NCBI GenBank assembly: GCA_030149205.1
Contig: JASBSB010000001.1
Coordinates: 260,357-324,356 of the forward strand
DNA from: Candidatus Heimdallarchaeota archaeon
Lineage (GTDB): Archaea > Asgardarchaeota > Heimdallarchaeia > Heimdallarchaeales > Kariarchaeaceae
Length of the DNA stretch: 64,000 bases
Reading direction: 5' to 3'
Shown here piece after piece: positions 1 through 64,000 of this stretch. Position numbers and translations under genes: made by a program. Numbering within the stretch: the first letter of the stretch is position 1; each line of letters starts with the position of its first letter. The notes under the pieces were generated by a model. It had not been told where the DNA came from and did no database searches. It was given only the letters and a program-made list of their open reading frames with translations.

Positions 1-1
1 A

Positions 2-292
2 CTTACTATGATAATAATGGGAGACTCCCTCCACATGCCTCTAAGAAAATTGGGTGACCAAAAGTTTGTAACTGACCCACCTTACGCGATCCAAACCACG
101 ACCTCAGGAAGAGAACCAGCAGTACTATTCATGAAATGGTTACTTTCCCTTTCTCAGACATGTCAAATATCTTTCTCTTTACCAAATAATGTACTAGAAC
201 AATTACCCACTCCTTGGAAAGTTGTCCTTGAAGCTGAAGATTTTGTTCATAAAAATTTAACAAGAAGACTCAGGGTGATCACAAATGGATGA
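2..292 (+). CDS. tRNA (guanine-N2)-methyltransferase, Trm11/TrmG10-like, C-terminal part (5' truncated by window edge)
   Basis: Open frame runs to the window edge; 'IIMGDSLHMPLRKLGDQKFVTDPPYAIQTTTSG' carries the TDPPY methyltransferase motif and 'HKNLTRRLRVI' is a typical C-terminus. Confidence 0.75.
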   Translation, partial: LTMIIMGDSLHMPLRKLGDQKFVTDPPYAIQTTTSGREPAVLFMKWLLSLSQTCQISFSLPNNVLEQLPTPWKVVLEAEDFVHKNLTRRLRVITNG

Positions 293-1226
293 CATATCGA
301 TAACATTTCTTGGGACAGGGGCTGCAATTCCTCCAACTGATAGATTTCAATCATCAGTGGCGGTAAGACACAAATTTGGATTAACAATCTTTGATGTTGG
401 AGAGGGAACTCAGTTTAATCTGAGAAAGTTTAATGTTCCAATACGGAAAGAAATTGTAATAGCCATAAGCCATTTACACTCAGACCATTATCAGGGACTT
501 CCAGGAATCTTAGCCTCATTAAGTATGTTAGAGAGAAGAGAAAAAGTTACGATTTTAGGGCCTCCAGGAGTTCATAGAGTCGTAAGAATGGTCTTGAAAA
601 CATTTTTCATTAATCCAACTTATGAATTAGAAATAGTTGAAATTGAACCTAATCAAACTTTTCGTGGAAAAGGATATGTCATTCATACAATCAAAGCCTT
701 ACATTTTAACAATTCTTTATCATATAAATGGCAAGAAAACAATCTTCCTGGGAAGTGGGACACGACAATACTAGAAAAATATAACGTTCCGAATAAACTC
801 AGGAGGGAACTAAAGCTTGGAAACACGATTGAAGTAGGAGAGATAAAAATAGCACCTGATCAGGTAATCGGTAAGGAAAGAATGGGGAGAACTATTATTT
901 ATTCAGGTGATACAAGACCTAACAATAACTTAGTGGAATTTGCCCGAGACGCCGATTTACTTATTCATGAGGGAACATATCCTTCAACGTTTGAGCAAAT
1001 TGGACCTGATAGGGAACACTCAACAGTTAAACAAGCAGTTGAAACAGCTATAAAATCAGGTGCTAAAAAATTGGCAGTTACGCATATTGGTACTAGGATA
1101 TTAGATTTTGTTGAGGAAAAAAAAATTACCAAACAACATCAAGATGCAGTAATTGTGCATGATGGAACAGTAATTACTTTACCCTTTTCATTAATTGCCT
1201 TAAAAAACAAAAAACCGGAAATATAA
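285..1226 (+). CDS. rnz: Ribonuclease Z (metallo-beta-lactamase fold)
   Basis: HxHxDH motif 'SHLHSDHYQGLPGILASLSMLER', 'YSGDTRP', and C-terminal 'VTHIGTRI'. Confidence 0.88.
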   Translation: MDDISITFLGTGAAIPPTDRFQSSVAVRHKFGLTIFDVGEGTQFNLRKFNVPIRKEIVIAISHLHSDHYQGLPGILASLSMLERREKVTILGPPGVHRVVRMVLKTFFINPTYELEIVEIEPNQTFRGKGYVIHTIKALHFNNSLSYKWQENNLPGKWDTTILEKYNVPNKLRRELKLGNTIEVGEIKIAPDQVIGKERMGRTIIYSGDTRPNNNLVEFARDADLLIHEGTYPSTFEQIGPDREHSTVKQAVETAIKSGAKKLAVTHIGTRILDFVEEKKITKQHQDAVIVHDGTVITLPFSLIALKNKKPEI

Positions 1227-1229
1227 CGA

Positions 1230-2423
1230 TTACTTTTCCTTAAGCTTAGATTTTAAAGCGTGTTCAACCCTTTCTTTGATAATGAGAGCAGGTATGTCAT
1301 GCAAGGTTATATAAGAACGCCTCCCTCGTTTTCCTTCGCCTAAAGCTCTTACTTGAGCACTAACAATACCTAGGCGGGTTAATGTTTCTAAATACAGTCG
1401 AAACGACGCCTTAGCTTGTTTTGAGATACTAAATTCACTGCATGTTTCAAGATACTTAGCATATGCCTCGTTAATTGTTGTGTAGGCAATTCCAGTCCCA
1501 GAAGATAGAATTCTTGCAATTGCCAGAGCAACAATCAACTCATTTGGTTTTAAATCAGTAAAGACTTCAGGTCTCAATTCTGGATAAACTTCATTTTTGG
1601 CCGCTCTTACAAATTCTGGGTTTATTTGGGAAGCACCCTTTGAATTTGCCATCATTCCACAACGTAACATAATTTCAATACCATGTCTTGCGTTGCCAGT
1701 TGCTGCTGCTATGTCAACAATCATCTCAAATACTTCTGGAGGAACAACATTTGCAAAGAAACCCAACTTCCTTCTATATTCCAATATCTGTTCAAGTTGA
1801 TCACGAGTGTATGGTTGTAAATTTAATTGGTCTTGCACTCTACCTGAAAGGTGTGCATCAAGCATAAGAGTCCAAGCTCTTCTTCTACTGATTATTATTA
1901 ATGAAAGTCTACCGACACCTGGTTCAAAAAGTTCATTCATATGAATAAAAGCCAATATATCTTCACCTCTTAGCATATCAGCTTCATCGATGATCAATAC
2001 TATCCTTTTGTTCTCGCGTTTGAGCTTATTTGCCAACATTTCCATTAATTCCTCATCACTAAATCCCCTACCCTGAATATGAAATCGATCAGTTGCTAAC
2101 CGTCTAAGGATTGAAGTTTTGGTTCTAAAGGAATGACAGTTGATATAATGGGTCTCAAGACTAATTTTATTTGCAACAGAATAACTTTCTAAGTGTTTTG
2201 TCACATGTTTTGCCAGGGTTGTTTTACCTATCCCTGCATTTCCAATTATTGCAATATTAACTGATACTGGTCTGAATGGGTCTAAGAGGATGGATAGTCC
2301 TTCTACGAGTCTTTGAGTTTCATCATCTCTGCAAGGTAATTCCTCAGGCACAAATTCGGGTGTTAGACTAAATCTATCTCGAAATACACTATCCCTATTA
2401 TAATTATCAAAAAGATTCGACAT
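1230..2423 (-). CDS. cdc6: Orc1/Cdc6-type replication initiator AAA+ ATPase
   Basis: Walker A 'IGNAGIGKTTLAKHV', Walker B 'IVLIIDEADML', C-terminal winged helix; overall Orc1/Cdc6 layout. Confidence 0.85.
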   Translation of the reverse strand: MSNLFDNYNRDSVFRDRFSLTPEFVPEELPCRDDETQRLVEGLSILLDPFRPVSVNIAIIGNAGIGKTTLAKHVTKHLESYSVANKISLETHYINCHSFRTKTSILRRLATDRFHIQGRGFSDEELMEMLANKLKRENKRIVLIIDEADMLRGEDILAFIHMNELFEPGVGRLSLIIISRRRAWTLMLDAHLSGRVQDQLNLQPYTRDQLEQILEYRRKLGFFANVVPPEVFEMIVDIAAATGNARHGIEIMLRCGMMANSKGASQINPEFVRAAKNEVYPELRPEVFTDLKPNELIVALAIARILSSGTGIAYTTINEAYAKYLETCSEFSISKQAKASFRLYLETLTRLGIVSAQVRALGEGKRGRRSYITLHDIPALIIKERVEHALKSKLKEK

Positions 2424-2538
2424 ATATTACAAATAAACTTACACATTCATTATAAATAAGTATCGACAGAGAGTTCTAAAAGTGAATTAAAAGTAAATTG
2501 AAATGTTGTGTATTCCCTTATAATTGCAAATACATGAC

Positions 2539-4005
2539 TCAGACTGAACTAGACTCAGGTATATTAGCGTTTTGATTTTCCATTTCACTCCCAATCAAGA
2601 CGTCCTGAAGATTTTCGGTTTGGCTGCTTGGTTCATCAAGGAAATATTTAATCTTTAGATATTTGGAAAGAGTGAGGTCTGTCGTCCTTAGGTCTTCACG
2701 TCCCAGGTCCCTTATGTTGTATTTCCCTAGACTTGAGATCAACATCTTTGATTCTAGGGTGATTGTTTCTAAATACCTTTTGATGTAACTTTCAGACCTC
2801 CCAAGTAACCTTGATGTTAAAAATAAGAAAGAAGCAGTCAAACGATTTTGTAAAAGGCCTTTAGACAAGACCTGTTCAGCAAAAGGATATGCATATGCTG
2901 AGAATACAATTGGTCTACCTAGAGCAACTGCATCTGCTCCCAAAGCCAGAGACTTGACAACATCCCCTCCATCTGTTATACAACCAGAGGTAATTAAACT
3001 TAGATGGGGAAATTGTTTCTTCTTCAATTCAAAAAGATTTAAACTAGCTAATCTTGGCACCCCTAATGTCCTCATTACAACGGTAGGGCTCATCCCTGTA
3101 CCTCCCTCTCTACCATCAACTGTGATTGCATCAGATTTGGCATTAGCGACAATATTAATTACCTCTCCAATATCTCTATAGGCTCCAGTCTTAAACCAAA
3201 TTTTTAACCTTGGATAATCGTTTTTTAATTTTTTAATCCTGTTAAAAAGTATGTCTTCTGTGTAAATATCTGGAGCAGAATGCCTCTCGTAACTATCACA
3301 TTCAACAGTCTCAGGGTCAGGTGTGATATGGTATTTCTCTTTCATTTTTAAAGCCTGAGGCCTACTCACCAGTTTTTCTCCACCTAATCCTGCTTTTGCA
3401 CCCTGACCTCCCTTTATTTCAAAGGCGATTCTCCCATCTTGGATGAATTCATCAAATCTCTTGTCAGAATATATTCTGTTCCATAGCTCATCAGTGGCAT
3501 CCTCCTCGTTCTGTTGAATCACCACACCACCAATGCCCTCTTGTTCAGCTTCAAAATATGTTAATATTCTTTCAACAAAACTTGGTTGTTGTTTTTTGAT
3601 CCTTTGATCATAACCCCATGTGGATGCCACATTCTCACCTATTCCAATGATTAATCCTAAAGATGCAAATGTTCTGGCAGATGCTAGTGAGACCTGATTC
3701 CAAACATCAGGACTCCCCATTGAGGCTTGAATGAATGGACCAGTCGTTTCAAACCCTCCAATAACTGATCTAAGGTCTACATCGGTGTAATCAGGCTCTC
3801 TAAAAATCAAATCAATGGATTTTGCAAGTCTATGAGGTGTAAATTGTGGGGGAGCTAAGACAATTTTTTCTATATCTGAAGAATTTTTTAAACTAGAACC
3901 CCCATATACTGAAAGAGGATTCTGAGTGTTACGGTAAGGAAAGATAGCTTTTCTTCCTAACCTAGCCTTCTGGATAATTTGTTTATAAGGGTAGCCATCT
4001 AACAT
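2539..4005 (-). CDS. Glutamate synthase-like FMN-binding domain protein (stand-alone, GltB central domain-like)
   Basis: 'FEIKGGQGAKAGLGGEKLVSRPQAL', 'DAITVDGREGGTGMSPTVVMRTLGVP', 'ITSGCITDGGDVVKSLALGADAVALGRP'. Start set to the internal Met (MLDGYPYKQII) because the longer ORF overlaps the upstream gene. Confidence 0.8.
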   Translation of the reverse strand: MLDGYPYKQIIQKARLGRKAIFPYRNTQNPLSVYGGSSLKNSSDIEKIVLAPPQFTPHRLAKSIDLIFREPDYTDVDLRSVIGGFETTGPFIQASMGSPDVWNQVSLASARTFASLGLIIGIGENVASTWGYDQRIKKQQPSFVERILTYFEAEQEGIGGVVIQQNEEDATDELWNRIYSDKRFDEFIQDGRIAFEIKGGQGAKAGLGGEKLVSRPQALKMKEKYHITPDPETVECDSYERHSAPDIYTEDILFNRIKKLKNDYPRLKIWFKTGAYRDIGEVINIVANAKSDAITVDGREGGTGMSPTVVMRTLGVPRLASLNLFELKKKQFPHLSLITSGCITDGGDVVKSLALGADAVALGRPIVFSAYAYPFAEQVLSKGLLQNRLTASFLFLTSRLLGRSESYIKRYLETITLESKMLISSLGKYNIRDLGREDLRTTDLTLSKYLKIKYFLDEPSSQTENLQDVLIGSEMENQNANIPESSSV

Positions 4006-4015
4006 AATCAACACC

Positions 4016-5164
4016 TCAAGGATTATACATCCCTGGAACTTTAGGGTAAGGTAAAGCAAAGTAAACCTTAGGTAAACCACAGAAAAATCTTACCGTTCTT
4101 TCAAGACCGATACCAAAACCAGAGGTAGGTTCACCATGCATTTGAAGGAATTTAAGGTACCATTGATATTTTTTTAGGTTTTCCCCGCTCTCTTTCATCC
4201 TTGGTATCACCTTTTTATAATCAAACTCTCTGGCAGCACCAGAAATCGCTTCTCCATAACCGTAGGGGAAGATCAAGTCAAAATCCATTAAATACCCAGG
4301 TTTTTGAGGGTATTCTCGATCATAAAATCCTCTTGCACCCCTTGGATAATCATGAATAAAGAAGGGTTCTTTGAACATTGAAGAGAGCAACCACTCATAT
4401 TCCCAATGAAGTTCAGTTTCTTTGCTTAATTTGTTGGGTTTGATTCTAAAGAGACGCTGAATTACCCCACGAACATCCTTATCTTCAGAAAGTTTTACTT
4501 GAAGCATTTCTACTGCCTCTTCATGTGTAATTTTTTTGAAGGTAGACGGTACTTTTATTTCGGTAGGAAGATCAATAAGTCCTCTTTCTCTGCTAAATGG
4601 TCTAAAATAATCCCTGACTTCTGAAACTAACCCTGAATGGGGCTTAAGACCGCTATATATGCTTTTCACCAGAGATTCAGCAACATTCATCGCATCAAAA
4701 TGGTCTGCATCAACCAGTTCTAGGTCAACTTGGACAAATTCTGACAAATGCCTATCTGTACTTGCAGTTTCTAAAGGTTCCATTCTAAGATTGTCAGCAA
4801 AAAAGTATATTTTACCTGGATATCCTGAATGCTTACGTGAAATCGCAAGGTACTGCTTATATAAAATCGCACTGCTCATAAATTTATATGATTTCCCATA
4901 AAAATCTATTTCAACCTGCTTAGAACCTCTTGTACCAGGGTCTGTAACAGGTCCAATTAATGGCGGTTTAAATTCTAAGAATTCTTGAGAATCTAAGTTA
5001 CCTCTGATTATTTTACTTATTTCACTGTATATTTGGTAAATTTGTTGAAACGGTTTTGTCTGCAAGAGTTGAAAAGAATCACTTTTGAAAAGTGCTTCTA
5101 ATTCAGATAGTCCGGATTGAGAGGTATTTTGCATTATCATAATTTTTATTGTGTCACATGACAT
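4016..5164 (-). CDS. Archaeal-type asparagine synthetase (AsnRS-like class II aaRS paralogue without anticodon-binding domain)
   Basis: Class II motifs 'ADNLRMEPLETASTDRHLSEFVQVDLELVDAD' and 'GFGIGLERTVRFFCGL'; no N-terminal OB-fold anticodon domain. Confidence 0.72.
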   Translation of the reverse strand: MSCDTIKIMIMQNTSQSGLSELEALFKSDSFQLLQTKPFQQIYQIYSEISKIIRGNLDSQEFLEFKPPLIGPVTDPGTRGSKQVEIDFYGKSYKFMSSAILYKQYLAISRKHSGYPGKIYFFADNLRMEPLETASTDRHLSEFVQVDLELVDADHFDAMNVAESLVKSIYSGLKPHSGLVSEVRDYFRPFSRERGLIDLPTEIKVPSTFKKITHEEAVEMLQVKLSEDKDVRGVIQRLFRIKPNKLSKETELHWEYEWLLSSMFKEPFFIHDYPRGARGFYDREYPQKPGYLMDFDLIFPYGYGEAISGAAREFDYKKVIPRMKESGENLKKYQWYLKFLQMHGEPTSGFGIGLERTVRFFCGLPKVYFALPYPKVPGMYNP

Positions 5165-5527
5165 TTAAATATTTTCCAATAGAATTTTAATTTTATTGAA
5201 TTTTATCTGATATTTTCAAATAATTTTGATTTTATTCCAATGAATTATCAATTCTAATCTTTTTTGTCTTATTCATCAGACTAAACTCCTGCATAATATA
5301 ACGAATTTCGAACAACACCTGTAGTATAAAATCAAAATTCTGTAAATACACCTTATTGAAATTTTGGAATACCAACATAACATGAAATCTAACAAAATTC
5401 AACATTATCCTCAAAAAAAAGGATTTTTAGACTCTCTATATACAATATTTTCATTTTTCTGAATAAATTTTTAGACATTTTCGTAAATTAACAAGATTTA
5501 AGAATTCAAACCTATTAAGACTATTTA

Positions 5528-5824
5528 GTGCTTGAGGAAAATCTAGGGTTTTACAGGGAACAGTTATCCAAATCACTTAGCAATTTCAAGATCATGAATG
5601 AGGTTGCAGCCAATATATTTCAAGCAAGAGCTATTTTTAAAGATAAACTTGACCTGTTTTACCAAGCTTTCCCTGATTATGTCACTGCCTTGAACCAACT
5701 TCAATACTGTTTGCAGACTAATGTGATTTCAACTCAAGAATATCATGAGATTGCAACAAGAATGCTCCTTAAAACTCTCAATTTGGAATATCCCCCAAAA
5801 CCAAATCTGATTCTCAATTCCTAA
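5528..5824 (+). CDS. Hypothetical helical protein
   Basis: 98-aa ORF with GTG start and plausible amphipathic helical composition, filling the gap between minus-strand genes. Confidence 0.5.
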   Translation: MLEENLGFYREQLSKSLSNFKIMNEVAANIFQARAIFKDKLDLFYQAFPDYVTALNQLQYCLQTNVISTQEYHEIATRMLLKTLNLEYPPKPNLILNS

Positions 5825-5826
5825 AG

Positions 5827-7215
5827 TTACTGAACAATAATTTCTTTACTAGGAAAAATCTCAGTTGACCAAGGATAATGTTCCATAATTGATTTCAGTA
5901 CAGAATCAGCTTTCTCAACTTCTTTTGTATCACTATATGTTAGTATTAAGGCTTTGCCACCTCTAGTTCGTTTTAATTTTTGATAAACTGTCTTAGTGGT
6001 CCTAACTAAATCAAATATTATTAGTTGATCTGCTTCTGGAATATCTAAATCCCTCTCTCCAACATTTGAAAGAATTGCCACCATTTTAGATTCTGACTTC
6101 CTAAAGGATTCAAGTAACTCATTTCTTTTCATTTGTGGCACTTTTCCAGTTATAACGACATTTGATATACCCAAATTTCCAATCAATTGACTCAACCGCT
6201 CACAGGTACTAATATAAGAACAGAGAATTACAGATTTATGTGCTTCTTCTATCAAGAATTTTGTTGCGTGAAACTTTCCTGTGAAAATATTAAGCCATTG
6301 ACCAGTTAAATCGATTCCTGAAGCCTTGAGGTGATAAATAACTTTATCACCTGGAAATGCCCATAAATACTTTCTGACAAAGTATAATTTGGACAACTTA
6401 TTTCTTTCATCTTCATCAATCCTAGGATCCAGATGTACTGCAATATTAGAGTTAGTAGAATTTTCCATTTGAGTTTTAATCATTGCTTTCACTTGAAGAA
6501 TCTGTTCTTCTAATAATGCAGAGAAGGAGATGATTGAGGGATCAGTAACATTAACAACACTTATTTCAGTTTTAGTCACATGATTGAAAAAATCTGTATC
6601 TAAGATAGAGTCCATTGATATAAATTTAGTATTGGGAATTAACTTTAAAAGTGAGTCAAGATCTTTTCGTTGTGCTAACTGAAATTTGTCCAGTACAAAG
6701 TGGTCATCCCTCAAAGTACCACTCATACCTATTACAACCTGATGATGAAGCATGTTAAATAAGCGGTTATAAGGAACTTTAAGATAGTTCTGGGTTGACA
6801 TCCTTCGAACAATTTGATCTACTTCGTTAATTATGATGACATCAAATTTATTAAAGTCACTGTCATGATCCTTTATGGTGTTATAGAAGGTCTGAGGTAA
6901 AGAAAGAATGATTCGAGATTTTTCAATTATATGCCTTCTAAATTTTGTGGGAATATTACTAGTTAGAAGACCTATCAATTCATTTGGTAGATGTTTGGAC
7001 AAATAAGTGAAAGTTTCGTGAAGGCTTGTTGAAGCCTGTAATAAAAGTAAAATTTTGTCTCCTTCCAAATCATCAACCAGTTTCGTTTGAAGAAATCGCT
7101 TTCCAGCTCCACAATCAAGCTCGATTATCACATTTGAACCAGAGCTTCTATACCCTATTGTTTTGTCTAAAATTTGTTGTTGGTATTGACGTGGTGTGAA
7201 GGAGCTTAGAGCCAT
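5827..7215 (-). CDS. Degenerate SF2 helicase-like protein
   Basis: N-terminal 'FTPRQYQQQILDKTI', degenerate Walker A 'LDCGAGKRFLQ', motif II position 'VIIINEVDQIV', motif III 'GMSGTLRDD', degenerate motif VI 'VYQKLKRTRGGKALIL'. Confidence 0.75.
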   Translation of the reverse strand: MALSSFTPRQYQQQILDKTIGYRSSGSNVIIELDCGAGKRFLQTKLVDDLEGDKILLLLQASTSLHETFTYLSKHLPNELIGLLTSNIPTKFRRHIIEKSRIILSLPQTFYNTIKDHDSDFNKFDVIIINEVDQIVRRMSTQNYLKVPYNRLFNMLHHQVVIGMSGTLRDDHFVLDKFQLAQRKDLDSLLKLIPNTKFISMDSILDTDFFNHVTKTEISVVNVTDPSIISFSALLEEQILQVKAMIKTQMENSTNSNIAVHLDPRIDEDERNKLSKLYFVRKYLWAFPGDKVIYHLKASGIDLTGQWLNIFTGKFHATKFLIEEAHKSVILCSYISTCERLSQLIGNLGISNVVITGKVPQMKRNELLESFRKSESKMVAILSNVGERDLDIPEADQLIIFDLVRTTKTVYQKLKRTRGGKALILTYSDTKEVEKADSVLKSIMEHYPWSTEIFPSKEIIVQ

Positions 7216-7324
7216 AAGAGAAAATCTACAACATTAAATTAAAGCAATACAGACTGGGTTAAAAGTAAAATACATTGAATTTATCACAACAAAGCTTTTG
7301 AATAATGTTTGTCTTTAGCTACTT

Positions 7325-8326
7325 ATGACAAATTCATATAAAACAATGATGCACTCGAACTCTTTCAAGCTTGTGTTAGGACTTCTCATAGCTGTTGGGA
7401 TCTGGTTGCAAATACAATTTTTGATTCTAAAAGATACCCTTACCGGGTTAGGTTTTCTAGCAGGCTCTCTTGCAAGTGTTATTCTTACATATTATATTTG
7501 GATTAGATACGGGGCAAAATTAACCCCTAATATTATCAACTTCCTAATCCATAATATTGTGGGTCAAAAAGTAATTTCTGGTAGTAATAAAATATATTTT
7601 GAGGAACAAAAAAGTAAAATTGAGGTAAAACCCTTCGATCCAATCTCTAAATTTGTCTCACTCTTAATTTCCTTTTTAGCACTGGCAACTACATTACTTA
7701 AATTAGTTGAGAGAATTTTCCCCGTGATTAAACCTGCAAATCCTTTCGAAAACATAGGGACTTCAATTGGTTGGGTTGCAACCGTAATCGTAGTTCCTCT
7801 TTTGCTTACATTAATAATTCCAGTTGTCTGGACTCTTGAAGACCTATCTGTTAAAGCTTACAATTCTAAGAAAATGACTGTGTGGATGGTTGCAGATAAA
7901 TACAGGGTGAAGTTCAATAGCTTTATTGCAATTAGTGCTATAACAGCTGGAATGTCCCTTACCGGTAACAAAAATTCGACTTTCCTTGACAACCTTATAG
8001 TGTTTCTCAACTTATTGTTAAACGGGATATATATTTTGGTATTACCTTTATCATTAATCATTCTTGTTTATTATTTTAAATTTAAAGCTGAATCTCAGGA
8101 AGGAATTAAAAAATTGATTCACATACCCACCTCAAGAACTTATGTAGAAGAAATTGTATCGGCAAAGGCCGAAGTAACTTCCAATGAGGTAGAATCACAA
8201 AGTCAAACGGATGAGAATTCTAAAAATGGAGACCATGCTTCTAAGGAATCTGTTTCTTTGAGTTCTGAGGAACCACAATCTGAAACAAAGAAAAAAGAGA
8301 ATTCAACATCTGAACGGGAAGAATAG
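7325..8326 (+). CDS. Multi-pass membrane protein of unknown function with acidic/polar cytosolic tail
   Basis: Several hydrophobic segments (LVLGLLIAVGIWLQIQFLIL; WVATVIVVPLLLTLIIPVVW; LIVFLNLLLNGIYILVLPLSLIILVYYF) followed by a Ser/Glu/Lys-rich tail. Confidence 0.65.
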   Translation: MTNSYKTMMHSNSFKLVLGLLIAVGIWLQIQFLILKDTLTGLGFLAGSLASVILTYYIWIRYGAKLTPNIINFLIHNIVGQKVISGSNKIYFEEQKSKIEVKPFDPISKFVSLLISFLALATTLLKLVERIFPVIKPANPFENIGTSIGWVATVIVVPLLLTLIIPVVWTLEDLSVKAYNSKKMTVWMVADKYRVKFNSFIAISAITAGMSLTGNKNSTFLDNLIVFLNLLLNGIYILVLPLSLIILVYYFKFKAESQEGIKKLIHIPTSRTYVEEIVSAKAEVTSNEVESQSQTDENSKNGDHASKESVSLSSEEPQSETKKKENSTSEREE

Positions 8327-8398
8327 GCATTAGCATTTAAAACCTATAAATCAAAAATATTCTTAATTTATGCAAAACAAGGTAATATATGTAGAATT

Positions 8399-8935
8399 TC
8401 AAGATTGAAGGTGATTTTGTTCAAATTCTAAGTAACGTTTTTTTGAGCTCGTTCCACCGTATGCAGAATAATTTCCAAGCATCCCGTTCTCCTTGACCAC
8501 CCTATGACAAGGGACTAAGATGGGAAGCGGATTTGATGACATGACATTTCCTACAAATCTTGCATGATTCTTGGTTAAACCTGATTCAATTGCTAAGGAT
8601 CGATATGAAATTACTGAACCAGGAGTTGAATTTTTCAGAGTTTCCATTACTAGTTTCTTCTTATCTGTTAAAAAGCTATAATCAATCTGGATTTCACCAG
8701 GATTATGTTTGGGTTCTTTTAAAACCGAGAAGAGTATATCTTCCAAGATTAGGTCTCTTTCTCCAAAGATAAGGTGAACATGGTCTTTGGTGATTTGCTC
8801 TATGCTTTTTTTCAAATTATCGAATGCCTGTTGTTTATCAGGTATTGGAGTTGTTGTGGCTACAACTCCTTTATTGCTGTAGGCGTAATATACAAAATAA
8901 TTTTGATATTCTCCGAATGAGTAGTTTAACTCCAT
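8399..8935 (-). CDS. ogt: Methylated-DNA--protein-cysteine methyltransferase (O6-alkylguanine DNA alkyltransferase)
   Basis: Active site 'ILVPCHRVVKENGMLGNYSAYGG' and 'TPGSVISYRSLAIESG'. Confidence 0.9.
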   Translation of the reverse strand: MELNYSFGEYQNYFVYYAYSNKGVVATTTPIPDKQQAFDNLKKSIEQITKDHVHLIFGERDLILEDILFSVLKEPKHNPGEIQIDYSFLTDKKKLVMETLKNSTPGSVISYRSLAIESGLTKNHARFVGNVMSSNPLPILVPCHRVVKENGMLGNYSAYGGTSSKKRYLEFEQNHLQS

Positions 8936-8985
8936 TATAAAATTATAGAAGGATAATTTATAAATCTTAGTTATAGTGGTTATGT

Positions 8986-10068
8986 TTAGGCTATTACAAT
9001 AGGTTGATAAATCCCGCTTGTCCTAACACCTTTATCGAATCTTACTAGAACCTTTGCAGATGACCTTTTACCAAAAGTTCTAACAACAGAACCCTTTATA
9101 ACAGAATTTGTGTCAGGATAGGTGAGCTTGACCTTTTTCCCAATTAACTCTTCTGGGCTATAACCATTGGAAAGTTTTACAATTAACGTGTTGGGATGAA
9201 TCACCCTTTTACTTCTCCTATAGGATGAGCTTTGGCCAATCACTGTTCCTGTTCCAACAATACTTCGTGGTTTTGATTCAGTCTTCTTACCTTTGAGACC
9301 TCTTGCTCTAACTGAATGCTCCACATGTAATAAATCGTCATTAGTGTAGACCTCAACAACAGCCTTCTTCTTTTTGGGTTGAATAATAGCTTCTTTGCTG
9401 ACCCTCTCTTTCTTGATAGGTTTTACTCCTTTCTCACGTTTTCCAGTTCTTTTGGCTTTAACTGCCTGTGGAGCTGTAGGTATCTCTCTTGTAATTTGAT
9501 CTGCTTTTTTCCTTTGCTCCCTTCTAATGGCTCTTGCTTCTTTCTCTTCTTTGGATAATTTTCTAGCAGTAACCTTCCAGGTTTCTCTTTCAGATTTTGT
9601 GTCCTCATCAACAGTTTTTACATCTTTAAGATCCTTATCTGTAACTTTGGTAACCTGAACACCTTTCTTTTTCTTTGAAAGGAAAATTTCATCCTCAGGA
9701 GGAGGAGCTACTGATTTTTTCTTTTTCTTAGGTGAAACCTTCTTTGGTTTTTCTTCCTTAGCTGGTTCTTCAGAAACCTCTTTTTTAACTTTCTTTTCTA
9801 CAGATTTCTTAGGCTTTTCTACTGATGGTTCTTTGGAAACCACATCTGCAGAAGTTTCAGGAACTACCACCTCAAATGCCTTTTCTTCTGTTGAAGAAAC
9901 TTCTGCGGCATTTTTAATAATTTTTGAAGCTGTAGCTTTCCCGATGCCTAAATTAATGATATCATCTAGTGTAGCCTTAGCAAGCTTTTCAGCACTTTCA
10001 AATCCACCGGACTTAAGTTTGTCACTTGTCTTTGGGCCAACACCCTTTACTTCACTTACATCGGTCAT
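8986..10068 (-). CDS. HhH domain - long basic linker - ribosomal protein eL33 (L35Ae)-like fusion
   Basis: N-term HhH 'VKGVGPKTSDKLKSGGFESAEKLAKATLDDIINLGIGKATASKI'; Lys/Glu/Pro linker; C-term 'SYRRSKRVIHPNTLIVKLSNGYSPEELIGKKVKLTYPDTNSVIKGSVVRTFGKRSSAKVLVRFDKGVRTSGIYQPIVI' aligns by eye with eL33. Confidence 0.75.
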   Translation of the reverse strand: MTDVSEVKGVGPKTSDKLKSGGFESAEKLAKATLDDIINLGIGKATASKIIKNAAEVSSTEEKAFEVVVPETSADVVSKEPSVEKPKKSVEKKVKKEVSEEPAKEEKPKKVSPKKKKKSVAPPPEDEIFLSKKKKGVQVTKVTDKDLKDVKTVDEDTKSERETWKVTARKLSKEEKEARAIRREQRKKADQITREIPTAPQAVKAKRTGKREKGVKPIKKERVSKEAIIQPKKKKAVVEVYTNDDLLHVEHSVRARGLKGKKTESKPRSIVGTGTVIGQSSSYRRSKRVIHPNTLIVKLSNGYSPEELIGKKVKLTYPDTNSVIKGSVVRTFGKRSSAKVLVRFDKGVRTSGIYQPIVIA

Positions 10069-10136
10069 AAGTTCTCTGAAATTTTATTTCACGAGTTTTT
10101 TAAAAAAGGTATATTTTGATACGCGCTGTTTGATTG

Positions 10137-10820
10137 TTATTCTTCACCCAATCTTTCTTTCAAGTTTCTAATTATATCATCATTTCTAACCATTTTTTCC
10201 ATGAAACTTTGTGACAACTCTCCCTGAATTCTCACGTTATCTTCTCTCTCAGTTTTAAGCGTTTCTTCTAATTCAGAAATTTTCTGTTTTAGTCTCTTTA
10301 CATCATCCGAGGATCCAACCTGTTGAGAAATTTGCTTCAGAATTGTGTTGATATCTGTACCTTCTGGAAATTTAGCCTGAGCAATCAACTCTAAACTCTT
10401 CTTTTCTTGTTGGAAATGGGACTCCATTAACGATCTCTCATCTTTTAATCTCGACTCCAAATCACGGCGAACCGTGGCTTCATTTGCCAATGATTTTTTG
10501 AGTTCTCGCACTTCATCTGACAAGGCTTGAACATTTTCTTGCTCAATGGTTAGTGCTCGTCGAGCGCTATCTAATCGACTTTTCAGGTCTTCAATTGAGG
10601 CTGCTAAACTGTTATATATCCCAACATAAGAATTTATGTAATCCCTGATAAGCGGATGTAAAATTTCCCAATACTCATCAATTAAAGCCTCAAGTTCCTT
10701 ATGTTCAACAGTTACACTGCCTTCTTTGTAAATTGCACGCTTTAAGGACTCAATATTAGTGTAAGGCTCATGTTCAGGGTAGAAATCAAATAACGATTTA
10801 TTCTTTTTAGAGCGAAACAT
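10137..10820 (-). CDS. Coiled-coil protein, unknown function
   Basis: Heptad-rich 'SRLDSARRALTIEQENVQALSDEVRELKKSLANEATVRRDLESRLKDERS'; start set to the second Met (MFRSKKNK). Confidence 0.6.
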   Translation of the reverse strand: MFRSKKNKSLFDFYPEHEPYTNIESLKRAIYKEGSVTVEHKELEALIDEYWEILHPLIRDYINSYVGIYNSLAASIEDLKSRLDSARRALTIEQENVQALSDEVRELKKSLANEATVRRDLESRLKDERSLMESHFQQEKKSLELIAQAKFPEGTDINTILKQISQQVGSSDDVKRLKQKISELEETLKTEREDNVRIQGELSQSFMEKMVRNDDIIRNLKERLGEE

Positions 10821-10993
10821 TACAAACTGAATTGTGTTTAATAACATTAAAGGTTTTTGTAAATAGGTGTTAATTTTCTATTATTTCTCTCTCAGTTCTG
10901 AAAAATGACAATAACTACAGAAATAATGAAAACCTTTGCTTTAATAGAACTTCTTTTTAAGGTATAAATCTATATATTATTTGAAGGAAACTA

Positions 10994-12937
10994 ATGGAAG
11001 ATAAAAATCAAGAATCATTATTAGATATAGATTTCCACGATACCAGTGAGATTGGTGTTCCTCCCAAGCTAGTTGATCAAGTAATCGGACAGGATAAAGC
11101 AGTCAGAATAATAAAAAAAGCCGCTTTACAATCTCGTCATGTTTTACTCATTGGAGACCCAGGAACAGGAAAATCACTCCTAGGTGCAGCAGCTGCAGAA
11201 TTATTACCTAAAGACACCCTTGAGGATATTCTAGTCGTTCCAAACCCAAGCAATGCAAATAACCCTAAGATAGTTACTCTTCCATCCGGAATTGGAAGAC
11301 AACGAGTGGAGGAAGGTCAAGAGAAAGCTCGAAAACGAGATAGCACTCGCACATTGACCTTGTTTCTTGTTGCTCTTTCAATCCCTCTTATCTTTGGATT
11401 TGCAACAGGTTGGAGAGACGCAACAGTAATTTTATTCTCTATTATAGCAGCTTTGCTAATTTTTCTTGTATTTGGAGGAATGTTAAGAGGAAGGAGTGAA
11501 ATCCTGGTACCAAAGTTACTAGTTGACACAGAATCAATGACCACTGCCCCATTTATTGATGCAACTGGAGCTCACAGTGGAGCATTATTGGGGGATGTTA
11601 GACATGACCCATTTCAATCTGGAGGCTTAGGAACGCCCCCACATGAGCGTGTGGAAGTTGGTCTGATTCATAAGGCCAACAAAGGTATACTTTACATTGA
11701 TGAAGTTGGCACTTTGAATATTCGAACCCAACAAAAATTACTTACTGCTCTGCAGGAGAAAAAGTTTCAAATTACAGGTCAAAGTGAACTGTCTTCTGGA
11801 GCTATGGTTAGAACTGACCCCGTGCCATGTAACTTCATATTGATAGCAGCAGGAAATCAAGAGACTATCAGAAATCTTCATCCTGCACTTAGATCAAGAA
11901 TTCGAGGGCAAGGATATGAAATAGTGATGGAAATCACGATGGAAGACTCAATGGCTAACAGACGAAAACTTGCTAGATTTGTGTCTCAGGAAGTAGCAAA
12001 AGATCACAAAATCCCTCATTTCACTAAAAAGGCAGTTGAAGAAATTATATATGAGGCTCAAAGAAGAAGTGGAAGACCAAATTCATTGACACTGCTCCTT
12101 AGAGATTTGGGTGGACTAATTAGAACAGCAGGTGACCTAGCTATAGAGAGAAACAAAGTGTTGGTTACTGAAGTAGAAGTAATAGATGCAAAGAAGTTAG
12201 CGTTGACATTGGAAGGACAAATGAGTCTTCAAACACTTCAAATTAGGCAAGATTACAATTTAATTCAAATTAACCCTGATGGTGAAGTTGGAAGAGTTAA
12301 TGGACTTGCAGTATACGGGAAATCCTCCGGAACTGTCACTCCTATAGAAGCTGCGATTACACCAGCCCTATCACCTGGATCAGGAAAAATTTATGCAACT
12401 GGTCAACTTAGGGTAATCGCCAGAGAATCAGTGCAAAACATTTCTGCTTTAATTAAAACATACCTTGGAAAAGATATCTCAAATCATGATATACACATAC
12501 AATTTGTTGGTACCTATGGGGTTGACGGAGATTCTGCGTCGATTACTATAGCAACAGCAATTGTTTCTGCAATAGAAAATGCACCTGTTAGACAAGACAC
12601 TGCCATGACTGGGTCACTTAGTGTTAGAGGAAAAGTTCTTCCTATCGGAGGTGCCACATACAAAGCAGAAGCTGCTGCGAGAATTGGAATTTCTAGAGTA
12701 ATCGTTCCAAAACTCAATTTAAAAGACTTAAAACTTGATGCAGAATATCAGGGGAAAATCAAAATTATCCCAGTAGAAACCTTCTCTGACGTATTAAAAG
12801 AGGCTTTGGTTCCAGAGTTCGAATATATTGCGGAAAAATTCACCCAGTCTTTTGATAGAAAGAATCATGAGATAATCGAAGAAGATTTATTTGTAGTTAC
12901 CAAAAAAGATCATAATAAAGGTGGAATCCCGTTTTAG
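10994..12937 (+). CDS. lonB: Archaeal membrane-anchored Lon protease (LonB)
   Basis: AAA 'LLIGDPGTGKSLLGAAAAELLP' with inserted TM pair 'LFLVALSIPLIFGFATGW...VILFSIIAALLIFLVFGG'; protease 'GVDGDSASITIATAIVSA' (catalytic Ser) and 'IGGATYKAEAAARIG' (catalytic Lys). Confidence 0.92.
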   Translation: MEDKNQESLLDIDFHDTSEIGVPPKLVDQVIGQDKAVRIIKKAALQSRHVLLIGDPGTGKSLLGAAAAELLPKDTLEDILVVPNPSNANNPKIVTLPSGIGRQRVEEGQEKARKRDSTRTLTLFLVALSIPLIFGFATGWRDATVILFSIIAALLIFLVFGGMLRGRSEILVPKLLVDTESMTTAPFIDATGAHSGALLGDVRHDPFQSGGLGTPPHERVEVGLIHKANKGILYIDEVGTLNIRTQQKLLTALQEKKFQITGQSELSSGAMVRTDPVPCNFILIAAGNQETIRNLHPALRSRIRGQGYEIVMEITMEDSMANRRKLARFVSQEVAKDHKIPHFTKKAVEEIIYEAQRRSGRPNSLTLLLRDLGGLIRTAGDLAIERNKVLVTEVEVIDAKKLALTLEGQMSLQTLQIRQDYNLIQINPDGEVGRVNGLAVYGKSSGTVTPIEAAITPALSPGSGKIYATGQLRVIARESVQNISALIKTYLGKDISNHDIHIQFVGTYGVDGDSASITIATAIVSAIENAPVRQDTAMTGSLSVRGKVLPIGGATYKAEAAARIGISRVIVPKLNLKDLKLDAEYQGKIKIIPVETFSDVLKEALVPEFEYIAEKFTQSFDRKNHEIIEEDLFVVTKKDHNKGGIPF

Positions 12938-12941
12938 AAAA

Positions 12942-13268
12942 ATGAGCCTGATTGGTTATTACTACGAAACATTCGTACTATCTGGAATAGTTATTGATGA
13001 TGAAGAAGTTGAATTTGAGGACTTAGATGTGAGAACTTACTTTACCTCTTCTGAATTGGTAAAGATCCAACCCAACAGGGATCCAGTGCTAGAGTTAGAT
13101 TATTTAGGACTCAGTGATGATGTGGAATTCTTATTTACCTTTAAATCATCTTGGGAGGATAGAAGCAGTGACATTCAAGACTATCTTGATCAGGTACAGG
13201 AGGAGATTGAGAATCAATTACCAGTACAAATTACGGATGCAGAATGGGTTCGAAGAGTCCCAATATAA
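12942..13268 (+). CDS. Small hypothetical acidic protein
   Basis: In-frame Met just after the lonB stop (MSLIGYYYETFV); well-formed acidic ORF. Confidence 0.5.
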   Translation: MSLIGYYYETFVLSGIVIDDEEVEFEDLDVRTYFTSSELVKIQPNRDPVLELDYLGLSDDVEFLFTFKSSWEDRSSDIQDYLDQVQEEIENQLPVQITDAEWVRRVPI

Positions 13269-13328
13269 TTTACTTGTAAATCAATTAGATCCGGTATGAT
13301 AAATTTATTCAATTGATTTGTATCTTTC

Positions 13329-14258
13329 TTATAATAAGGTTTTAGCCTCTTCAATTCCTTTTTTAACTGAGGTAAGTGAAACATTTAAGGCAGCTTTTTC
13401 CTTCTCACTCATTGGGACTTCGAGTATTTCTTCGACACCATTTTTACCCAAGATTGCAGGAACACCTGCATAAATGTCACTGAATCCATATTGACCAGTT
13501 AGATAAGAAACCGCAGGCAAAACCCTTCTTTGATTCCTGAGAACTGATTTAACCATCTCACCTGCTGCAATACCCGGAGCATAATATCCGGAATAGCCCA
13601 ATATGTTAACTATCTCACCTCCACCCTTTCGAGTTCTTTCAACTATACTTGCCAGCTTTTCTTCAGAGACGAAATGGCTGATTGGTACACCATTAACAGT
13701 AGTGGAGCTGGTTAAGGGAACCATTGCATCACCATGTCCACCGAGAACCATGGCTGAGATATCTTTAGCAGATACTTTAGCCTCCATTGACAAAAACGTT
13801 CGATACCTAGCGGTGTCCAGAACACCTGCCATACCAAAAACTCTTTCTGGATTAAAGCCACTGATCTTCATTGCACTGTATGTCATTACATCAACAGGGT
13901 TCGCAATGTAGAGTATCATAGCATCTGGAGCGTATTCCTTGATGTTACCTACAACAGATTTACAAATGTTTAGATTTACTTTAAGTAAATCCATTCTATC
14001 CATGCCTGGCTTACGAGGAGACCCAGCAGGAACAACAACCATATCTGCACCTTCGATAATTGAGGGATCAGTTGATCCACTTAATTTTGTATCTGAATAC
14101 AAGACTGGTGTTGCTTCATACATGTCTAATGCCTTACCCTCAGCAACTCCTTTAATGATATCATGTAGTACGATTTCATTTGCAACTTCAGATTGTACTA
14201 AGCCGAAAGCAACTAACTCTCCAACTTTTCCAGCGCCTATTACTGCAACTTTGGTCAT
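13329..14258 (-). CDS. mdh: Malate dehydrogenase (LDH/MDH superfamily)
   Basis: 'VAVIGAGKVGELVAFGL', 'ADMVVVPAGSPRKPGMDRMDLLKVN', 'YIANPVDVMTY', 'VLGGHGDAMVPL'. Confidence 0.88.
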   Translation of the reverse strand: MTKVAVIGAGKVGELVAFGLVQSEVANEIVLHDIIKGVAEGKALDMYEATPVLYSDTKLSGSTDPSIIEGADMVVVPAGSPRKPGMDRMDLLKVNLNICKSVVGNIKEYAPDAMILYIANPVDVMTYSAMKISGFNPERVFGMAGVLDTARYRTFLSMEAKVSAKDISAMVLGGHGDAMVPLTSSTTVNGVPISHFVSEEKLASIVERTRKGGGEIVNILGYSGYYAPGIAAGEMVKSVLRNQRRVLPAVSYLTGQYGFSDIYAGVPAILGKNGVEEILEVPMSEKEKAALNVSLTSVKKGIEEAKTLL

Positions 14259-14470
14259 AATTTATACACCGAAGGAATATTAATCCAATTATTCTTAAGC
14301 TATTACGAACTGACCATATTTTTTTGATTAAATACGAACAAAAGTTTGTGTTACTTCAAAAATTGGTGATTTTGTCCATCCTTACTTTTCTAATTTCCAT
14401 TAACCACTTGAATATTAATTCTCACTCAAATTGTTTTGAATTGCTTTATTAATGTGGAATATCAAAGGAA

Positions 14471-15556
14471 TTGAGAATGTATAGGGATAAAGTCATTTCA
14501 ACGATGATGTTCTTAATTTGCTTAACCTTCCTGTTGAATCCGAGTTTTGCACTCACCAGACAAGATGGTGTGGATAGGTTTTTACAGGATACGAGGACCT
14601 CTATCTCTGGATACTCTCCCACAATATCAGGTGAAATCACAATAAAAGCAACTACAGAGGCATTGGAGATATCAACATTGCTAGGATTACCTGTGAATAA
14701 CACCTTAGGTATTCTTCTACATTACCAAGACTCTCAAAATTCAGATGGAGGATTTCACAATCAAACATCAAAAAGCTCAAATTGGCAGGTTACATATTAT
14801 GCAGCTTTAGGTTTACAGTATCTTGGACTAAATTCAACCAGAATAAGCAATTGGGGAATATTCGAATACACAAACTCTACTGCTACATCTCTACTCTACA
14901 ACAATGTTACCGTGGGAAACAGCTCAAAGCTTGAGATAAAACCCTTATCTACCTCCATAATGAAAAGTTGGTACGAATATATTAAGATGAATATTCTACT
15001 TGGAAGACTTCCTACAATTCCTTTTCAAGAGCTATCAAACTCTTTGAAAGCACTCCAGTACAAAAATGGTTCTTACTTAAATTTTCAGACGGCTATTTGG
15101 AGCAATCTAGTACTTAACTCCTTAAATGTAAAGCCTCGAGACGCATTAGCTGTTGGCGAGTATATTCGAGCATTTCAAAATTCAACAACAGGAGGGTTTT
15201 CAAACAAAATTAATGGTTCTGAAACTCTACAATCTAGCTATCTTGCACTCTTAGCCTTGAGTTCACTAAACCAATTAAAGTCTCTAGATCACAAAAAGGA
15301 GTTAACAACATTTATTATAAACCTCCAAGAACCTAGGTCTGGATTTAAAGATACAACCAGTCAAAAAGTAAACATGGAAGATACATGGTACGCAATCCAA
15401 TCTTTACTGTTATTAAATAAACTAACTGAACTAAGTGCGCCAGAGGTATTACTAACTCAGGGATTTGTTCCCTATCAGATACTTGGAATTTCAGGAATCT
15501 TCATAATTCCAATATTTAAAAAAATAAGAAAAATTAAATCTTCAAATTACCTTTAA
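14471..15556 (+). CDS. Secreted/anchored alpha-alpha toroid (prenyltransferase/squalene-cyclase-like repeat) protein
   Basis: N-terminal signal-like segment; repeats such as 'DSQNSDGGFHNQTSKSSNWQVTYYAALGLQYLGL', 'AFQNSTTGGFSNKINGSETLQSSYLALLALSSL' and 'NLQEPRSGFKDTTSQKVNMEDTWYAIQSLLLL'; C-terminal hydrophobic segment plus Lys/Arg tail. Confidence 0.7.
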   Translation: MRMYRDKVISTMMFLICLTFLLNPSFALTRQDGVDRFLQDTRTSISGYSPTISGEITIKATTEALEISTLLGLPVNNTLGILLHYQDSQNSDGGFHNQTSKSSNWQVTYYAALGLQYLGLNSTRISNWGIFEYTNSTATSLLYNNVTVGNSSKLEIKPLSTSIMKSWYEYIKMNILLGRLPTIPFQELSNSLKALQYKNGSYLNFQTAIWSNLVLNSLNVKPRDALAVGEYIRAFQNSTTGGFSNKINGSETLQSSYLALLALSSLNQLKSLDHKKELTTFIINLQEPRSGFKDTTSQKVNMEDTWYAIQSLLLLNKLTELSAPEVLLTQGFVPYQILGISGIFIIPIFKKIRKIKSSNYL

Positions 15557-15709
15557 TCCTTTTAGCCCATAATAAATGATAAAGATAACGAGAAGCAATC
15601 CTCCTAGCTTTATGAATGACTCACTTCGGTGAATGTCTTCGACTTGCTTATCATCACTTAACATTTTATTGGTTGGATCCTCAGATACGTTCTTAGATGG
15701 TTCTTCCAT
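15542..15709 (-). CDS. Putative 55-aa tail-anchored small membrane protein
   Basis: Reverse-strand ORF absent from the supplied track: MEEPSKNVSEDPTNKMLSDDKQVEDIHRSESFIKLGGLLLVIFIIYYGLKGLKVI*; charged N-terminus, single C-terminal TM. Confidence 0.5.
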   Translation of the reverse strand: MEEPSKNVSEDPTNKMLSDDKQVEDIHRSESFIKLGGLLLVIFIIYYGLKGLKVI

Positions 15710-15841
15710 ATATTAGTGCTGAGTCTTATGTATATAGTTTTTATTGTATAATATGGTAGAAAAAACAAGATTTTTTCAAAAAAGAACATATTCTTTGTAA
15801 ATTATATTAATCATTTTAAAAAGATGTATGACCATATATTT

Positions 15842-17089
15842 ATGCAAAAAATCAAGGTAGAAAACCCAGTAGTTGAACTTGATGGAGACGAGATGACTCG
15901 AATTATTTGGGCCTGGATAAAAGAAAGATTAATTTTACCCTATTTAGATATAGACCTCAAATATTATGACCTTGGAATTGAACACAGAGACGAAACAAAT
16001 GATCTTGTGACCATTGAAGCTGCTGAAGCAATCAGAAAGTACAATGTCGGTGTTAAATGTGCTACAATAACTCCAGATGAAGCTAGAGTAGAAGAATTTA
16101 ACCTTAAAAAAATGTGGAAGAGCCCCAATGGAACAATTCGAAACATTCTCGGAGGAACTATTTTTAGAGCCCCAATTGTTGTTTCAAATATCCCTAGGTT
16201 GGTTCCAGCTTGGAAGAAACCCATTATTATGGGTAGACATGCACATGCTGATCAATATAAAGCAACCGATATTTTGATAAAAGAAAAGGGAACTCTGAAG
16301 TTGGTCTTCCAGAACGAAAAAGGTGAAACAAAAGAATGGGAAGTGGCAGAATATCCAGCGCATGGTGGTGTTGCTATGGGAATGTTCAACTTTGATGACA
16401 GCATTCGAGACTTTGCAAGGGCAAGTATGCAAGTAGCATTAGAGGAAAATTATCCCCTATATTTATCCACGAAAAATACCATTTTGAAGGTGTATGATGG
16501 GCGCTTTAAAGACCTGTTTCAGGAAATTTATGAAACAGAATTCAAAGACAAGTTTGATGCCAAGGGCCTAACTTATGAACACAGATTGATTGATGATATG
16601 GTAGCTCAAGTTCTGAAATGGGATGGTGGATTTGTTTGGGCATTAAAGAACTATGATGGTGATGTTCAATCTGACACTGTTGCACAAGGCTTTGGTTCTC
16701 TTGGGTTGATGACCTCAAAACTGGTATGTCCGGATGGAAAAACAGTTGAGGCTGAGGCTGCACACGGTACAGTAACACGTCATTACAGGCAATACCTGAA
16801 GGGAGAGGAAACCTCCACAAACCCAATTGCGTCTATTTTTGCCTGGACCATCGGGTTGGAGCACCGTGGTAAATTAGATAACAATGAGAAATTAATTCAG
16901 TTTGCTCGTACACTTGAAGAAGTTTGTGTAAAGGCAATTGAAGATGGTGCAATGACCAAAGATCTGGCAAGATCAGTTTATGATACTCTGAACCCACCAA
17001 GAGATAAATGGATGACGACTGAGGAGTTCATGGACAAATTAGACTCTGAACTTAAGAAAGCTGTAAATGAGAAGAATCTTCTTGAATAA
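15842..17089 (+). CDS. icd: NADP-dependent isocitrate dehydrogenase, eukaryotic-type (type II)
   Basis: '[45 protein letters not shown]', '[41 protein letters not shown]', '[13 protein letters not shown]', '[17 protein letters not shown]'. Start set to the second Met. Confidence 0.93.
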
Positions 17090-17172
17090 GATGCATAAAT
17101 ATTAAGAAAACTGAAGTTAGATTCACCCCTCTTTAGAGGATATTTTATACAATATGTTCTGAATTTTAAGTA

Positions 17173-17712
17173 ATGACATACGAAGTTGAGATAAAACTTC
17201 CTCTCCCAGATGACACTAATATTATAAGTAAACTTGAAAAATTGGGATTTCAGCTTGAGGGAAAAAAACATCAGATAGATGATTATTACAACAGCCCTAA
17301 AGTTAATTTTGCTCAGTCTGATGAGGCACTTCGTTTGCGCCATGATATTATTTCTTCTAAGACATTTATCACATACAAAGGTCCGAAATTAAAGGGAGAC
17401 GCTAAAATTCGTGTTGAGGAGGAAACTGAAATCTCAAATGCAAATACCATGGGGAAAATATTAGAGCATCTGGGATTTCCCAAAGTTGATACGGTTGAAA
17501 AAGAAAGAACAATTTTGGTGAAGGAAAATTTCACAATCTCATTGGACAGGGTAAAATATTTGGGAGATTTCATTGAACTTGAAGCTATCACTGATGAAGA
17601 GAGCAAAATTAATGAGTCAATTAATTCATTAAAATTAATTATTTCCGCCCTAGATCTTGATATCACAACTCAAATAAAAACAAGTTATCTTGAACTATTA
17701 TTAGAACGTTAG
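17173..17712 (+). CDS. CYTH domain protein (CyaB-like / triphosphatase family)
   Basis: ExExK motif 'YEVEIKLPL', 'QIDDYYNSP', 'ALRLRHD', 'TYKGPKL', 'VEKERTI...ISLDRVKYLGDFIELEAI'. Confidence 0.88.
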   Translation: MTYEVEIKLPLPDDTNIISKLEKLGFQLEGKKHQIDDYYNSPKVNFAQSDEALRLRHDIISSKTFITYKGPKLKGDAKIRVEEETEISNANTMGKILEHLGFPKVDTVEKERTILVKENFTISLDRVKYLGDFIELEAITDEESKINESINSLKLIISALDLDITTQIKTSYLELLLER

Positions 17713-19107
17713 AAACCTAGATAATTTTAAAAGTTTGAACAAAAGGATACCAACAGAGATCAAAATAAAGAATCTCGAAAGATAAATCATCGGTCTGAAG
17801 TTTTCACCCAAGGGTATAACAGGTAGTCTGTTTATCTGCTTTGAAATTTTTTCCAAAACAAGAAAGGTAACCAAAACAAGAAAAGTAAGAATAAGGATTA
17901 CTGAATTTTCTGTAGAGTATAACTGTAGTGAAAATACAATCACGGATAACAAAAACATTGCTCCATAAACTATTTTAAGTTTAAACAACCTACTTTCTCT
18001 CTCTTCTTCCAACCTTTTTGTAAAGCTGATCAAACCATCAGGAGTTTTATTTTGTAGGGTCCAAGCAAAATAACCCAGCTTTGGATCAATGTTGAATTGT
18101 AAGGAATGTCTGAGAAGCAAGATTTTAGTTTCTGAACTTGGATTTTGAGAATATTCCATAAACGTGTGATGAAGAATGAAATCTGGGTCTATATCTGGAA
18201 TATCATCATGTTTAAGACTTAATCCACTTTGATGATGACCCAAAGTTACATCCTTATGGAGCTCATATCTGTCTTTTGATAGTTTATTCTGCCTTGGATC
18301 GATCTGAGAAACACGATTAGATGCAGATTTACTCGTTGAATTAGAATTAATTATTTGTTTAAAGATATCTTTTGAGTTTTTATTTTGAAGAATCTGAGTT
18401 ACATCAACATCCCGAAATGAATTTAATTTCACATCGTCAACTCTGTTTAAACTGTTAATGGTTAATTTTCCGTCCTCAGAAATAGATGCAAGAAATTCTT
18501 CGTTCGATGACATCACATTGTTGTATGAAACATAATTTATCAGGGGATGTTTGGATAAGATATCATAGTACCTTTTAGAAAAATTACAAGAAATGATTTC
18601 ATTCTCTGGAGACAGAATTATCAGATGTTCAGTATCCACGAAATTTAACGATGCAGTTCTAAATTTTTTTTCTATGTCAAAATGACTTAACCTAGAATAA
18701 AATTTAGGAGACCAAACCGAAAGATATCCAACCTCAGATAGTATCGCTATTTCACCTGAATTTGATAATGTCGAAGCAACAATTGGCTCATTCACTGGAA
18801 TCCCACCTAACCTCTCCCCAGTTCTCTCATTTAAACAAACAGCAAAATCTGAGGCAACTGCGTAAATATACGTATAATCGTGACTATACGCAATTGAGAG
18901 AATGGAACTATTAACTGGGACTTCCTCACCATACTCATTTTTCCTCTTCTCATTGTATTCCCATACTTTTTCTAAACTTGGAAGCCTCAGTTTTAAAACC
19001 AGACCAGTTGAGGTACCTACCACCAGCTCGTTAAGGATTGGATGAACTTTAACAGAGGTGAATTCAAGACTTTCAAGCATGTTATTCACAGGATGATTCT
19101 TCTGCAA
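17701..19107 (-). CDS. Beta-propeller-like (WD40-like) protein with C-terminal transmembrane segments
   Basis: Repeated strand patterns 'VKVHPILNELVVGTSTGLVLKLRLPSLEKVWEY', 'ILSIAYSHDYTYIYAVASDFAVCLNERTGERLG', 'VASTLSNSGEIAILSEVGYLSVW'; C-terminal hydrophobic pairs. Confidence 0.6.
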   Translation of the reverse strand: MQKNHPVNNMLESLEFTSVKVHPILNELVVGTSTGLVLKLRLPSLEKVWEYNEKRKNEYGEEVPVNSSILSIAYSHDYTYIYAVASDFAVCLNERTGERLGGIPVNEPIVASTLSNSGEIAILSEVGYLSVWSPKFYSRLSHFDIEKKFRTASLNFVDTEHLIILSPENEIISCNFSKRYYDILSKHPLINYVSYNNVMSSNEEFLASISEDGKLTINSLNRVDDVKLNSFRDVDVTQILQNKNSKDIFKQIINSNSTSKSASNRVSQIDPRQNKLSKDRYELHKDVTLGHHQSGLSLKHDDIPDIDPDFILHHTFMEYSQNPSSETKILLLRHSLQFNIDPKLGYFAWTLQNKTPDGLISFTKRLEEERESRLFKLKIVYGAMFLLSVIVFSLQLYSTENSVILILTFLVLVTFLVLEKISKQINRLPVIPLGENFRPMIYLSRFFILISVGILLFKLLKLSRFLTF

Positions 19108-19172
19108 AGCCTATCTTTAAGGATTTATTTTATCGGAAAGGTCTTTTTGTCTCTTTCAGATGATGACCCATG

Positions 19173-20783
19173 CTATATTTGAACAGAAGCCTGCCCATCA
19201 GCTCTCGGGTCAGAACCTGCAGTAAGTATATCAGAGTCTGGGAAATAATTAATTATTTGACCTCGTCCAAAGATAGATCGACCATATCCATCCATTGGTC
19301 TTACTGGATGCCCATAAGAAGCTATTTGACTCATCAAACTTACGTTCATCGAACTTTCAAGTGCAACCACACCATTTTGTGTACCATCCATTATGCAGAA
19401 TCTATAGTGATCCAAGGCTTCCTGAGGGTTCATCTTAAAATCAATCATATTTACTAACACCTGAGTGTGACCTTGAGGTTGCATGAATCCTCCCATAACA
19501 CCAAATGATGAAAATAATTCTTTGTTTGATGTAGCCATCCCTGGAATGATTGTGTGATAAGGTCGCTTGTTTGGCGCCAGATGGTTGGGGTGTGTTGGAT
19601 CCATACTAAAGTTATGCCCCCTATTTTGGAGGGTAAAACCTGTACCTTTAGGAACCAGCCCTGTACCAAAACCCATGTAATTTGAGTTGATAAATGAACA
19701 TGCATTCCTATCTTCATCAACAACAGAGAAATAAACAGTATCTGAGCTGGTGAAAGGAGACCCTTTTTCAATGTTCATTGTAGCTCTGTTTAAGTCAATC
19801 ATTTCTCTTCTACTCGATGCGTATTTCTTTGATAACATTTTTTCAATTGGAACATCTTGTTTGCTTGGATCAGCGACATACCAACGTGTATCCGCAAATG
19901 CCAATCTCATTGCTTCAATAAGTATATGATAATATTTAGACTCAGATTCCCTGTAGAGAGATTCCAAATCAAATTCTTCTAAAATATTCAATGCCATTAA
20001 AGCAGTTATGCCCTGTCCATTTGGTGGAATCTCATACACCTCTACTCCTTTATAATTTGTTGAGATTGGTTTGTCAAAAGTCGAATGGTGAGCTTTAAGG
20101 TCATCTAGATTCAGTACTCCACCTCTGGAACTGATAAGTGAGACTATGGCATCCGCGATTTTACCTTCGTAGAATCCTGTCTTACCCTCCTCTGTAAGTA
20201 CCTTAAAGGTGTTAGCCAGAGTTTTATTTCTCATTCTTTGTCCAGGCTTAGGTGCGTGACCGTTTAATAACATCTCAGCTCCATTTGGGCCACTTAGTAG
20301 AAGTTTCTCACTTCGACTCCAGTAATAAGAGGTTATTGGTGATACGGAAAATCCACTTTCAGCCAATGTAATGGCTGGTTTAAGTATCTCCTTCATATCA
20401 AGTGTACCCCATCTATCTACACTATCCACCCAACCAGCAGCCGCACCAGGAACAGTTATTGTATGAATGCTATGCGGATCAAGCTTTGTAATCCCGTTGT
20501 CTCTCAGGTAATCCAATGATAAATCACTTGGTGCTCTACCACTACCATTTAATCCTTCAACCACTTTTCTTTTGGAATCGTAGTAGAGGACGAAGCAATC
20601 ACCCCCGATTCCAGTGGATGTAGGTTCGACCACATTTAAAACAGCTGCCGTCGCAACGGCTGCATCAACAGCATTTCCTCCCTTTTCTAATATACTTAAG
20701 CCAGCTGCTGTAGCCAACGGTTGAGAACTGGCAACTATACCCTTAGTAGAAAAGACAGGGGACCTTCTAGATTTGAACTCCAT
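19173..20783 (-). CDS. ggt: Gamma-glutamyltranspeptidase-like Ntn hydrolase
   Basis: 'GIVASSQPLATAAGLSILEKGGNAVDAAVATAAVLNVVEPTSTGIGGDCFVLYYD', 'SDTVYFSVVDEDRNACSFINSNYMGFGTG' (catalytic Thr region). Confidence 0.88.
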   Translation of the reverse strand: MEFKSRRSPVFSTKGIVASSQPLATAAGLSILEKGGNAVDAAVATAAVLNVVEPTSTGIGGDCFVLYYDSKRKVVEGLNGSGRAPSDLSLDYLRDNGITKLDPHSIHTITVPGAAAGWVDSVDRWGTLDMKEILKPAITLAESGFSVSPITSYYWSRSEKLLLSGPNGAEMLLNGHAPKPGQRMRNKTLANTFKVLTEEGKTGFYEGKIADAIVSLISSRGGVLNLDDLKAHHSTFDKPISTNYKGVEVYEIPPNGQGITALMALNILEEFDLESLYRESESKYYHILIEAMRLAFADTRWYVADPSKQDVPIEKMLSKKYASSRREMIDLNRATMNIEKGSPFTSSDTVYFSVVDEDRNACSFINSNYMGFGTGLVPKGTGFTLQNRGHNFSMDPTHPNHLAPNKRPYHTIIPGMATSNKELFSSFGVMGGFMQPQGHTQVLVNMIDFKMNPQEALDHYRFCIMDGTQNGVVALESSMNVSLMSQIASYGHPVRPMDGYGRSIFGRGQIINYFPDSDILTAGSDPRADGQASVQI

Positions 20784-20906
20784 AACCATGCATTCACAAA
20801 GGAGCATTAATTTGTGTTGGTTGAGGAAATAAACTAAACCATTGTTTCATTTCGACTAACATTTGAGAGAAAGTGTTTAATTCATGGGAAACTAATTACT
20901 TTTGTA

Positions 20907-21497
20907 ATGAGTTCTTCTGAAATAAGGTCATTATTGAGACAACTGGACAAAGAATACCAGAACGACCCAGAAATTACAATTGCAAAAACAATTGAAAATA
21001 TCAGGAATTATGACAAAGAACAAGATTTTGATGGATCCTTCCAGTTGGCAATGAAACTGGGAGAATGGTATGAACAACTTGATAATGTGGAGAGAGCAAA
21101 CTCAGCAAAAGCACTTGCACTGGTTCGAGCATCATTTCTGAATGATCCGCTTAAAGTGAAAATGATCGAAAAAAATCTCGATCTCACTAGCATGAAAATT
21201 AGATTTGCACATTCAATAAACATGGGAAAGGGAGACACTGGTAGAAAGCACTACTACTTAGTAAATTTAGAACTCCAAACTCTGTGGGGAGACTTTATAA
21301 AAGTTAATCCGATCCCTTTGATTGATTTTAACGATGAAAATGAGGTTCAAGAAATTTTGGAAGATTATTTCCCATATGGTGTGTATCATGTCCATATGAT
21401 AGAAAGAAATACAAATCAACAACGAAGGGTTGACATACCTGTTGGTAAGTTTGAGACATTAGAGATTGTGGAAACGGTTTTCAACCTCGAAAGTTAA
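20907..21497 (+). CDS. Hypothetical protein, helical N-terminus
   Basis: 196-aa ORF in a co-directional series with normal composition; no family recognised. Confidence 0.55.
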   Translation: MSSSEIRSLLRQLDKEYQNDPEITIAKTIENIRNYDKEQDFDGSFQLAMKLGEWYEQLDNVERANSAKALALVRASFLNDPLKVKMIEKNLDLTSMKIRFAHSINMGKGDTGRKHYYLVNLELQTLWGDFIKVNPIPLIDFNDENEVQEILEDYFPYGVYHVHMIERNTNQQRRVDIPVGKFETLEIVETVFNLES

Positions 21498-21570
21498 TGT
21501 TCCTCAGTTAGTTAATATCTATGGAAAATCCGATAAAGCTTTTAATAAAATTGCGACAAAATAAAACCTG

Positions 21571-21873
21571 ATGAATCAAGATAATTTTTTGAGCAATTTG
21601 CGGTTAAATATCTTAGAGCTCTTCCAACCTAGCGCTGCAAGATTAAACAGAAAATCCTTTAGTCTCCCCGATATTAGCGCTAAATTGAAAGCCATATATA
21701 TTTTAAGCTCAACCCAAATTAGCTTGAAAACAATCAAAACTCAACTTGGTGTATTAGAGGAGAAAGATTTGATCAAACATTTTGAAATGGATGGTGTTCT
21801 AATGTGGGGGATGACTGATGAAGGAGAAAAAGTCCTCAAGGAAATTCATGAGGGTACTAAAGAAGGAATTTGA
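21571..21873 (+). CDS. Winged helix-turn-helix protein
   Basis: 'LRLNILELF...DISAKLKAIYILSSTQISLKTIKTQLGVLEEKDLIKHFEMDGVLMWGMTDEGEKVLKEI' wHTH pattern. Confidence 0.6.
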   Translation: MNQDNFLSNLRLNILELFQPSAARLNRKSFSLPDISAKLKAIYILSSTQISLKTIKTQLGVLEEKDLIKHFEMDGVLMWGMTDEGEKVLKEIHEGTKEGI

Positions 21874-21899
21874 AAAGATAAAAGAATATTTCATTCAAT

Positions 21900-23570
21900 T
21901 TGATAAATAAATATGCAGAACTATTAAATTCTATTAGTCAAAGCTTAATTTACATGAGCTTTGGAGAAAAAACTCCGGGGAAGTTGATATGGGGTACTTC
22001 TAATTATCGTATTCAGCTTCATTTAGATGAATTGATATTTAGCAATGAATCATCTGGTAAACTCTCACTTTATGAGAGAAGATGGATAAAAGGAGAAGAA
22101 GAGTTTACCTCATTGGAAGAGTTAGTTTCTGGGCTTAGAGCGATGTGGGAAGCCTCGTTAAGGCAGGGTGTAATACAAGATGCTAGGTTAGCAAGATGGC
22201 TTGAGGAGTACCTTGCTGAATTAGGTGTTAAAGTAAATTATCTAAATGTGCTTGCTGCGATCAAAGGAGATTCAGCTGGAAAGTTCAAACACGTCACCCC
22301 TCAGGAGATTTTAAATACATTAGGAACTGAAAAGAAGTTAGAGAAGGAAGAGATTGAACAAATCCTCCCAGTTTCTCCGGAAATAACCTCAACTGGGGTT
22401 AAAATGGATGTTGAGAGTGAAAAAGTCTCACCAGTAAAGGACGAAGTCTTTGCTACTTTAACTGAGAAACATAGAACCGAACGACCTGAAACCATAAAAA
22501 GCATGATCAAGTTTGTTGGGAATGATGGTTCTGATAAACAAATTAACCAAGAAGGAACGCTTGCTTATAAACTCTCAAGCGATAAGATCAAGTATATTTC
22601 TAAATTTATAAATAACACAGGAGAACCCATGAAGGAATTGGTTCTAGAAGATTCTCTCCCCTTTGATTTAGCACTGGTTCAAACTTCCTCAACCTCAAAC
22701 GCAACCAAAAATGATCAAAGGAAAGATAAAGAGGCCTTAAACGTTTCATGGAGAATTGAAGAACTTAAACCTGGAGAAAGTGTAGAAATAACCTACCATT
22801 TACAATTACGACTCAGAAGGATGATCATTGCCAAACTGAAAGATACGATTATAGTTCTTCAGACCTTTGATAATATAATCACACAAGATGGAGAACCTTC
22901 AGTTCTTACGGAATTTACAAATAACTTTGATTCAGATTTAGAGGACTTAACAATAGTAGACCAACTTCCAAAGAACTATTCAATTGAAAGTTCAAATCCT
23001 GAGTTAAAGCCGCCTCTTGGTCTCCTTAACACAACAGAGGAATTTCAAGAGGTTACTTGGACTTTTACAGACCTGAAACCAGGAGGTAAATTGGAAATAA
23101 AATATTTTCTGAGAGAAAAAAATTTTGTTGAAAGAGAAATCAGTCAAGTCAAGTTAGACGAAGATGTGTCAATTGATATTGTGAAGCTGGTTAAAAAATT
23201 GAAATATCAATCTGGAATTGGTATAATTATAGGGGTTCGAACATCGCATGCAATTGAGGATCAAATCAGATTAAAACTAAAATTCCCTATGAGTGTCTCT
23301 GTTCAACTAATTGATCAGACAAATGGCGACCTAGTACTTGAAGATGGTGAAAACTGTAAAATTGTAGGTTGGGAATTGGATGTAAATTCACGACGTGATA
23401 ACTTTGCTTTCATTAGGGTAAAGAGCGAAACTTCTCTTGAAGAAAGTGGAATATCTTGTGAAGTCCACGGAAAAACATATGATAAACATACGTTAATCCA
23501 AACACAGGTTAAGGAGGAGGGACTTGTATTACCTGTGGAGTATCAAAAAAGTGTTGATGTGAAAGCATAA
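21900..23570 (+). CDS. Hypothetical protein with DUF11-like beta-sandwich repeats, no evident signal peptide
   Basis: TTG start. Repeats 'YISKFINNTGEPMKELVLEDSLPFDLAL...WRIEELKPGESVEITYHL' and 'VLTEFTNNFDSDLEDLTIVDQLPKNYSI...WTFTDLKPGGKLEIKYFL'. Confidence 0.6.
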   Translation: MINKYAELLNSISQSLIYMSFGEKTPGKLIWGTSNYRIQLHLDELIFSNESSGKLSLYERRWIKGEEEFTSLEELVSGLRAMWEASLRQGVIQDARLARWLEEYLAELGVKVNYLNVLAAIKGDSAGKFKHVTPQEILNTLGTEKKLEKEEIEQILPVSPEITSTGVKMDVESEKVSPVKDEVFATLTEKHRTERPETIKSMIKFVGNDGSDKQINQEGTLAYKLSSDKIKYISKFINNTGEPMKELVLEDSLPFDLALVQTSSTSNATKNDQRKDKEALNVSWRIEELKPGESVEITYHLQLRLRRMIIAKLKDTIIVLQTFDNIITQDGEPSVLTEFTNNFDSDLEDLTIVDQLPKNYSIESSNPELKPPLGLLNTTEEFQEVTWTFTDLKPGGKLEIKYFLREKNFVEREISQVKLDEDVSIDIVKLVKKLKYQSGIGIIIGVRTSHAIEDQIRLKLKFPMSVSVQLIDQTNGDLVLEDGENCKIVGWELDVNSRRDNFAFIRVKSETSLEESGISCEVHGKTYDKHTLIQTQVKEEGLVLPVEYQKSVDVKA

Positions 23571-23632
23571 TCTCTTCTGCTACAAAATAACTAGGCTTAT
23601 ATTCAATAATACTAATATTATAATTAGAAACA

Positions 23633-24316
23633 ATGGTTAAAGGTTCTAGTGTTGACAAGAATGAGGGTAAATCTGACCTCATCCCAGAGAAAAAATCTGT
23701 TGCCTTCATACATATCAGGGTTGACCCTGAATTCAAAAGAGACCTCCTTGAAAAGGTTGAGGAAGAAGATACAAATCTTACGGCTTATGTGGTAAACACT
23801 CTTTCTGCTGACATTTATAAAAAGGAGATAGAAGAAGAGGATGAGGAGGATCTATTGAGAGAAGATATACTTGGAGCACTGGAGAACCTAGAAAGAAGAG
23901 TAGAAATTCGACTTTCCACACTTCAAGATACTTTTAATTCATTGATAGGTAAATTAATTGCACTTGACACCAGAAAATCTTCCACTAGAAGAGGAAAAAG
24001 TAGAAAACAACAGGCATTTGTTGAGGAAGACGATGAACTCTCAGATGTATTGGATAAGGATGAGGTCCTCAAGATAAGACCAGAAGAGATGGTTTACTCA
24101 AGGGTAAAACGTTTTGTAGAAACTAAGGGTGTGGCTGAGGTTCCTGATTTTCAAGAAATTATTTTGCACTTAGAAACAGATGCACAGATAAAGGAGTTTT
24201 TCCAACGACAAGAAGAGACTTTCCCCGGTTGGAAAGAGTCAATGGTTACAGATGCAATTGAAGAGGCTATTGAAGAACTGGGTATTTCTCTTAAAGGAAG
24301 AGGTGGTGGAGCATAG
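23633..24316 (+). CDS. Protein with putative ribbon-helix-helix DNA-binding segment
   Basis: 'SVAFIHIRVDPEFKRDLLEKVEEEDTNLTAYVVNTLSADIY' resembles CopG/Arc-type RHH; acidic helical remainder. Confidence 0.55.
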   Translation: MVKGSSVDKNEGKSDLIPEKKSVAFIHIRVDPEFKRDLLEKVEEEDTNLTAYVVNTLSADIYKKEIEEEDEEDLLREDILGALENLERRVEIRLSTLQDTFNSLIGKLIALDTRKSSTRRGKSRKQQAFVEEDDELSDVLDKDEVLKIRPEEMVYSRVKRFVETKGVAEVPDFQEIILHLETDAQIKEFFQRQEETFPGWKESMVTDAIEEAIEELGISLKGRGGGA

Positions 24317-24330
24317 CTAGACGACCATTT

Positions 24331-25887
24331 GTGAGGCGAAAATCTAATGAAAAGCGAAATCAAGAGGCAATAGACCTTTTTAATCTGTTCAATCGGCTTC
24401 AACCAGTTACCAGGAACAAGTATTTAACTGTGATTCATTCTTTTGGAGAGTTTTTAATGGTTCATAAAAAATCATTTTGGGATGTTGCTCCATTAGACGT
24501 AAAAAAGTTCTTATTGGAAGGAGGTACACCACAATCTAAAAGCATCCTAAAAACCTTCTATAGAGTGCTCATAGACACAGGAGAATTTCAGGGTGATAAC
24601 CCTATAACTCTTCTAAATGAGATCGAAGAACAGGAGAAGGAGGCGGGAATTGAGATTGAAGCTCCAAAAACATCGGCAGAAACTGTTTTGGAAACATTAA
24701 GAGATGAGAATCTAAGTTTTAGTGAAGAGTTTGTCCCTGCAGAAAACCGGGTGGTGGAAAAGAAAAAGCCCCCAAAACCAATTATGACACTTACTGACCT
24801 AGAACATTTACTTAAAAGAACTCATCATATAAGGGAAAGAGCAATTCTAGAAATTTTATTTGCCACAGGTGCAAAACTCAAAGAGATAATAGAGTTAAAC
24901 GTCTCAGATATTGATTTGGAGGGTAAAAAAATAATGTTTTTTGAAACTGATACTCAGATCTCAAGAGTTATTGCGATGCCAAAACGAGCTTTACCATTCT
25001 TAAGACTATACGAACGATGGCGCTTAAGGCAACTTTCACCATCAAACGCTTATTTTATTACCAAAAAGACAAAGGAGAGAATGAGACCCACAACAGTTTC
25101 CTCATGGCTAGCTAGACTTCAACGAGATAAAGAACCTGGTCAGAGATGGACGATTGGGGATTTTCGAAAACGGGCAATTCTTCAACATTATTGGTTGACA
25201 AAGGATTTAGCTGCAGTCAGTAGATTTGCAGGATATAAAAGACCGGAGGCAGGGTTACGCGTTGTTAATCAAATTCTTGAAGATAGAGGTATAGAAAATC
25301 TAAAAGATTTGACTGAACTACCAGAATTTGATGAACTTCAACGAGACAAGAAAAAATTGACACCAAGACTCAATGATCAATCAACTACAATCACCATAAG
25401 TTTAGATCCTGATGAGCTGGAAATGATTCGAAAATCTGGTTTAACACCAACTCAAGCAGTTAAAACTGTCTTTTCACTTAAAGACCTATACTCTTCAGTT
25501 GCTCCTGCTGCCGCAGCAGCTCCGGTAGCAAGCTCACCTCTTGCCAAGGCCATGTCCGTAAGTGCTGCACCTCCACCATCCAGACCCAGTGGGGGAAGTT
25601 CTGGCCCTAGATCAGAAGGGAAGTCAACGTTTGTTCCTGGGCCTGTTGGCGGTGGACCACCTTCGGGACCATCTTCAGGAGGCGGAGGTGGTTTAGGATT
25701 CTTAAGTGAGCTCAAATCTAAACTGCAGGAAAGAAATAAAGCAAAGCAAGAAGGAAAAATACCCTCTGAAATAACAATTGGACCTCAAGATCACTTTGCC
25801 AATGTTCAGATTTTAGACTCAAAATCGAAGGATGATTCCGATTCTAAATCTGAAGAAGAAGATGAGAAAGAACAAAAGGAAGACTAA
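24331..25887 (+). CDS. Tyrosine recombinase-fold protein, predicted catalytically inactive, with Pro/Gly-rich C-terminal tail
   Basis: SAM-like N-domain 'VTRNKYLTVIHSFGEFLMVHKKSFWDVAPLDVKKFL'; catalytic-domain scaffold 'RERAILEILFATGAKLKEIIELNVSDIDLEGKKI...WTIGDFRKRAILQHYWLTKDLAAVSRFAGYKRPEAGLRVVNQI'. GTG start. Confidence 0.75.
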   Translation: MRRKSNEKRNQEAIDLFNLFNRLQPVTRNKYLTVIHSFGEFLMVHKKSFWDVAPLDVKKFLLEGGTPQSKSILKTFYRVLIDTGEFQGDNPITLLNEIEEQEKEAGIEIEAPKTSAETVLETLRDENLSFSEEFVPAENRVVEKKKPPKPIMTLTDLEHLLKRTHHIRERAILEILFATGAKLKEIIELNVSDIDLEGKKIMFFETDTQISRVIAMPKRALPFLRLYERWRLRQLSPSNAYFITKKTKERMRPTTVSSWLARLQRDKEPGQRWTIGDFRKRAILQHYWLTKDLAAVSRFAGYKRPEAGLRVVNQILEDRGIENLKDLTELPEFDELQRDKKKLTPRLNDQSTTITISLDPDELEMIRKSGLTPTQAVKTVFSLKDLYSSVAPAAAAAPVASSPLAKAMSVSAAPPPSRPSGGSSGPRSEGKSTFVPGPVGGGPPSGPSSGGGGGLGFLSELKSKLQERNKAKQEGKIPSEITIGPQDHFANVQILDSKSKDDSDSKSEEEDEKEQKED

Positions 25888-26038
25888 TTGATTATAAAGT
25901 TTTTTTATTTGAGAAAAACCTGAATCTTACGAACTCATTTAACATTTTACGAAATTTTTTTTGATTATTTTGAGAAATCTAAGAAAGAGTTGAGTCAAAA
26001 CGTTTTTATTAAGCAAAGTTATAATTAACATGTAAACT

Positions 26039-27154
26039 ATGCAAATGTACGAAGATTGGAATAAAAATGATGATCGAGGAAATGTACTGAGCCAGAATGA
26101 AGCCAGAGTTCTGCATTCATTAATTAAGTGGCCAGACTTAACAGATCAAGCAGTTCATTCCCAAATAGGAATGAAAAAATCAACTTTCTCCTCAATTAAA
26201 ACACGACTAAAAGAGAATGGGTTCTACAAGCGATATTATGTCCCTAATTTTCCTAAAATTGGTCTTGAGCTATTGGTATCAATGCATGGAAACCTTAACA
26301 GGTTTACAACACTAGAGGAGAGAATGAGAGTTGCAAAAGACCTTTTGGAAAGTTTCGTTGAGGATTTTCACATCGCGTCGGAATCAAATAAAGCTTTTAA
26401 TCTGTCTGCAAGTCAAAATCTGACAGAATATTCAAAAAACCAAGAAAAATTCATTCAGTTATACTCAGACAATAAATTTCTAGATAAAAATGGAATGAAA
26501 GTTGTCTATTTCCCCTTTGAAATAAGCAGAATTAGAGCATTTATGGATTATGAGAGTTTGGTTGCGAAAACCTTTGGATTTGCCTCTGATCCATATGACA
26601 AAAGAAAGACAATCCCCTCAGGAAAAGTCAAGCCAACTAAATTAACTAAGGCGGAAAAGAAAGTACTTGCTGGATTAGTACAGTTTCCAGAAGAATCTGA
26701 CACTTTAATTGCTGAGCAAGTTGGTGTTTCAAGAAATACAGTTGCTAATGCAAAAAGAAAATTTTTAAATCAGAATATTTGTTTTCCTAGGGCTGTTCCA
26801 GACCTACAGAAGCTTGGTATGAAGATATTAGTTTTCTCTTACAGAAAATTTAACCCACGAACTACAATGAAACAAAGAGAAGAGGCTGCAGAGATGGTAA
26901 GAAACCTTTTATCTCCATTTTTCTATGTATCCAAAAACTTGGATGGATTCTTAATTTCCGCACATAGATCATTTGAGGAGTACAACACTGCGCATGATGA
27001 AATTATGAGATATTATCTTAAACATGATTACATTATCGATGAGCCAGTTTCATACACAATGACCATAAACAACATTCACTTCATTAAGGAATATGAATTT
27101 TTACCTTTAACCTTGAAAACGCTTGGATTTACAAAAGCACTCAATCAAAGTTAA
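26039..27154 (+). CDS. Transcriptional regulator-like protein with two tandem HTH plus alpha/beta units
   Basis: 'LSQNEARVLHSLIKWPDLTDQAVHSQIGMKKSTFSSIKTRLKENGFY' and 'LTKAEKKVLAGLVQFPEESDTLIAEQVGVSRNTVANAKRKFLNQNIC', each followed by a similar module ending 'KTFGF'/'KTLGF'. Confidence 0.72.
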   Translation: MQMYEDWNKNDDRGNVLSQNEARVLHSLIKWPDLTDQAVHSQIGMKKSTFSSIKTRLKENGFYKRYYVPNFPKIGLELLVSMHGNLNRFTTLEERMRVAKDLLESFVEDFHIASESNKAFNLSASQNLTEYSKNQEKFIQLYSDNKFLDKNGMKVVYFPFEISRIRAFMDYESLVAKTFGFASDPYDKRKTIPSGKVKPTKLTKAEKKVLAGLVQFPEESDTLIAEQVGVSRNTVANAKRKFLNQNICFPRAVPDLQKLGMKILVFSYRKFNPRTTMKQREEAAEMVRNLLSPFFYVSKNLDGFLISAHRSFEEYNTAHDEIMRYYLKHDYIIDEPVSYTMTINNIHFIKEYEFLPLTLKTLGFTKALNQS

Positions 27155-27183
27155 GTTATCCTAATTCACCCCATAATCTAAAT

Positions 27184-28968
27184 TTATTGCCCCTGTCGTT
27201 TGAACCATGATTCTAACTTTGAATGAGATATCCGAATAATCGTTGGTCTACCATGAGCACATGTCCAAGGAGAATTGCACTTAAGCAAATTTGAAAGAAT
27301 TTCAGCAACTTTTCGTTCACTTACAGGGTATCCAGACCTAACTGCTCCATGACAAGCCAATCGAGATACAACACGATATTCAATTGCATTAAACTTGGAA
27401 GAGATCTCAATATTCGTGTCTGCAGTTAGAAAATCGTTAATCAATTTATGAAGACTATCTTTGTCAAGTCTTTGGTCATAATACACAGGAACTCCATGTA
27501 TCAATATTGTTGAGGTTAAGTGCTGAATACTGTATTGAAATCCAAACTTTTGAAACGTGTCCTGAAGTTCAACTAAAAGATCTAGTTCTCCTGAATTGAT
27601 TGATACGGAAACTGGTTTAAGGAAGGTCTGTGACATTACTAGACTTTCTCGATGTTCTTGATATCTCTCAAATTTGACTCTCTCATCTGATGCATGAACA
27701 TCCATCAACCAAAGTTCAGAGTCTTTTTCAATTAATGCGAATTTATTAAAAATATGTCCTAAAACTCTAAAACCTCCTTGAACAAAAACCGCCCTTGTGT
27801 GGTTGACCGAATTATTTTGAGGTGTTATCTCCTCCAAAGAAGTTTGTACAAATGATTCTCCTGGAATAACCTCTTTTGTAGAAATTAAAGGTTCATAACC
27901 TTCTTGTAAATCTATTTCTGCATTAGAAACATTTGGAGCTTTCTTATGAGGTAACTGCTGTATTTCAGATTTTTCTACCAAGGTTTCTTGAACCAATGTA
28001 GAGATTTCGTGAAAAATTGGGTCATCCTCCCTAAATCTTACCTCCAGTTTCTGTGGATGTATATTATAGTCAACAAGATTGTAATCTCCCTTCAATGATA
28101 AGATTATTACAGGGTAATTGCTTTTCAATAATTGGGACCCATAAGCTCGTTCGATTTGAGTTACCAATTCTGTATTCCTAATCAATCTACCGTTTATACT
28201 TAGATACTGAAATTTTCGGTCTTTTCTTACAAGAATGGGTTTAGAGATATACCCTGTTATTTTCCAATATCCTACATTGCCTCTGATTGGTACTAATCCT
28301 GAGGTGATTTCTGGACCAAAAACATCAAACAATACTGCTAAAAGCTCTTTTCTGGTTGGACTCTCCAATACGCTTGACACTGTATTCCCCTTCCTTTCAC
28401 CTACTGTGAAATGAATATCTGGGTAGGTTAAACAGAAATGTGTCATCACAGTTAAGATGTGTCTCTTCTCTGTAGCAACTGATTTTAAAAATTTTCTCCT
28501 AGCAGGATAGTTATGAAATAATCCACTTATCTCAATTCTGGTTCCTTTGCTCATTCTTACCTGGTTTTGAGAGATAATTCGCAGATTTTCCATTATGAGC
28601 TCACTGCCAAATTCTTCTGACTCAACCTTTGATCGTATTTTGACACGAGAAACACTTCCAATCGATGAAAGTGCTTCTCCTCTAAACCCTAGGGTTGAAA
28701 CATTATGAATATTATCTTGAGTAATTTTACTTGATGTATGAAGTTCAAATGCAAGTTTTAATTCTCCTGGCTGTATTCCTTCACCATTATCCTCAACAAT
28801 CATCCTGTCAATGCCACCATTCTCCAGAATAACCGCAATTTTTGAAGCATGGGCATCAATGGAATTTTCAACCAACTCTTTTACCGCATCGGCTGGACGA
28901 GTAATTACCTCACCAGCTGCGATTTGCCTTATTATTTCTTCTGGAATTAGATGGATCTTATTTGCCAT
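27184..28968 (-). CDS. mutL: DNA mismatch repair protein MutL
   Basis: GHKL 'EIIRQIAAGEVITRPADAVKELVENSIDAHASKI', 'GFRGEALSSI', 'FHNYPARRKFLKS', C-terminal 'DVHASDERVKFE', 'CAHGRPT'. Start set to MANKIH. Confidence 0.95.
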   Translation of the reverse strand: MANKIHLIPEEIIRQIAAGEVITRPADAVKELVENSIDAHASKIAVILENGGIDRMIVEDNGEGIQPGELKLAFELHTSSKITQDNIHNVSTLGFRGEALSSIGSVSRVKIRSKVESEEFGSELIMENLRIISQNQVRMSKGTRIEISGLFHNYPARRKFLKSVATEKRHILTVMTHFCLTYPDIHFTVGERKGNTVSSVLESPTRKELLAVLFDVFGPEITSGLVPIRGNVGYWKITGYISKPILVRKDRKFQYLSINGRLIRNTELVTQIERAYGSQLLKSNYPVIILSLKGDYNLVDYNIHPQKLEVRFREDDPIFHEISTLVQETLVEKSEIQQLPHKKAPNVSNAEIDLQEGYEPLISTKEVIPGESFVQTSLEEITPQNNSVNHTRAVFVQGGFRVLGHIFNKFALIEKDSELWLMDVHASDERVKFERYQEHRESLVMSQTFLKPVSVSINSGELDLLVELQDTFQKFGFQYSIQHLTSTILIHGVPVYYDQRLDKDSLHKLINDFLTADTNIEISSKFNAIEYRVVSRLACHGAVRSGYPVSERKVAEILSNLLKCNSPWTCAHGRPTIIRISHSKLESWFKRQGQ

Positions 28969-31714
28969 TGGGGGTTTCACCTAAGAGTGACTTCAGGTCA
29001 TTTAATATTTCTAACGCTTTTAATGGTGTGATATTGTCAAGGGAAAGGTGAGATAGAGTTGCTAATATTTCGAGTTCTTCTGGTGACCTGAGTAATACAT
29101 CCTTTTTATGTTTGGAAACTCTTTTCTTTTCAACTAAGGGTCGGCCTAGGCTTGATCCACCAAAAAAATCGACCAGGGATCCTTGTTTTTCCTGTTCTTC
29201 AGACACTCGTATGACCTGAGATGCAAATGATTCTGATTTTTCTGTTGGAATAACAGAGACTGATTGATTCTCCATTTGGTGCAAAAGAAATCTTGCACGA
29301 AGAATGATCTCTTTAGGTATTCCTGCTAGTTTTGCTACTTCTACCCCAAAACTCTTGTCAGAGGAACCCTTAAAGAGAAGATGGTCAAAAATTGGTTTTT
29401 CACCATCAAAGTGTATTTGAAAATGAAAGTTCATACATCTATCTAAATACCCTTCCAAATCAGCTAATTGATGATAATGAGTGGCAATCATTGTGAGTGG
29501 ACGGTTTTGGTGATTGTGGAGAAATTCTGCCAAAGACCATGCGATTGCCAAACCATCATAAGTTGATGTCCCTCGTCCAATTTCGTCTGCAATTATTAGA
29601 GATTGTGAGGTACAATTATTCACCATATTAGCAACATCAAGCATCTCAACAAGGAATGTGCTTTGCCCTGCGATTAGGTTATCTGAAGCTCCAATTCGGG
29701 TGAAAATTCTGTCAAATATTCCCAGTCGAGCCTTTTTAGCTGGAACAAACATACCAATCTGAGACAATATACTGATCAATGCTAACATCCGGAGCAGTGA
29801 GCTCTTTCCACTAAAGTTTGGACCCGTGATAATGAGTAGTGTTTGCGATTTCTTATCCATGAAAATATCATTGGGTACATACCTCCCACCATCCAAAAAG
29901 GTCTCGATTATGGGATGCCTTCCCTGTTCAATATAAACTTCAGTCTTATTACTGAGCTCTGGTTTTACATAAGCATTTGTGAGTGAAATATATGAAAAAG
30001 TGGATAAAACGTCCAACTCTGATATTATCGATGACAATTCCTGTAGTCTGCTAACATGCTTTGACAAAGAGCTTAGAAGATTATTATAGAGCTCTTCCTC
30101 CAATTGGATTATTTCTATCTCAGCGTTTAATATATCATTTTCCCAATCCTTGAGTTCATCAGTAACAAATCTGACGGCATTTACCATTGCCTGTCTCCGG
30201 ATATAGTTTGATGGAACATTATTTTCGTTCTTCCTTGTGACTTCGATATAGTAACCAAGTTGTCTGTTTTGTTTTATTTTTAAACTTGTAATTCCGGTTT
30301 GCTCTATTTGACTTTCCTTGTATCTCTCTATCCATTTTTCCCCTTCACTTAACACTTGAACCAGACTAGCTAATCGATCGTTAATGTTTTGATTAATGAC
30401 TCTACCCTCTGATGGTGAACTTGCTGGATTATTCACGAGATATTTTTCTATCATCGTTTGAATATCTAAGCAAGTGTCAAACTTTGGCAGATAATTATCA
30501 AGACACTTGTAAGTTGTACTATGTGACTCCAGAATTTCTAATAATTCTGGTGTCCGGCTCAAACTCATAGATAGTTGAATCAGCTCTTTGGGTTTAGCGA
30601 TTCCTAAGGAGATACGTGTAGAAATCCTCTCTATATCTGCCATATGAGTCAATAGATTACGGGTCTTATGTTGAATAATCTCTTCTTTGATAAAAAATTC
30701 CACCAATAAGTGTCTAGTCTCAATCTCTTTACTATTTAATAGTGGACTGTGAATCCATTTTCTGAGTCTACGCCCACCCATAGGAGTACAAGTTTTATCC
30801 AGCAAACCAACTAGTGTACCATATTCTGTTTTATCTTGATTATTTTCAAACAGCTCCAAACTTTTAATTGCTGTTCTGTTTAAATTCATGTGAACTTCAG
30901 GTTTAATCAGCTGAATTTTAGAGATATTAGATAACTCTCTCATCTGAGTCTCTTCAAGGTATCTGAGTAAGGCTCCTGAACTCCCAACTACCTCTGAATC
31001 AACCTTTATTCCATATCCTTCAAGTGATTTTACTTGAAAATGAGTTGTTAAAAGTTCATTTGCTTCAGTGTAATTAAACCAAAAGTCGGCACGAAGTGTT
31101 AATGTTTCATTTTCATCTAGTTTTCTACCCAACAACAACTTCAAGGAATTTTCAAGTGAATCTGGGACTAAGTACTCAACCGGTGAGTACCTATCAATGA
31201 TAGTATGGAGATTTTCGAAATCATTTTCCTCCAGATTTTTAACCATAAACTCCCCACACGATAAATCGGCTAAAGAAACACCAATTTCTTTTGTTGTCGA
31301 GTTCCAACTAAGTGAACAAATATAATTGTTTTTTCCCGAGGTCAGTAACTCCTCCTCCACAAGTGTACCACGTGTTACCACTCGAGTGATACCTCTTTTA
31401 ACAACCCCCTTAACAGATTTCGGATCCTCTAGTTGGTCTGCAATAGCAACTTTGTAGCCTTTGTTAACCAGTCTACCGATGTAAGAATCAACACTCCGAA
31501 AAGGTACCCCTGCAAGCGGATGATCACCATCCCCTAGAGACCTGGAGGTTAAGACAATATCTAACTCCTTTGAACCAACAACAGCATCCTCATAGAATAG
31601 TTCATAAAAATCCCCAACCCTGCAAAAGAGAATTACGTCTTCACCTAGCTCTTTTTTCATCTGAACCCATTGCTTCATCATAGGTGTAGTTCCGATCTTA
31701 TCGTAATCCATCAA
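28958..31714 (-). CDS. mutS: DNA mismatch repair protein MutS (MutS1-type)
   Basis: Mismatch-recognition 'VGDFYELFYEDA', ATPase 'ITGPNFSGKSSLLRMLALISIL', 'ADEIGRGTSTYDGLAIAWSLAEFL', 'TMIATHYHQLADLE'. Confidence 0.96.
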   Translation of the reverse strand: MMDYDKIGTTPMMKQWVQMKKELGEDVILFCRVGDFYELFYEDAVVGSKELDIVLTSRSLGDGDHPLAGVPFRSVDSYIGRLVNKGYKVAIADQLEDPKSVKGVVKRGITRVVTRGTLVEEELLTSGKNNYICSLSWNSTTKEIGVSLADLSCGEFMVKNLEENDFENLHTIIDRYSPVEYLVPDSLENSLKLLLGRKLDENETLTLRADFWFNYTEANELLTTHFQVKSLEGYGIKVDSEVVGSSGALLRYLEETQMRELSNISKIQLIKPEVHMNLNRTAIKSLELFENNQDKTEYGTLVGLLDKTCTPMGGRRLRKWIHSPLLNSKEIETRHLLVEFFIKEEIIQHKTRNLLTHMADIERISTRISLGIAKPKELIQLSMSLSRTPELLEILESHSTTYKCLDNYLPKFDTCLDIQTMIEKYLVNNPASSPSEGRVINQNINDRLASLVQVLSEGEKWIERYKESQIEQTGITSLKIKQNRQLGYYIEVTRKNENNVPSNYIRRQAMVNAVRFVTDELKDWENDILNAEIEIIQLEEELYNNLLSSLSKHVSRLQELSSIISELDVLSTFSYISLTNAYVKPELSNKTEVYIEQGRHPIIETFLDGGRYVPNDIFMDKKSQTLLIITGPNFSGKSSLLRMLALISILSQIGMFVPAKKARLGIFDRIFTRIGASDNLIAGQSTFLVEMLDVANMVNNCTSQSLIIADEIGRGTSTYDGLAIAWSLAEFLHNHQNRPLTMIATHYHQLADLEGYLDRCMNFHFQIHFDGEKPIFDHLLFKGSSDKSFGVEVAKLAGIPKEIILRARFLLHQMENQSVSVIPTEKSESFASQVIRVSEEQEKQGSLVDFFGGSSLGRPLVEKKRVSKHKKDVLLRSPEELEILATLSHLSLDNITPLKALEILNDLKSLLGETPNGK

Positions 31715-31774
31715 TAAATGAACTAGATTAGGGTGTATTTAATTAATTTCTATAGAAAATCGTTTTCTGTGAAC

Positions 31775-32710
31775 TTAAAACCATTCATCAAGTGAGAATT
31801 GACTTTCGACCTGAGCATTATTAATGAATTCAATTTCGCAACCAATGAGTTCTTTTGTATTTAATGTGTAATAATAGTTCCCAGATTTTATGATCAACAG
31901 TGCTCCCTTAATCGCAACTATCTTCCCTCCTGCCTCTTTATTTGGTGATAGGTCAAAGTGTTGAACATAACTTGGGATCTCACCAAGATTTCCAAAATAT
32001 TCCTCTAAATAAATAATATCCGGATTCTCAAATACTTTACCCTGAATGTGTTTTTCATTTTGAACCCCTTTTGCAATGGACAAAGCTTCCTCCACTAACT
32101 TTCTGAATTCATCAGAATTAAAATTTTCCAGTTTCAAGTTTGATCTTTTCTTTTTTGATGAAACCTGTAATTTTACTGGTAATGCCCTGTTAACCTCTTG
32201 TTCCACTGCTCTTGCTTCTAGTCCGGGTAGCAGAGCAATTTTCGTGGCAACATCACTTCCCTGTTCAAGCCATCTTCTTTTTACAGAGAGTGAAACCCCT
32301 ACTTTATCTATTCCAGCAATGTTTGTTACATATACTGCGGTGTTGGGAGGTGTACAAAGTTCCTTTGCCCTTGGTGATGAAGGATTACAGATGACTCCAG
32401 TACAAGTAGATCTACAGAGAAAAAAATCAGATCGAACACATAGCAAACATCTATGGTTTCTGACTGAAGGGTTTGTTTTGTAAGTTTCTGATTTTTCTGA
32501 ACTGTGCATCTGGTTTTGAATACAGGATCTATATTTTCCTTTTTCTACCTCTCCCCCGATACAAAGCCCTTTGTTAAGTACTCTAATCTGGATTTCATCA
32601 CCAATCTTAATTTCCTTTCGAGTTATATCTCCAGACACTGTATCAGAATAGATTAAAAAAGTTTGAACTGGGTTTGGTTGCCATTGCAGCTTAATAAACA
32701 GATAACTCAT
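31775..32710 (-). CDS. DUF2797-like protein (Cys-rich, zinc-binding candidate)
   Basis: 'CLLCVRSDFFLCRSTCTGVICNPS', 'AVYVTNIAGIDKVGVSLSVKRRWLEQGSDVATKIALLPGLEARAVEQEV' match the DUF2797 pattern. Confidence 0.7.
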   Translation of the reverse strand: MSYLFIKLQWQPNPVQTFLIYSDTVSGDITRKEIKIGDEIQIRVLNKGLCIGGEVEKGKYRSCIQNQMHSSEKSETYKTNPSVRNHRCLLCVRSDFFLCRSTCTGVICNPSSPRAKELCTPPNTAVYVTNIAGIDKVGVSLSVKRRWLEQGSDVATKIALLPGLEARAVEQEVNRALPVKLQVSSKKKRSNLKLENFNSDEFRKLVEEALSIAKGVQNEKHIQGKVFENPDIIYLEEYFGNLGEIPSYVQHFDLSPNKEAGGKIVAIKGALLIIKSGNYYYTLNTKELIGCEIEFINNAQVESQFSLDEWF

Positions 32711-32715
32711 TTATA

Positions 32716-33117
32716 TTATCTAATTCTATCTTGACTTGTTAAAGCATTCGTTATTAGTTCTGAGAGTTCTAGATCTAGGTAAGTGTCATTAAGCTGTGCT
32801 TTAAAGGCTTCATTCACCACTGATTTATCAACATAGGGTGTTAGAGTCTCTACAAGTTGTTTTTTCACAAAATTGTTTGTTTCCACCTTCATACGATCTA
32901 AGAGGTCAGGAATTACTGATTCTAGATCTATCCAACTCAAACTTTGAACTGCCACTACTCGTACCAAGTAGTAAGTATCATTAAGCGCCAACAGTAGAGG
33001 AGGGACACACTCCTTTGTTCTTATCCTTCCAAGCCTTTGAACCGCTTTTACTCTCCTCTCCGGTGAACCATAAGACAATATCTCGATATTCTCCTGGAGT
33101 TCCTTAGAAAGAGCCAT
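32716..33117 (-). CDS. HEAT-repeat protein
   Basis: 'SYGSPERRVKAVQRLGRIRTKECVPPLLLALNDTYYLVRVVAVQSLSWIDLESVIPDLLDRM' HEAT repeats. Confidence 0.7.
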   Translation of the reverse strand: MALSKELQENIEILSYGSPERRVKAVQRLGRIRTKECVPPLLLALNDTYYLVRVVAVQSLSWIDLESVIPDLLDRMKVETNNFVKKQLVETLTPYVDKSVVNEAFKAQLNDTYLDLELSELITNALTSQDRIR

Positions 33118-33301
33118 CTAAGCAATAAGATAGGGCGTTCATTTTAAAGGTATGTTGTCACACTTGAACAATTCAAAATAATTAAATAAAGTGGAAACAA
33201 AAGATATTTTTGTTTAGGTTGGTTATTTACCACACGAAAGTATAGTATAAGTTAAATGAGTATTGATGTAATGGAACTTACTCAGTCTGGTGATATAGAT
33301 T

Positions 33302-34666
33302 AGTAATGCTAGCATTCTAAAGGAAATTATTGACGATAATGAAACTAAAATATTTACACTCTTTGATGTAGAGAAAGGAAGACTTTCAATTGAGGAAAGA
33401 CAGGGTGATAGGAGTGTATTTTTAGAAGTTAAAGTATTTACAGCTGATGCGAGACTCAAGGGTATTCTTTGGTTTTTTGGAGATAATAGAGCTTATATTG
33501 AAGACATTAGAAACCTAAAGGCTAGAAAAGAGAGTCAGAAAGTAGATATGATTCTGATAGCTAAGGGAGGAACTACGGCAGCTGGGAGTAAAATTCTAAA
33601 AGCTTCGAAGGTTAAGTTAATCAAAGACCTAGACACTGTCAAAAAGAAGAGTTCGAAAAAATCAAAAACCAGCAAGAAAAAATCAGGAGAAAAAAGTAAC
33701 CTCCAAGTTGAAGAAGATTTTCTCGATGAGATTCCCAAATCAGATTTAATTGAAAAGGGAATGAACCTTGTCAAAACTAGAGAACCTGAAAGCATTAAAG
33801 TGACAAAAGTTAAGGATTATGAAGAAGCGTTTGATGTTAAGGGATTTTCTTCAACAGCTGATTTATTAATTGTATACAGGACCATCGAAAAAAACCCAGT
33901 AGGAGTAAAGGAAATTAGAAAATTCCAATCGTATCTTGAGGAGCACGAAAATGTAGCTGCCGGGATCATTGTACCAGACAAATTTACAACTGCAGCTAAA
34001 AGAGATGGACAAAAAGCAAAGATTACCCTGATCTCTTTAAAAGAGGAGAAAGAAACAGCAATTTCTCCAGAAATTGAGTACTTGACAGAACGGTTGATTA
34101 GAGGAGCAATTGAAATTCTAAAGTACCGAGGATACAAAATTTTACCTGAAAAAAATAAGGCATATGACCCATTAAGAGCAGGAAGCGAAAAACTGGGTAA
34201 ATACATTATCGCTGAGGAAAGTTCAGAAAAAACATTAGTGCTAGTACCCCAAGATGAAGTTGTTAGAGTTGCTACGGTCCGAACCATGAAGGAACAGATG
34301 GATCACCTAGGTATCTCTTCTGGTATACTCATCCCCATCAAAAGATTCACGTATACTGCAGATAGAGAATGTCAACTCTCTGGAATCGTCCCCTTACGTA
34401 AAAATCACCCAGTATTTAACATCTTCAACAATGGCCTCGTTCCAGAACATGTAATTCTTGATAAAAAAGCAACAAGAGAGGTTTTAAAGAAGTTCCATAG
34501 TAAAATTCACCAAATCCCAAAAATATTTGATCGAGATCCAGCTGTATCCATGTTGGGTGCAAAAGAAGGTGACTTGTTAGAAATTAGGAGAGGGATAGAT
34601 TCAAAATCCTATCGTATAGTTATTCCAACACCAGGTGTTGATAGAGTAGAGACGGACGAAGATTAA
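33302..34666 (+). CDS. RNA polymerase subunit H / RPB5 homologue with extended tandem jaw-like region (first ATG at 33548; coding signal extends 5' to about 33302)
   Basis: C-term 'NGLVPEHVILDKKATREVLKKFHSKIHQIPKIFDRDPAVSMLGAKEGDLLEIRRGIDSKSYRIVI' is RpoH/RPB5; preceding segment aligns by eye with the RPB5 N-terminal jaw; upstream frame encodes SNASILKEIIDDNETKIFTLFDVEKGRLSIEERQGDRSVFLEVKVFTADARLKGILWFFGDNRAYIEDIRNLKARKESQKVD. Confidence 0.82.
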   Translation, partial: SNASILKEIIDDNETKIFTLFDVEKGRLSIEERQGDRSVFLEVKVFTADARLKGILWFFGDNRAYIEDIRNLKARKESQKVDMILIAKGGTTAAGSKILKASKVKLIKDLDTVKKKSSKKSKTSKKKSGEKSNLQVEEDFLDEIPKSDLIEKGMNLVKTREPESIKVTKVKDYEEAFDVKGFSSTADLLIVYRTIEKNPVGVKEIRKFQSYLEEHENVAAGIIVPDKFTTAAKRDGQKAKITLISLKEEKETAISPEIEYLTERLIRGAIEILKYRGYKILPEKNKAYDPLRAGSEKLGKYIIAEESSEKTLVLVPQDEVVRVATVRTMKEQMDHLGISSGILIPIKRFTYTADRECQLSGIVPLRKNHPVFNIFNNGLVPEHVILDKKATREVLKKFHSKIHQIPKIFDRDPAVSMLGAKEGDLLEIRRGIDSKSYRIVIPTPGVDRVETDED

Positions 34667-36177
34667 ACGATTATTGAATTTGATTCCATTTCTATTGGCT
34701 TATCCAACCCCACTAATTCAAGTAGAGTGGGTGAAACGTTCGACAAACCTTCGTGTTCCTTTAATTTGATAGCATTGTTATGGTTGAATATAATGAAGGG
34801 AACTGGATTTGTTGTATGAGCAGTGTGTGGTTTCCCATTTTCTAACATCTTCTCTGCATTTCCATGATCTGCCGTCAGAAGAAATTTATAATCGTTTTTA
34901 ATACACGCATCAACCACTTTCCCAATAACTTCATCAGTAATTTCAACAGCTTTAACAGTTGCATCAAAGTTTCCTGTATGACCTACCATATCGGGTGCTG
35001 CCACATTAAATACGATAAAATGATACATACCGTTCTCAATTGACTCAATAACTTTTTCTCCAATCTGTCTGGTTGACATTTCTGGTACTAAATCATAAGT
35101 TGGTACATCTCGACGACTTGGGATTAGTATACGATCTTCGAGTGGAAAAGGTTCTTCTTTTCCCCCGTTAAAGAAGTATGTAACATGCGCATATTTTTCA
35201 GTTTCCGCTATATGGATTTGTTTAAGGTTAGAGGAGGAGAAAACCTCAGCAATTGGATTCTTAACATTTGCTGAGGGAAACAGAATATGGACGGGAAGCC
35301 CTTGCTCATATTCTGTCATTGTTGCAAAAAACAGGTTGGAAATTTTTATTACATCAAACTTATCTGGTAGCACAAACAGTTTTGTTAACTGTCTGGCTCG
35401 ATCGGGTCTAAAATTAAAGAATATGACACCATCACCATTTGAGACTGTCCCATCTAAATCGCATAGTATTGGTTTAAGAAATTCGTCTGTTTCTCCCTCT
35501 TGATATCTATTATTGATCTCATCGACACAATTTTCAATAACACTGGTTCTTTTTGAAGTTAGCATAGAATATGCCAGTTTGGTTCGTTCCCATCGAGTGT
35601 CTCTATCCATAGCATAAAACCTACCAACTATATCTGAAAGATACACGTCCTTGAGGGAGGAGGTAAATTCTAATAATTCAGAAATATAGATCACAGCACT
35701 TGTAGGAGGGACATCTCGCCCATCAGTAAATGCGTGGATAAAGATTTTGTTTGGACAATTCTGTCTTGCAAATTTGACCAAAAACTTAAGGTGGTTAATG
35801 TGACTATGTACCCCTCCATCACTTACCAAGCCGAAGAAATGGAGATTACCACCTGATTGTTTAACATGCTCTATTGATTGGGTTAAAGCTGTATTAGTTT
35901 TGATTTTTCCTGATTTGATGCTTTGATTAATTTTTTCATAACTCTGAAATTCAATTCGTCCAGCTCCCATAGTAAGATGACCAACTTCACTGTTTCCCAT
36001 AACCCCATTGGGAAGGCCAACTGAATTACCGGATGCTGATAATTCTGTAAAAAGGCTATCATTAACAAGTCGATCATAATTCGGAGTTTTTGCATGATAA
36101 ATCGCGTTTCCTTCTATCTCTTTGCTGATACCAAACCCGTCAATAATCATTAAAACAGCTTTTTGAACACTTTTCAT
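34663..36177 (-). CDS. gpmI: 2,3-bisphosphoglycerate-independent phosphoglycerate mutase (bacterial-type iPGM)
   Basis: 'AVLMIIDGFGISKEIEGNAIYHAKTPNYDRL', 'GVMGNSEVGHLTMGAGRI', 'LLTADHGNAEKMLENGKPHTAHTTNPVPFI'. Confidence 0.94.
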   Translation of the reverse strand: MKSVQKAVLMIIDGFGISKEIEGNAIYHAKTPNYDRLVNDSLFTELSASGNSVGLPNGVMGNSEVGHLTMGAGRIEFQSYEKINQSIKSGKIKTNTALTQSIEHVKQSGGNLHFFGLVSDGGVHSHINHLKFLVKFARQNCPNKIFIHAFTDGRDVPPTSAVIYISELLEFTSSLKDVYLSDIVGRFYAMDRDTRWERTKLAYSMLTSKRTSVIENCVDEINNRYQEGETDEFLKPILCDLDGTVSNGDGVIFFNFRPDRARQLTKLFVLPDKFDVIKISNLFFATMTEYEQGLPVHILFPSANVKNPIAEVFSSSNLKQIHIAETEKYAHVTYFFNGGKEEPFPLEDRILIPSRRDVPTYDLVPEMSTRQIGEKVIESIENGMYHFIVFNVAAPDMVGHTGNFDATVKAVEITDEVIGKVVDACIKNDYKFLLTADHGNAEKMLENGKPHTAHTTNPVPFIIFNHNNAIKLKEHEGLSNVSPTLLELVGLDKPIEMESNSIIV

Positions 36178-36235
36178 AGGTTAAATTCAGTTGGATTTTA
36201 TTAACAAAGCAGAATGAGGCAAAGCAAAATGAATG

Positions 36236-36832
36236 TTATTCCAAGAATTCTGAACGATTAATCTCTTCAACGCTCCAGGCACCCTCAATATAATTGAATG
36301 ATGTAACAGAACAATTTTTTATCTTGGTTGTGTTAACAACTTCTTCAAGATTTTGTTGAAGAACATATGCTAAAAACGAGCGTATAACACCACCATGAGC
36401 TATTATGCATATATTTTGGGTTTCTTGTGTTCGATTGACTAGCAAATTCACCTTATCAACTACTCGTTTTTGAACCTCCCAAATCTGTTCACCTTTATGA
36501 TCAAAAAGTTTCTTCAAAGAGGTCAACGATTTCACCTCAGTTGAGCTGTGATATAGCTTTTTTCCTTCTAACAAACCACCAAAAGCTTCCCTAAGAGAAT
36601 CACTATATGTCACTGGGACAGATCTGTGGTTTTCCATTATGATGTCCGCAGTTTGCACACAACGAGTAAGGTCTGATGAATAAAAAGCATCAAATTCAAA
36701 ATCTTTTAAAAATTTTGAACACTTAGTGGCTTCTTCCATCCCCTTCTTGTTTATTGGTATGTCTTGATGTCCTTGAAGTATCCTTCTTTGGTTCCAATCT
36801 GTGGATGCATGTCTTACAAAGAGGATCTTCAT
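36236..36832 (-). CDS. Histidine phosphatase family protein (dPGM/CobC-like)
   Basis: 'LFVRHASTDWNQRRILQGHQDIPINKKG' RH[AG]xT motif, 'FYSSDLTRCVQTADII', 'IIAHGGVIRSFLAYVL'. Confidence 0.88.
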   Translation of the reverse strand: MKILFVRHASTDWNQRRILQGHQDIPINKKGMEEATKCSKFLKDFEFDAFYSSDLTRCVQTADIIMENHRSVPVTYSDSLREAFGGLLEGKKLYHSSTEVKSLTSLKKLFDHKGEQIWEVQKRVVDKVNLLVNRTQETQNICIIAHGGVIRSFLAYVLQQNLEEVVNTTKIKNCSVTSFNYIEGAWSVEEINRSEFLE

Positions 36833-36967
36833 TGATGCAAATAAGTTTATAGGTTTAAATTAATTCACCTACTTTGGTTGAATTTGTGATCACATTTACA
36901 ACAAGTCTATTCAACTCAGATAGATAAACTCTGAATATTTTTAAACTAAAAGAATAATCCTACACTA

Positions 36968-37330
36968 ATGGAAGGCGATACAAGTGGGAAACTCCCAAAG
37001 CACATTGAAGAAACATTAAGGTTAATTGGTAGAAAATGGGCAATCCCCGTGTTGCATGAATTAACCCATTCACCACTTACATTTGGAGAACTGAAAAATA
37101 AGATACCAGGGATCTCAGCTTCTGTTCTTTCAGGATTATTATCTGATTTTCAAGTCCATGGTGTTTTGGAGAAAAAAACCGTGAATCCCCCCCATCATAC
37201 TTACTTTATTGGTGATTTTGGAATGGTATTTTGCGATATTATCGAACGGATAGATGAATTTGGTAAACAGTTACTCGAAATTTATCCTGCTGTAAAAAGT
37301 ACCAACATTTCGGAAGCACATTTTGACTAA
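36968..37330 (+). CDS. HxlR-family winged-helix transcriptional regulator
   Basis: 'LRLIGRKWAIPVLHELTHSPLTFGELKNKIPGISASVLSGLLSDFQVHGVLEKK'. Confidence 0.85.
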   Translation: MEGDTSGKLPKHIEETLRLIGRKWAIPVLHELTHSPLTFGELKNKIPGISASVLSGLLSDFQVHGVLEKKTVNPPHHTYFIGDFGMVFCDIIERIDEFGKQLLEIYPAVKSTNISEAHFD

Positions 37331-37600
37331 TTAATTTGTAGGTCTAAGGTTCAACATAGAATTTATTTGATTCTTGGATTCCTCATTAATATATTTAAGT
37401 TGAAAACAATCATCAATTAGCTTGGTTAAAAATTCTAGGGGTTGAACTACCTGTAAAAGGATGTCAACTTTTTCTCGTATTTTTAGAGTTTCTTGATTTA
37501 TTGTGTTCTTTACGATTGTTAAAAAGACTAGTTCCTCAGATAAATTTTGAACTGCTCCTTCTCTTTCTTCTGCCATTTTCGTAAATGGATTATCCTTCAT
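37331..37600 (-). CDS. Hypothetical small helical protein
   Basis: 89-aa ORF, helical composition, fills the gap immediately after the HxlR gene. Confidence 0.5.
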   Translation of the reverse strand: MKDNPFTKMAEEREGAVQNLSEELVFLTIVKNTINQETLKIREKVDILLQVVQPLEFLTKLIDDCFQLKYINEESKNQINSMLNLRPTN

Positions 37601-37794
37601 TTATAAAAAAAATAAAAGACTAATGTTTAAATAGCTTTCCTGATAAAAAAAAATTTTAGTTAATTACTTAATATTGAAATTTGAATTTGTTTATGAATTG
37701 ACACTTTGCCATCATTCTAAAATGAACATTATCCCTATGAAATCAATACAAGCCCTAAGTGAAAATTCTTAAAGATTAGGCTGTCCCAGCTATT

Positions 37795-39084
37795 ATGAAA
37801 ATTAGTATTGAAGAATATAAAAGAAGAAGAAATCAAGTTTTGCAAACTATGAAAAATGGAATCCTAGTGATTCCATCGTTACCAGAATCAACGATGAGCA
37901 ATGATGTTAATTTTGTGTACCGACAAAATTCGGATATTCTGTATCTTTGTGGTTTTGAAGAGCCGAACACAACATTGGTCTTGAAAAAGGGAGAAGACAA
38001 AAATGAGTTCATTCTTTTTGTTCCAAAAAGGGACAAATTGTTTGAAACATGGAATGGAAGAAGAGAGGGTACTGTAGGTGCAAAAGAAAAATTTTTTGCA
38101 GATGAAGCCTTTGAGAACAGTGAATTGAAAAATAAACTTAGTGATTGGTTTACGGAAACTGAATGTTTGTATTTTCCCTTCAAATTTAATCAAAGTATTG
38201 ACGAGGTCATTTTAAATTCAATATCAGAAGCGAAGAGACAAAGAAAGTTGTACCCTGTTGAGATTATCAATCCTTTACCAATCATTCATAAGATGAGAGC
38301 CATAAAAAGCTCAGAAGAGATTGAACTACTTAAAAAAGGGTCTAAGATATCAATTGAAGCCCACTTAACAGCTATGAAAAATACCAAAAATTCAAAATTT
38401 GAATATGAGGTAGAGGCATATTACGACTTTACTTTCAAAAAATATGGATCTAAGAGGGCTGCATACCCCCATATAGTTGGAGGCGGAGAAAACGCTACTA
38501 TCCTTCATTATATCACTAATGACTCTAAATTGAATGATGGGGAGCTTTTACTAGTAGATGCAGGTTGTGAATATGGAAACTATGCCACAGATATTACCAG
38601 AACTTGGCCAATAAATGGAAGGTTTTCTGACGTGCAAAAAGAAGTATATGATATCGTATTACAAGTACAGAATGAATGTATCAAAATGATTAAACCTGGG
38701 GTAAGTTTTCAAAGTTTAACTGACCATGCAATTAAAAAAATTACTGAGGGCTTAATTAAACTAAATTTGTTAGAAGGTGAGGTTAAAGATAATGTTAAAG
38801 AAAAAACATACAGACGGTTTTTTATGCATGGGCTAGGTCATTGGATGGGGATTGATGTTCATGACAGCCCATTTTATAACCTACAAGACAAGACCTTAGA
38901 AGAAGGAATGGTTATAACTGTTGAGCCCGGCATATATATCCCAGTTGAGGATGATATTCCTGAAAGACTCAGAGGTATTGGAATTAGAATTGAGGATGAT
39001 ATCGTTGTGACAAAAAATGGAAATGTTAACCTGACTGCAGAATTACCCAAAACAATTGAAGAAATAGAGAAAATTATGGAATAG
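37795..39084 (+). CDS. pepP: Xaa-Pro aminopeptidase (M24B, AMP-N domain)
   Basis: 'NSDILYLCGFEEPNTTLVLKKG', 'LLLVDAGCEYGNYATDITRTWP', 'HGLGHWMGIDVHD', 'ITVEPGIYIP', 'GIGIRIEDDIVVT'. Confidence 0.93.
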   Translation: MKISIEEYKRRRNQVLQTMKNGILVIPSLPESTMSNDVNFVYRQNSDILYLCGFEEPNTTLVLKKGEDKNEFILFVPKRDKLFETWNGRREGTVGAKEKFFADEAFENSELKNKLSDWFTETECLYFPFKFNQSIDEVILNSISEAKRQRKLYPVEIINPLPIIHKMRAIKSSEEIELLKKGSKISIEAHLTAMKNTKNSKFEYEVEAYYDFTFKKYGSKRAAYPHIVGGGENATILHYITNDSKLNDGELLLVDAGCEYGNYATDITRTWPINGRFSDVQKEVYDIVLQVQNECIKMIKPGVSFQSLTDHAIKKITEGLIKLNLLEGEVKDNVKEKTYRRFFMHGLGHWMGIDVHDSPFYNLQDKTLEEGMVITVEPGIYIPVEDDIPERLRGIGIRIEDDIVVTKNGNVNLTAELPKTIEEIEKIME

Positions 39085-39138
39085 ATTGGTAAATCCCTTG
39101 AGAACCTTAATTAATCAAGAAAACGTTATAGAATTGCA

Positions 39139-39885
39139 ATGAGTGGAATGGATACGATCAAGTTTAATGCAGTCTGTAGCAGATGTAAGGAAACTGTCCC
39201 AATAGCCTATTCCCCTCCTGAAAAAGTATCTAAATCCAACAGTTTTAACATCCCAATGCCAACAGTTAAACCTACTTACTCAGTGAGCGTCCCACACAAA
39301 AGGTACATGTTAACTCTAGAGTTTGATGAAAATGGTAATTTATTCAACCAGACATTGGTTGACAGAATTGACTTAAGTATAGATTCTCTGGTTTCAAGAG
39401 ACGTTGATATTCTAAACAAAAGTTTGTTTTCCCCCAATAACAAGTTTAATACAGCTTTCTTATTTTATACTAATTCTAAAGAATTAAAAGAGCTAGTAAA
39501 GGCGATTATTAGCATACTACTTGATTTATTAGATAGAAATAAAAATTTTAAATTACAATTCAATAGTAATGAATTGATTTTTACCACTGAAAAATTCTCG
39601 TTATACTTAGGAACGGACCTAAAAAAGGTAAATAAAATACGAAGAAGCATTAATTTCTTAATAATTGAACAATCCCAAAGTGATATCAACAAAATAAAAT
39701 TATCCTCTGACGATAACACTGTCCTGATTTCAAATACAAACAATCCATCCTACTTAGAACAGCTAGATCATGATATTTTAGATAAGCTAAAACCAATTCT
39801 AATCTTCCATGCAACTACACTAAATGAATATGAGAAGGTTCTATATGAGACCTTTTTCTTAATGTCTCAAATTTTTGAGGTATAA
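39139..39885 (+). CDS. Hypothetical protein with N-terminal CxxC
   Basis: 248-aa ORF beginning 'FNAVCSRCKETVPIAY'; no recognised family. Confidence 0.55.
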   Translation: MSGMDTIKFNAVCSRCKETVPIAYSPPEKVSKSNSFNIPMPTVKPTYSVSVPHKRYMLTLEFDENGNLFNQTLVDRIDLSIDSLVSRDVDILNKSLFSPNNKFNTAFLFYTNSKELKELVKAIISILLDLLDRNKNFKLQFNSNELIFTTEKFSLYLGTDLKKVNKIRRSINFLIIEQSQSDINKIKLSSDDNTVLISNTNNPSYLEQLDHDILDKLKPILIFHATTLNEYEKVLYETFFLMSQIFEV

Positions 39886-40110
39886 TTTATTATTTGACCA
39901 CCCATGGTGGTGAAATTTTGATTTATAAAAAACAATTTTTTAACAAATGGCTTGAAATTGATAATCTTATGATATACAAAGGTAAAATTGTAGAAATTAT
40001 CATTTTACATAATAAGGCTAATATAAGATTCGTCATCTATATAATTTATTGATTATCTTAGGATTTGTTGAACGAACAGGAATAATTTTGTTTAAGCTTG
40101 AGGGATCATC

Positions 40111-42840
40111 ATGAGAGCTGAGGATATCAACTACGATTTTCATACGCTTACCAAGGAATCAGCACTTGAAAAATTACAAACTGATGGAAAGGGATTAAAA
40201 TCGGAAGAGGTAATTGCAAGAAGAGAAGTCTTTGGATATAACGAACTACAGCAAGAAAAGAAAGAAACGCTTCTAGGCCTGTTTGTTGATCAGTTTAAAG
40301 ATATCTTGATTATAATTTTGATTATTGCAGCTGGGATAACAGCTCTTTTGAATGAACCACAAGAAGCCATTTTAATCGTAGTCATACTAATCTTGAATGC
40401 AATATTAGGGGTATATCAGGAATGGAAAGCAGACAAGGCTATTGAAGCACTTAAAAAGATGGTGACGCACAAATGTATAGTTCTGAGAGATAACGAAACA
40501 GTTGAGGTAGATTCGCATGATTTGGTACCGGGAGATGTGGTACTCCTAGAACAGGGTCTCAGAGTACCTGCCGATGGAAGACTTATAGAGGTAAATAATC
40601 TAAGAACAGAAGAAGCACAATTAACGGGAGAAAGTCTGGAAGTGCAAAAATCTAGTTTTGCAACTGTTGAAAAAGATGCGCCATTAGGAAACAGGGTGAA
40701 TCTAGTTTTTATGGGAACCCATGTTACCTTTGGGAAGGGAAAAATGCTTGTCACTTCTACTGGAATGAATACAGAGATGGGGAAAATAGCAAGAGATGTT
40801 CAGTCAATTGGCAAAGATGTCACACCCACCCAAGTTAAGTTAGAAGCCTTTGGTAACAGGTTGGGTATGGCAATTATTGCTTTAATGATATTCATGGCAG
40901 TTTATGGGATATTAATAGCAAGAATTGAACCTTTGTCCATGTTCGAAATTGCGGTAAGTCTTGCGGTTGCTGCCATTCCTGAGGGTCTTCCTATAGTAGT
41001 AACTCTAGCCCTTGCATTGGGTGTACAACGGATGTCAAAAGAGAATGCTATAGTCAAAAAACTTCCTGCTGTTGAAAGTTTAGGATCAGTGACAATAGTA
41101 TGTACAGACAAGACAGGAACTCTAACAAAAAATGAAATGACAGTCCAAGAGGTTATCCTTTTAGAAGAAAAAACTCCGATATCAATGTCTGTTGAGGAGT
41201 TAAAGGAAAGAGTACATAATGGAAAATCAACAAAAAGTCTTAGGTTTCTAGTTGATGCGTTAACACTTTGTAACAACGCAAAAATGGAGAATGGGGAAAC
41301 ATTTGGTGACCCAACAGAACTTGCTCTCCTTCGTTTGACTGATCAAGTTAACTTGGATAGAGAGAAAATGAATTCTGAATTCAAAAGAATTGATGAAATT
41401 CCTTTCGACAGTGAAAGAAAAAGGATGACTGTAGTTGTCCAAAACAATACGGATCAATCAAGGATTGCTTTTACTAAAGGAGCCCCAGAAGTTTTACTCA
41501 ATATGGCGAAATACATTGACCTTGGGGATGGACCACAACCCTTGACTCAAGATCATATTAATCAAGTTCAAAACCAGATTAACACATTAACAACAAAAGC
41601 TCTAAGAGTACTAGGTTTTGGGTACTATGAGCTAGTCCAGAGTAGTTATAACATCTATGAATTCGAAGAAAAATTAACTATAAATGGGTTTGTAGGAATG
41701 ATAGACCCCCCAAAGGAAGGGGTAAAAGAGGCAGTCCAGAAATGTCACAGAGCTGGAATACGTGTGGTAATGGTAACTGGAGATCACAAAAATACAGCCA
41801 CTGCTATTGGAAAGCAAATAGGAATTGTTACTGAAGAATCCAAAGTCATGACTGGACAGGAGATTGATAAGCTATCTGATTCTGAATTTGATGAAATAAT
41901 AGAGGAAGTTGAGGCCTTTGCAAGAATCAACCCACAGCACAAGTTGAAAATTGTCAATGCTTTCAAAGCAAACGATGAGATTGTTGCAATGACCGGTGAT
42001 GGAATAAATGATGCACCTGCCTTAAAAGGAGCAGATATTGGAATTGCTATGGGTAGTGGTACTGATGTCACAAAAGAGACTGCAGATATGATCCTTGAAG
42101 ATGACAACTTCACTACCATCGTAAAGGCAATTGAAGAGGGAAGGGGGATATATGACAATATGACAAAATTCATTCGTTACATGTTATCGAGCAATCTAGC
42201 AGAGATTGTAGTTATATTTTTGGCAATTGTCTTAACACTTCCAACACCATTTAGTGCGACACAAATTTTGTGGATCAATTTAGTCACTGATGGTGTACCT
42301 GCCTTGGCGTTAGGATTAGACCCAGCTTCGAAAGGAATTATGGATCGTAAGCCAAGAGACCCTAAAGAGAACCTTATTGCTCGTGATAGAATAAATCATA
42401 TCCTATTATTTGGAAGTTACATAAGTTTAGTCACCCTCGGTTCATATATTGTATTTTACGAGACAAACCTTTTTGGAACTTATATGAATTACGCTGTTGC
42501 AAGTACCATAGCATTTGCGATTATGTCGATGACACAATTTGCACACTCACTAAATGTTAGAGAAGATACTGCGTCAATTTTAGGGCACAGATTTTTTAAG
42601 AACAAAGTTTTGTTAATTACTGTCTTCATTTCAATTATTCTTCAAGTACTAGTAATAGAAGGAGACTACCTTTTAGGGTTAGTGGGATCAAATTCATCCA
42701 TTTTCAACGGGTTATTCGGAACTGTTCATTTAACATTAAACCAGTGGTTGTATGTAAGTCTCATCTCAGCATCACTTGTTGTTTATGCAGAAATTTTAAA
42801 ATGGATAAAACGTCATTCACATTTTCACTCCATTTGCTGA
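40111..42840 (+). CDS. P-type cation-transporting ATPase (P2A / Ca2+-ATPase, PMR1/SERCA-like)
   Basis: 'CTDKTGTLTKNEMTV', 'LTGES', 'MVTGDHKNTA', 'MTGDGINDAPALKGADIGIAMG', 'AAIPEGLPIVVTLALALG'. Confidence 0.94.
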   Translation: MRAEDINYDFHTLTKESALEKLQTDGKGLKSEEVIARREVFGYNELQQEKKETLLGLFVDQFKDILIIILIIAAGITALLNEPQEAILIVVILILNAILGVYQEWKADKAIEALKKMVTHKCIVLRDNETVEVDSHDLVPGDVVLLEQGLRVPADGRLIEVNNLRTEEAQLTGESLEVQKSSFATVEKDAPLGNRVNLVFMGTHVTFGKGKMLVTSTGMNTEMGKIARDVQSIGKDVTPTQVKLEAFGNRLGMAIIALMIFMAVYGILIARIEPLSMFEIAVSLAVAAIPEGLPIVVTLALALGVQRMSKENAIVKKLPAVESLGSVTIVCTDKTGTLTKNEMTVQEVILLEEKTPISMSVEELKERVHNGKSTKSLRFLVDALTLCNNAKMENGETFGDPTELALLRLTDQVNLDREKMNSEFKRIDEIPFDSERKRMTVVVQNNTDQSRIAFTKGAPEVLLNMAKYIDLGDGPQPLTQDHINQVQNQINTLTTKALRVLGFGYYELVQSSYNIYEFEEKLTINGFVGMIDPPKEGVKEAVQKCHRAGIRVVMVTGDHKNTATAIGKQIGIVTEESKVMTGQEIDKLSDSEFDEIIEEVEAFARINPQHKLKIVNAFKANDEIVAMTGDGINDAPALKGADIGIAMGSGTDVTKETADMILEDDNFTTIVKAIEEGRGIYDNMTKFIRYMLSSNLAEIVVIFLAIVLTLPTPFSATQILWINLVTDGVPALALGLDPASKGIMDRKPRDPKENLIARDRINHILLFGSYISLVTLGSYIVFYETNLFGTYMNYAVASTIAFAIMSMTQFAHSLNVREDTASILGHRFFKNKVLLITVFISIILQVLVIEGDYLLGLVGSNSSIFNGLFGTVHLTLNQWLYVSLISASLVVYAEILKWIKRHSHFHSIC

Positions 42841-42897
42841 AGAAAATTGTAGATTCTCATTAGCTATGAAGAAATTTTTATACAGAACAATTATATC

Positions 42898-44736
42898 ATG
42901 ATTGAAGAAGTCTTTATGTTTCTTTTCAACCCAAACTCCCTAAGAACAAAAATCGAAAACAATGAACATAAGAGAGAAATTTATGTAGCGTTTTTGAGTA
43001 TTTTTGTGGGAATTGGAAGTGGTCTTGGTGGAGTTCTATTTAGGTACAGTATAGAATGGGTTGCAAAATCCTTTAGTTTCATCTTTAATTTACTTCCTTT
43101 TCTTCCCAAAGAATTAAACACCATTTTATCTCCAGCTATTGGTGGGGTAATTGTCGCAATAATAATAATACTTGGAGGAAAGGATTCCAAAGGGCATGGC
43201 GTTCCTGAGGTGATTGATAGTGTCAACAACAAGAATGGAGTCATGAAATACAGAGTTCCATTGGTGAAAATGATAGCATCAGCAGTAACTTTAGGGTCAG
43301 GTGGTTCAGCAGGAAGTGAAGGACCAATCGTCCAAATTGGAGGAGGAATCGGAAGTATTATCTCACAAACTTTGAAACTAAGACCAGAAGAGAGTAAAAT
43401 CCTTGTAATAGCTGGAGCAGGTTCAGGGTTAGCAGCAATCTTCAGTGCACCTCTTGGAGGCTCTTTGTTTGGAATAGAAATCATAAGAAGGGACAAAAAA
43501 GTCTTTTCAATTTTTCCAGTTTTACTCGCTTCTGTCGTAAGTACTACAATCAGTGAGTTGTTCCTAGGAGCACATCCACCCTTTCCTGTGCCTACAGTTA
43601 ATCAGTTACCTCTTTCCGTCCTTCTAAACAATGTTCCCCTATTTATAGGACTTGGATTACTGATTGGTATTTACTCTGTGATATGGATCCGTGGATTTGA
43701 CTATATTGAAGACTTTTTTGATGGGATAAAAATGAATCCTATACTATTAGCAGGAATAGGAGGTCTCTTAGTCGGAATTATTGAACTAATTGCCCCACAA
43801 ATTAGTGGAGCACAAGAATATGTTCCAGTTCAAGATGCAATCATCGGAAAATTCGGTCTTCAACTTATGGTCATTCTTTTGTTTGCTAAACTAATAGGAA
43901 CCTCAATAACTATTGGATCAGGTGGTTCTGGAGGTATATTCTCACCAACGATGTTCCAAGGTGTAATGATTGGAGGTGCCTATTATGTCTTATTGGGCCT
44001 CTTTAACCTTCTAGGCTTCCTGAATATACAAAAAGAGGTTTATCCAATTTTAGGTATGGCGGGAATGATTGGGGCTTCAACACGTGCACCTTTAACTGCG
44101 ATTATAATGACAAGTGAAATGGTGAAAAACTTTTTTCTCTTTATTCCATTAACTCTCACCGTAGTCACATCATGGGCTGTTAGCTCGGCCTTAGAAAATA
44201 ACGACATGTATATTTATAAGCTCAGAAAATCAGGTCATTTCTTTGCAACTCCATTTGATTTATTAGAAGACATTCAGGTCAAAGACATCATGAGCACAGA
44301 TTTAATTTCTGTCCACCCCAAAGACAGATTGGAACATGTTTTAACACTTATGAAAGAAAGCAACCACACTGGATTTCCGGTGATTGCTGACAAAGATATC
44401 CTTGTAGGAATAATCACAGAGCATGATGTCTCTAAAGCCTTAGACACACAAAATCTAAAGTCTTGGACTGTAGGACAAGTATGTACCAAAGAAGTGGTAA
44501 CAGTGGTTCAAAACTGTCCTACATCTGTCGCATTCCAACTGATGGTGAAAGAACAAATCAACAGATTACCAGTGGTAGAAAGTATAGATGAAAAGAAGAA
44601 AATCGTTGGTTGGTTAACCAGAAGTGATATTATGAGAGCTTATCTCGTGAGTAAGAAAATTAAGAGGTTAACCGATCATGAAAAAGAACTATTCGACAAG
44701 TTTTCAATTTCTGATTCCTCTGCTTTCAATGATTAA
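42898..44736 (+). CDS. ClC-family chloride channel/transporter with C-terminal tandem CBS domains
   Basis: 'KGHGVPEVIDSV', 'GSGGSAGSEGPIVQIGGGIGS' (gating Glu retained), 'GSGGSGGIFSPTMFQG', then CBS repeats 'VKDIMSTDLISVHPKDRLEHVLTLM...'. Confidence 0.93.
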   Translation: MIEEVFMFLFNPNSLRTKIENNEHKREIYVAFLSIFVGIGSGLGGVLFRYSIEWVAKSFSFIFNLLPFLPKELNTILSPAIGGVIVAIIIILGGKDSKGHGVPEVIDSVNNKNGVMKYRVPLVKMIASAVTLGSGGSAGSEGPIVQIGGGIGSIISQTLKLRPEESKILVIAGAGSGLAAIFSAPLGGSLFGIEIIRRDKKVFSIFPVLLASVVSTTISELFLGAHPPFPVPTVNQLPLSVLLNNVPLFIGLGLLIGIYSVIWIRGFDYIEDFFDGIKMNPILLAGIGGLLVGIIELIAPQISGAQEYVPVQDAIIGKFGLQLMVILLFAKLIGTSITIGSGGSGGIFSPTMFQGVMIGGAYYVLLGLFNLLGFLNIQKEVYPILGMAGMIGASTRAPLTAIIMTSEMVKNFFLFIPLTLTVVTSWAVSSALENNDMYIYKLRKSGHFFATPFDLLEDIQVKDIMSTDLISVHPKDRLEHVLTLMKESNHTGFPVIADKDILVGIITEHDVSKALDTQNLKSWTVGQVCTKEVVTVVQNCPTSVAFQLMVKEQINRLPVVESIDEKKKIVGWLTRSDIMRAYLVSKKIKRLTDHEKELFDKFSISDSSAFND

Positions 44737-44804
44737 GAATTTGACTTGAACAAACAAAGTATATCACAAGTTTAAAATTCAGCGAACAAGAAGCAAACAT
44801 AGAC

Positions 44805-45725
44805 GTGACACCAGAACCAAAATTTTCATATGGAGACCTCTCGATTGTATCTAAAAAAAATGAGGTCTCTCCAATATTAACCTTGGAACTTTTAGAGAGG
44901 AACTACAAATCAATATCCTATTTAATCAATAAATCAATCTTATTTAAGGCAAGTTTGAAATCAAATAAAGACGAAAATTTAAACCATGAAGTTATGCTAC
45001 TAGAGCAAATTTCCAATAAGGTAGCAAAACCTAAGTTACTAATTTATGACCAAGGTAAAGAATTAATTGATTTTGATTATGCATTGTATAAAATCCCAGG
45101 TGGAAAACCCTTATGTACATATTGGAATGGAGCAGATAAAAGTGAAAAATCTACCTATCTAAAAGGGGTTATCTCCATTCTAGAAAATTTAGCAGGCGAG
45201 CAGACTAAATTAAAAAGACCAGAAATTAGTTGGTATCAATTCATTACACAAAAAACAAAAAGATTAACACATCAATTTATTAAAACAAAATGTAACGAAG
45301 ATGTCAAACAGGGGGTAAAGAATTATCTCAGGGAAACAATTCCAATATTCCGACAGAGTGAACAAATTTTGACATTTAAAGAATTTAAGTTAGACTACTT
45401 TTTAGCTGATGAGAGAGGAATCACTGGATTATTAAATTTAGACCAACTGGGATTTTATGCACCAGAGGCCCTATTAACAAATCTTTACAAATATGGAACC
45501 CCAGGCTTGACCTATATGAAAAGTAAATGTGTTCCAAACAAATCAAATATTGTTAGATATTTCATAAATAACCTCCCTTTTTTTAACACAGAAACTGATT
45601 ATGCTTCAGTTATAAAATTCAATTTACTGGTAGAAGCCTTAGAACAATATGTTAGAAAACCATCAAATAAAAGATTTTATGAATATTTACTTAGAGTATT
45701 TGAACACGATGTACAATTAAATTAA
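44805..45725 (+). CDS. APH/choline-kinase-like protein, probably a pseudokinase
   Basis: 'NHEVMLLEQISNKVAKPKLLIYD....DYALYKIPGGKPLCTYW' APH-like N-lobe; catalytic loop position reads 'LTFKEFKLDYFLADERGITGLLNLDQLGFYAPEA' without HGD/N/DW. GTG start. Confidence 0.5.
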   Translation: MTPEPKFSYGDLSIVSKKNEVSPILTLELLERNYKSISYLINKSILFKASLKSNKDENLNHEVMLLEQISNKVAKPKLLIYDQGKELIDFDYALYKIPGGKPLCTYWNGADKSEKSTYLKGVISILENLAGEQTKLKRPEISWYQFITQKTKRLTHQFIKTKCNEDVKQGVKNYLRETIPIFRQSEQILTFKEFKLDYFLADERGITGLLNLDQLGFYAPEALLTNLYKYGTPGLTYMKSKCVPNKSNIVRYFINNLPFFNTETDYASVIKFNLLVEALEQYVRKPSNKRFYEYLLRVFEHDVQLN

Positions 45726-46042
45726 CCCATTTCATACTGAATACCAAAGGACCCTCGAGGGTTATGCCAAGAAACAGCACCTTGATCACACATAATATCA
45801 CAAGTCCCGCATTCTACACAATCTTCATATTGAAAGACCATTTTTACTTCCCCATCAACTTCCATGAAATTAAAGCAACGAACTGGACATCCAGATATAC
45901 ACAAATGATGAGGGCATTTTTCACAAACTTCTGTATTGACTTTGATATGAGCGTGTGTCTCATCATCAATGTTATAATTTAATACACCTAATTTATTCTT
46001 GATTGGCCCTATGTCATCATCCATGTCTGTAAAGTTACTCAT
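45722..46042 (-). CDS. fixX: FixX-like ferredoxin
   Basis: 'CEKCPHHLCISGCPVRCF' and 'YEDCVECGTCDIMCDQGAVSWHNPRGSFGIQYEMG'. Confidence 0.9.
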   Translation of the reverse strand: MSNFTDMDDDIGPIKNKLGVLNYNIDDETHAHIKVNTEVCEKCPHHLCISGCPVRCFNFMEVDGEVKMVFQYEDCVECGTCDIMCDQGAVSWHNPRGSFGIQYEMG

Positions 46043-47349
46043 AATCGCATCGCTCCTCTTGCATCTTTTAACAAGGTAAACAATCCCGCCCCATGTTCTT
46101 TGAGACTATTCAACATGGTTTTATATAAATGGTTTTTTGGTTGATTCGTCTCAGAAAGAGCTCTTTTTAATCCTTCATTAATTGCTTTGGGATAAATTTT
46201 AAACAGATTCTTATTTTTGGTCATCTTATGAACCTTACTAAATTTCTTAAGATCCTTATAGATAAATGATGCTTCGATCATTTTGGTATATTCAATTAAG
46301 GAGAGTTCAGAGTAATCCTTCTTATCTAAAGCAGCTTTGGTTGCCTTTGCAGCCAGTAAACCACTTTTTATAGCATAGTTCATCCCTTGAATTACCAATC
46401 CATTGGAGAATATGAACCCAGCTGCATCTCCTCCTACCATATAACCGTTGCCATGAATCCTTGTTAAAGTGTTTATACCACCTTCTGGAACTAGATGTGC
46501 ACCATATTCCACATGATCCATTAGAACATCTCCCTTCCTTAGAAGCTTTGAGATATAAGGGTGTTCCTTAAATTTGTTAAATACCTCATATGACCTATCT
46601 TTGGTTCCAAGGGTGTCTAGATGAACTATGATCCCAAGGCTTATACTGTCATAATTTGTATAAAGGAATCCACCTGCTAATACCTCATTTGATTGGTTAC
46701 CAAGGACAAATTCTCCAGCTACTCCTTCTTTGTCCTGTAAATTGAATCGTTCCTCCAAGGTTTCCCTATCTAAACTGATAACTTCCTTTACTCCAAGAGC
46801 GAATTTACTCTTTTCTTCAGATAGATTCTTACCTTTACGAATCCCCAATTCATGGGTCAGGCGGGAATTTGCCCCGTCCATTATAATGGTTACTGGAGCT
46901 CTTAATTCCTCTCCTGAAGAGATAATCCCTCTTACATAATTATCCTCAATAATTAAATTATCAACATTAATTCCCTCAAGAACAACCACTCCAGCTTTTT
47001 TTGCCTCTTCTGCAAGCCACGCATCGAAACGTGCTCGTAATACAATTGAGCCCACATATGGCTTTTTTTCCCATTCAGGGAAGTGTAAATCAAGAACTGT
47101 GGCATCATTCTCAGAGAGGAATCCCACTTTTTTATTATAAACAAATCGTTCAATCGGAGCTTCATCTTGCCAGTTAGGTAAGATTTCTGTTAAATCATTC
47201 CCCCAAAGAACCCCTCCTGAGAGGTTTTTGGAACCAACGGGGGAACCCCGATCGACCAAGACCACTTTAACCCCAGCCTGTGCTAATTTGATTGAAGCAG
47301 CAATTCCACCAACTCCGCCTCCTACTACAATAACTTGGTATTCATCCAT
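46039..47349 (-). CDS. fixC: FixC-like FAD-dependent oxidoreductase (ETF-quinone oxidoreductase family)
   Basis: 'VIVVGGGVGGIAASIKLAQAGVKVVLVDRG', 'SKNLSGGVLWG', 'YMVGGDAAGFIFSNGLVIQGMNYAIKSG'; translationally coupled to fixX. Confidence 0.92.
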   Translation of the reverse strand: MDEYQVIVVGGGVGGIAASIKLAQAGVKVVLVDRGSPVGSKNLSGGVLWGNDLTEILPNWQDEAPIERFVYNKKVGFLSENDATVLDLHFPEWEKKPYVGSIVLRARFDAWLAEEAKKAGVVVLEGINVDNLIIEDNYVRGIISSGEELRAPVTIIMDGANSRLTHELGIRKGKNLSEEKSKFALGVKEVISLDRETLEERFNLQDKEGVAGEFVLGNQSNEVLAGGFLYTNYDSISLGIIVHLDTLGTKDRSYEVFNKFKEHPYISKLLRKGDVLMDHVEYGAHLVPEGGINTLTRIHGNGYMVGGDAAGFIFSNGLVIQGMNYAIKSGLLAAKATKAALDKKDYSELSLIEYTKMIEASFIYKDLKKFSKVHKMTKNKNLFKIYPKAINEGLKRALSETNQPKNHLYKTMLNSLKEHGAGLFTLLKDARGAMRL

Positions 47350-47595
47350 ATTCTTCCTCTCTTTTCAGTCAAATATAGAGATTATCTTTTCTTTATAATT
47401 AAACCGATATTGATACACAAATTATTATATTTTCATATAACAAATTAACAATTTCCCAAATTTATGTAAGGTATTTTCTTGTTTTGTGTAGTATGGCACA
47501 TATTATGATCGTTATCAAAGAACAAAAGTGAAATATTGTGAACCAATATTATAATCTACAAACAAAGATAAATTATGATAAGAAATCTATAAGTA

Positions 47596-48342
47596 TTGAA
47601 ATCTTACTATATTTCTTTATTGTCGTTGACACTCTTATTCAGTTTGTTTAGCAGTTCAATTGTTGTCACTGGATCGAGTACAAATCTCTTCTATTCGGTA
47701 ATGAACACCTACAAGAGTGATGGAATTATTTCAAAGGGAGAGTACCCCACCTTAATTAATATCCCGGATCAGAGGACTGGAACTATTTTTACAACTTTAG
47801 CATGGGGGCATAACTTAACTCATGTGTTTATTGGTATAATGACCATTGGAACTGGATTTGTTGGTTTTGGAATGAATAAGGTTGGTCAAGGAATGGCTGG
47901 AGCTGAAATGATTATTGCAAGTGTGACTGGAGGTAAAATTGATATCAATAATTACATAGGAACAGGACATGTTAAACCCACTTTAAGTTCCACCCAATAT
48001 CAATCTTTAAGCAGCGCGAGTGGTTCTATCCAGAAGGGAAATGTGACGGTAGAATTTATTCTGCCTATGAAAGGGAACCAGGGAACATCAAGTCATGATT
48101 GGAAGGTTGGTCAAACTGAGGGCTTTTTTATAGCTGCTCACAAAACAAGTACCCTAATAACTTACCATACCTGGCATTCTAACCTGTTATCAGTAAAAAT
48201 TGAGGATAAAGGTGTAACACCTGCCTCACCGATTTTAAGTCTCAAGAACAATTCGCCTTTAATTTGGGGGTTGGTTTTGATATCACTAACAATAATGACA
48301 TCAGTTAGGAAAAAACTCTTAAATAAAAACAGGATAAATTAA
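47596..48342 (+). CDS. Secreted/membrane-anchored DOMON-like domain protein
   Basis: Signal peptide, 'GFVGFGMNKVGQGMAGAEMIIASVTGGKIDINNYIGTGHVKPTL' DOMON-type pattern, C-terminal TM plus Lys/Arg tail. TTG start. Confidence 0.7.
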   Translation: MKSYYISLLSLTLLFSLFSSSIVVTGSSTNLFYSVMNTYKSDGIISKGEYPTLINIPDQRTGTIFTTLAWGHNLTHVFIGIMTIGTGFVGFGMNKVGQGMAGAEMIIASVTGGKIDINNYIGTGHVKPTLSSTQYQSLSSASGSIQKGNVTVEFILPMKGNQGTSSHDWKVGQTEGFFIAAHKTSTLITYHTWHSNLLSVKIEDKGVTPASPILSLKNNSPLIWGLVLISLTIMTSVRKKLLNKNRIN

Positions 48343-48361
48343 ATGTTGTGGGTGGTAATTT

Positions 48362-49969
48362 ATGAGTAGTATAACAGATGAGATAAACCAGTCTGTTACT
48401 CGTACCATTTTAATCATGCTTGCAATTCTGATAGGAACTGCGGTTGTTATCATTAAACAGCTTGAAAACTTATCATGGACGGATGCAATTTACTTCACAA
48501 TTGTGACTATATCGACAGTTGGGTTTGGGGACATTTACCCAAAGCACCCCCTAACAAAAATTGTGGTCATAGTTTTAATTATTTCAGGAATTACCAGTAT
48601 AGCTATCATTTCTCAGGCAATAGTTGACACTCTAATTAAAAACCGGTTACAAAAATTAGAGGAGTTACCTTCAAAGCCCTTGGAATTAAAAAATCATGTT
48701 GTTGTTGCAGGATATTCCTCCATTGGAAAGTTGTTAGTGAAACTTCTGAAACAAAGAGGATTTGAGGTGGTAGTGGTAGATATAAGAGAGCAACGATTCA
48801 GAGAAGCTACCATTTCAAACAAAAATACGATTAAAGGCGATATTTCAAGTGTTATATTACTATCTTTGTTAAGCTTGGAGCAATCTGCTGGAATATTTCT
48901 GACAATGGATAACGATAACTTGGTAATCAAAACCACTGTGGTTCTTAAAAATCTGTACCCTAACCTTCCGATCATTGCAGAAGTTGATTCATTAGAAGTT
49001 TTTAACATTCGTGATGTAATTGAACTTGATTATGCTGTGAGTGTCCAAAATGCAATAAAAAGAATTCTCGATGTTGATTTATTCCACCCCCCAATTCAAC
49101 TTCTTTCTCCAGGGGTTGAAGAGGTTGACAAAGAGGGAAAATACAAATTTTTTATGGTTCCTGATAAATTTATAATGGAAGACGTTTTTTCTGATTATTT
49201 AGAATTAGGAAGACTCAGTCTTAGAACCAGAAGTTTTTATCCATCAAGTTCAGATAGCTTTGACATCAGATCAAATCGCAAAGTAATTGCCATACCCGTT
49301 GAGGATGTTATAAAGAACAGAGCATTGCTTGTACCTAAAAATGAAGAATTAGCTCATGAGAAGATAATTTTAGCTGGATTCCCAGAATATCTCGTCGAAT
49401 TGATTGACAGTTATGATTTTGATAAACAAGATATATTGGTTCTAAGCAATTCTGAAATTGATTTTAAGAATGCTGAGGATCACAGATATAGGGCGATAAG
49501 ATGGGACATATCACAGAGTAAAGAGATAACCAAACAATATGTAACTGATAATTCTCTAATCGTTTTGACATGGGGAAATATTGCAGATTCGTTAGTATTA
49601 ATTTCAACTGCTCATAAAGAGAAGAGCAATACTCACATTATTCAATTAGCAGACCTTGATGAAGAAATAGAACCTTACATCCATTCTGGTGCAACAACGG
49701 TCATTTTACATAAGCATTTGATAGCAGGAAGACTCTTACAATCATTTATTGCTCATCACCAACTTGCTTCATCAGTGATATTCTCAAATGGTCACCTTTT
49801 TGAAATTGATGTTGTAACTAACGATCAATATGAAGGAAAATCAATAGAGGGTCTAGAAAAAGAGGGATTACAAATTCTAAGTTTGATCAGAAACGGAAAA
49901 TCAATAGACTTTTATAAGAAATTCCGGTTAAAGGTTGAGGATGTTGCATTAGTCTTTATCGCTGACTAG
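48362..49969 (+). CDS. Two-TM potassium channel with RCK (TrkA-N) domains
   Basis: Selectivity filter 'TVGFGD'; 'HVVVAGYSSIGKLLVKLLKQRGFEVVVVDIREQRF' Rossmann; further RCK-like region and TrkA-C-like end. Confidence 0.9.
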   Translation: MSSITDEINQSVTRTILIMLAILIGTAVVIIKQLENLSWTDAIYFTIVTISTVGFGDIYPKHPLTKIVVIVLIISGITSIAIISQAIVDTLIKNRLQKLEELPSKPLELKNHVVVAGYSSIGKLLVKLLKQRGFEVVVVDIREQRFREATISNKNTIKGDISSVILLSLLSLEQSAGIFLTMDNDNLVIKTTVVLKNLYPNLPIIAEVDSLEVFNIRDVIELDYAVSVQNAIKRILDVDLFHPPIQLLSPGVEEVDKEGKYKFFMVPDKFIMEDVFSDYLELGRLSLRTRSFYPSSSDSFDIRSNRKVIAIPVEDVIKNRALLVPKNEELAHEKIILAGFPEYLVELIDSYDFDKQDILVLSNSEIDFKNAEDHRYRAIRWDISQSKEITKQYVTDNSLIVLTWGNIADSLVLISTAHKEKSNTHIIQLADLDEEIEPYIHSGATTVILHKHLIAGRLLQSFIAHHQLASSVIFSNGHLFEIDVVTNDQYEGKSIEGLEKEGLQILSLIRNGKSIDFYKKFRLKVEDVALVFIAD

Positions 49970-51418
49970 AGAACCTTCAACTAATTCTCCAATTCTCAAA
50001 ATTTCTTTGAATGCATAATCAATATCACTTACTAATGTTCGATGATTGGTGATAGCCATTCGTAATGAGAAGTTTCCACGAAGATTTGTTGAAGAAATTA
50101 TAAAATTACCCTCCTCATGTATCCTAAACAATAATTCTCTGTTAAAACCATCGATATCTAATTTTATTGCTGGTAGATATCTGAAGCAAATTATATTCAG
50201 TGAGACAGGCGCTAAGAGTTCTAACTTGTGAGAGTTTTTTATGAGTTGACCCATATGATTTGCCTCTTCAATATTTTTTTCAATAAGAGATTGAAATCTT
50301 TCAACCCCTATTTCTTGCAATGCAAACCAAACCTTTAGTGCTCTAAAAGATCTCGACAGCTGGATACCGTATTCAGTGAACCAATGACCCCCACCCATCA
50401 TACCTCGTACATCTCCTCTCAAATAATCAGGTCTTGAGGAAAATGACTTGAGGTGTGTTAATTCGTCTTTTATAAAAACACATCCCACATCATATTGCAT
50501 GTAAAACCATTTATGTAAGTCAAAGGCAACTGAATCTGCTTCACGTATCAAATTAGTATAACTCTCATATTTAGGAACTAATGAACTCATCATTCCAAAT
50601 GCTGCATCAATGTGCAGCCAGATTCCTTCTTCCTTACATAGTTGAGATATTTCACCTAAATCATCGAAAGCTCCTGTGTTTACCGTACCAATGTTTGCAA
50701 TAACACAAACCGGTTTAAGTCCTGTGTTTCTATCTTTAAGAATCTGATTTTTAAGCGCTGAAACGTCCATTGAGAAATCAGGCAGGCTTTTTATATATCT
50801 TATAAACTTCCTTCCAATTCCTAGGAGTTCTATTGCTTTTGTTATAGAGGAATGTGCTTGATCAGAACAATAAAATACCATTTGTTTAGATTGCTCCTTT
50901 ATTCCATGAATTCTAATATCAGAATCAGACATGGCATATCTAGCAGCAGTTAAACCAATGAGATTCGCTTCAGAACAGCCTCCAGTTAATACTCCTGAAG
51001 ACTCGGCTGGTAAAGGAAATATCTGTTTAAGGGTAGATAAGACCTGTCTTTCAAGATAAAGACCGATATGGTCTCTACCCCCATTATTAATATTTAGTGT
51101 TGCAGTTAAGAAAGAGGATAACAATCCGGATGGAAGTCCAGTGCCATTAACCCATCCCCAAAATCGTGGATGAATATTGCCACCATGATATGGTTTAATC
51201 TCTTTTAGAAAGGTCTGATATAATTCATCATAATTTTTCGGTTCTGCAGAAAGAGGAAATTTTAATTTTTCTTTTAGATCCTCTGGAACAGGATCCCAAG
51301 CGTTCTCCTGTCGAATATGTTGCAAAAATTCAACCATGTCATCTACCGCTCTGTGCAAAACCGACTGTAAGTCACCCCAATCTTCTGGATCTCCAGTTAA
51401 GCTTCCAAATTCAGACAA
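49949..51418 (-). CDS. PLP-dependent group II decarboxylase (aromatic-amino-acid/glutamate decarboxylase-like)
   Basis: 'HPRFWGWVNGTGLPSGLLSSFLTATLN', 'GVLTGGCSEANLIGLTAAR', 'WLHIDAAFGMMSSL', 'SVAFDLHKWFYMQYDVGCVFIKD' (PLP Lys). Confidence 0.9.
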   Translation of the reverse strand: MSEFGSLTGDPEDWGDLQSVLHRAVDDMVEFLQHIRQENAWDPVPEDLKEKLKFPLSAEPKNYDELYQTFLKEIKPYHGGNIHPRFWGWVNGTGLPSGLLSSFLTATLNINNGGRDHIGLYLERQVLSTLKQIFPLPAESSGVLTGGCSEANLIGLTAARYAMSDSDIRIHGIKEQSKQMVFYCSDQAHSSITKAIELLGIGRKFIRYIKSLPDFSMDVSALKNQILKDRNTGLKPVCVIANIGTVNTGAFDDLGEISQLCKEEGIWLHIDAAFGMMSSLVPKYESYTNLIREADSVAFDLHKWFYMQYDVGCVFIKDELTHLKSFSSRPDYLRGDVRGMMGGGHWFTEYGIQLSRSFRALKVWFALQEIGVERFQSLIEKNIEEANHMGQLIKNSHKLELLAPVSLNIICFRYLPAIKLDIDGFNRELLFRIHEEGNFIISSTNLRGNFSLRMAITNHRTLVSDIDYAFKEILRIGELVEGSLVSDKD

Positions 51419-51562
51419 TAAGATAGGAAAATTTTTCTAAAATTTAATGGTTTATTAACATTCTAAAGGAATTAAATTATTTTTTCTTAAGATTTGCAAC
51501 ACTATTGTATGTTATCTATTTTATTCTGAAAAGCTTTTTAGTTTCGCATTTCATTAATTTTT

Positions 51563-51877
51563 ATGGATGTAAATTACGATGAAAAATTAAACTATTTAAT
51601 AGAAAAATTACATGAAATCGTAATGGTAGACAATATAATTTCTGAGGATGAAGAGGCTCTACTAGAGGTAATTCGATCATTAATTGATAATTTTAAAGTC
51701 TCTGATTCAAACCTTTCAGAAATAGCAGAAGAGAGAAAAACAGCGTTTCATAAGCTTATAACAGCATTAGAGGATGACTCTCTAACAGTTGCTGAGATGG
51801 ATGATCTAATATCTGAAGATGAAATCGCAATGTTAGGGTATCTCTTTAAGGAGTTATCAGATCTAAAGAATACTTAA
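51563..51877 (+). CDS. Small acidic helical protein of unknown function
   Basis: 104-aa ORF with two similar 'ISEDEEALLEVI' / 'ISEDEIAMLGYL' segments. Confidence 0.55.
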   Translation: MDVNYDEKLNYLIEKLHEIVMVDNIISEDEEALLEVIRSLIDNFKVSDSNLSEIAEERKTAFHKLITALEDDSLTVAEMDDLISEDEIAMLGYLFKELSDLKNT

Positions 51878-51904
51878 TGCGGAATCCAACTTAATCGGTA
51901 TGAT

Positions 51905-52783
51905 TTATAACCTGATGATATTAAATTTAGTTAGCGTTATTAAGAACATAAAAACCCCAATACCAAAGAAAATCCCAACTAATATACGTTCAACCATTTC
52001 CTTTGGGATGAACGAAGACAATTTCCCGCCTATCTGCCCCCCAATAATTACTCCAGGTATGGTGAATAAGAGAAGACCCCATGGAATACTATTGACTCCA
52101 GCTAACACAACATCGGTTGCAGAACTTACTAAAACTACTGTAACTACCACAACGACAGAGGTTCCAGCTGCCACTGGCATTGGTAATTTAAAACGACCCC
52201 TCAAATTTGAAATTACAGACTCACCTATCCCTACAGAAATCATCCCTGTAAACAATCCACCAATACCGGTGGACACCAAACCGAAATTGTCATGATTTAA
52301 ACACACGTAATGCTCTTCACCCTTATAATCTTTTATTACTTTGTTTTTCTTATACCCATGAAGGAAACAAATTTGGTCAGCATTAGCTTTCTCTTTGTTA
52401 GCTAAAAGAATAAAGAAAGCTAAAACTATAATGACAAATGCAAATATCCCTATTAGATATTTTCCCTCTACAATTCTTTTCAAAAATGTACCAATAATTG
52501 CTAAGGGAATGGAGAGAAGAAGATAATACTTTGCTGTTTCAAAATCTATTGTTTTTCTTTTTATATAAGAACTCAATCCTGAAGAAAATCCTGCTAATTC
52601 GGTTAATAATGCTGCTCCAAATGCATCTGCTGGAGTTAAAGGAGTGACTTTTACTAAGGGAAACAGTAAAAGAAAAACAGGAGCAAAAAATGTAGCTCCT
52701 CCAATCCCAAAAGTCATAGCCAATGTTGCTACAACTATAGAAAGCGGAAACATAAACCAGTATTCAAAAAACATTATTCTCAT
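51905..52783 (-). CDS. TauE/SafE-family (DUF81) membrane permease
   Basis: 'IGGATFFAPVFLLLFPLVKVTPLTPADAFGAALLTELAGFSSGL', 'GIGGLFTGMISVGIGE', 'IPGVIIGGQIGGKLSSFIP'. Confidence 0.85.
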   Translation of the reverse strand: MRIMFFEYWFMFPLSIVVATLAMTFGIGGATFFAPVFLLLFPLVKVTPLTPADAFGAALLTELAGFSSGLSSYIKRKTIDFETAKYYLLLSIPLAIIGTFLKRIVEGKYLIGIFAFVIIVLAFFILLANKEKANADQICFLHGYKKNKVIKDYKGEEHYVCLNHDNFGLVSTGIGGLFTGMISVGIGESVISNLRGRFKLPMPVAAGTSVVVVVTVVLVSSATDVVLAGVNSIPWGLLLFTIPGVIIGGQIGGKLSSFIPKEMVERILVGIFFGIGVFMFLITLTKFNIIRL

Positions 52784-52902
52784 TTAAGAATGATTTACAT
52801 TCCATTTATAACCTAAGTAATATTTTTAAGATATAGAGACTATATTGATGTCGGATATATTTATTCAATCTCATCGTATCATTAAAATCTATAATAGTTC
52901 TT

Positions 52903-54048
52903 CTAAACGTTTTCAAAATTGAATTTGAATCCTGATTTAACCTTCTCTATTAAAGGGGGTATCACATTTTTATAATCATCAACAATACCGTAATCAGCTA
53001 CACTGAATATTCTTGCATTGGGATCTGTGTTAATTGCAATGACCTTTCTGGAACTCTGCATACCCATTAAATGTTGAATAGCACCTGAAATCCCTACTGC
53101 CACATACAGCTTAGGATGAACAGTTTTACCTGTTTGTCCAATTTGATGGTCATGTGAAATGTAACCAGCGTTAACTGCAGCTCTTGAGGATCCCAATTCG
53201 ACTTTCTGTCCATTCTCGCGAATTGCATCTACTAATTCTTGTAACATCACAAAACCATCTTTCCCAATTCCTTTACCGCCAGATATGATAATATCAGCTT
53301 TATCTAACTCCAGCCGATCAGCTTCGTTCTCAAAAGATAATACTTCAGTTTTCCAATCTTCATCAGTGAAATTTGGTGTAAACAGAATGACCTCTCCCTT
53401 CCGGGTGGTGTCTGGCTCTAATGGTCTAAATACACCCGGTCGTACCGTTGCGCTTTGAGGATAAGTCCAAGGTCCAATAATTGTTGCCAATTTACTTTCT
53501 CCAAATGAAGGTCTTATCATTAAAAATGCTGTTGGGAATCGCTGGTTTTGTTTTCTGCTTATGTATTGACCTACATCAAGCTGAGTACAATCTGCTGAAA
53601 GTCCAACATGCAACCTAGAAGCACACCTTGGGGCTAAACTTCTCCCCAATGCTGTTGCTGTGTAGATCATAATTTCAGGATTTATTTCTTTTATTGCCTC
53701 GGTTACAGCTCTGGCATAAGGAAGGTCTCGGTAATATTCTAACCTGTCATCTGAAATCACATAAACTTTATCCGCACCATGAGAAATCAAGGTATCTGCG
53801 TGTTTTTCCGCGTTTTTTCCAATCACAATGGATGTGACTGTTTGATCATCTATCTTTGAAGATATTCTCCTAGCTTCACCTAAAATCTCTAAAGCAGCTG
53901 GGTGAAGGTCTTCTCCAATGGTTTGAGCCCAAGTAGCTATCCCTTTTGCCCCGTTTCTTAGATCGACTATTGGAACTTTAGCATCTAACTCAGCTCTTCT
54001 TCTTGCTCTTTCATCATCTTCACTCATTTTAGGAAACCTCCACATCAC
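52903..54048 (-). CDS. etfA: Electron transfer flavoprotein alpha subunit (FixB)
   Basis: C-term FAD domain 'IISGGKGIGKDGFVMLQELVDAI', 'ELGSSRAAVNAGYISHDHQIGQTGKTVHPKLYVAVGISGAIQHLMGMQSSRKVIAINTDPNARIFSVADYGIVDDY'. Confidence 0.94.
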   Translation of the reverse strand: MMWRFPKMSEDDERARRRAELDAKVPIVDLRNGAKGIATWAQTIGEDLHPAALEILGEARRISSKIDDQTVTSIVIGKNAEKHADTLISHGADKVYVISDDRLEYYRDLPYARAVTEAIKEINPEIMIYTATALGRSLAPRCASRLHVGLSADCTQLDVGQYISRKQNQRFPTAFLMIRPSFGESKLATIIGPWTYPQSATVRPGVFRPLEPDTTRKGEVILFTPNFTDEDWKTEVLSFENEADRLELDKADIIISGGKGIGKDGFVMLQELVDAIRENGQKVELGSSRAAVNAGYISHDHQIGQTGKTVHPKLYVAVGISGAIQHLMGMQSSRKVIAINTDPNARIFSVADYGIVDDYKNVIPPLIEKVKSGFKFNFENV

Positions 54049-54838
54049 TTTCTGCTGAATTAAATGTCTCTAAAAGCTTGTTCACGCTTTCTTGGGGTGT
54101 TTTCTCATTAAAGAGCATAACTGGAGGTCTGTTAATAACCACATTTAGAACCCTAGAAACGATTGTTGGTGAACCTGAAAGCCCAACTTCTTCCTTTGAT
54201 AGTCCGATATCAGCAACACTTACAATTTTTACCTCCTTGTTGACTGCTTTTAAAGATGCATTAAGACTTGGACCACGGGGAGTATTTGCTTCTTTTGTAA
54301 TTGATAGCATAACAGGTAAAGGTACATCAAAAGATTCATACCCACCTTCAATCAATCTCCTTACCTTAAGGGAGTTTTCCAACAATTCTATTTTATCAAC
54401 ATAACATACCTGATATAAGCCAAGATGCTCTGCAACTTGAGGTCCAACATGAGCTGTATCCCCGTCTATGGTCTGTAACCCTGCAAATAAAACATCAAAG
54501 GGTGATACAAATGTCTTAATGGTCTCACTTAGAGCCACAGCTGTAGCCCAAGTATCTGACCCGGCTAATAACCTGTCTGAAAGAAGATAAGCTTCATCTG
54601 CACCCCTTCTTAGGGCTTCATTTAGTGATTGTTGAGCGTTAGGTGGCCCCATACTCACTACACTAACCTTCCCGCCTACCTTGTCTCTAAGCTTCAAGGC
54701 TTCTTCTAATGCATTTTGACAGTAGGGGTTCATCATTGATTTCCCACTACGATCCATCATTCCATCAGCCTTGGTTTTCATAGCCTTAGGTACAGGAACC
54801 TGTTTTATCATAACTACAATATGAAGGTCTTTTAACAA
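54029..54838 (-). CDS. etfB: Electron transfer flavoprotein beta subunit (FixA)
   Basis: 'HIVVMIKQVPVP', 'MNPYCQNALEEALKLRDKVGGKVSVVSMGPPNAQQSLNEALRRGADEAYLLSDRLLAGSDTWATA', 'GLQTIDGDTAHVGPQVAEHLG'. Confidence 0.93.
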   Translation of the reverse strand: MLKDLHIVVMIKQVPVPKAMKTKADGMMDRSGKSMMNPYCQNALEEALKLRDKVGGKVSVVSMGPPNAQQSLNEALRRGADEAYLLSDRLLAGSDTWATAVALSETIKTFVSPFDVLFAGLQTIDGDTAHVGPQVAEHLGLYQVCYVDKIELLENSLKVRRLIEGGYESFDVPLPVMLSITKEANTPRGPSLNASLKAVNKEVKIVSVADIGLSKEEVGLSGSPTIVSRVLNVVINRPPVMLFNEKTPQESVNKLLETFNSAESDVEVS

Positions 54839-54962
54839 TTAACTCACACCTAATTTTTCATATTATCAAAATTCTTTTGTTTTTTATGTCGATCGAAATA
54901 CACACATTGAAATTTTTAACTAATTATTTTAAATTATACAGACATATAATATTTTTAAATAA

Positions 54963-55478
54963 TTAGACACCTTTAATTTGCTGAAGAACATGCCCTAAAA
55001 ATTCCATCAAAAGGTGAACCCCATCTTCCACTGCGTTTGGGGAACCAGGGAGAGCAACGATAACAGATTCTTGTGTAACTCCAGCAATCGCCCTACCTAT
55101 CAACCCGAATCCACCTATTTTTTCGTAAGACACTTTTCTAAATTGTTCACCAAACCCAAGGACTTCCTTCTCAATAATTGCTTTTACAGCTTCGTAGGTT
55201 ACATCTCTTTTCGAAACTCCGGTCCCACCCACTAACAATACTAGATCTACTCCTCTCAGTAAATCTGACTCAATTTTTGTCTGTAAAGAGGGTAAGTCAT
55301 CTGGGAGGTAATCTAAGTTTGTTCTTCCTAAACCATATTCACTTAATAATTCAAGTGCTCTTTCTCCACTCTCATCGTGAACGACCAGTTCGGGATCATT
55401 AAACAAGGAGTCACTAACAATAGTCACTGTGGAGTTTATTGAGGTCATATCTACAGTCTCGTGAGTTTTCCAGACCAT
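54963..55478 (-). CDS. moaB: Molybdenum cofactor biosynthesis protein MoaB/MogA family
   Basis: 'TIVSDSLFN', 'VDLVLLVGGTGVSKRDVTYEAVKAIIEKEVLGFGEQFR', 'VIVALPGSPNAVEDGVHLL'. Confidence 0.87.
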   Translation of the reverse strand: MVWKTHETVDMTSINSTVTIVSDSLFNDPELVVHDESGERALELLSEYGLGRTNLDYLPDDLPSLQTKIESDLLRGVDLVLLVGGTGVSKRDVTYEAVKAIIEKEVLGFGEQFRKVSYEKIGGFGLIGRAIAGVTQESVIVALPGSPNAVEDGVHLLMEFLGHVLQQIKGV

Positions 55479-55802
55479 CTATAATATTGAAGAACTAACC
55501 TTTATTACTTTTATCTAAGTAACTTACAAAGTATTTGGTTTGAAATTTGAGAGTTATTTTTGTTGGATAAAACTAGAGAACTAACTAGTTTACTTCATAC
55601 GATTGTAAATTCTGTTTCATAATTCAAACAATTTCTGACTGGCTTCATTAAAAAATTAGACATTAGAAAATTTTGTCAAAGAAATCAAGCAATAAAATTT
55701 GGATGGTGAAGTATTATTTTAATATAAAATAATTAATCTGCAAGTTAATTGAAAGTTTATAGACATCAGATTGATGACTAAAACTCAAAGGAGCTAATTT
55801 AA

Positions 55803-56924
55803 ATGTCACAAGCAACTAAAGGATTAGAAGGAGTAGTAGCAGCTCAATCAAAACTCGGGAAAGTGGACGGAGCGAATGGCAAATTATGGTACTGTGGGTA
55901 CCCAATTGAGGTTTTGGCTGAAAAATCAACCTTTGAAGAGGTTGCATTTCTTTTGCTAAAACAGCGGCTTCCAAGTTCAGCAGAATTAGAAGACCTCAAA
56001 GGGTATATAGCAAGAAACAGACCATTGACGATGACGGAAATTGACATTCTTCATAAAATCCCTTCTGACTCAGACACTATGTCAGTATTAAGAACTATGG
56101 TTTCCTTTGTGGGACATACTGATCCAGATGCGGAAAAGGAGGGAAGTGATTATGATTACCGCAAAGCATTACGTCTGATTGGAAAAATCACGAGTATTAT
56201 AACATCCTGGGAAAGAATAAGGAATGGTCAAGAACCTGTGTCTCCAAAAGCTACCCTTAGCACGGCCGGTAACATATTATACATGTTAAGAGGAACAGAA
56301 CCAAAGAAGGAGGAGGTGAAGATCCTAGACATCATGTTGATTTTACACGCAGAGCATGGCTTAAATGCAAGTACCTTTGCTGCAAGGGTAGCAACCGCAA
56401 CATTAAGTGATTTGTATTCTGCTGTAACAGCTGCTGTGGGTACTTTAAAGGGGAGGCTTCATGGTGGTGCAAACGCACGAGTTATGGAAATGCTTATTGC
56501 AATAGGTAGTGAAGAAAATGCAGAAGCTTTTGTGTCAAAAGCCTTTGAAAACCATGAAAAAGTTATGGGGATGGGTCACAGAGTATACAAGGTTACAGAC
56601 CCAAGAGCTGAGATCTTAGTCGGACTTGCAAAGGAATTTATTGGAGCAGACAACAAATTTTTAAACATTGCCTATAAGGTTAGAGATGCAACTCATGCCA
56701 GAAAACCGAACCTATACCCTAATGTTGATTTCTTCAGTGGATCTATTTATTATTACATGGGTATTCCATTGGATCTATATACAGCACTATTTGCACAGGC
56801 CAGAGTATCAGGTTGGGCAGCACATAGCATTGAACAGAGAGAAAACAACAGATTGATACGACCTTTAGCAGAATACATAGGTGAACTTGACAAGCCATGG
56901 ATTCCTATCGAAGATAGAAAATAA
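55803..56924 (+). CDS. gltA: Citrate synthase (2-methylcitrate synthase-like family)
   Basis: 'LWYCGYPIEVLAEKSTFEEVAFLLL', 'HAEHGLNASTFAARVATATLSDLYSAVTAAVGTLKGRLHGGANARVMEML', 'MGMGHRVYKVTDPRAEIL', 'RVSGWAAHSIEQR'. Upstream 'aaaggagc' SD-like motif. Confidence 0.94.
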   Translation: MSQATKGLEGVVAAQSKLGKVDGANGKLWYCGYPIEVLAEKSTFEEVAFLLLKQRLPSSAELEDLKGYIARNRPLTMTEIDILHKIPSDSDTMSVLRTMVSFVGHTDPDAEKEGSDYDYRKALRLIGKITSIITSWERIRNGQEPVSPKATLSTAGNILYMLRGTEPKKEEVKILDIMLILHAEHGLNASTFAARVATATLSDLYSAVTAAVGTLKGRLHGGANARVMEMLIAIGSEENAEAFVSKAFENHEKVMGMGHRVYKVTDPRAEILVGLAKEFIGADNKFLNIAYKVRDATHARKPNLYPNVDFFSGSIYYYMGIPLDLYTALFAQARVSGWAAHSIEQRENNRLIRPLAEYIGELDKPWIPIEDRK

Positions 56925-56972
56925 TTATTAATTTAGCCATATAAATATAAATTCATAATATACAACATAAAC

Positions 56973-57185
56973 ATGGATATTGAAGAAAAAACAGACGGAT
57001 TGATGTCGATAGTCACTGAAGGGTACGAGGTTATTGAAAAAGTTGTAAAAGCCTCAGGAAGTTCCGGAAGAGTCTATCTACCTTCAGAATGGGTGGGGTC
57101 AATCGTGAAGATAATAAGAGTTACTCCACTAAAAAGAAGTGAAGAACAAAATATTGGTGTTCCTACTAAAGAGTCAGACAATTGA
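56973..57185 (+). CDS. DUF2080-like small protein
   Basis: 'YEVIEKVVKASGSSGRVYLPSEWVGSIVKIIRV' matches the short archaeal DUF2080 (AbrB-like) pattern. Confidence 0.65.
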   Translation: MDIEEKTDGLMSIVTEGYEVIEKVVKASGSSGRVYLPSEWVGSIVKIIRVTPLKRSEEQNIGVPTKESDN

Positions 57186-57382
57186 AAAAAATTTTGAGAT
57201 GGGGAATTGTGATATTATTTTTATTCACACTCCTTATTGAATCCAATGCTCAGAACAATTCACCTGTGTTTCCGGTTGAAGAAAGAATAGCTCAACATAC
57301 AACCTTTTCAACATTAGCCTTTATCGGGATTGTGACAATAGTTTTGCTGAAAAGGAAACAGAGATCAAGAGAGAGAAAGTGA
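57182..57382 (+). CDS. Small membrane protein (signal/anchor plus second TM)
   Basis: TTG start overlapping the previous stop by 4 nt; 'ILRWGIVILFLFTLLIESNA...TTFSTLAFIGIVTIVLLKRKQRSRERK'. Confidence 0.5.
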   Translation: MKKILRWGIVILFLFTLLIESNAQNNSPVFPVEERIAQHTTFSTLAFIGIVTIVLLKRKQRSRERK

Positions 57383-57384
57383 TC

Positions 57385-58242
57385 TTAGGGATTTTCTCTG
57401 AGTCGAAGGATGATACTTGCAACCACTAGAAACAACAAATTTACCCCGATAAGTAGAAAAAAGAGCATTAAAGGGTCGGGACTGTTTTTGACCGGTTCTA
57501 GGTTGTAAAATATTTTGGGATAAATAACATCAACATACCAAGAGAGAGAGAGATATTTTGAGTTTGAAGGAAGAAGATTGCCAAAAAAGTCAACCAGAAA
57601 TAATAAAAGTAATGTTGTAATAATTGAATGTAGACTCTTTGAAAACACACTAGAGGTTAACAACGCCAGACCAATAACCGCGCCGAGAAGCACAACTAAA
57701 ATAACTGCAACTGCGATAATTTCATCAAGACTGTGAATGAATGCATCAGGCCAAAATGCTCCAAATCTAAACATCTGGGTGTAGTAATTTATGATCAACA
57801 CAGGAACTGAAAGTATGGATAAGGTGTAAAGCATTCCAAAATATTTCCCAAAAACTACTTCAAATTCGTAGATTGGTTTAGATCTAAACAGGGTGAATGT
57901 TCCTCGTTCAATGTCTCCTGCTATTTGGTCTGCTGTCAATAGTGCGATCAGTATTTGCCCTAAGAAAAAGCTAAGAAATGTTCCTGTAATCATTGAGGTA
58001 GTTGAAAACTGTGCTTGATATAGAGCAATTCCAGTGCCATTTTGAATCACTGGAATGAAAAATCCCCCAAGCATTGAACCTAAGGGTACTACAACATAAT
58101 ACAAAATTGCTAACCAGAATTTTTTCTCCCTAATATTAGAAAAGAATACATCTAGACTGATTATATGAATGTTCCTAAGACTTGTAATTATAGGACGGAC
58201 TGAAATATTTTGAAAATATGATGTTGCTCTCGTGAATGTCAT
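57385..58242 (-). CDS. ABC-2 type transporter permease
   Basis: Six hydrophobic segments with 'ADQIAGDIERGTFTLFRSKPIYEFEVVFGKYFGMLYTLSILSVPVLII', overlapping the ABC ATPase gene. Confidence 0.85.
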   Translation of the reverse strand: MTFTRATSYFQNISVRPIITSLRNIHIISLDVFFSNIREKKFWLAILYYVVVPLGSMLGGFFIPVIQNGTGIALYQAQFSTTSMITGTFLSFFLGQILIALLTADQIAGDIERGTFTLFRSKPIYEFEVVFGKYFGMLYTLSILSVPVLIINYYTQMFRFGAFWPDAFIHSLDEIIAVAVILVVLLGAVIGLALLTSSVFSKSLHSIITTLLLLFLVDFFGNLLPSNSKYLSLSWYVDVIYPKIFYNLEPVKNSPDPLMLFFLLIGVNLLFLVVASIILRLRENP

Positions 58243-59195
58243 AACTGTTCCTCAACCAAAAGTGGATTACTCACATAATTCAAAAACACTCTTTCTAATG
58301 CATCATGAACTGGTTTTAAGAACTTAAGTTCCCAATGATTTTCTGAACAAAGTCTTGGTACTGTCGACCAGAATTCTGACAAATTAGAGACATTTCTTAC
58401 AAATATTATAGAGTTTTCGAGTTCTGTATCATACCCTAAATTTGCAAGCTCTGTAATTAACTTCTCAGGCTCTGAACAATGAATCTCATAGTTAGAGTCA
58501 TAAACTTCATTAGTTAATTTCCAAACTGGACCTGCCGTTAATACCTTCCCATTTGCGAGTATTGCGATATAGTTTGTCATTCTTTGAATCTCAGGAAGGA
58601 TGTGGGAAGATATTATTATTGTTTTTTGACGATTCCTAGCATATTGAGTAATCAAATTCATTACATAGATCCTGCCTTCTGGATCCAAACTCGCAGTTGG
58701 TTCATCAAGAATTAATATTTCTGGATCCCCTATAAGAGCGTTGGCAAAGCCTAATCGTTGCTTTTCTCCTCCACTCAATTTACCAACATTTTGATTCTCA
58801 TATCTCCCTAAACCTACTTCATTCAAAAGCTCTCTGGAGTGATTTAAAGCATCTGACTTAGAGAATCCTCTTAACCGACACATCAGTTCCATGAACCTAA
58901 TGACAGTTTTATCTGGGGGCTGAGTAGGACTTTGTGGAAGATACCCTATCTTTTTTGCTATATCTTTCCTCTGTTTCCAAGAATCCATCCCTAGAACATT
59001 TATTTTACCACTGGTAAGCCTTAGGCGACCGGTGATTAATTTAAGCGTTGTTGATTTTCCTGCACCATTTGGACCTAGTAGTCCAAATAATGTCCCCTTG
59101 GGGACTTCTAGATTCAACCTGTAGACTATGGGTTTGGTTTGAATAAATTTAGAGACATTGGTTGCTCTGATTACAACCTCGCTTTCTGTGGTCAT
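58239..59195 (-). CDS. ABC transporter ATP-binding protein
   Basis: Walker A 'LLGPNGAGKSTTLKLI', signature 'KLSGGEKQRLGFANAL', Walker B 'EILILDEPTASLDPEG'. Confidence 0.95.
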   Translation of the reverse strand: MTTESEVVIRATNVSKFIQTKPIVYRLNLEVPKGTLFGLLGPNGAGKSTTLKLITGRLRLTSGKINVLGMDSWKQRKDIAKKIGYLPQSPTQPPDKTVIRFMELMCRLRGFSKSDALNHSRELLNEVGLGRYENQNVGKLSGGEKQRLGFANALIGDPEILILDEPTASLDPEGRIYVMNLITQYARNRQKTIIISSHILPEIQRMTNYIAILANGKVLTAGPVWKLTNEVYDSNYEIHCSEPEKLITELANLGYDTELENSIIFVRNVSNLSEFWSTVPRLCSENHWELKFLKPVHDALERVFLNYVSNPLLVEEQL

Positions 59196-59252
59196 TATGT
59201 TATTTGAATGGACTTGCCCGAATATTTAACCGTTCCCAAATTAGAGCTTGCA

Positions 59253-59651
59253 TTATAACAGTTTCAATTGACTAGTAAATGAGAGTTGATCAACTGGAGC
59301 TGGCCCTATTGCAATAGCTGTAGTTGTCCCTGGTTCCAATTGGGTAAGTCCAGCATCGTTAATGATCGCTCTTGGTAGTTTACTCTTTTCTGCGAGCCGA
59401 TAAAGGGATAATAACTCTTCTTCAGAGTTGACTTTAAGTGCCACCTTTTTTGTTCCCTGCCTCTGCCAGCGTTTGAACCAGTCATTATTGTGGTTTATGG
59501 CAAAAAGTGCAGACTGAACTGCAGCATGACTACCTTGAGCGACCATTTTCCCTTTTCCCATTTTGAGATCTACCCTTAATATAATCACCTGTTTAACTTC
59601 ATTTGCTTTAGGATTTAAGCTAGGAATTCTCACAACCTCAAATTCATTCAA
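59253..59651 (-). CDS. pth2: Peptidyl-tRNA hydrolase, Pth2 family
   Basis: 'QVIILRVDLKMGKGKMVAQGSHAAVQSALFA', 'KVALKVNSEEELLSLYRLAEKSKLPRAIINDAGLTQLEPGTTTAIAIGPAPVDQL'. Confidence 0.95.
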   Translation of the reverse strand: MNEFEVVRIPSLNPKANEVKQVIILRVDLKMGKGKMVAQGSHAAVQSALFAINHNNDWFKRWQRQGTKKVALKVNSEEELLSLYRLAEKSKLPRAIINDAGLTQLEPGTTTAIAIGPAPVDQLSFTSQLKLL

Positions 59652-59683
59652 TTACATTTTAAATTATGGATTAATACAAGAAA

Positions 59684-60907
59684 TCATTTTTGAACTATTG
59701 CCCTTAACAATTTGAGTGATGTTTTCATATAATATGGATAGAGACTTATGGTTCTTAATAATTTAATCGCTAATTTTGCTTGATTATCAACATCACCATA
59801 ACTCTCAATAGCTGTAAGAAGACCTTTTTGTTCTAATCTATCAAAAAATTCATTCATCTGATTATCAGATAGATTGTTGATATAATTTCTTACCTTCCGT
59901 TGATACCATAAGTTCTTGTAAAGCTCTTTTCTCCATAATTTTTCATAAGTATGGAGAAATGCCTTTGAAGGGTTGTTTTGTTTTATTGCATCTGCTGCAA
60001 CAGTTCCAGCAATTTGAGCAGCAATTCCGCCTAAAATTACTCCGCCTCCTGTGGTCGGTTTAGTCTGTCCAGCCACATCCCCTACAAGTAATATGTTATC
60101 ATCATAAGTTCTTTTAAGTGGTCCCGTTACCGGGATCTTTCCTGCAATTTTGCGGCTCGTAGTAGCCCCTTTCACCTTTTGGTTTAGGATGGGGTGTTCT
60201 GCAAGCATTTTATCAAGTGCTTTCCCAGCATGAGGATTACTTGTGCCCAGCCCAATTTTTGCTGAAGACTCACTCATTGGGATTATCCATCCGAAAAAAT
60301 TTGGAGCATACTTTTGGGTTTGATACAATTCTACAAGATCAGATTCAATATCATTCAAGTCATTCATAAACACCTGAGCTGCAAAGATACGTGATTTCTC
60401 CTCTGGTAGTTTGAACCCAAGAGACCTGGCTAGCTTCCCTCTTACACCCTCAGCAATTATTGCCATTTTCGTCTCTATTTCTATTGACTCACCAGATTTG
60501 TTAGATGCAAAAACCCTCATCGAATTGTTATCCCTCAATATTTCTCTTACTCTAAATGGAAACAAAATTTCTGCTCCTTCTGATTTTGCTCGTTCTATTA
60601 AAAATTGATCAAACTTTGCTCTGTCTGTAACCATTGCATGTTTCTTATTCTTTCTTACAGTGAGAGTCTTTCCATTTGGGGCAATTAGGCGTGAACCATA
60701 GATATGATCATTAAATATCATTGATGAAGGGGGAATAGAGTCTAATTGTTCCAATCCAGTGTAACTAAACAACCCTGAACAATGTTCCGGGTATCCTAAT
60801 CTCCCATGTTCCTCAATAATAAGTGTCTTAGCTCCATTGCTCGCTGCAGTTCTAGCAGCCTGAGCACCATTAGCAGAACCGCCAACCACAACGACATCAT
60901 AATCCAT
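59684..60907 (-). CDS. Geranylgeranyl reductase family FAD-dependent oxidoreductase
   Basis: 'YDVVVVGGSANGAQAARTAASNGAKTLIIEEHGRLGYPEHCSGLFSYTGLEQL', 'ILLVGDVAGQTKPTTGGGVILGGIAAQIAG'. Confidence 0.9.
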   Translation of the reverse strand: MDYDVVVVGGSANGAQAARTAASNGAKTLIIEEHGRLGYPEHCSGLFSYTGLEQLDSIPPSSMIFNDHIYGSRLIAPNGKTLTVRKNKKHAMVTDRAKFDQFLIERAKSEGAEILFPFRVREILRDNNSMRVFASNKSGESIEIETKMAIIAEGVRGKLARSLGFKLPEEKSRIFAAQVFMNDLNDIESDLVELYQTQKYAPNFFGWIIPMSESSAKIGLGTSNPHAGKALDKMLAEHPILNQKVKGATTSRKIAGKIPVTGPLKRTYDDNILLVGDVAGQTKPTTGGGVILGGIAAQIAGTVAADAIKQNNPSKAFLHTYEKLWRKELYKNLWYQRKVRNYINNLSDNQMNEFFDRLEQKGLLTAIESYGDVDNQAKLAIKLLRTISLYPYYMKTSLKLLRAIVQK

Positions 60908-61006
60908 AGTCTTAAGTTTACAACCATAAATAAAATGTTTGACAAATAGTCAGCCTCAATTTTTTTAGACAAAGTATAAAAGGAATGATGACAATTAGGT
61001 ATTATA

Positions 61007-61309
61007 GTGACAGTTATAGCACATCACTTACGTTGTGATAGCAGAAAGGTTTGCTCACAGTGCTCAATTTATCTTTGGAAACCTCCTAAGGAAGATGAAC
61101 CTAAATTTTATTATTGGTGTCCAGCCTGTCGAAATGATATATTATGTGATAGGGGACTTGTGCAAGATTATGTCTACGATGAACTCATTCAGGCAAAACG
61201 GGTGATATATCGTTGTTTGATTTGTCGGACAGAGGTTGAAGACCGAAGATGGCCTCCAGAAGGTGGTATTCAACTAAAAATTGCAGAACAGAATGCGAAT
61301 AGAATTTAG
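61007..61309 (+). CDS. Zinc-ribbon-like small protein
   Basis: Three CxxC pairs 'CSQCSIYLW', 'YYWCPACRND', 'YRCLICRTEV'; GTG start. Confidence 0.6.
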   Translation: MTVIAHHLRCDSRKVCSQCSIYLWKPPKEDEPKFYYWCPACRNDILCDRGLVQDYVYDELIQAKRVIYRCLICRTEVEDRRWPPEGGIQLKIAEQNANRI

Positions 61310-61423
61310 AATTATTTATTTAAGAGTTAATTTTTAAATTTATTAGCTAAATTATTAAATGTTAGTCAATATAATTGAATTGAAATAAAAAGGTATTAAA
61401 GCAAAATTGACCCCCCTCTAGTT

Positions 61424-63781
61424 ATGGAGTCATTTAAGGATAACTCAAAAGCAGAAAGTGTAGAAGACACACCTTCAAAACCTATAGGGTTGATGAAAGG
61501 ATTGCTTATCACCATTCCATTACTATTAGTAATAGAGATTGGTTCGAAGTTTTTATTTAAACCTGAAACTCAACTGTTAGACCGTCTGTTGGTTTATATC
61601 TTAGGATTAGCAACGATTCTGGTATTAGCATTTTTCACAAAATCACTCTTGAAAATGGTTTTCGTAGGAACCCCAGTAATAATTATTACAAGTTTTATTC
61701 CACCTTATTTTCTTCCAAATTACTTTACAAGTGTATTTGGTTTATTTGGATACTCTAGACCAGCTGTGGAACAATTCATTATAATTTTAAAGCATAACCC
61801 AAGTCTAGTTCCAAACTCTCAACAGATACTAAACTATTCTAACTATGCATTGACATATTTTTTTGTTTTTGACCTTGTTATTAGTCTGGTTCTCTTAACT
61901 ATTACTGCAATCGGATTCACCTTGCTCGCAAAAGTTTTTACACGAAAACCAAACGCGTTTACAATCATATTAGTAATTTTCATGGTTGTATTCTTACTCA
62001 TTGGTGCAGTGGCACTTCCGTATGGATTGACCGTGACGTCTGGTGTATCTCAATTTAGTCTGGATATGTCGGTGGGTAGTACTTACCTGTTTAATGGAAT
62101 TCAAGATTACATGAAAAATATTAACACAAATAATTTGACATTTGCCATATCCCAGATCCAAAATTCAAGTTCTTGGTTTAAAGAAGCAAAGCTGGTTATT
62201 TCAAGCTTAAATAGCCTTGGTATCTCACAGCTCTTATCGACCTCAGGGTTATCTACTTATCAACCTATCTTTGATAATGGATTAATTGCAGTGCAAGGAG
62301 TTACAATTTTAGCTCAAGCTATGAGTCCCTTGTTAGTTTCATTTAGTGGACTTAAGTCCGGATTCGATAAGACCTTTGGAACTATATCATTAAGTGGTTC
62401 AATCTTGAAACTAAGTCAATCAACTTCACAAAAGCAATTTGATGCTGGAATTGCAGAGCTTAGACAATCGTTTAAAAATATGACTGAGGCCATCAGACTG
62501 GTAAAAGAAGCGGTAAATACCTTCAAAAAAATGGATCAAACTAGCCTTGAGAAGAGTTTACTTCAGACTGGAGTACCTCAAGACATGATTAAGACCATTA
62601 GTTCCATGTTTACAACAACTGATTTGGTTCAATCAGCTTTAAATGTCTTCAATGTTATGATAAACCCAATTCAATATAACGGTACGACATCTCCTGATGC
62701 ACCTTTAATTCATCTTGCAAGAGGTGCCTACGATTTGAGCAGAGTATCTAAACTTGTAGGAGGAACCTCCAGCTTTGAAAAGACTGAGAGATACTGGCCA
62801 AATATTGTTCAAAATATCTCAATCTTCCAAGAAACATTAAAATCTCCAGCTTACAATAACTTTTCTCAAATAAATACAAGTGGTTTAGACCCAACAATAG
62901 GAAATTTTGTTAATCAAATCAAAGGTGCATTTAATTTTGTAAGAGATGCTGGAAATGTAGCAATCGAATTTGGAAACTTTGGAACCAATGTTGTACCAGT
63001 TATTAGAAGAATGAATACTTCTCTAGCTATCTTTCAAGATCCTGCTAAAAATTTCACAACTATATCCGATAAAGAATATGACAACTCATACAATAATCTG
63101 ACTCAAGTCATAACTGATTCGCAGGGTTTGAATGCAAGCGCCTTTAAAATTAAGGCCATTACACAGAATATGACCCAAAATGCAAACAACCAGAGCTATT
63201 ATGGGTTAATGACACAACCAGCGAAACAGTTTACAGCCTTGTTCTCACAATTTAATTTGACTCAAAACGCACAAAATTTCATTTATCTAGGTAATGCGTT
63301 TCAAAACGTTATACTGACAGCTAAAGAACTTAAAAAAGTTGATGTTTTCATGAAAAACATCGAAACAGACCTTACAGCAGTAAAGAATGCTGGAACAACC
63401 TCACAACAAGCAACTGAATTAAATAATAGAGCTCCGAACATTAACGCAAATGTAACCCTGGTTGACACAGCATTAAACAATTCAAAGCTTTATTTAGGAA
63501 ATGCACAGGGAAATTTCACGTTAGCTTATACAAAGGGAGGTATGACCCAGTTAGGAACTGTAAACACGGCATTATCAAACATCGCAATTGATATTAATGA
63601 CATCCAAGGTCCAACAGCCCTAGGAAAAGTAAAAGAGATTATGAAAGACCCATCAACCTACGCAAGTAATAATGGAGGAATTGGACCAACCCTTTCTGAT
63701 CTTGATACTGCAATCCAAAATATCGTTGTAGGAATGGGTAAAATTAGTAATGACCTGAAAGGTGTCACAATTAGCGGTTAA
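61424..63781 (+). CDS. Large membrane protein with N-terminal TM bundle and about 550-aa Asn/Ser/Thr-rich, mostly helical extracytoplasmic region
   Basis: TMs 'LLITIPLLLVIEIGSKFLF', 'LLVYILGLATILVLAFF', 'YFFVFDLVISLVLLTITAIGFTLL', 'FTIILVIFMVVFLLIGAVAL', then a long soluble region with many N-x-S/T sites. Confidence 0.6.
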   Translation: MESFKDNSKAESVEDTPSKPIGLMKGLLITIPLLLVIEIGSKFLFKPETQLLDRLLVYILGLATILVLAFFTKSLLKMVFVGTPVIIITSFIPPYFLPNYFTSVFGLFGYSRPAVEQFIIILKHNPSLVPNSQQILNYSNYALTYFFVFDLVISLVLLTITAIGFTLLAKVFTRKPNAFTIILVIFMVVFLLIGAVALPYGLTVTSGVSQFSLDMSVGSTYLFNGIQDYMKNINTNNLTFAISQIQNSSSWFKEAKLVISSLNSLGISQLLSTSGLSTYQPIFDNGLIAVQGVTILAQAMSPLLVSFSGLKSGFDKTFGTISLSGSILKLSQSTSQKQFDAGIAELRQSFKNMTEAIRLVKEAVNTFKKMDQTSLEKSLLQTGVPQDMIKTISSMFTTTDLVQSALNVFNVMINPIQYNGTTSPDAPLIHLARGAYDLSRVSKLVGGTSSFEKTERYWPNIVQNISIFQETLKSPAYNNFSQINTSGLDPTIGNFVNQIKGAFNFVRDAGNVAIEFGNFGTNVVPVIRRMNTSLAIFQDPAKNFTTISDKEYDNSYNNLTQVITDSQGLNASAFKIKAITQNMTQNANNQSYYGLMTQPAKQFTALFSQFNLTQNAQNFIYLGNAFQNVILTAKELKKVDVFMKNIETDLTAVKNAGTTSQQATELNNRAPNINANVTLVDTALNNSKLYLGNAQGNFTLAYTKGGMTQLGTVNTALSNIAIDINDIQGPTALGKVKEIMKDPSTYASNNGGIGPTLSDLDTAIQNIVVGMGKISNDLKGVTISG

Positions 63782-63795
63782 TTCTAAACAATTTT

Positions 63796-63999
63796 TTACG
63801 AGTTTTTATTAACAAATTCTTCCAATTTAACTTTAAACTGTTCTCGTTTGCAGGCCATGCTTATGGTCTCAAATTCTAAACTAGAGGATTTTTCAAACAG
63901 ATCAATTAAATTTTGATTCAACAGTTTCTTGGTTTTAGCATTAACCCATTTATCTCTTTTAGTATATTCAACGGCTATTACAATAGCTTGTTCAATAAG
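63796..63999 (-). CDS. Partial hypothetical protein (5' end beyond window)
   Basis: Reverse-strand open frame LIEQAIVIAVEYTKRDKWVNAKTKKLLNQNLIDLFEKSSSLEFETISMACKREQFKVKLEEFVNKNS*, running off the window edge. Confidence 0.5.
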   Translation of the reverse strand, partial: LIEQAIVIAVEYTKRDKWVNAKTKKLLNQNLIDLFEKSSSLEFETISMACKREQFKVKLEEFVNKNS

Positions 64000-64000
64000 T

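Follow-up and report, generated by a model that had tools for sequence, protein, structure and literature searches.

Within a 64,000-nucleotide stretch of the genome of a Candidatus Heimdallarchaeota archaeon (the window; its genome is designated G000), a single open reading frame joins an HhH domain to the ribosomal protein eL33, raising the questions of whether its product is the eL33 of this cell and what the additional domain does there. Whole folded domains are rarely gained by ribosomal proteins. A preliminary description of the locus had given the coordinates, minus-strand orientation and 360-aa length of the reading frame correctly, and the HhH–basic linker–eL33 architecture that it proposed was borne out by Pfam domains and an AlphaFold2 model (Table 1). 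Pfam HHH_5 matched residues 3–54 of the fusion protein with 41.5 bits (E 1.8e-10, cut-off 27), and this score, together with two GhG hairpins (GVG and GIG), identifies the N-terminal domain as HHH_5. The model consists of two confident domains (residues 1–60 and about 274–360, pLDDT >90) separated by a basic linker of ~210 aa, which is mostly of low confidence and includes one confidently predicted helix (residues 173–190, pLDDT about 92). In the family of the window, f1, the linker keeps a conserved block, marked by invariant columns (A1), and is therefore more than a spacer.

Table 1 The fusion gene, its parts and the adjacent gene, in window coordinates
Feature	Coordinates	Strand	Details
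HhH–linker–eL33 fusion gene	8986..10068	-	360 aa; start is the sole Met (ATG) of the protein
HHH_5 domain, residues 1–60	9889..10068	-	Pfam E 1.8e-10; pLDDT 92–97; GhG hairpins GVG and GIG intact
Lys/Glu/Val/Pro-rich linker, residues 61–272	9253..9888	-	Net charge > +20; mostly low pLDDT
Conserved block in linker, family f1	9454..9675	-	KKK.G.Q ... W.V ... L..E.E ... ITR.IP ... KA; includes helix 173–190
eL33 (L35Ae) domain, residues 273–360	8989..9252	-	Pfam 29.4 bits; Foldseek TM 0.84 vs P. furiosus eL33
Coiled-coil gene upstream of the fusion, 236 aa	10137..10847	-	Synteny, cluster c15; adjoins the fusion in four f1 genomes

The identity of the C-terminal domain was examined by profile, sequence and structure comparisons. 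The profile check proposed in the preliminary description was significant: Pfam Ribosomal_L35Ae scored 29.4 bits on the last 88 aa and 28.1 bits in a six-frame genome search, both above the cut-off of 27, but only 24.0 bits, below that cut-off, when the whole fusion protein was scored. NCBIfam L35ae gave 27.5–31.1 bits (E 1.8e-7 at 31.1), below an equivalog cut-off of 85 bits that is a naming threshold set on canonical L35ae members. Judged by its sequence, the domain is a divergent orthologue, not a typical member, and the homology stands. Sequence searches of the PDB with the C-terminus returned archaeal eL33 (E 1.7e-6) ahead of yeast-type eL33 (E 5.6e-5), and the top Foldseek matches of the modelled domain were eL33 chains, with a TM score of 0.84 to both P. 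furiosus and T. kodakarensis eL33. Since Thermococcales and archaeal eL33 outscores the yeast protein in both searches, the proposal that this segment is eukaryote-like was not supported. Canonical archaeal eL33/L35Ae (P. furiosus 1sqr and 4v6u; Asgard families f8 and f9) shares the fold and the single-copy status of the fusion but is about 85–135 aa long, with neither an HhH domain nor a long linker.

We observed no other eL33 in G000. The six-frame Pfam search of this genome, which is 93.5% complete, gave one match over the cut-off, the next-best L35Ae match (12.6 bits) lay within a 1131-aa frame, and a single DNA match for eL33 was found. A second, short canonical eL33 gene, for which the preliminary description had advised looking, was rejected on this genome-wide result, leaving the fusion as the sole eL33. 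Searching with a profile of the fusion proteins recovered canonical Asgard eL33, with E-values reaching 1e-10, and a joint profile detected eL33 in 191/232 genomes of the phylum, nearly always in single copy. The Pfam L35Ae search fails or scores under the cut-off for most members of family f2, and eL33 is easily missed by this search in these Heimdallarchaeales genomes.

A single ORF encoding the HhH domain, linker and eL33 was found in about 22 species, spread over three families of the order together with a distant Asgard genome (families f2, f3 and f4 belong to the same order as f1, and f5, f6 and f7 to the same class). These are G000, G003, G005, G006 and, as far as its contig end, G004 in f1; G015, G016, G018, G019, G020, G021, G022, G023, G024, G027, G028, G031, G033, G035 and G036 in f2; G012 and G014 in f4; and the distant genome G079. 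Within the order, this long HhH-bearing form is the sole form of eL33. This recurrence answers the question of conservation across Asgard archaea, indicates that the fusion is no accident and leads us to reject a chimeric assembly or a mis-called fusion. With the fusion conserved and the only eL33 of its genome, neither of the observations named beforehand as speaking against it, a separate canonical gene and a lack of conservation, was made. In f6 genomes and the distant family f16, eL33 has a Lys-rich tail without an HhH domain, and other Asgard families have mostly short eL33 of about 94–135 aa. HHH_5 was detected in 18/23 proteins in a member-by-member scan; by architecture, the five members without it should be two f6 proteins, two canonical proteins and one truncated protein. 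Both GhG hairpins are retained in most f1 and f2 fusion proteins. An upstream neighbour (cluster c5) is common to the eL33 genes of f2, with HhH, and f6, without it, so that these genes look like positional orthologues; in f1, the fusion gene comes after the coiled-coil gene, an arrangement that G003, G005 and G006 share with the window. Searches of a partial literature collection, which make weak evidence of novelty, found no report of an HhH–eL33 fusion. We conclude that HhH–eL33 is a real, conserved and apparently undescribed variant of the HhH-extended ribosomal protein theme.

Several side observations concern these loci. In an f6 genome with two eL33 matches, one lies on an f2-type HhH–eL33 contig (L092, G038:C109), probably a contaminating f2 contig in an f6 bin. 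A protein of 498–559 aa ending in one or two HHH_5 domains is encoded at G016:C1:1377147, G028:C97:74168 and G036:C165:18397, within a few kb of eL33 in G016 and G028. In many assemblies, a contig ends inside the K/P/A-rich linker of either eL33 or uS4 (G002, G009, G013, G018, G022, G026 and G032), and HhH fusions are therefore easily lost in MAGs.

Selective constraint on the parts of the fusion was compared over 24 f2 pairs, which are not independent and in some of which dS is near saturation. Mean dN, dS and identity were 0.075, 0.42 and 86% for the HhH domain, 0.133, 0.89 and 78% for the eL33 domain, and 0.21, 0.62 and 69% for the linker; the set includes G038, on which the ranking does not depend. 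The dN/dS of the HhH domain in these pairs is about 0.18. These values indicate that selection maintains the HhH domain no less strictly than the ribosomal domain; it is under purifying selection, with a constraint about as tight as that on eL33.

HhH domains also occur on other ribosomal proteins of the order. The uS4 of genus g9 (family f2) carries a tail rich in Lys and Pro, with HHH_5 at its C-terminus (L187, L190, L192, L194, L197, L202 and L205), and uL24 of several g9 genomes likewise ends in HHH_5 (L157–L161). In a domain tree of 66 columns, the uS4 and uL24 HhH domains group (support 82/80); the uL24 domain of G034 nests with uS4 of G018 and G034 (support 98/92), and the other uL24 domains are placed elsewhere. 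We read this split placement as suggesting at least two copyings of the domain, with uS4 as the source and uL24 as the recipient. The tree is short, and the eL33 HhH domains of f1, f2, f4 and G079 may have one origin or several. In G000, the HhH proteins that were detected include no ribosomal protein other than eL33.

The nearest precedent is haloarchaeal eL32 (NCBIfam NF009401; PDB 1jj2 and 9l94), in which an N-terminal HHH_5 domain and a charged linker are likewise added to an archaeal large-subunit protein. The preliminary description had drawn this comparison, and it proved apt, since a PDB search with the HhH half gave haloarchaeal eL32 as its best match; NCBIfam matches of the fusion protein include haloarchaeal eL32 (27.9 bits) and RadA (33 bits), both under their equivalog cut-offs. 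However, eL32 is a different ribosomal protein, its HhH domain is strongly acidic (net charge -7 to -9, compared with about 0 in the eL33 fusion), and the two kinds of HhH domain were not grouped in the 66-column tree. The HhH half also matched RadA structures in the PDB search and resembles the N-terminal HhH of RadA/Rad51 in its HHH_5 sequence, but the fusion is without the ATPase core of RadA, which is separately encoded, in two copies, in G000. On the ribosome, eL33 and eL32 lie near each other on the solvent face, with Giardia eL33 contacting eL32 and human eL6 contacting both (PMC8860606). Given this proximity, the HhH arms of haloarchaea and Heimdallarchaeales would extend from the same part of the subunit. 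A lineage-specific extension of eL33 in Leishmania binds an rRNA end (PMC5071889); this trypanosomatid extension (Leishmania 80S) differs from the fusion in being short, and no HhH has been reported in it.

The reading that we favour, to which we give about an even chance, is that the fusion is the eL33 of the cell in its normal site and that the HhH domain, tethered by the arm, binds a nucleic-acid backbone, most likely that of RNA. The C-terminal domain would dock in the normal eL33 site of the large subunit, as its fold, uniqueness and orthology suggest, and the N-terminal HhH domain would hang on the basic, mostly disordered arm as a tethered backbone-binding module. Its ligand would most likely be rRNA or its precursor while the ribosome is assembled, or else RNA belonging to the same ribosome or to one next to it. 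The selective constraint on the HhH domain and the presence of such domains on uS4, uL24 and haloarchaeal eL32 speak for this reading. The closeness of eL32 and eL33 and the rRNA binding of the Leishmania extension favour RNA as the ligand, with our confidence in this part close to evenly balanced. The net charge of the HhH domain in the window protein, which is near zero, the partly degenerate GhG hairpins of f4 and G079, the conserved linker block of f1, and the ability of HhH domains of this subtype to bind DNA and protein as well all count against it.

A particular form of RNA binding, an arm reaching enlarged rRNA, had been put forward as a ribosomal expansion in the preliminary description and is unsupported as stated: the LSU rRNA of G000, minus one 186-nt insertion, is of ordinary archaeal size. 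The LSU rRNA match in G000 spans 3219 nt, against 3375–4282 nt in most measured relatives of the class. In an alignment of LSU rRNA from 17 genomes, the extra sequence of G000 is the 186-nt insertion, which lies in helix 89 (E. coli position 2478), and no enlarged ES39 segment (about E. coli 2815) was seen in this genome. The excess in the fusion-bearing order consists of insertions of 186–423 nt at E. coli 2450 or 2478 and of 420–880 nt at 1783 or 1924 (loci L229, L227, L230, L225, L222, L221, L226, L231 and L232). Because these are functional-core positions, introns are the likeliest reading, and where tested the insertions matched no Rfam intron family. An arm for a supersized rRNA segment was rejected, since the excess is at core, intron-like positions and ES39 of G000 is not enlarged.

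The rRNA of family f5 is unusual in another way. The LSU rRNA 3' end, starting immediately ahead of the sarcin-ricin loop, is present there as isolated multi-copy pieces with no upstream LSU sequence (G041:C12:515019-515329; three copies in G039:C65; six places in G056), and a full LSU rRNA was not found in f5, even in the single-contig genomes G054 and G055. These pieces could reflect split rRNA, or missing or intron-broken operons. In the same family, eL33 was undetected with a custom profile in G037, G039, G041, G043, G045, G052, G054, G056 and G059.

Other ligands for the HhH domain have to be weighed against RNA. It might bind a protein partner, such as a factor for translation or biogenesis, or another ribosomal protein through its HhH domain, and so act as a recruitment or polysome-clustering arm. 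This is consistent with the near-neutral charge of the domain, with the occurrence in g9 of HhH arms on both large- and small-subunit proteins and with the gene near eL33 in f2 that likewise ends in HHH_5 repeats, but G000 has no second HhH ribosomal protein, and we consider it unlikely. Below it we place a tether to DNA, which we regard as doubtful, in which the HhH domain would link ribosomes to the nucleoid, and so to the chromosome or transcription, or in which the protein would also act in DNA repair. The preliminary description had suggested more generally a second nucleic-acid-binding role, which the protein may have. HhH modules classically bind the DNA backbone, and this one is of RadA/Pol type by its matches to the RadA profile and structures. 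However, the same kind of module occurs on three ribosomal proteins of the order, and as the product of the sole eL33 gene the protein must have at least a ribosomal role. In FISH-identified Heimdallarchaeota cells, DNA and ribosomes lie about 0.18 µm apart (PMC8776820), which also argues against a tether.

It is improbable that the two halves act separately, either because a precursor is cleaved, as in eukaryotic ubiquitin–ribosomal fusions, or because an internal start yields a short eL33. Translation from a GTG within the G000 gene (codon 276) would yield an eL33 of 85 aa, which is a canonical size, but G000 has no internal ATG, and several of 21 fusions are without any candidate start near the domain. 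Internal initiation was rejected because the candidate starts are not conserved among these fusions. That the HhH tail is merely tolerated, functionless baggage gained by neutral accretion is very improbable, since the domain is retained over three families with a low dN/dS and an identity above that of eL33, even though the linkers of fusion genomes differ in length, between about 53 and 289 aa (net +9 to +42), and f6 is missing the HhH.

Heimdallarchaeales ribosomes thus probably carry extra tethered arms. A broader conjecture, which we raise tentatively and think unlikely to hold, is that the arms of eL33, uS4 and uL24 spread between ribosomal proteins by domain copying and share a common purpose, such as ribosome clustering or the holding of rRNA or mRNA, in cells where DNA is spatially separate from ribosomes. 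Large- and small-subunit proteins alike have gained this type of domain in a lineage that is often discussed as a relative of eukaryotes, and the eL33 fusion provides a concrete case for testing what HhH arms do on ribosomes.

Follow-up and report, generated by a model that had tools for sequence, protein, structure and literature searches.

A pair of adjacent genes in Heimdallarchaeia is probably a two-gene module taken over from an Asgard mobile element, in which the integrase appears to have lost its cleavage chemistry and would now bind DNA without cutting it, alongside a ribbon-helix-helix (RHH) partner, for regulation or local architecture. Heimdallarchaeia are Asgard archaea, the archaeal group closest to eukaryotes. 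We analysed the pair in a stretch of 64,000 nucleotides (the window), which sits in a 3.3-Mb genome, and refer to its second gene, the 'dead integrase' gene, as pXer.

The gene pair and its genomic setting

The pXer open reading frame at positions 24331-25887 of the window is real, and its true start is probably ATA 24313, six codons before GTG 24331. We place it there because of the comparison with orthologues, the overlap of this ATA with the stop codon of the upstream gene (ATAG) and a good Shine-Dalgarno sequence. The ATAG overlap is also present in G034 (L006 1483), so that the arrangement occurs in two species of the genus, and more distant homologues have an ATG or TTG start at the residue equivalent to ATA 24313. 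The features of the pair are as follows.

23633..24316 (+): RHH partner gene, 227 aa, with a putative N-terminal ribbon-helix-helix, a long coiled coil, a charged linker and a C-terminal helical domain
24313..25887 (+): pXer, 524 aa from the probable ATA or 518 aa from GTG 24331
24313..24642 (+): core-binding (SAM-like) domain of pXer, residues 1-110 (AF2 pLDDT 92-95; Pfam SAM_1/SAM_4 matches in orthologues; alignment with mobile integrases)
24775..25302 (+): degenerate catalytic domain of pXer, residues 155-330, net charge about +15 (PF00589, AF2, residue and charge table)
24874..24876 (+): former Arg-I, now Lys188 (K/Q/R in orthologues)
25156..25167 (+): former HxxR box, now G-D-F-R (His-II lost; Arg-II, R285, invariant)
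25234..25236 (+): former His/Trp-III, now Tyr308 (Y/F/T/M in orthologues)
25261..25263 (+): former nucleophilic Tyr, now Val317 (V/L/I in orthologues)
25372..25503 (+): post-catalytic segment TITIxLxxxExxxIRxxGLTPTQAIKxxxSLxxLY, common to both families and superficially RHH-like
25504..25689 (+): Gly/Pro/Ala-rich disordered region, residues 396-460 (AF2 pLDDT <50)
25690..25749 (+): C-terminal amphipathic helix (..LSELKxxLxxRxK..; AF2 helix 460-479)

Of 228 Asgard genomes, the same 10 have both the RHH gene and pXer, and in each of the ten the two are neighbours, always with the RHH gene first and pXer second. Each of these genomes has a single copy of the pair, which is intact in every complete locus of the two families to which pXer orthologues are confined in a class-wide search, the other matches being ordinary XerA or other active-type integrases. 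Two genomes in the same family have neither gene (G031, of 1.4 Mb, and G035, with a completeness of 82%). The neighbourhood of the pair consists of host genes in conserved synteny, in particular an Rpo5-like gene and a gamma-glutamyltranspeptidase, and no conserved inverted repeat or operator palindrome was found upstream of the pair across the loci compared. Among named genome contigs, a Heimdallarchaeota MAG with 61% identity is the one relative that was found.

Weak but consistent matches suggest that the partner gene encodes an RHH protein. Its four best PDB sequence matches (56B, ArtA, AvtR and DUF1778) are known RHH proteins, all of them weak (0.006-0.57), and its AF2 model has an extended-helix-helix form with non-significant fold matches to NikA-N and Arc.

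Elsewhere in the window, at 33548-34666 (+), a protein joins a restriction-endonuclease-like (Mrr_cat) region to the C-terminal domain of RNA polymerase Rpb5/RpoH. The genome, which is 93.5% complete, has no Rpb5_C match other than this protein, and Rpb5_C matches in the class lie nearly all within open frames of well over 100 aa. Eukaryotic RPB5 is likewise long and carries an additional domain at its N-terminus, and the 33548-34666 protein is a possible Asgard form of that architecture.

A recombinase fold with a degenerate active site

The tyrosine-recombinase fold that a first-pass annotation had claimed for pXer is borne out by profile and structure searches. The protein matches PF00589 (Phage_integrase) in Pfam at 3.1e-11, exceeding the curated cut-off, and its AF2 model has a pLDDT mostly of 90 or above in both core domains (confident regions, core-binding about 10-110 and catalytic about 155-330). 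When this model was compared with known structures, including those of Xer as had been suggested, the top 50 PDB fold matches were all tyrosine recombinases and the first was archaeal XerA (9.5e-11; PDB 5hxy, 4a8e), which has the same two-domain fold; pXer shows both the core-binding and the catalytic fold of these enzymes. Retention of the N-terminal SAM-like domain is carried by the orthologues (8.7e-5 in Pfam), the match in the window protein itself being weak (0.16). The earlier wording implied kinship with Xer itself; the tree described below sets XerA apart and instead favours a mobile integrase. Against the archaeal XerA model NF040815, pXer reaches 3.3e-15 and 56.4 bits, far under the curated equivalog cut-off of 220 bits. 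It lacks all but one of the catalytic residues, and an intact and separate XerA is encoded elsewhere in the host (G000:C1:193538-194113).

At the six catalytic positions, pXer has Lys for Arg-I, Thr for the beta-hairpin Lys, Gly for His-II, Arg for Arg-II, Tyr for His/Trp-III and Val for the nucleophilic Tyr; the residue table agrees with the earlier observation that only Arg-II is left. The alignment register is secure, because the spacing between His-II and His-III (27 residues) is gapless relative to active relatives. Among pXer orthologues, the His-II position is occupied by G, S, M, T, K or R and the His-III position by Y, F, T or M, so that both His are absent in all orthologues covering those positions, and the position of the nucleophile holds V, L or I in all nine readable orthologues and in the G028 fragment. 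Arg-II is invariant and is the sole universal residue of the RKHRH pentad; neither that pentad nor the nucleophilic Tyr of an active tyrosine recombinase is found in pXer. As for conservation of the degenerate residues among orthologues, the Tyr and both His are lost throughout, but Arg-I is still R in four orthologues (K in three and Q in three), and the beta-hairpin Lys, absent in the window protein, may still align in G030, G033 and G028. Judged from the sequences, loss of cleavage chemistry is a trait of the family, if not exactly in the form first listed.

Strand chemistry could in principle persist through another nucleophile, for instance the Tyr of SLxxLY acting in trans together with Arg-II. 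The invariance of Arg-II, the Arg-I of four orthologues and the presence of the SLxxLY Tyr in most of them would agree with such an activity, which we nevertheless regard as very improbable: no orthologue retains either His, six have K or Q at Arg-I, and the SLxxLY Tyr, which G028 lacks, sits in a low-confidence segment of the extension, about 78 residues beyond the former nucleophile. Moreover, no conserved Tyr, which the first-pass annotation had named as evidence to the contrary, was found near the active-site position among the orthologues.

The core domains of pXer are under strong purifying selection. Since dS is saturated or high, we compared dN with that of XerA in place of a full dN/dS. 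Between the two closest orthologues (G025/G026), dN amounts to 0.023 for the core-binding and 0.028 for the catalytic domain, and 0.027 for the active XerA of the same genomes, an equality that argues against decay. The tail and the linker evolve faster than the core domains.

The C-terminal extension of pXer comprises about 200 residues and ends in a conserved helix, in which E, L, L and R are invariant across the eight tails compared, while its post-catalytic segment (TITIx...SLxxLY) is conserved in both host families. An RHH identity of this segment was considered and rejected (hhalign probability 0.1 against the RHH of the partner; no PDB match). The C-termini of pXer from L007, L009, L010 and L027 are acidic tails in which LPDF(D/S)(L/I) recalls an SSB-type tip, a feature absent from the window protein and from family f4.

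Mobile relatives and the origin of the pair

One genome, G033, has the domesticated pair and, in addition, several copies of a mobile-looking RHH-integrase pair, in which the RHH gene directly precedes or overlaps the gene for a tyrosine integrase. Three of these integrases keep all six catalytic residues intact, and some of the copies are decayed and interrupted by stops. The mobile pairs have the same gene order as the domesticated one, with homologous RHH and integrase proteins, but their integrases differ from pXer in their active catalytic set, their short linker, the lack of a C-terminal extension and their multiple copies. Apparently minimal mobile elements consisting of RHH and tyrosine integrase genes, divergent from one another, were observed in G033 at L087 695-2180, L088 183-1554, L089 1687-2881 and L128 2729-3724.

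A profile of pXer matches the mobile integrases over both domains (probability 99.4, E 8e-22, 259 columns) and the host XerA, represented by a single sequence, over the catalytic part only (probability 91.6). The partner RHH matches the mobile RHH with an E of 7e-7, and a mobile RHH profile run on the 228 genomes recovers the G027 partner over nearly its whole length (1.4e-5). In a tree that takes in three mobile integrases and has long branches elsewhere, the dead proteins form a single clade (100/100) whose sister group is the mobile integrases (97/86), and XerA falls separately; the mobile relatives are all from one genome (G033) and the 10 pXer orthologues from two families. Since both proteins match mobile counterparts and the tree agrees, the simplest reading is that the whole two-gene module was domesticated from a mobile element. 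The direction of descent would be from mobile to dead, given the tree and because an active integrase cannot readily arise from a dead one, and on the same simplest reading domestication would precede the split of the two host families, if the pair was vertically inherited.

The description of pXer as domesticated, made at first sight of the sequence, has gained support from the loss of catalysis in every orthologue, purifying selection, syntenic and non-mobile loci and the placement in the tree with mobile integrases. Mobile-element ancestry and the related decayed copies in G033 could also be taken to mean that pXer is a remnant in decay or part of an element that still moves. We find this hardly credible, as the complete loci are all intact in two families, with one copy per genome, syntenic neighbours and a dN as low as that of active XerA.

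An RHH neighbour of other Asgard integrases was sought by inspection of ORFs in G178, G177, G227, G106, G097, G037 and G092, and none was found. A viral origin was discarded, as the scan of viral contigs with pXer gave one short match and the matches of the mobile integrase (in viral contigs, plasmids and phages) are distant. The mobile RHH profile (A5) also has many matches in other Asgards, and those inspected are fusions of RHH and response-regulator-like domains, unrelated to the pair. At L142-L149, in other Asgard genomes, we observed proteins of about 300 aa with an N-terminal RHH-like and a C-terminal response-regulator-like domain, their genes often in tandem.

Possible functions and known systems

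Binding of DNA without cleavage is a likely property of pXer, because its structured domains have remained strongly positively charged and evolve at the same slow rate as active XerA. The net charge of the catalytic domain ranges from +10 to +20 across orthologues, and the most conserved block of the protein surrounds the Arg-II motif, which lies within the DNA-contacting part of the tyrosine-recombinase fold. The retained folds, the charge of the catalytic domain, the invariant Arg-II motif and the RHH partner are together our reasons for reading pXer as a DNA-binding protein. In the course of events that we propose, the source would be an Asgard mobile element encoding an RHH protein and an active tyrosine integrase. 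En route to the host chromosome, the integrase would have lost the Tyr and both His, with Arg-I and the hairpin Lys relaxed, and would have kept the C-shaped DNA clamp formed by its core-binding and catalytic domains, gaining a longer linker and the tail of about 200 residues. Jointly with the RHH partner, pXer would bind one or more specific DNA sites, uncut, and form with them a stable nucleoprotein complex. Through its flexible tail and the helix at its end, this complex may recruit another factor, and it would serve gene regulation or local chromosome architecture.

The fold might instead have been kept as a protein-protein scaffold without DNA contact, for example in a ribosome- or RNA polymerase-associated factor. 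A ribosome-factor chain labelled RaiA in PDB 9i5v has a Xer-like core (E 3.4e-7), so that the fold may occur outside recombination, and the only Rpo5-like gene lies in the conserved neighbourhood of the pair. This alternative is nonetheless unlikely, because the match to 9i5v is limited to the generic catalytic core and is weaker than those to real Xer proteins, because DNA contact is what the RHH partner and the strongly positive charge suggest and because the Rpo5-like gene lies outside the operon; a ribosome role by way of 9i5v was dropped, the similarity being restricted to the generic Xer core. The 9i5v protein itself (chain 14, 401 aa, labelled 'Ribosome-associated translation inhibitor RaiA'), which contains a Xer-like recombinase core, is possibly a Xer-hibernation factor fusion.

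The coexistence in G033 of the domesticated pair with active mobile pairs, and the capacity that dead derivatives could have to compete for attachment sites, would also suit a pair that mainly represses surviving related RHH-integrase elements, as a form of captured immunity. However, the nine other pair-bearing genomes have no detectable mobile copies and pXer has diverged far from the mobile integrase in sequence, which makes this quite unlikely.

Also improbable, and drawn by analogy, is a role of the pair in organising or segregating the chromosome as a site-specific complex. In this reading pXer and the RHH protein would mark positions on the chromosome, and the disordered tail with its conserved helix would link these to a factor of the cytoskeleton or of segregation; Asgard actin, which the genome of the window encodes, is a possible candidate. 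If true, this would be an archaeal centromere-like system made from a mobile element, comparable to Ndc10 at yeast centromeres. The tail helix of some pXer orthologues reads LLARRRK, which resembles the F-actin-binding motif of Ena/VASP proteins, where RRRK (R273-K276) of VASP is needed for F-actin binding (PMC4543927). The likeness consists of the short motif alone and is degenerate in the window protein (LQERNK), and no Pfam or PDB match to a WH2 or Ena-VASP actin-binding domain was found in pXer. We keep an actin link through the tail helix only as a lead within this improbable reading, the VASP likeness being confined to some orthologues and lacking Pfam or PDB support.

Binding of DNA without cutting, as we favour for pXer, has precedents. 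The inactivated tyrosine recombinase TnsF, a target selector of the Tn7-like transposon Tn6022, binds DNA at a specific site and recruits a partner (PMC10293859), and is as such a precedent for the function proposed here. TnsF is transposon-borne and acts with TniQ, and it combines zinc fingers at the N-terminus with an incomplete catalytic domain, whereas pXer is chromosomal, its core-binding and catalytic domains are both complete, and it has a C-terminal extension and an RHH partner; Pfam scans of pXer found no zinc-finger family, and its neighbours are host genes and not a Tn7-type context. The Crypton-derived DUF3504 genes (KCTD1, ZMYM2/3/4, QRICH1, WOC) and yeast Cbf2/Ndc10 are domesticated tyrosine recombinases that have lost their catalytic residues and are kept by the host; many domesticated genes of Crypton type are transcription regulators, and Cbf2/Ndc10 is a centromere DNA-binding protein (PMC3212892; the relation of Ndc10 to recombinases is cited in PMC5771398). 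The DUF3504 genes have lost Arg-II, whereas pXer keeps Arg-II alone, and they have no co-domesticated RHH partner. The origins appear independent as far as sampled: pXer has no DUF3504 match in Pfam, and its nearest sampled relatives are Asgard mobile integrases, in a tree built without Crypton sequences. By analogy, pXer would resemble both TnsF and the Crypton-derived DUF3504/Ndc10 proteins in mode while probably belonging to neither.

Domestication of dead tyrosine recombinases has thus been documented before, in eukaryotic genes and in a transposon target selector. The present example is a chromosomal case conserved in two Asgard families, in which two genes of the element would have been co-domesticated and an active mobile relative persists. 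The route from a mobile element to a putative host DNA-binding complex becomes traceable in this pair, which offers a compact and testable system.
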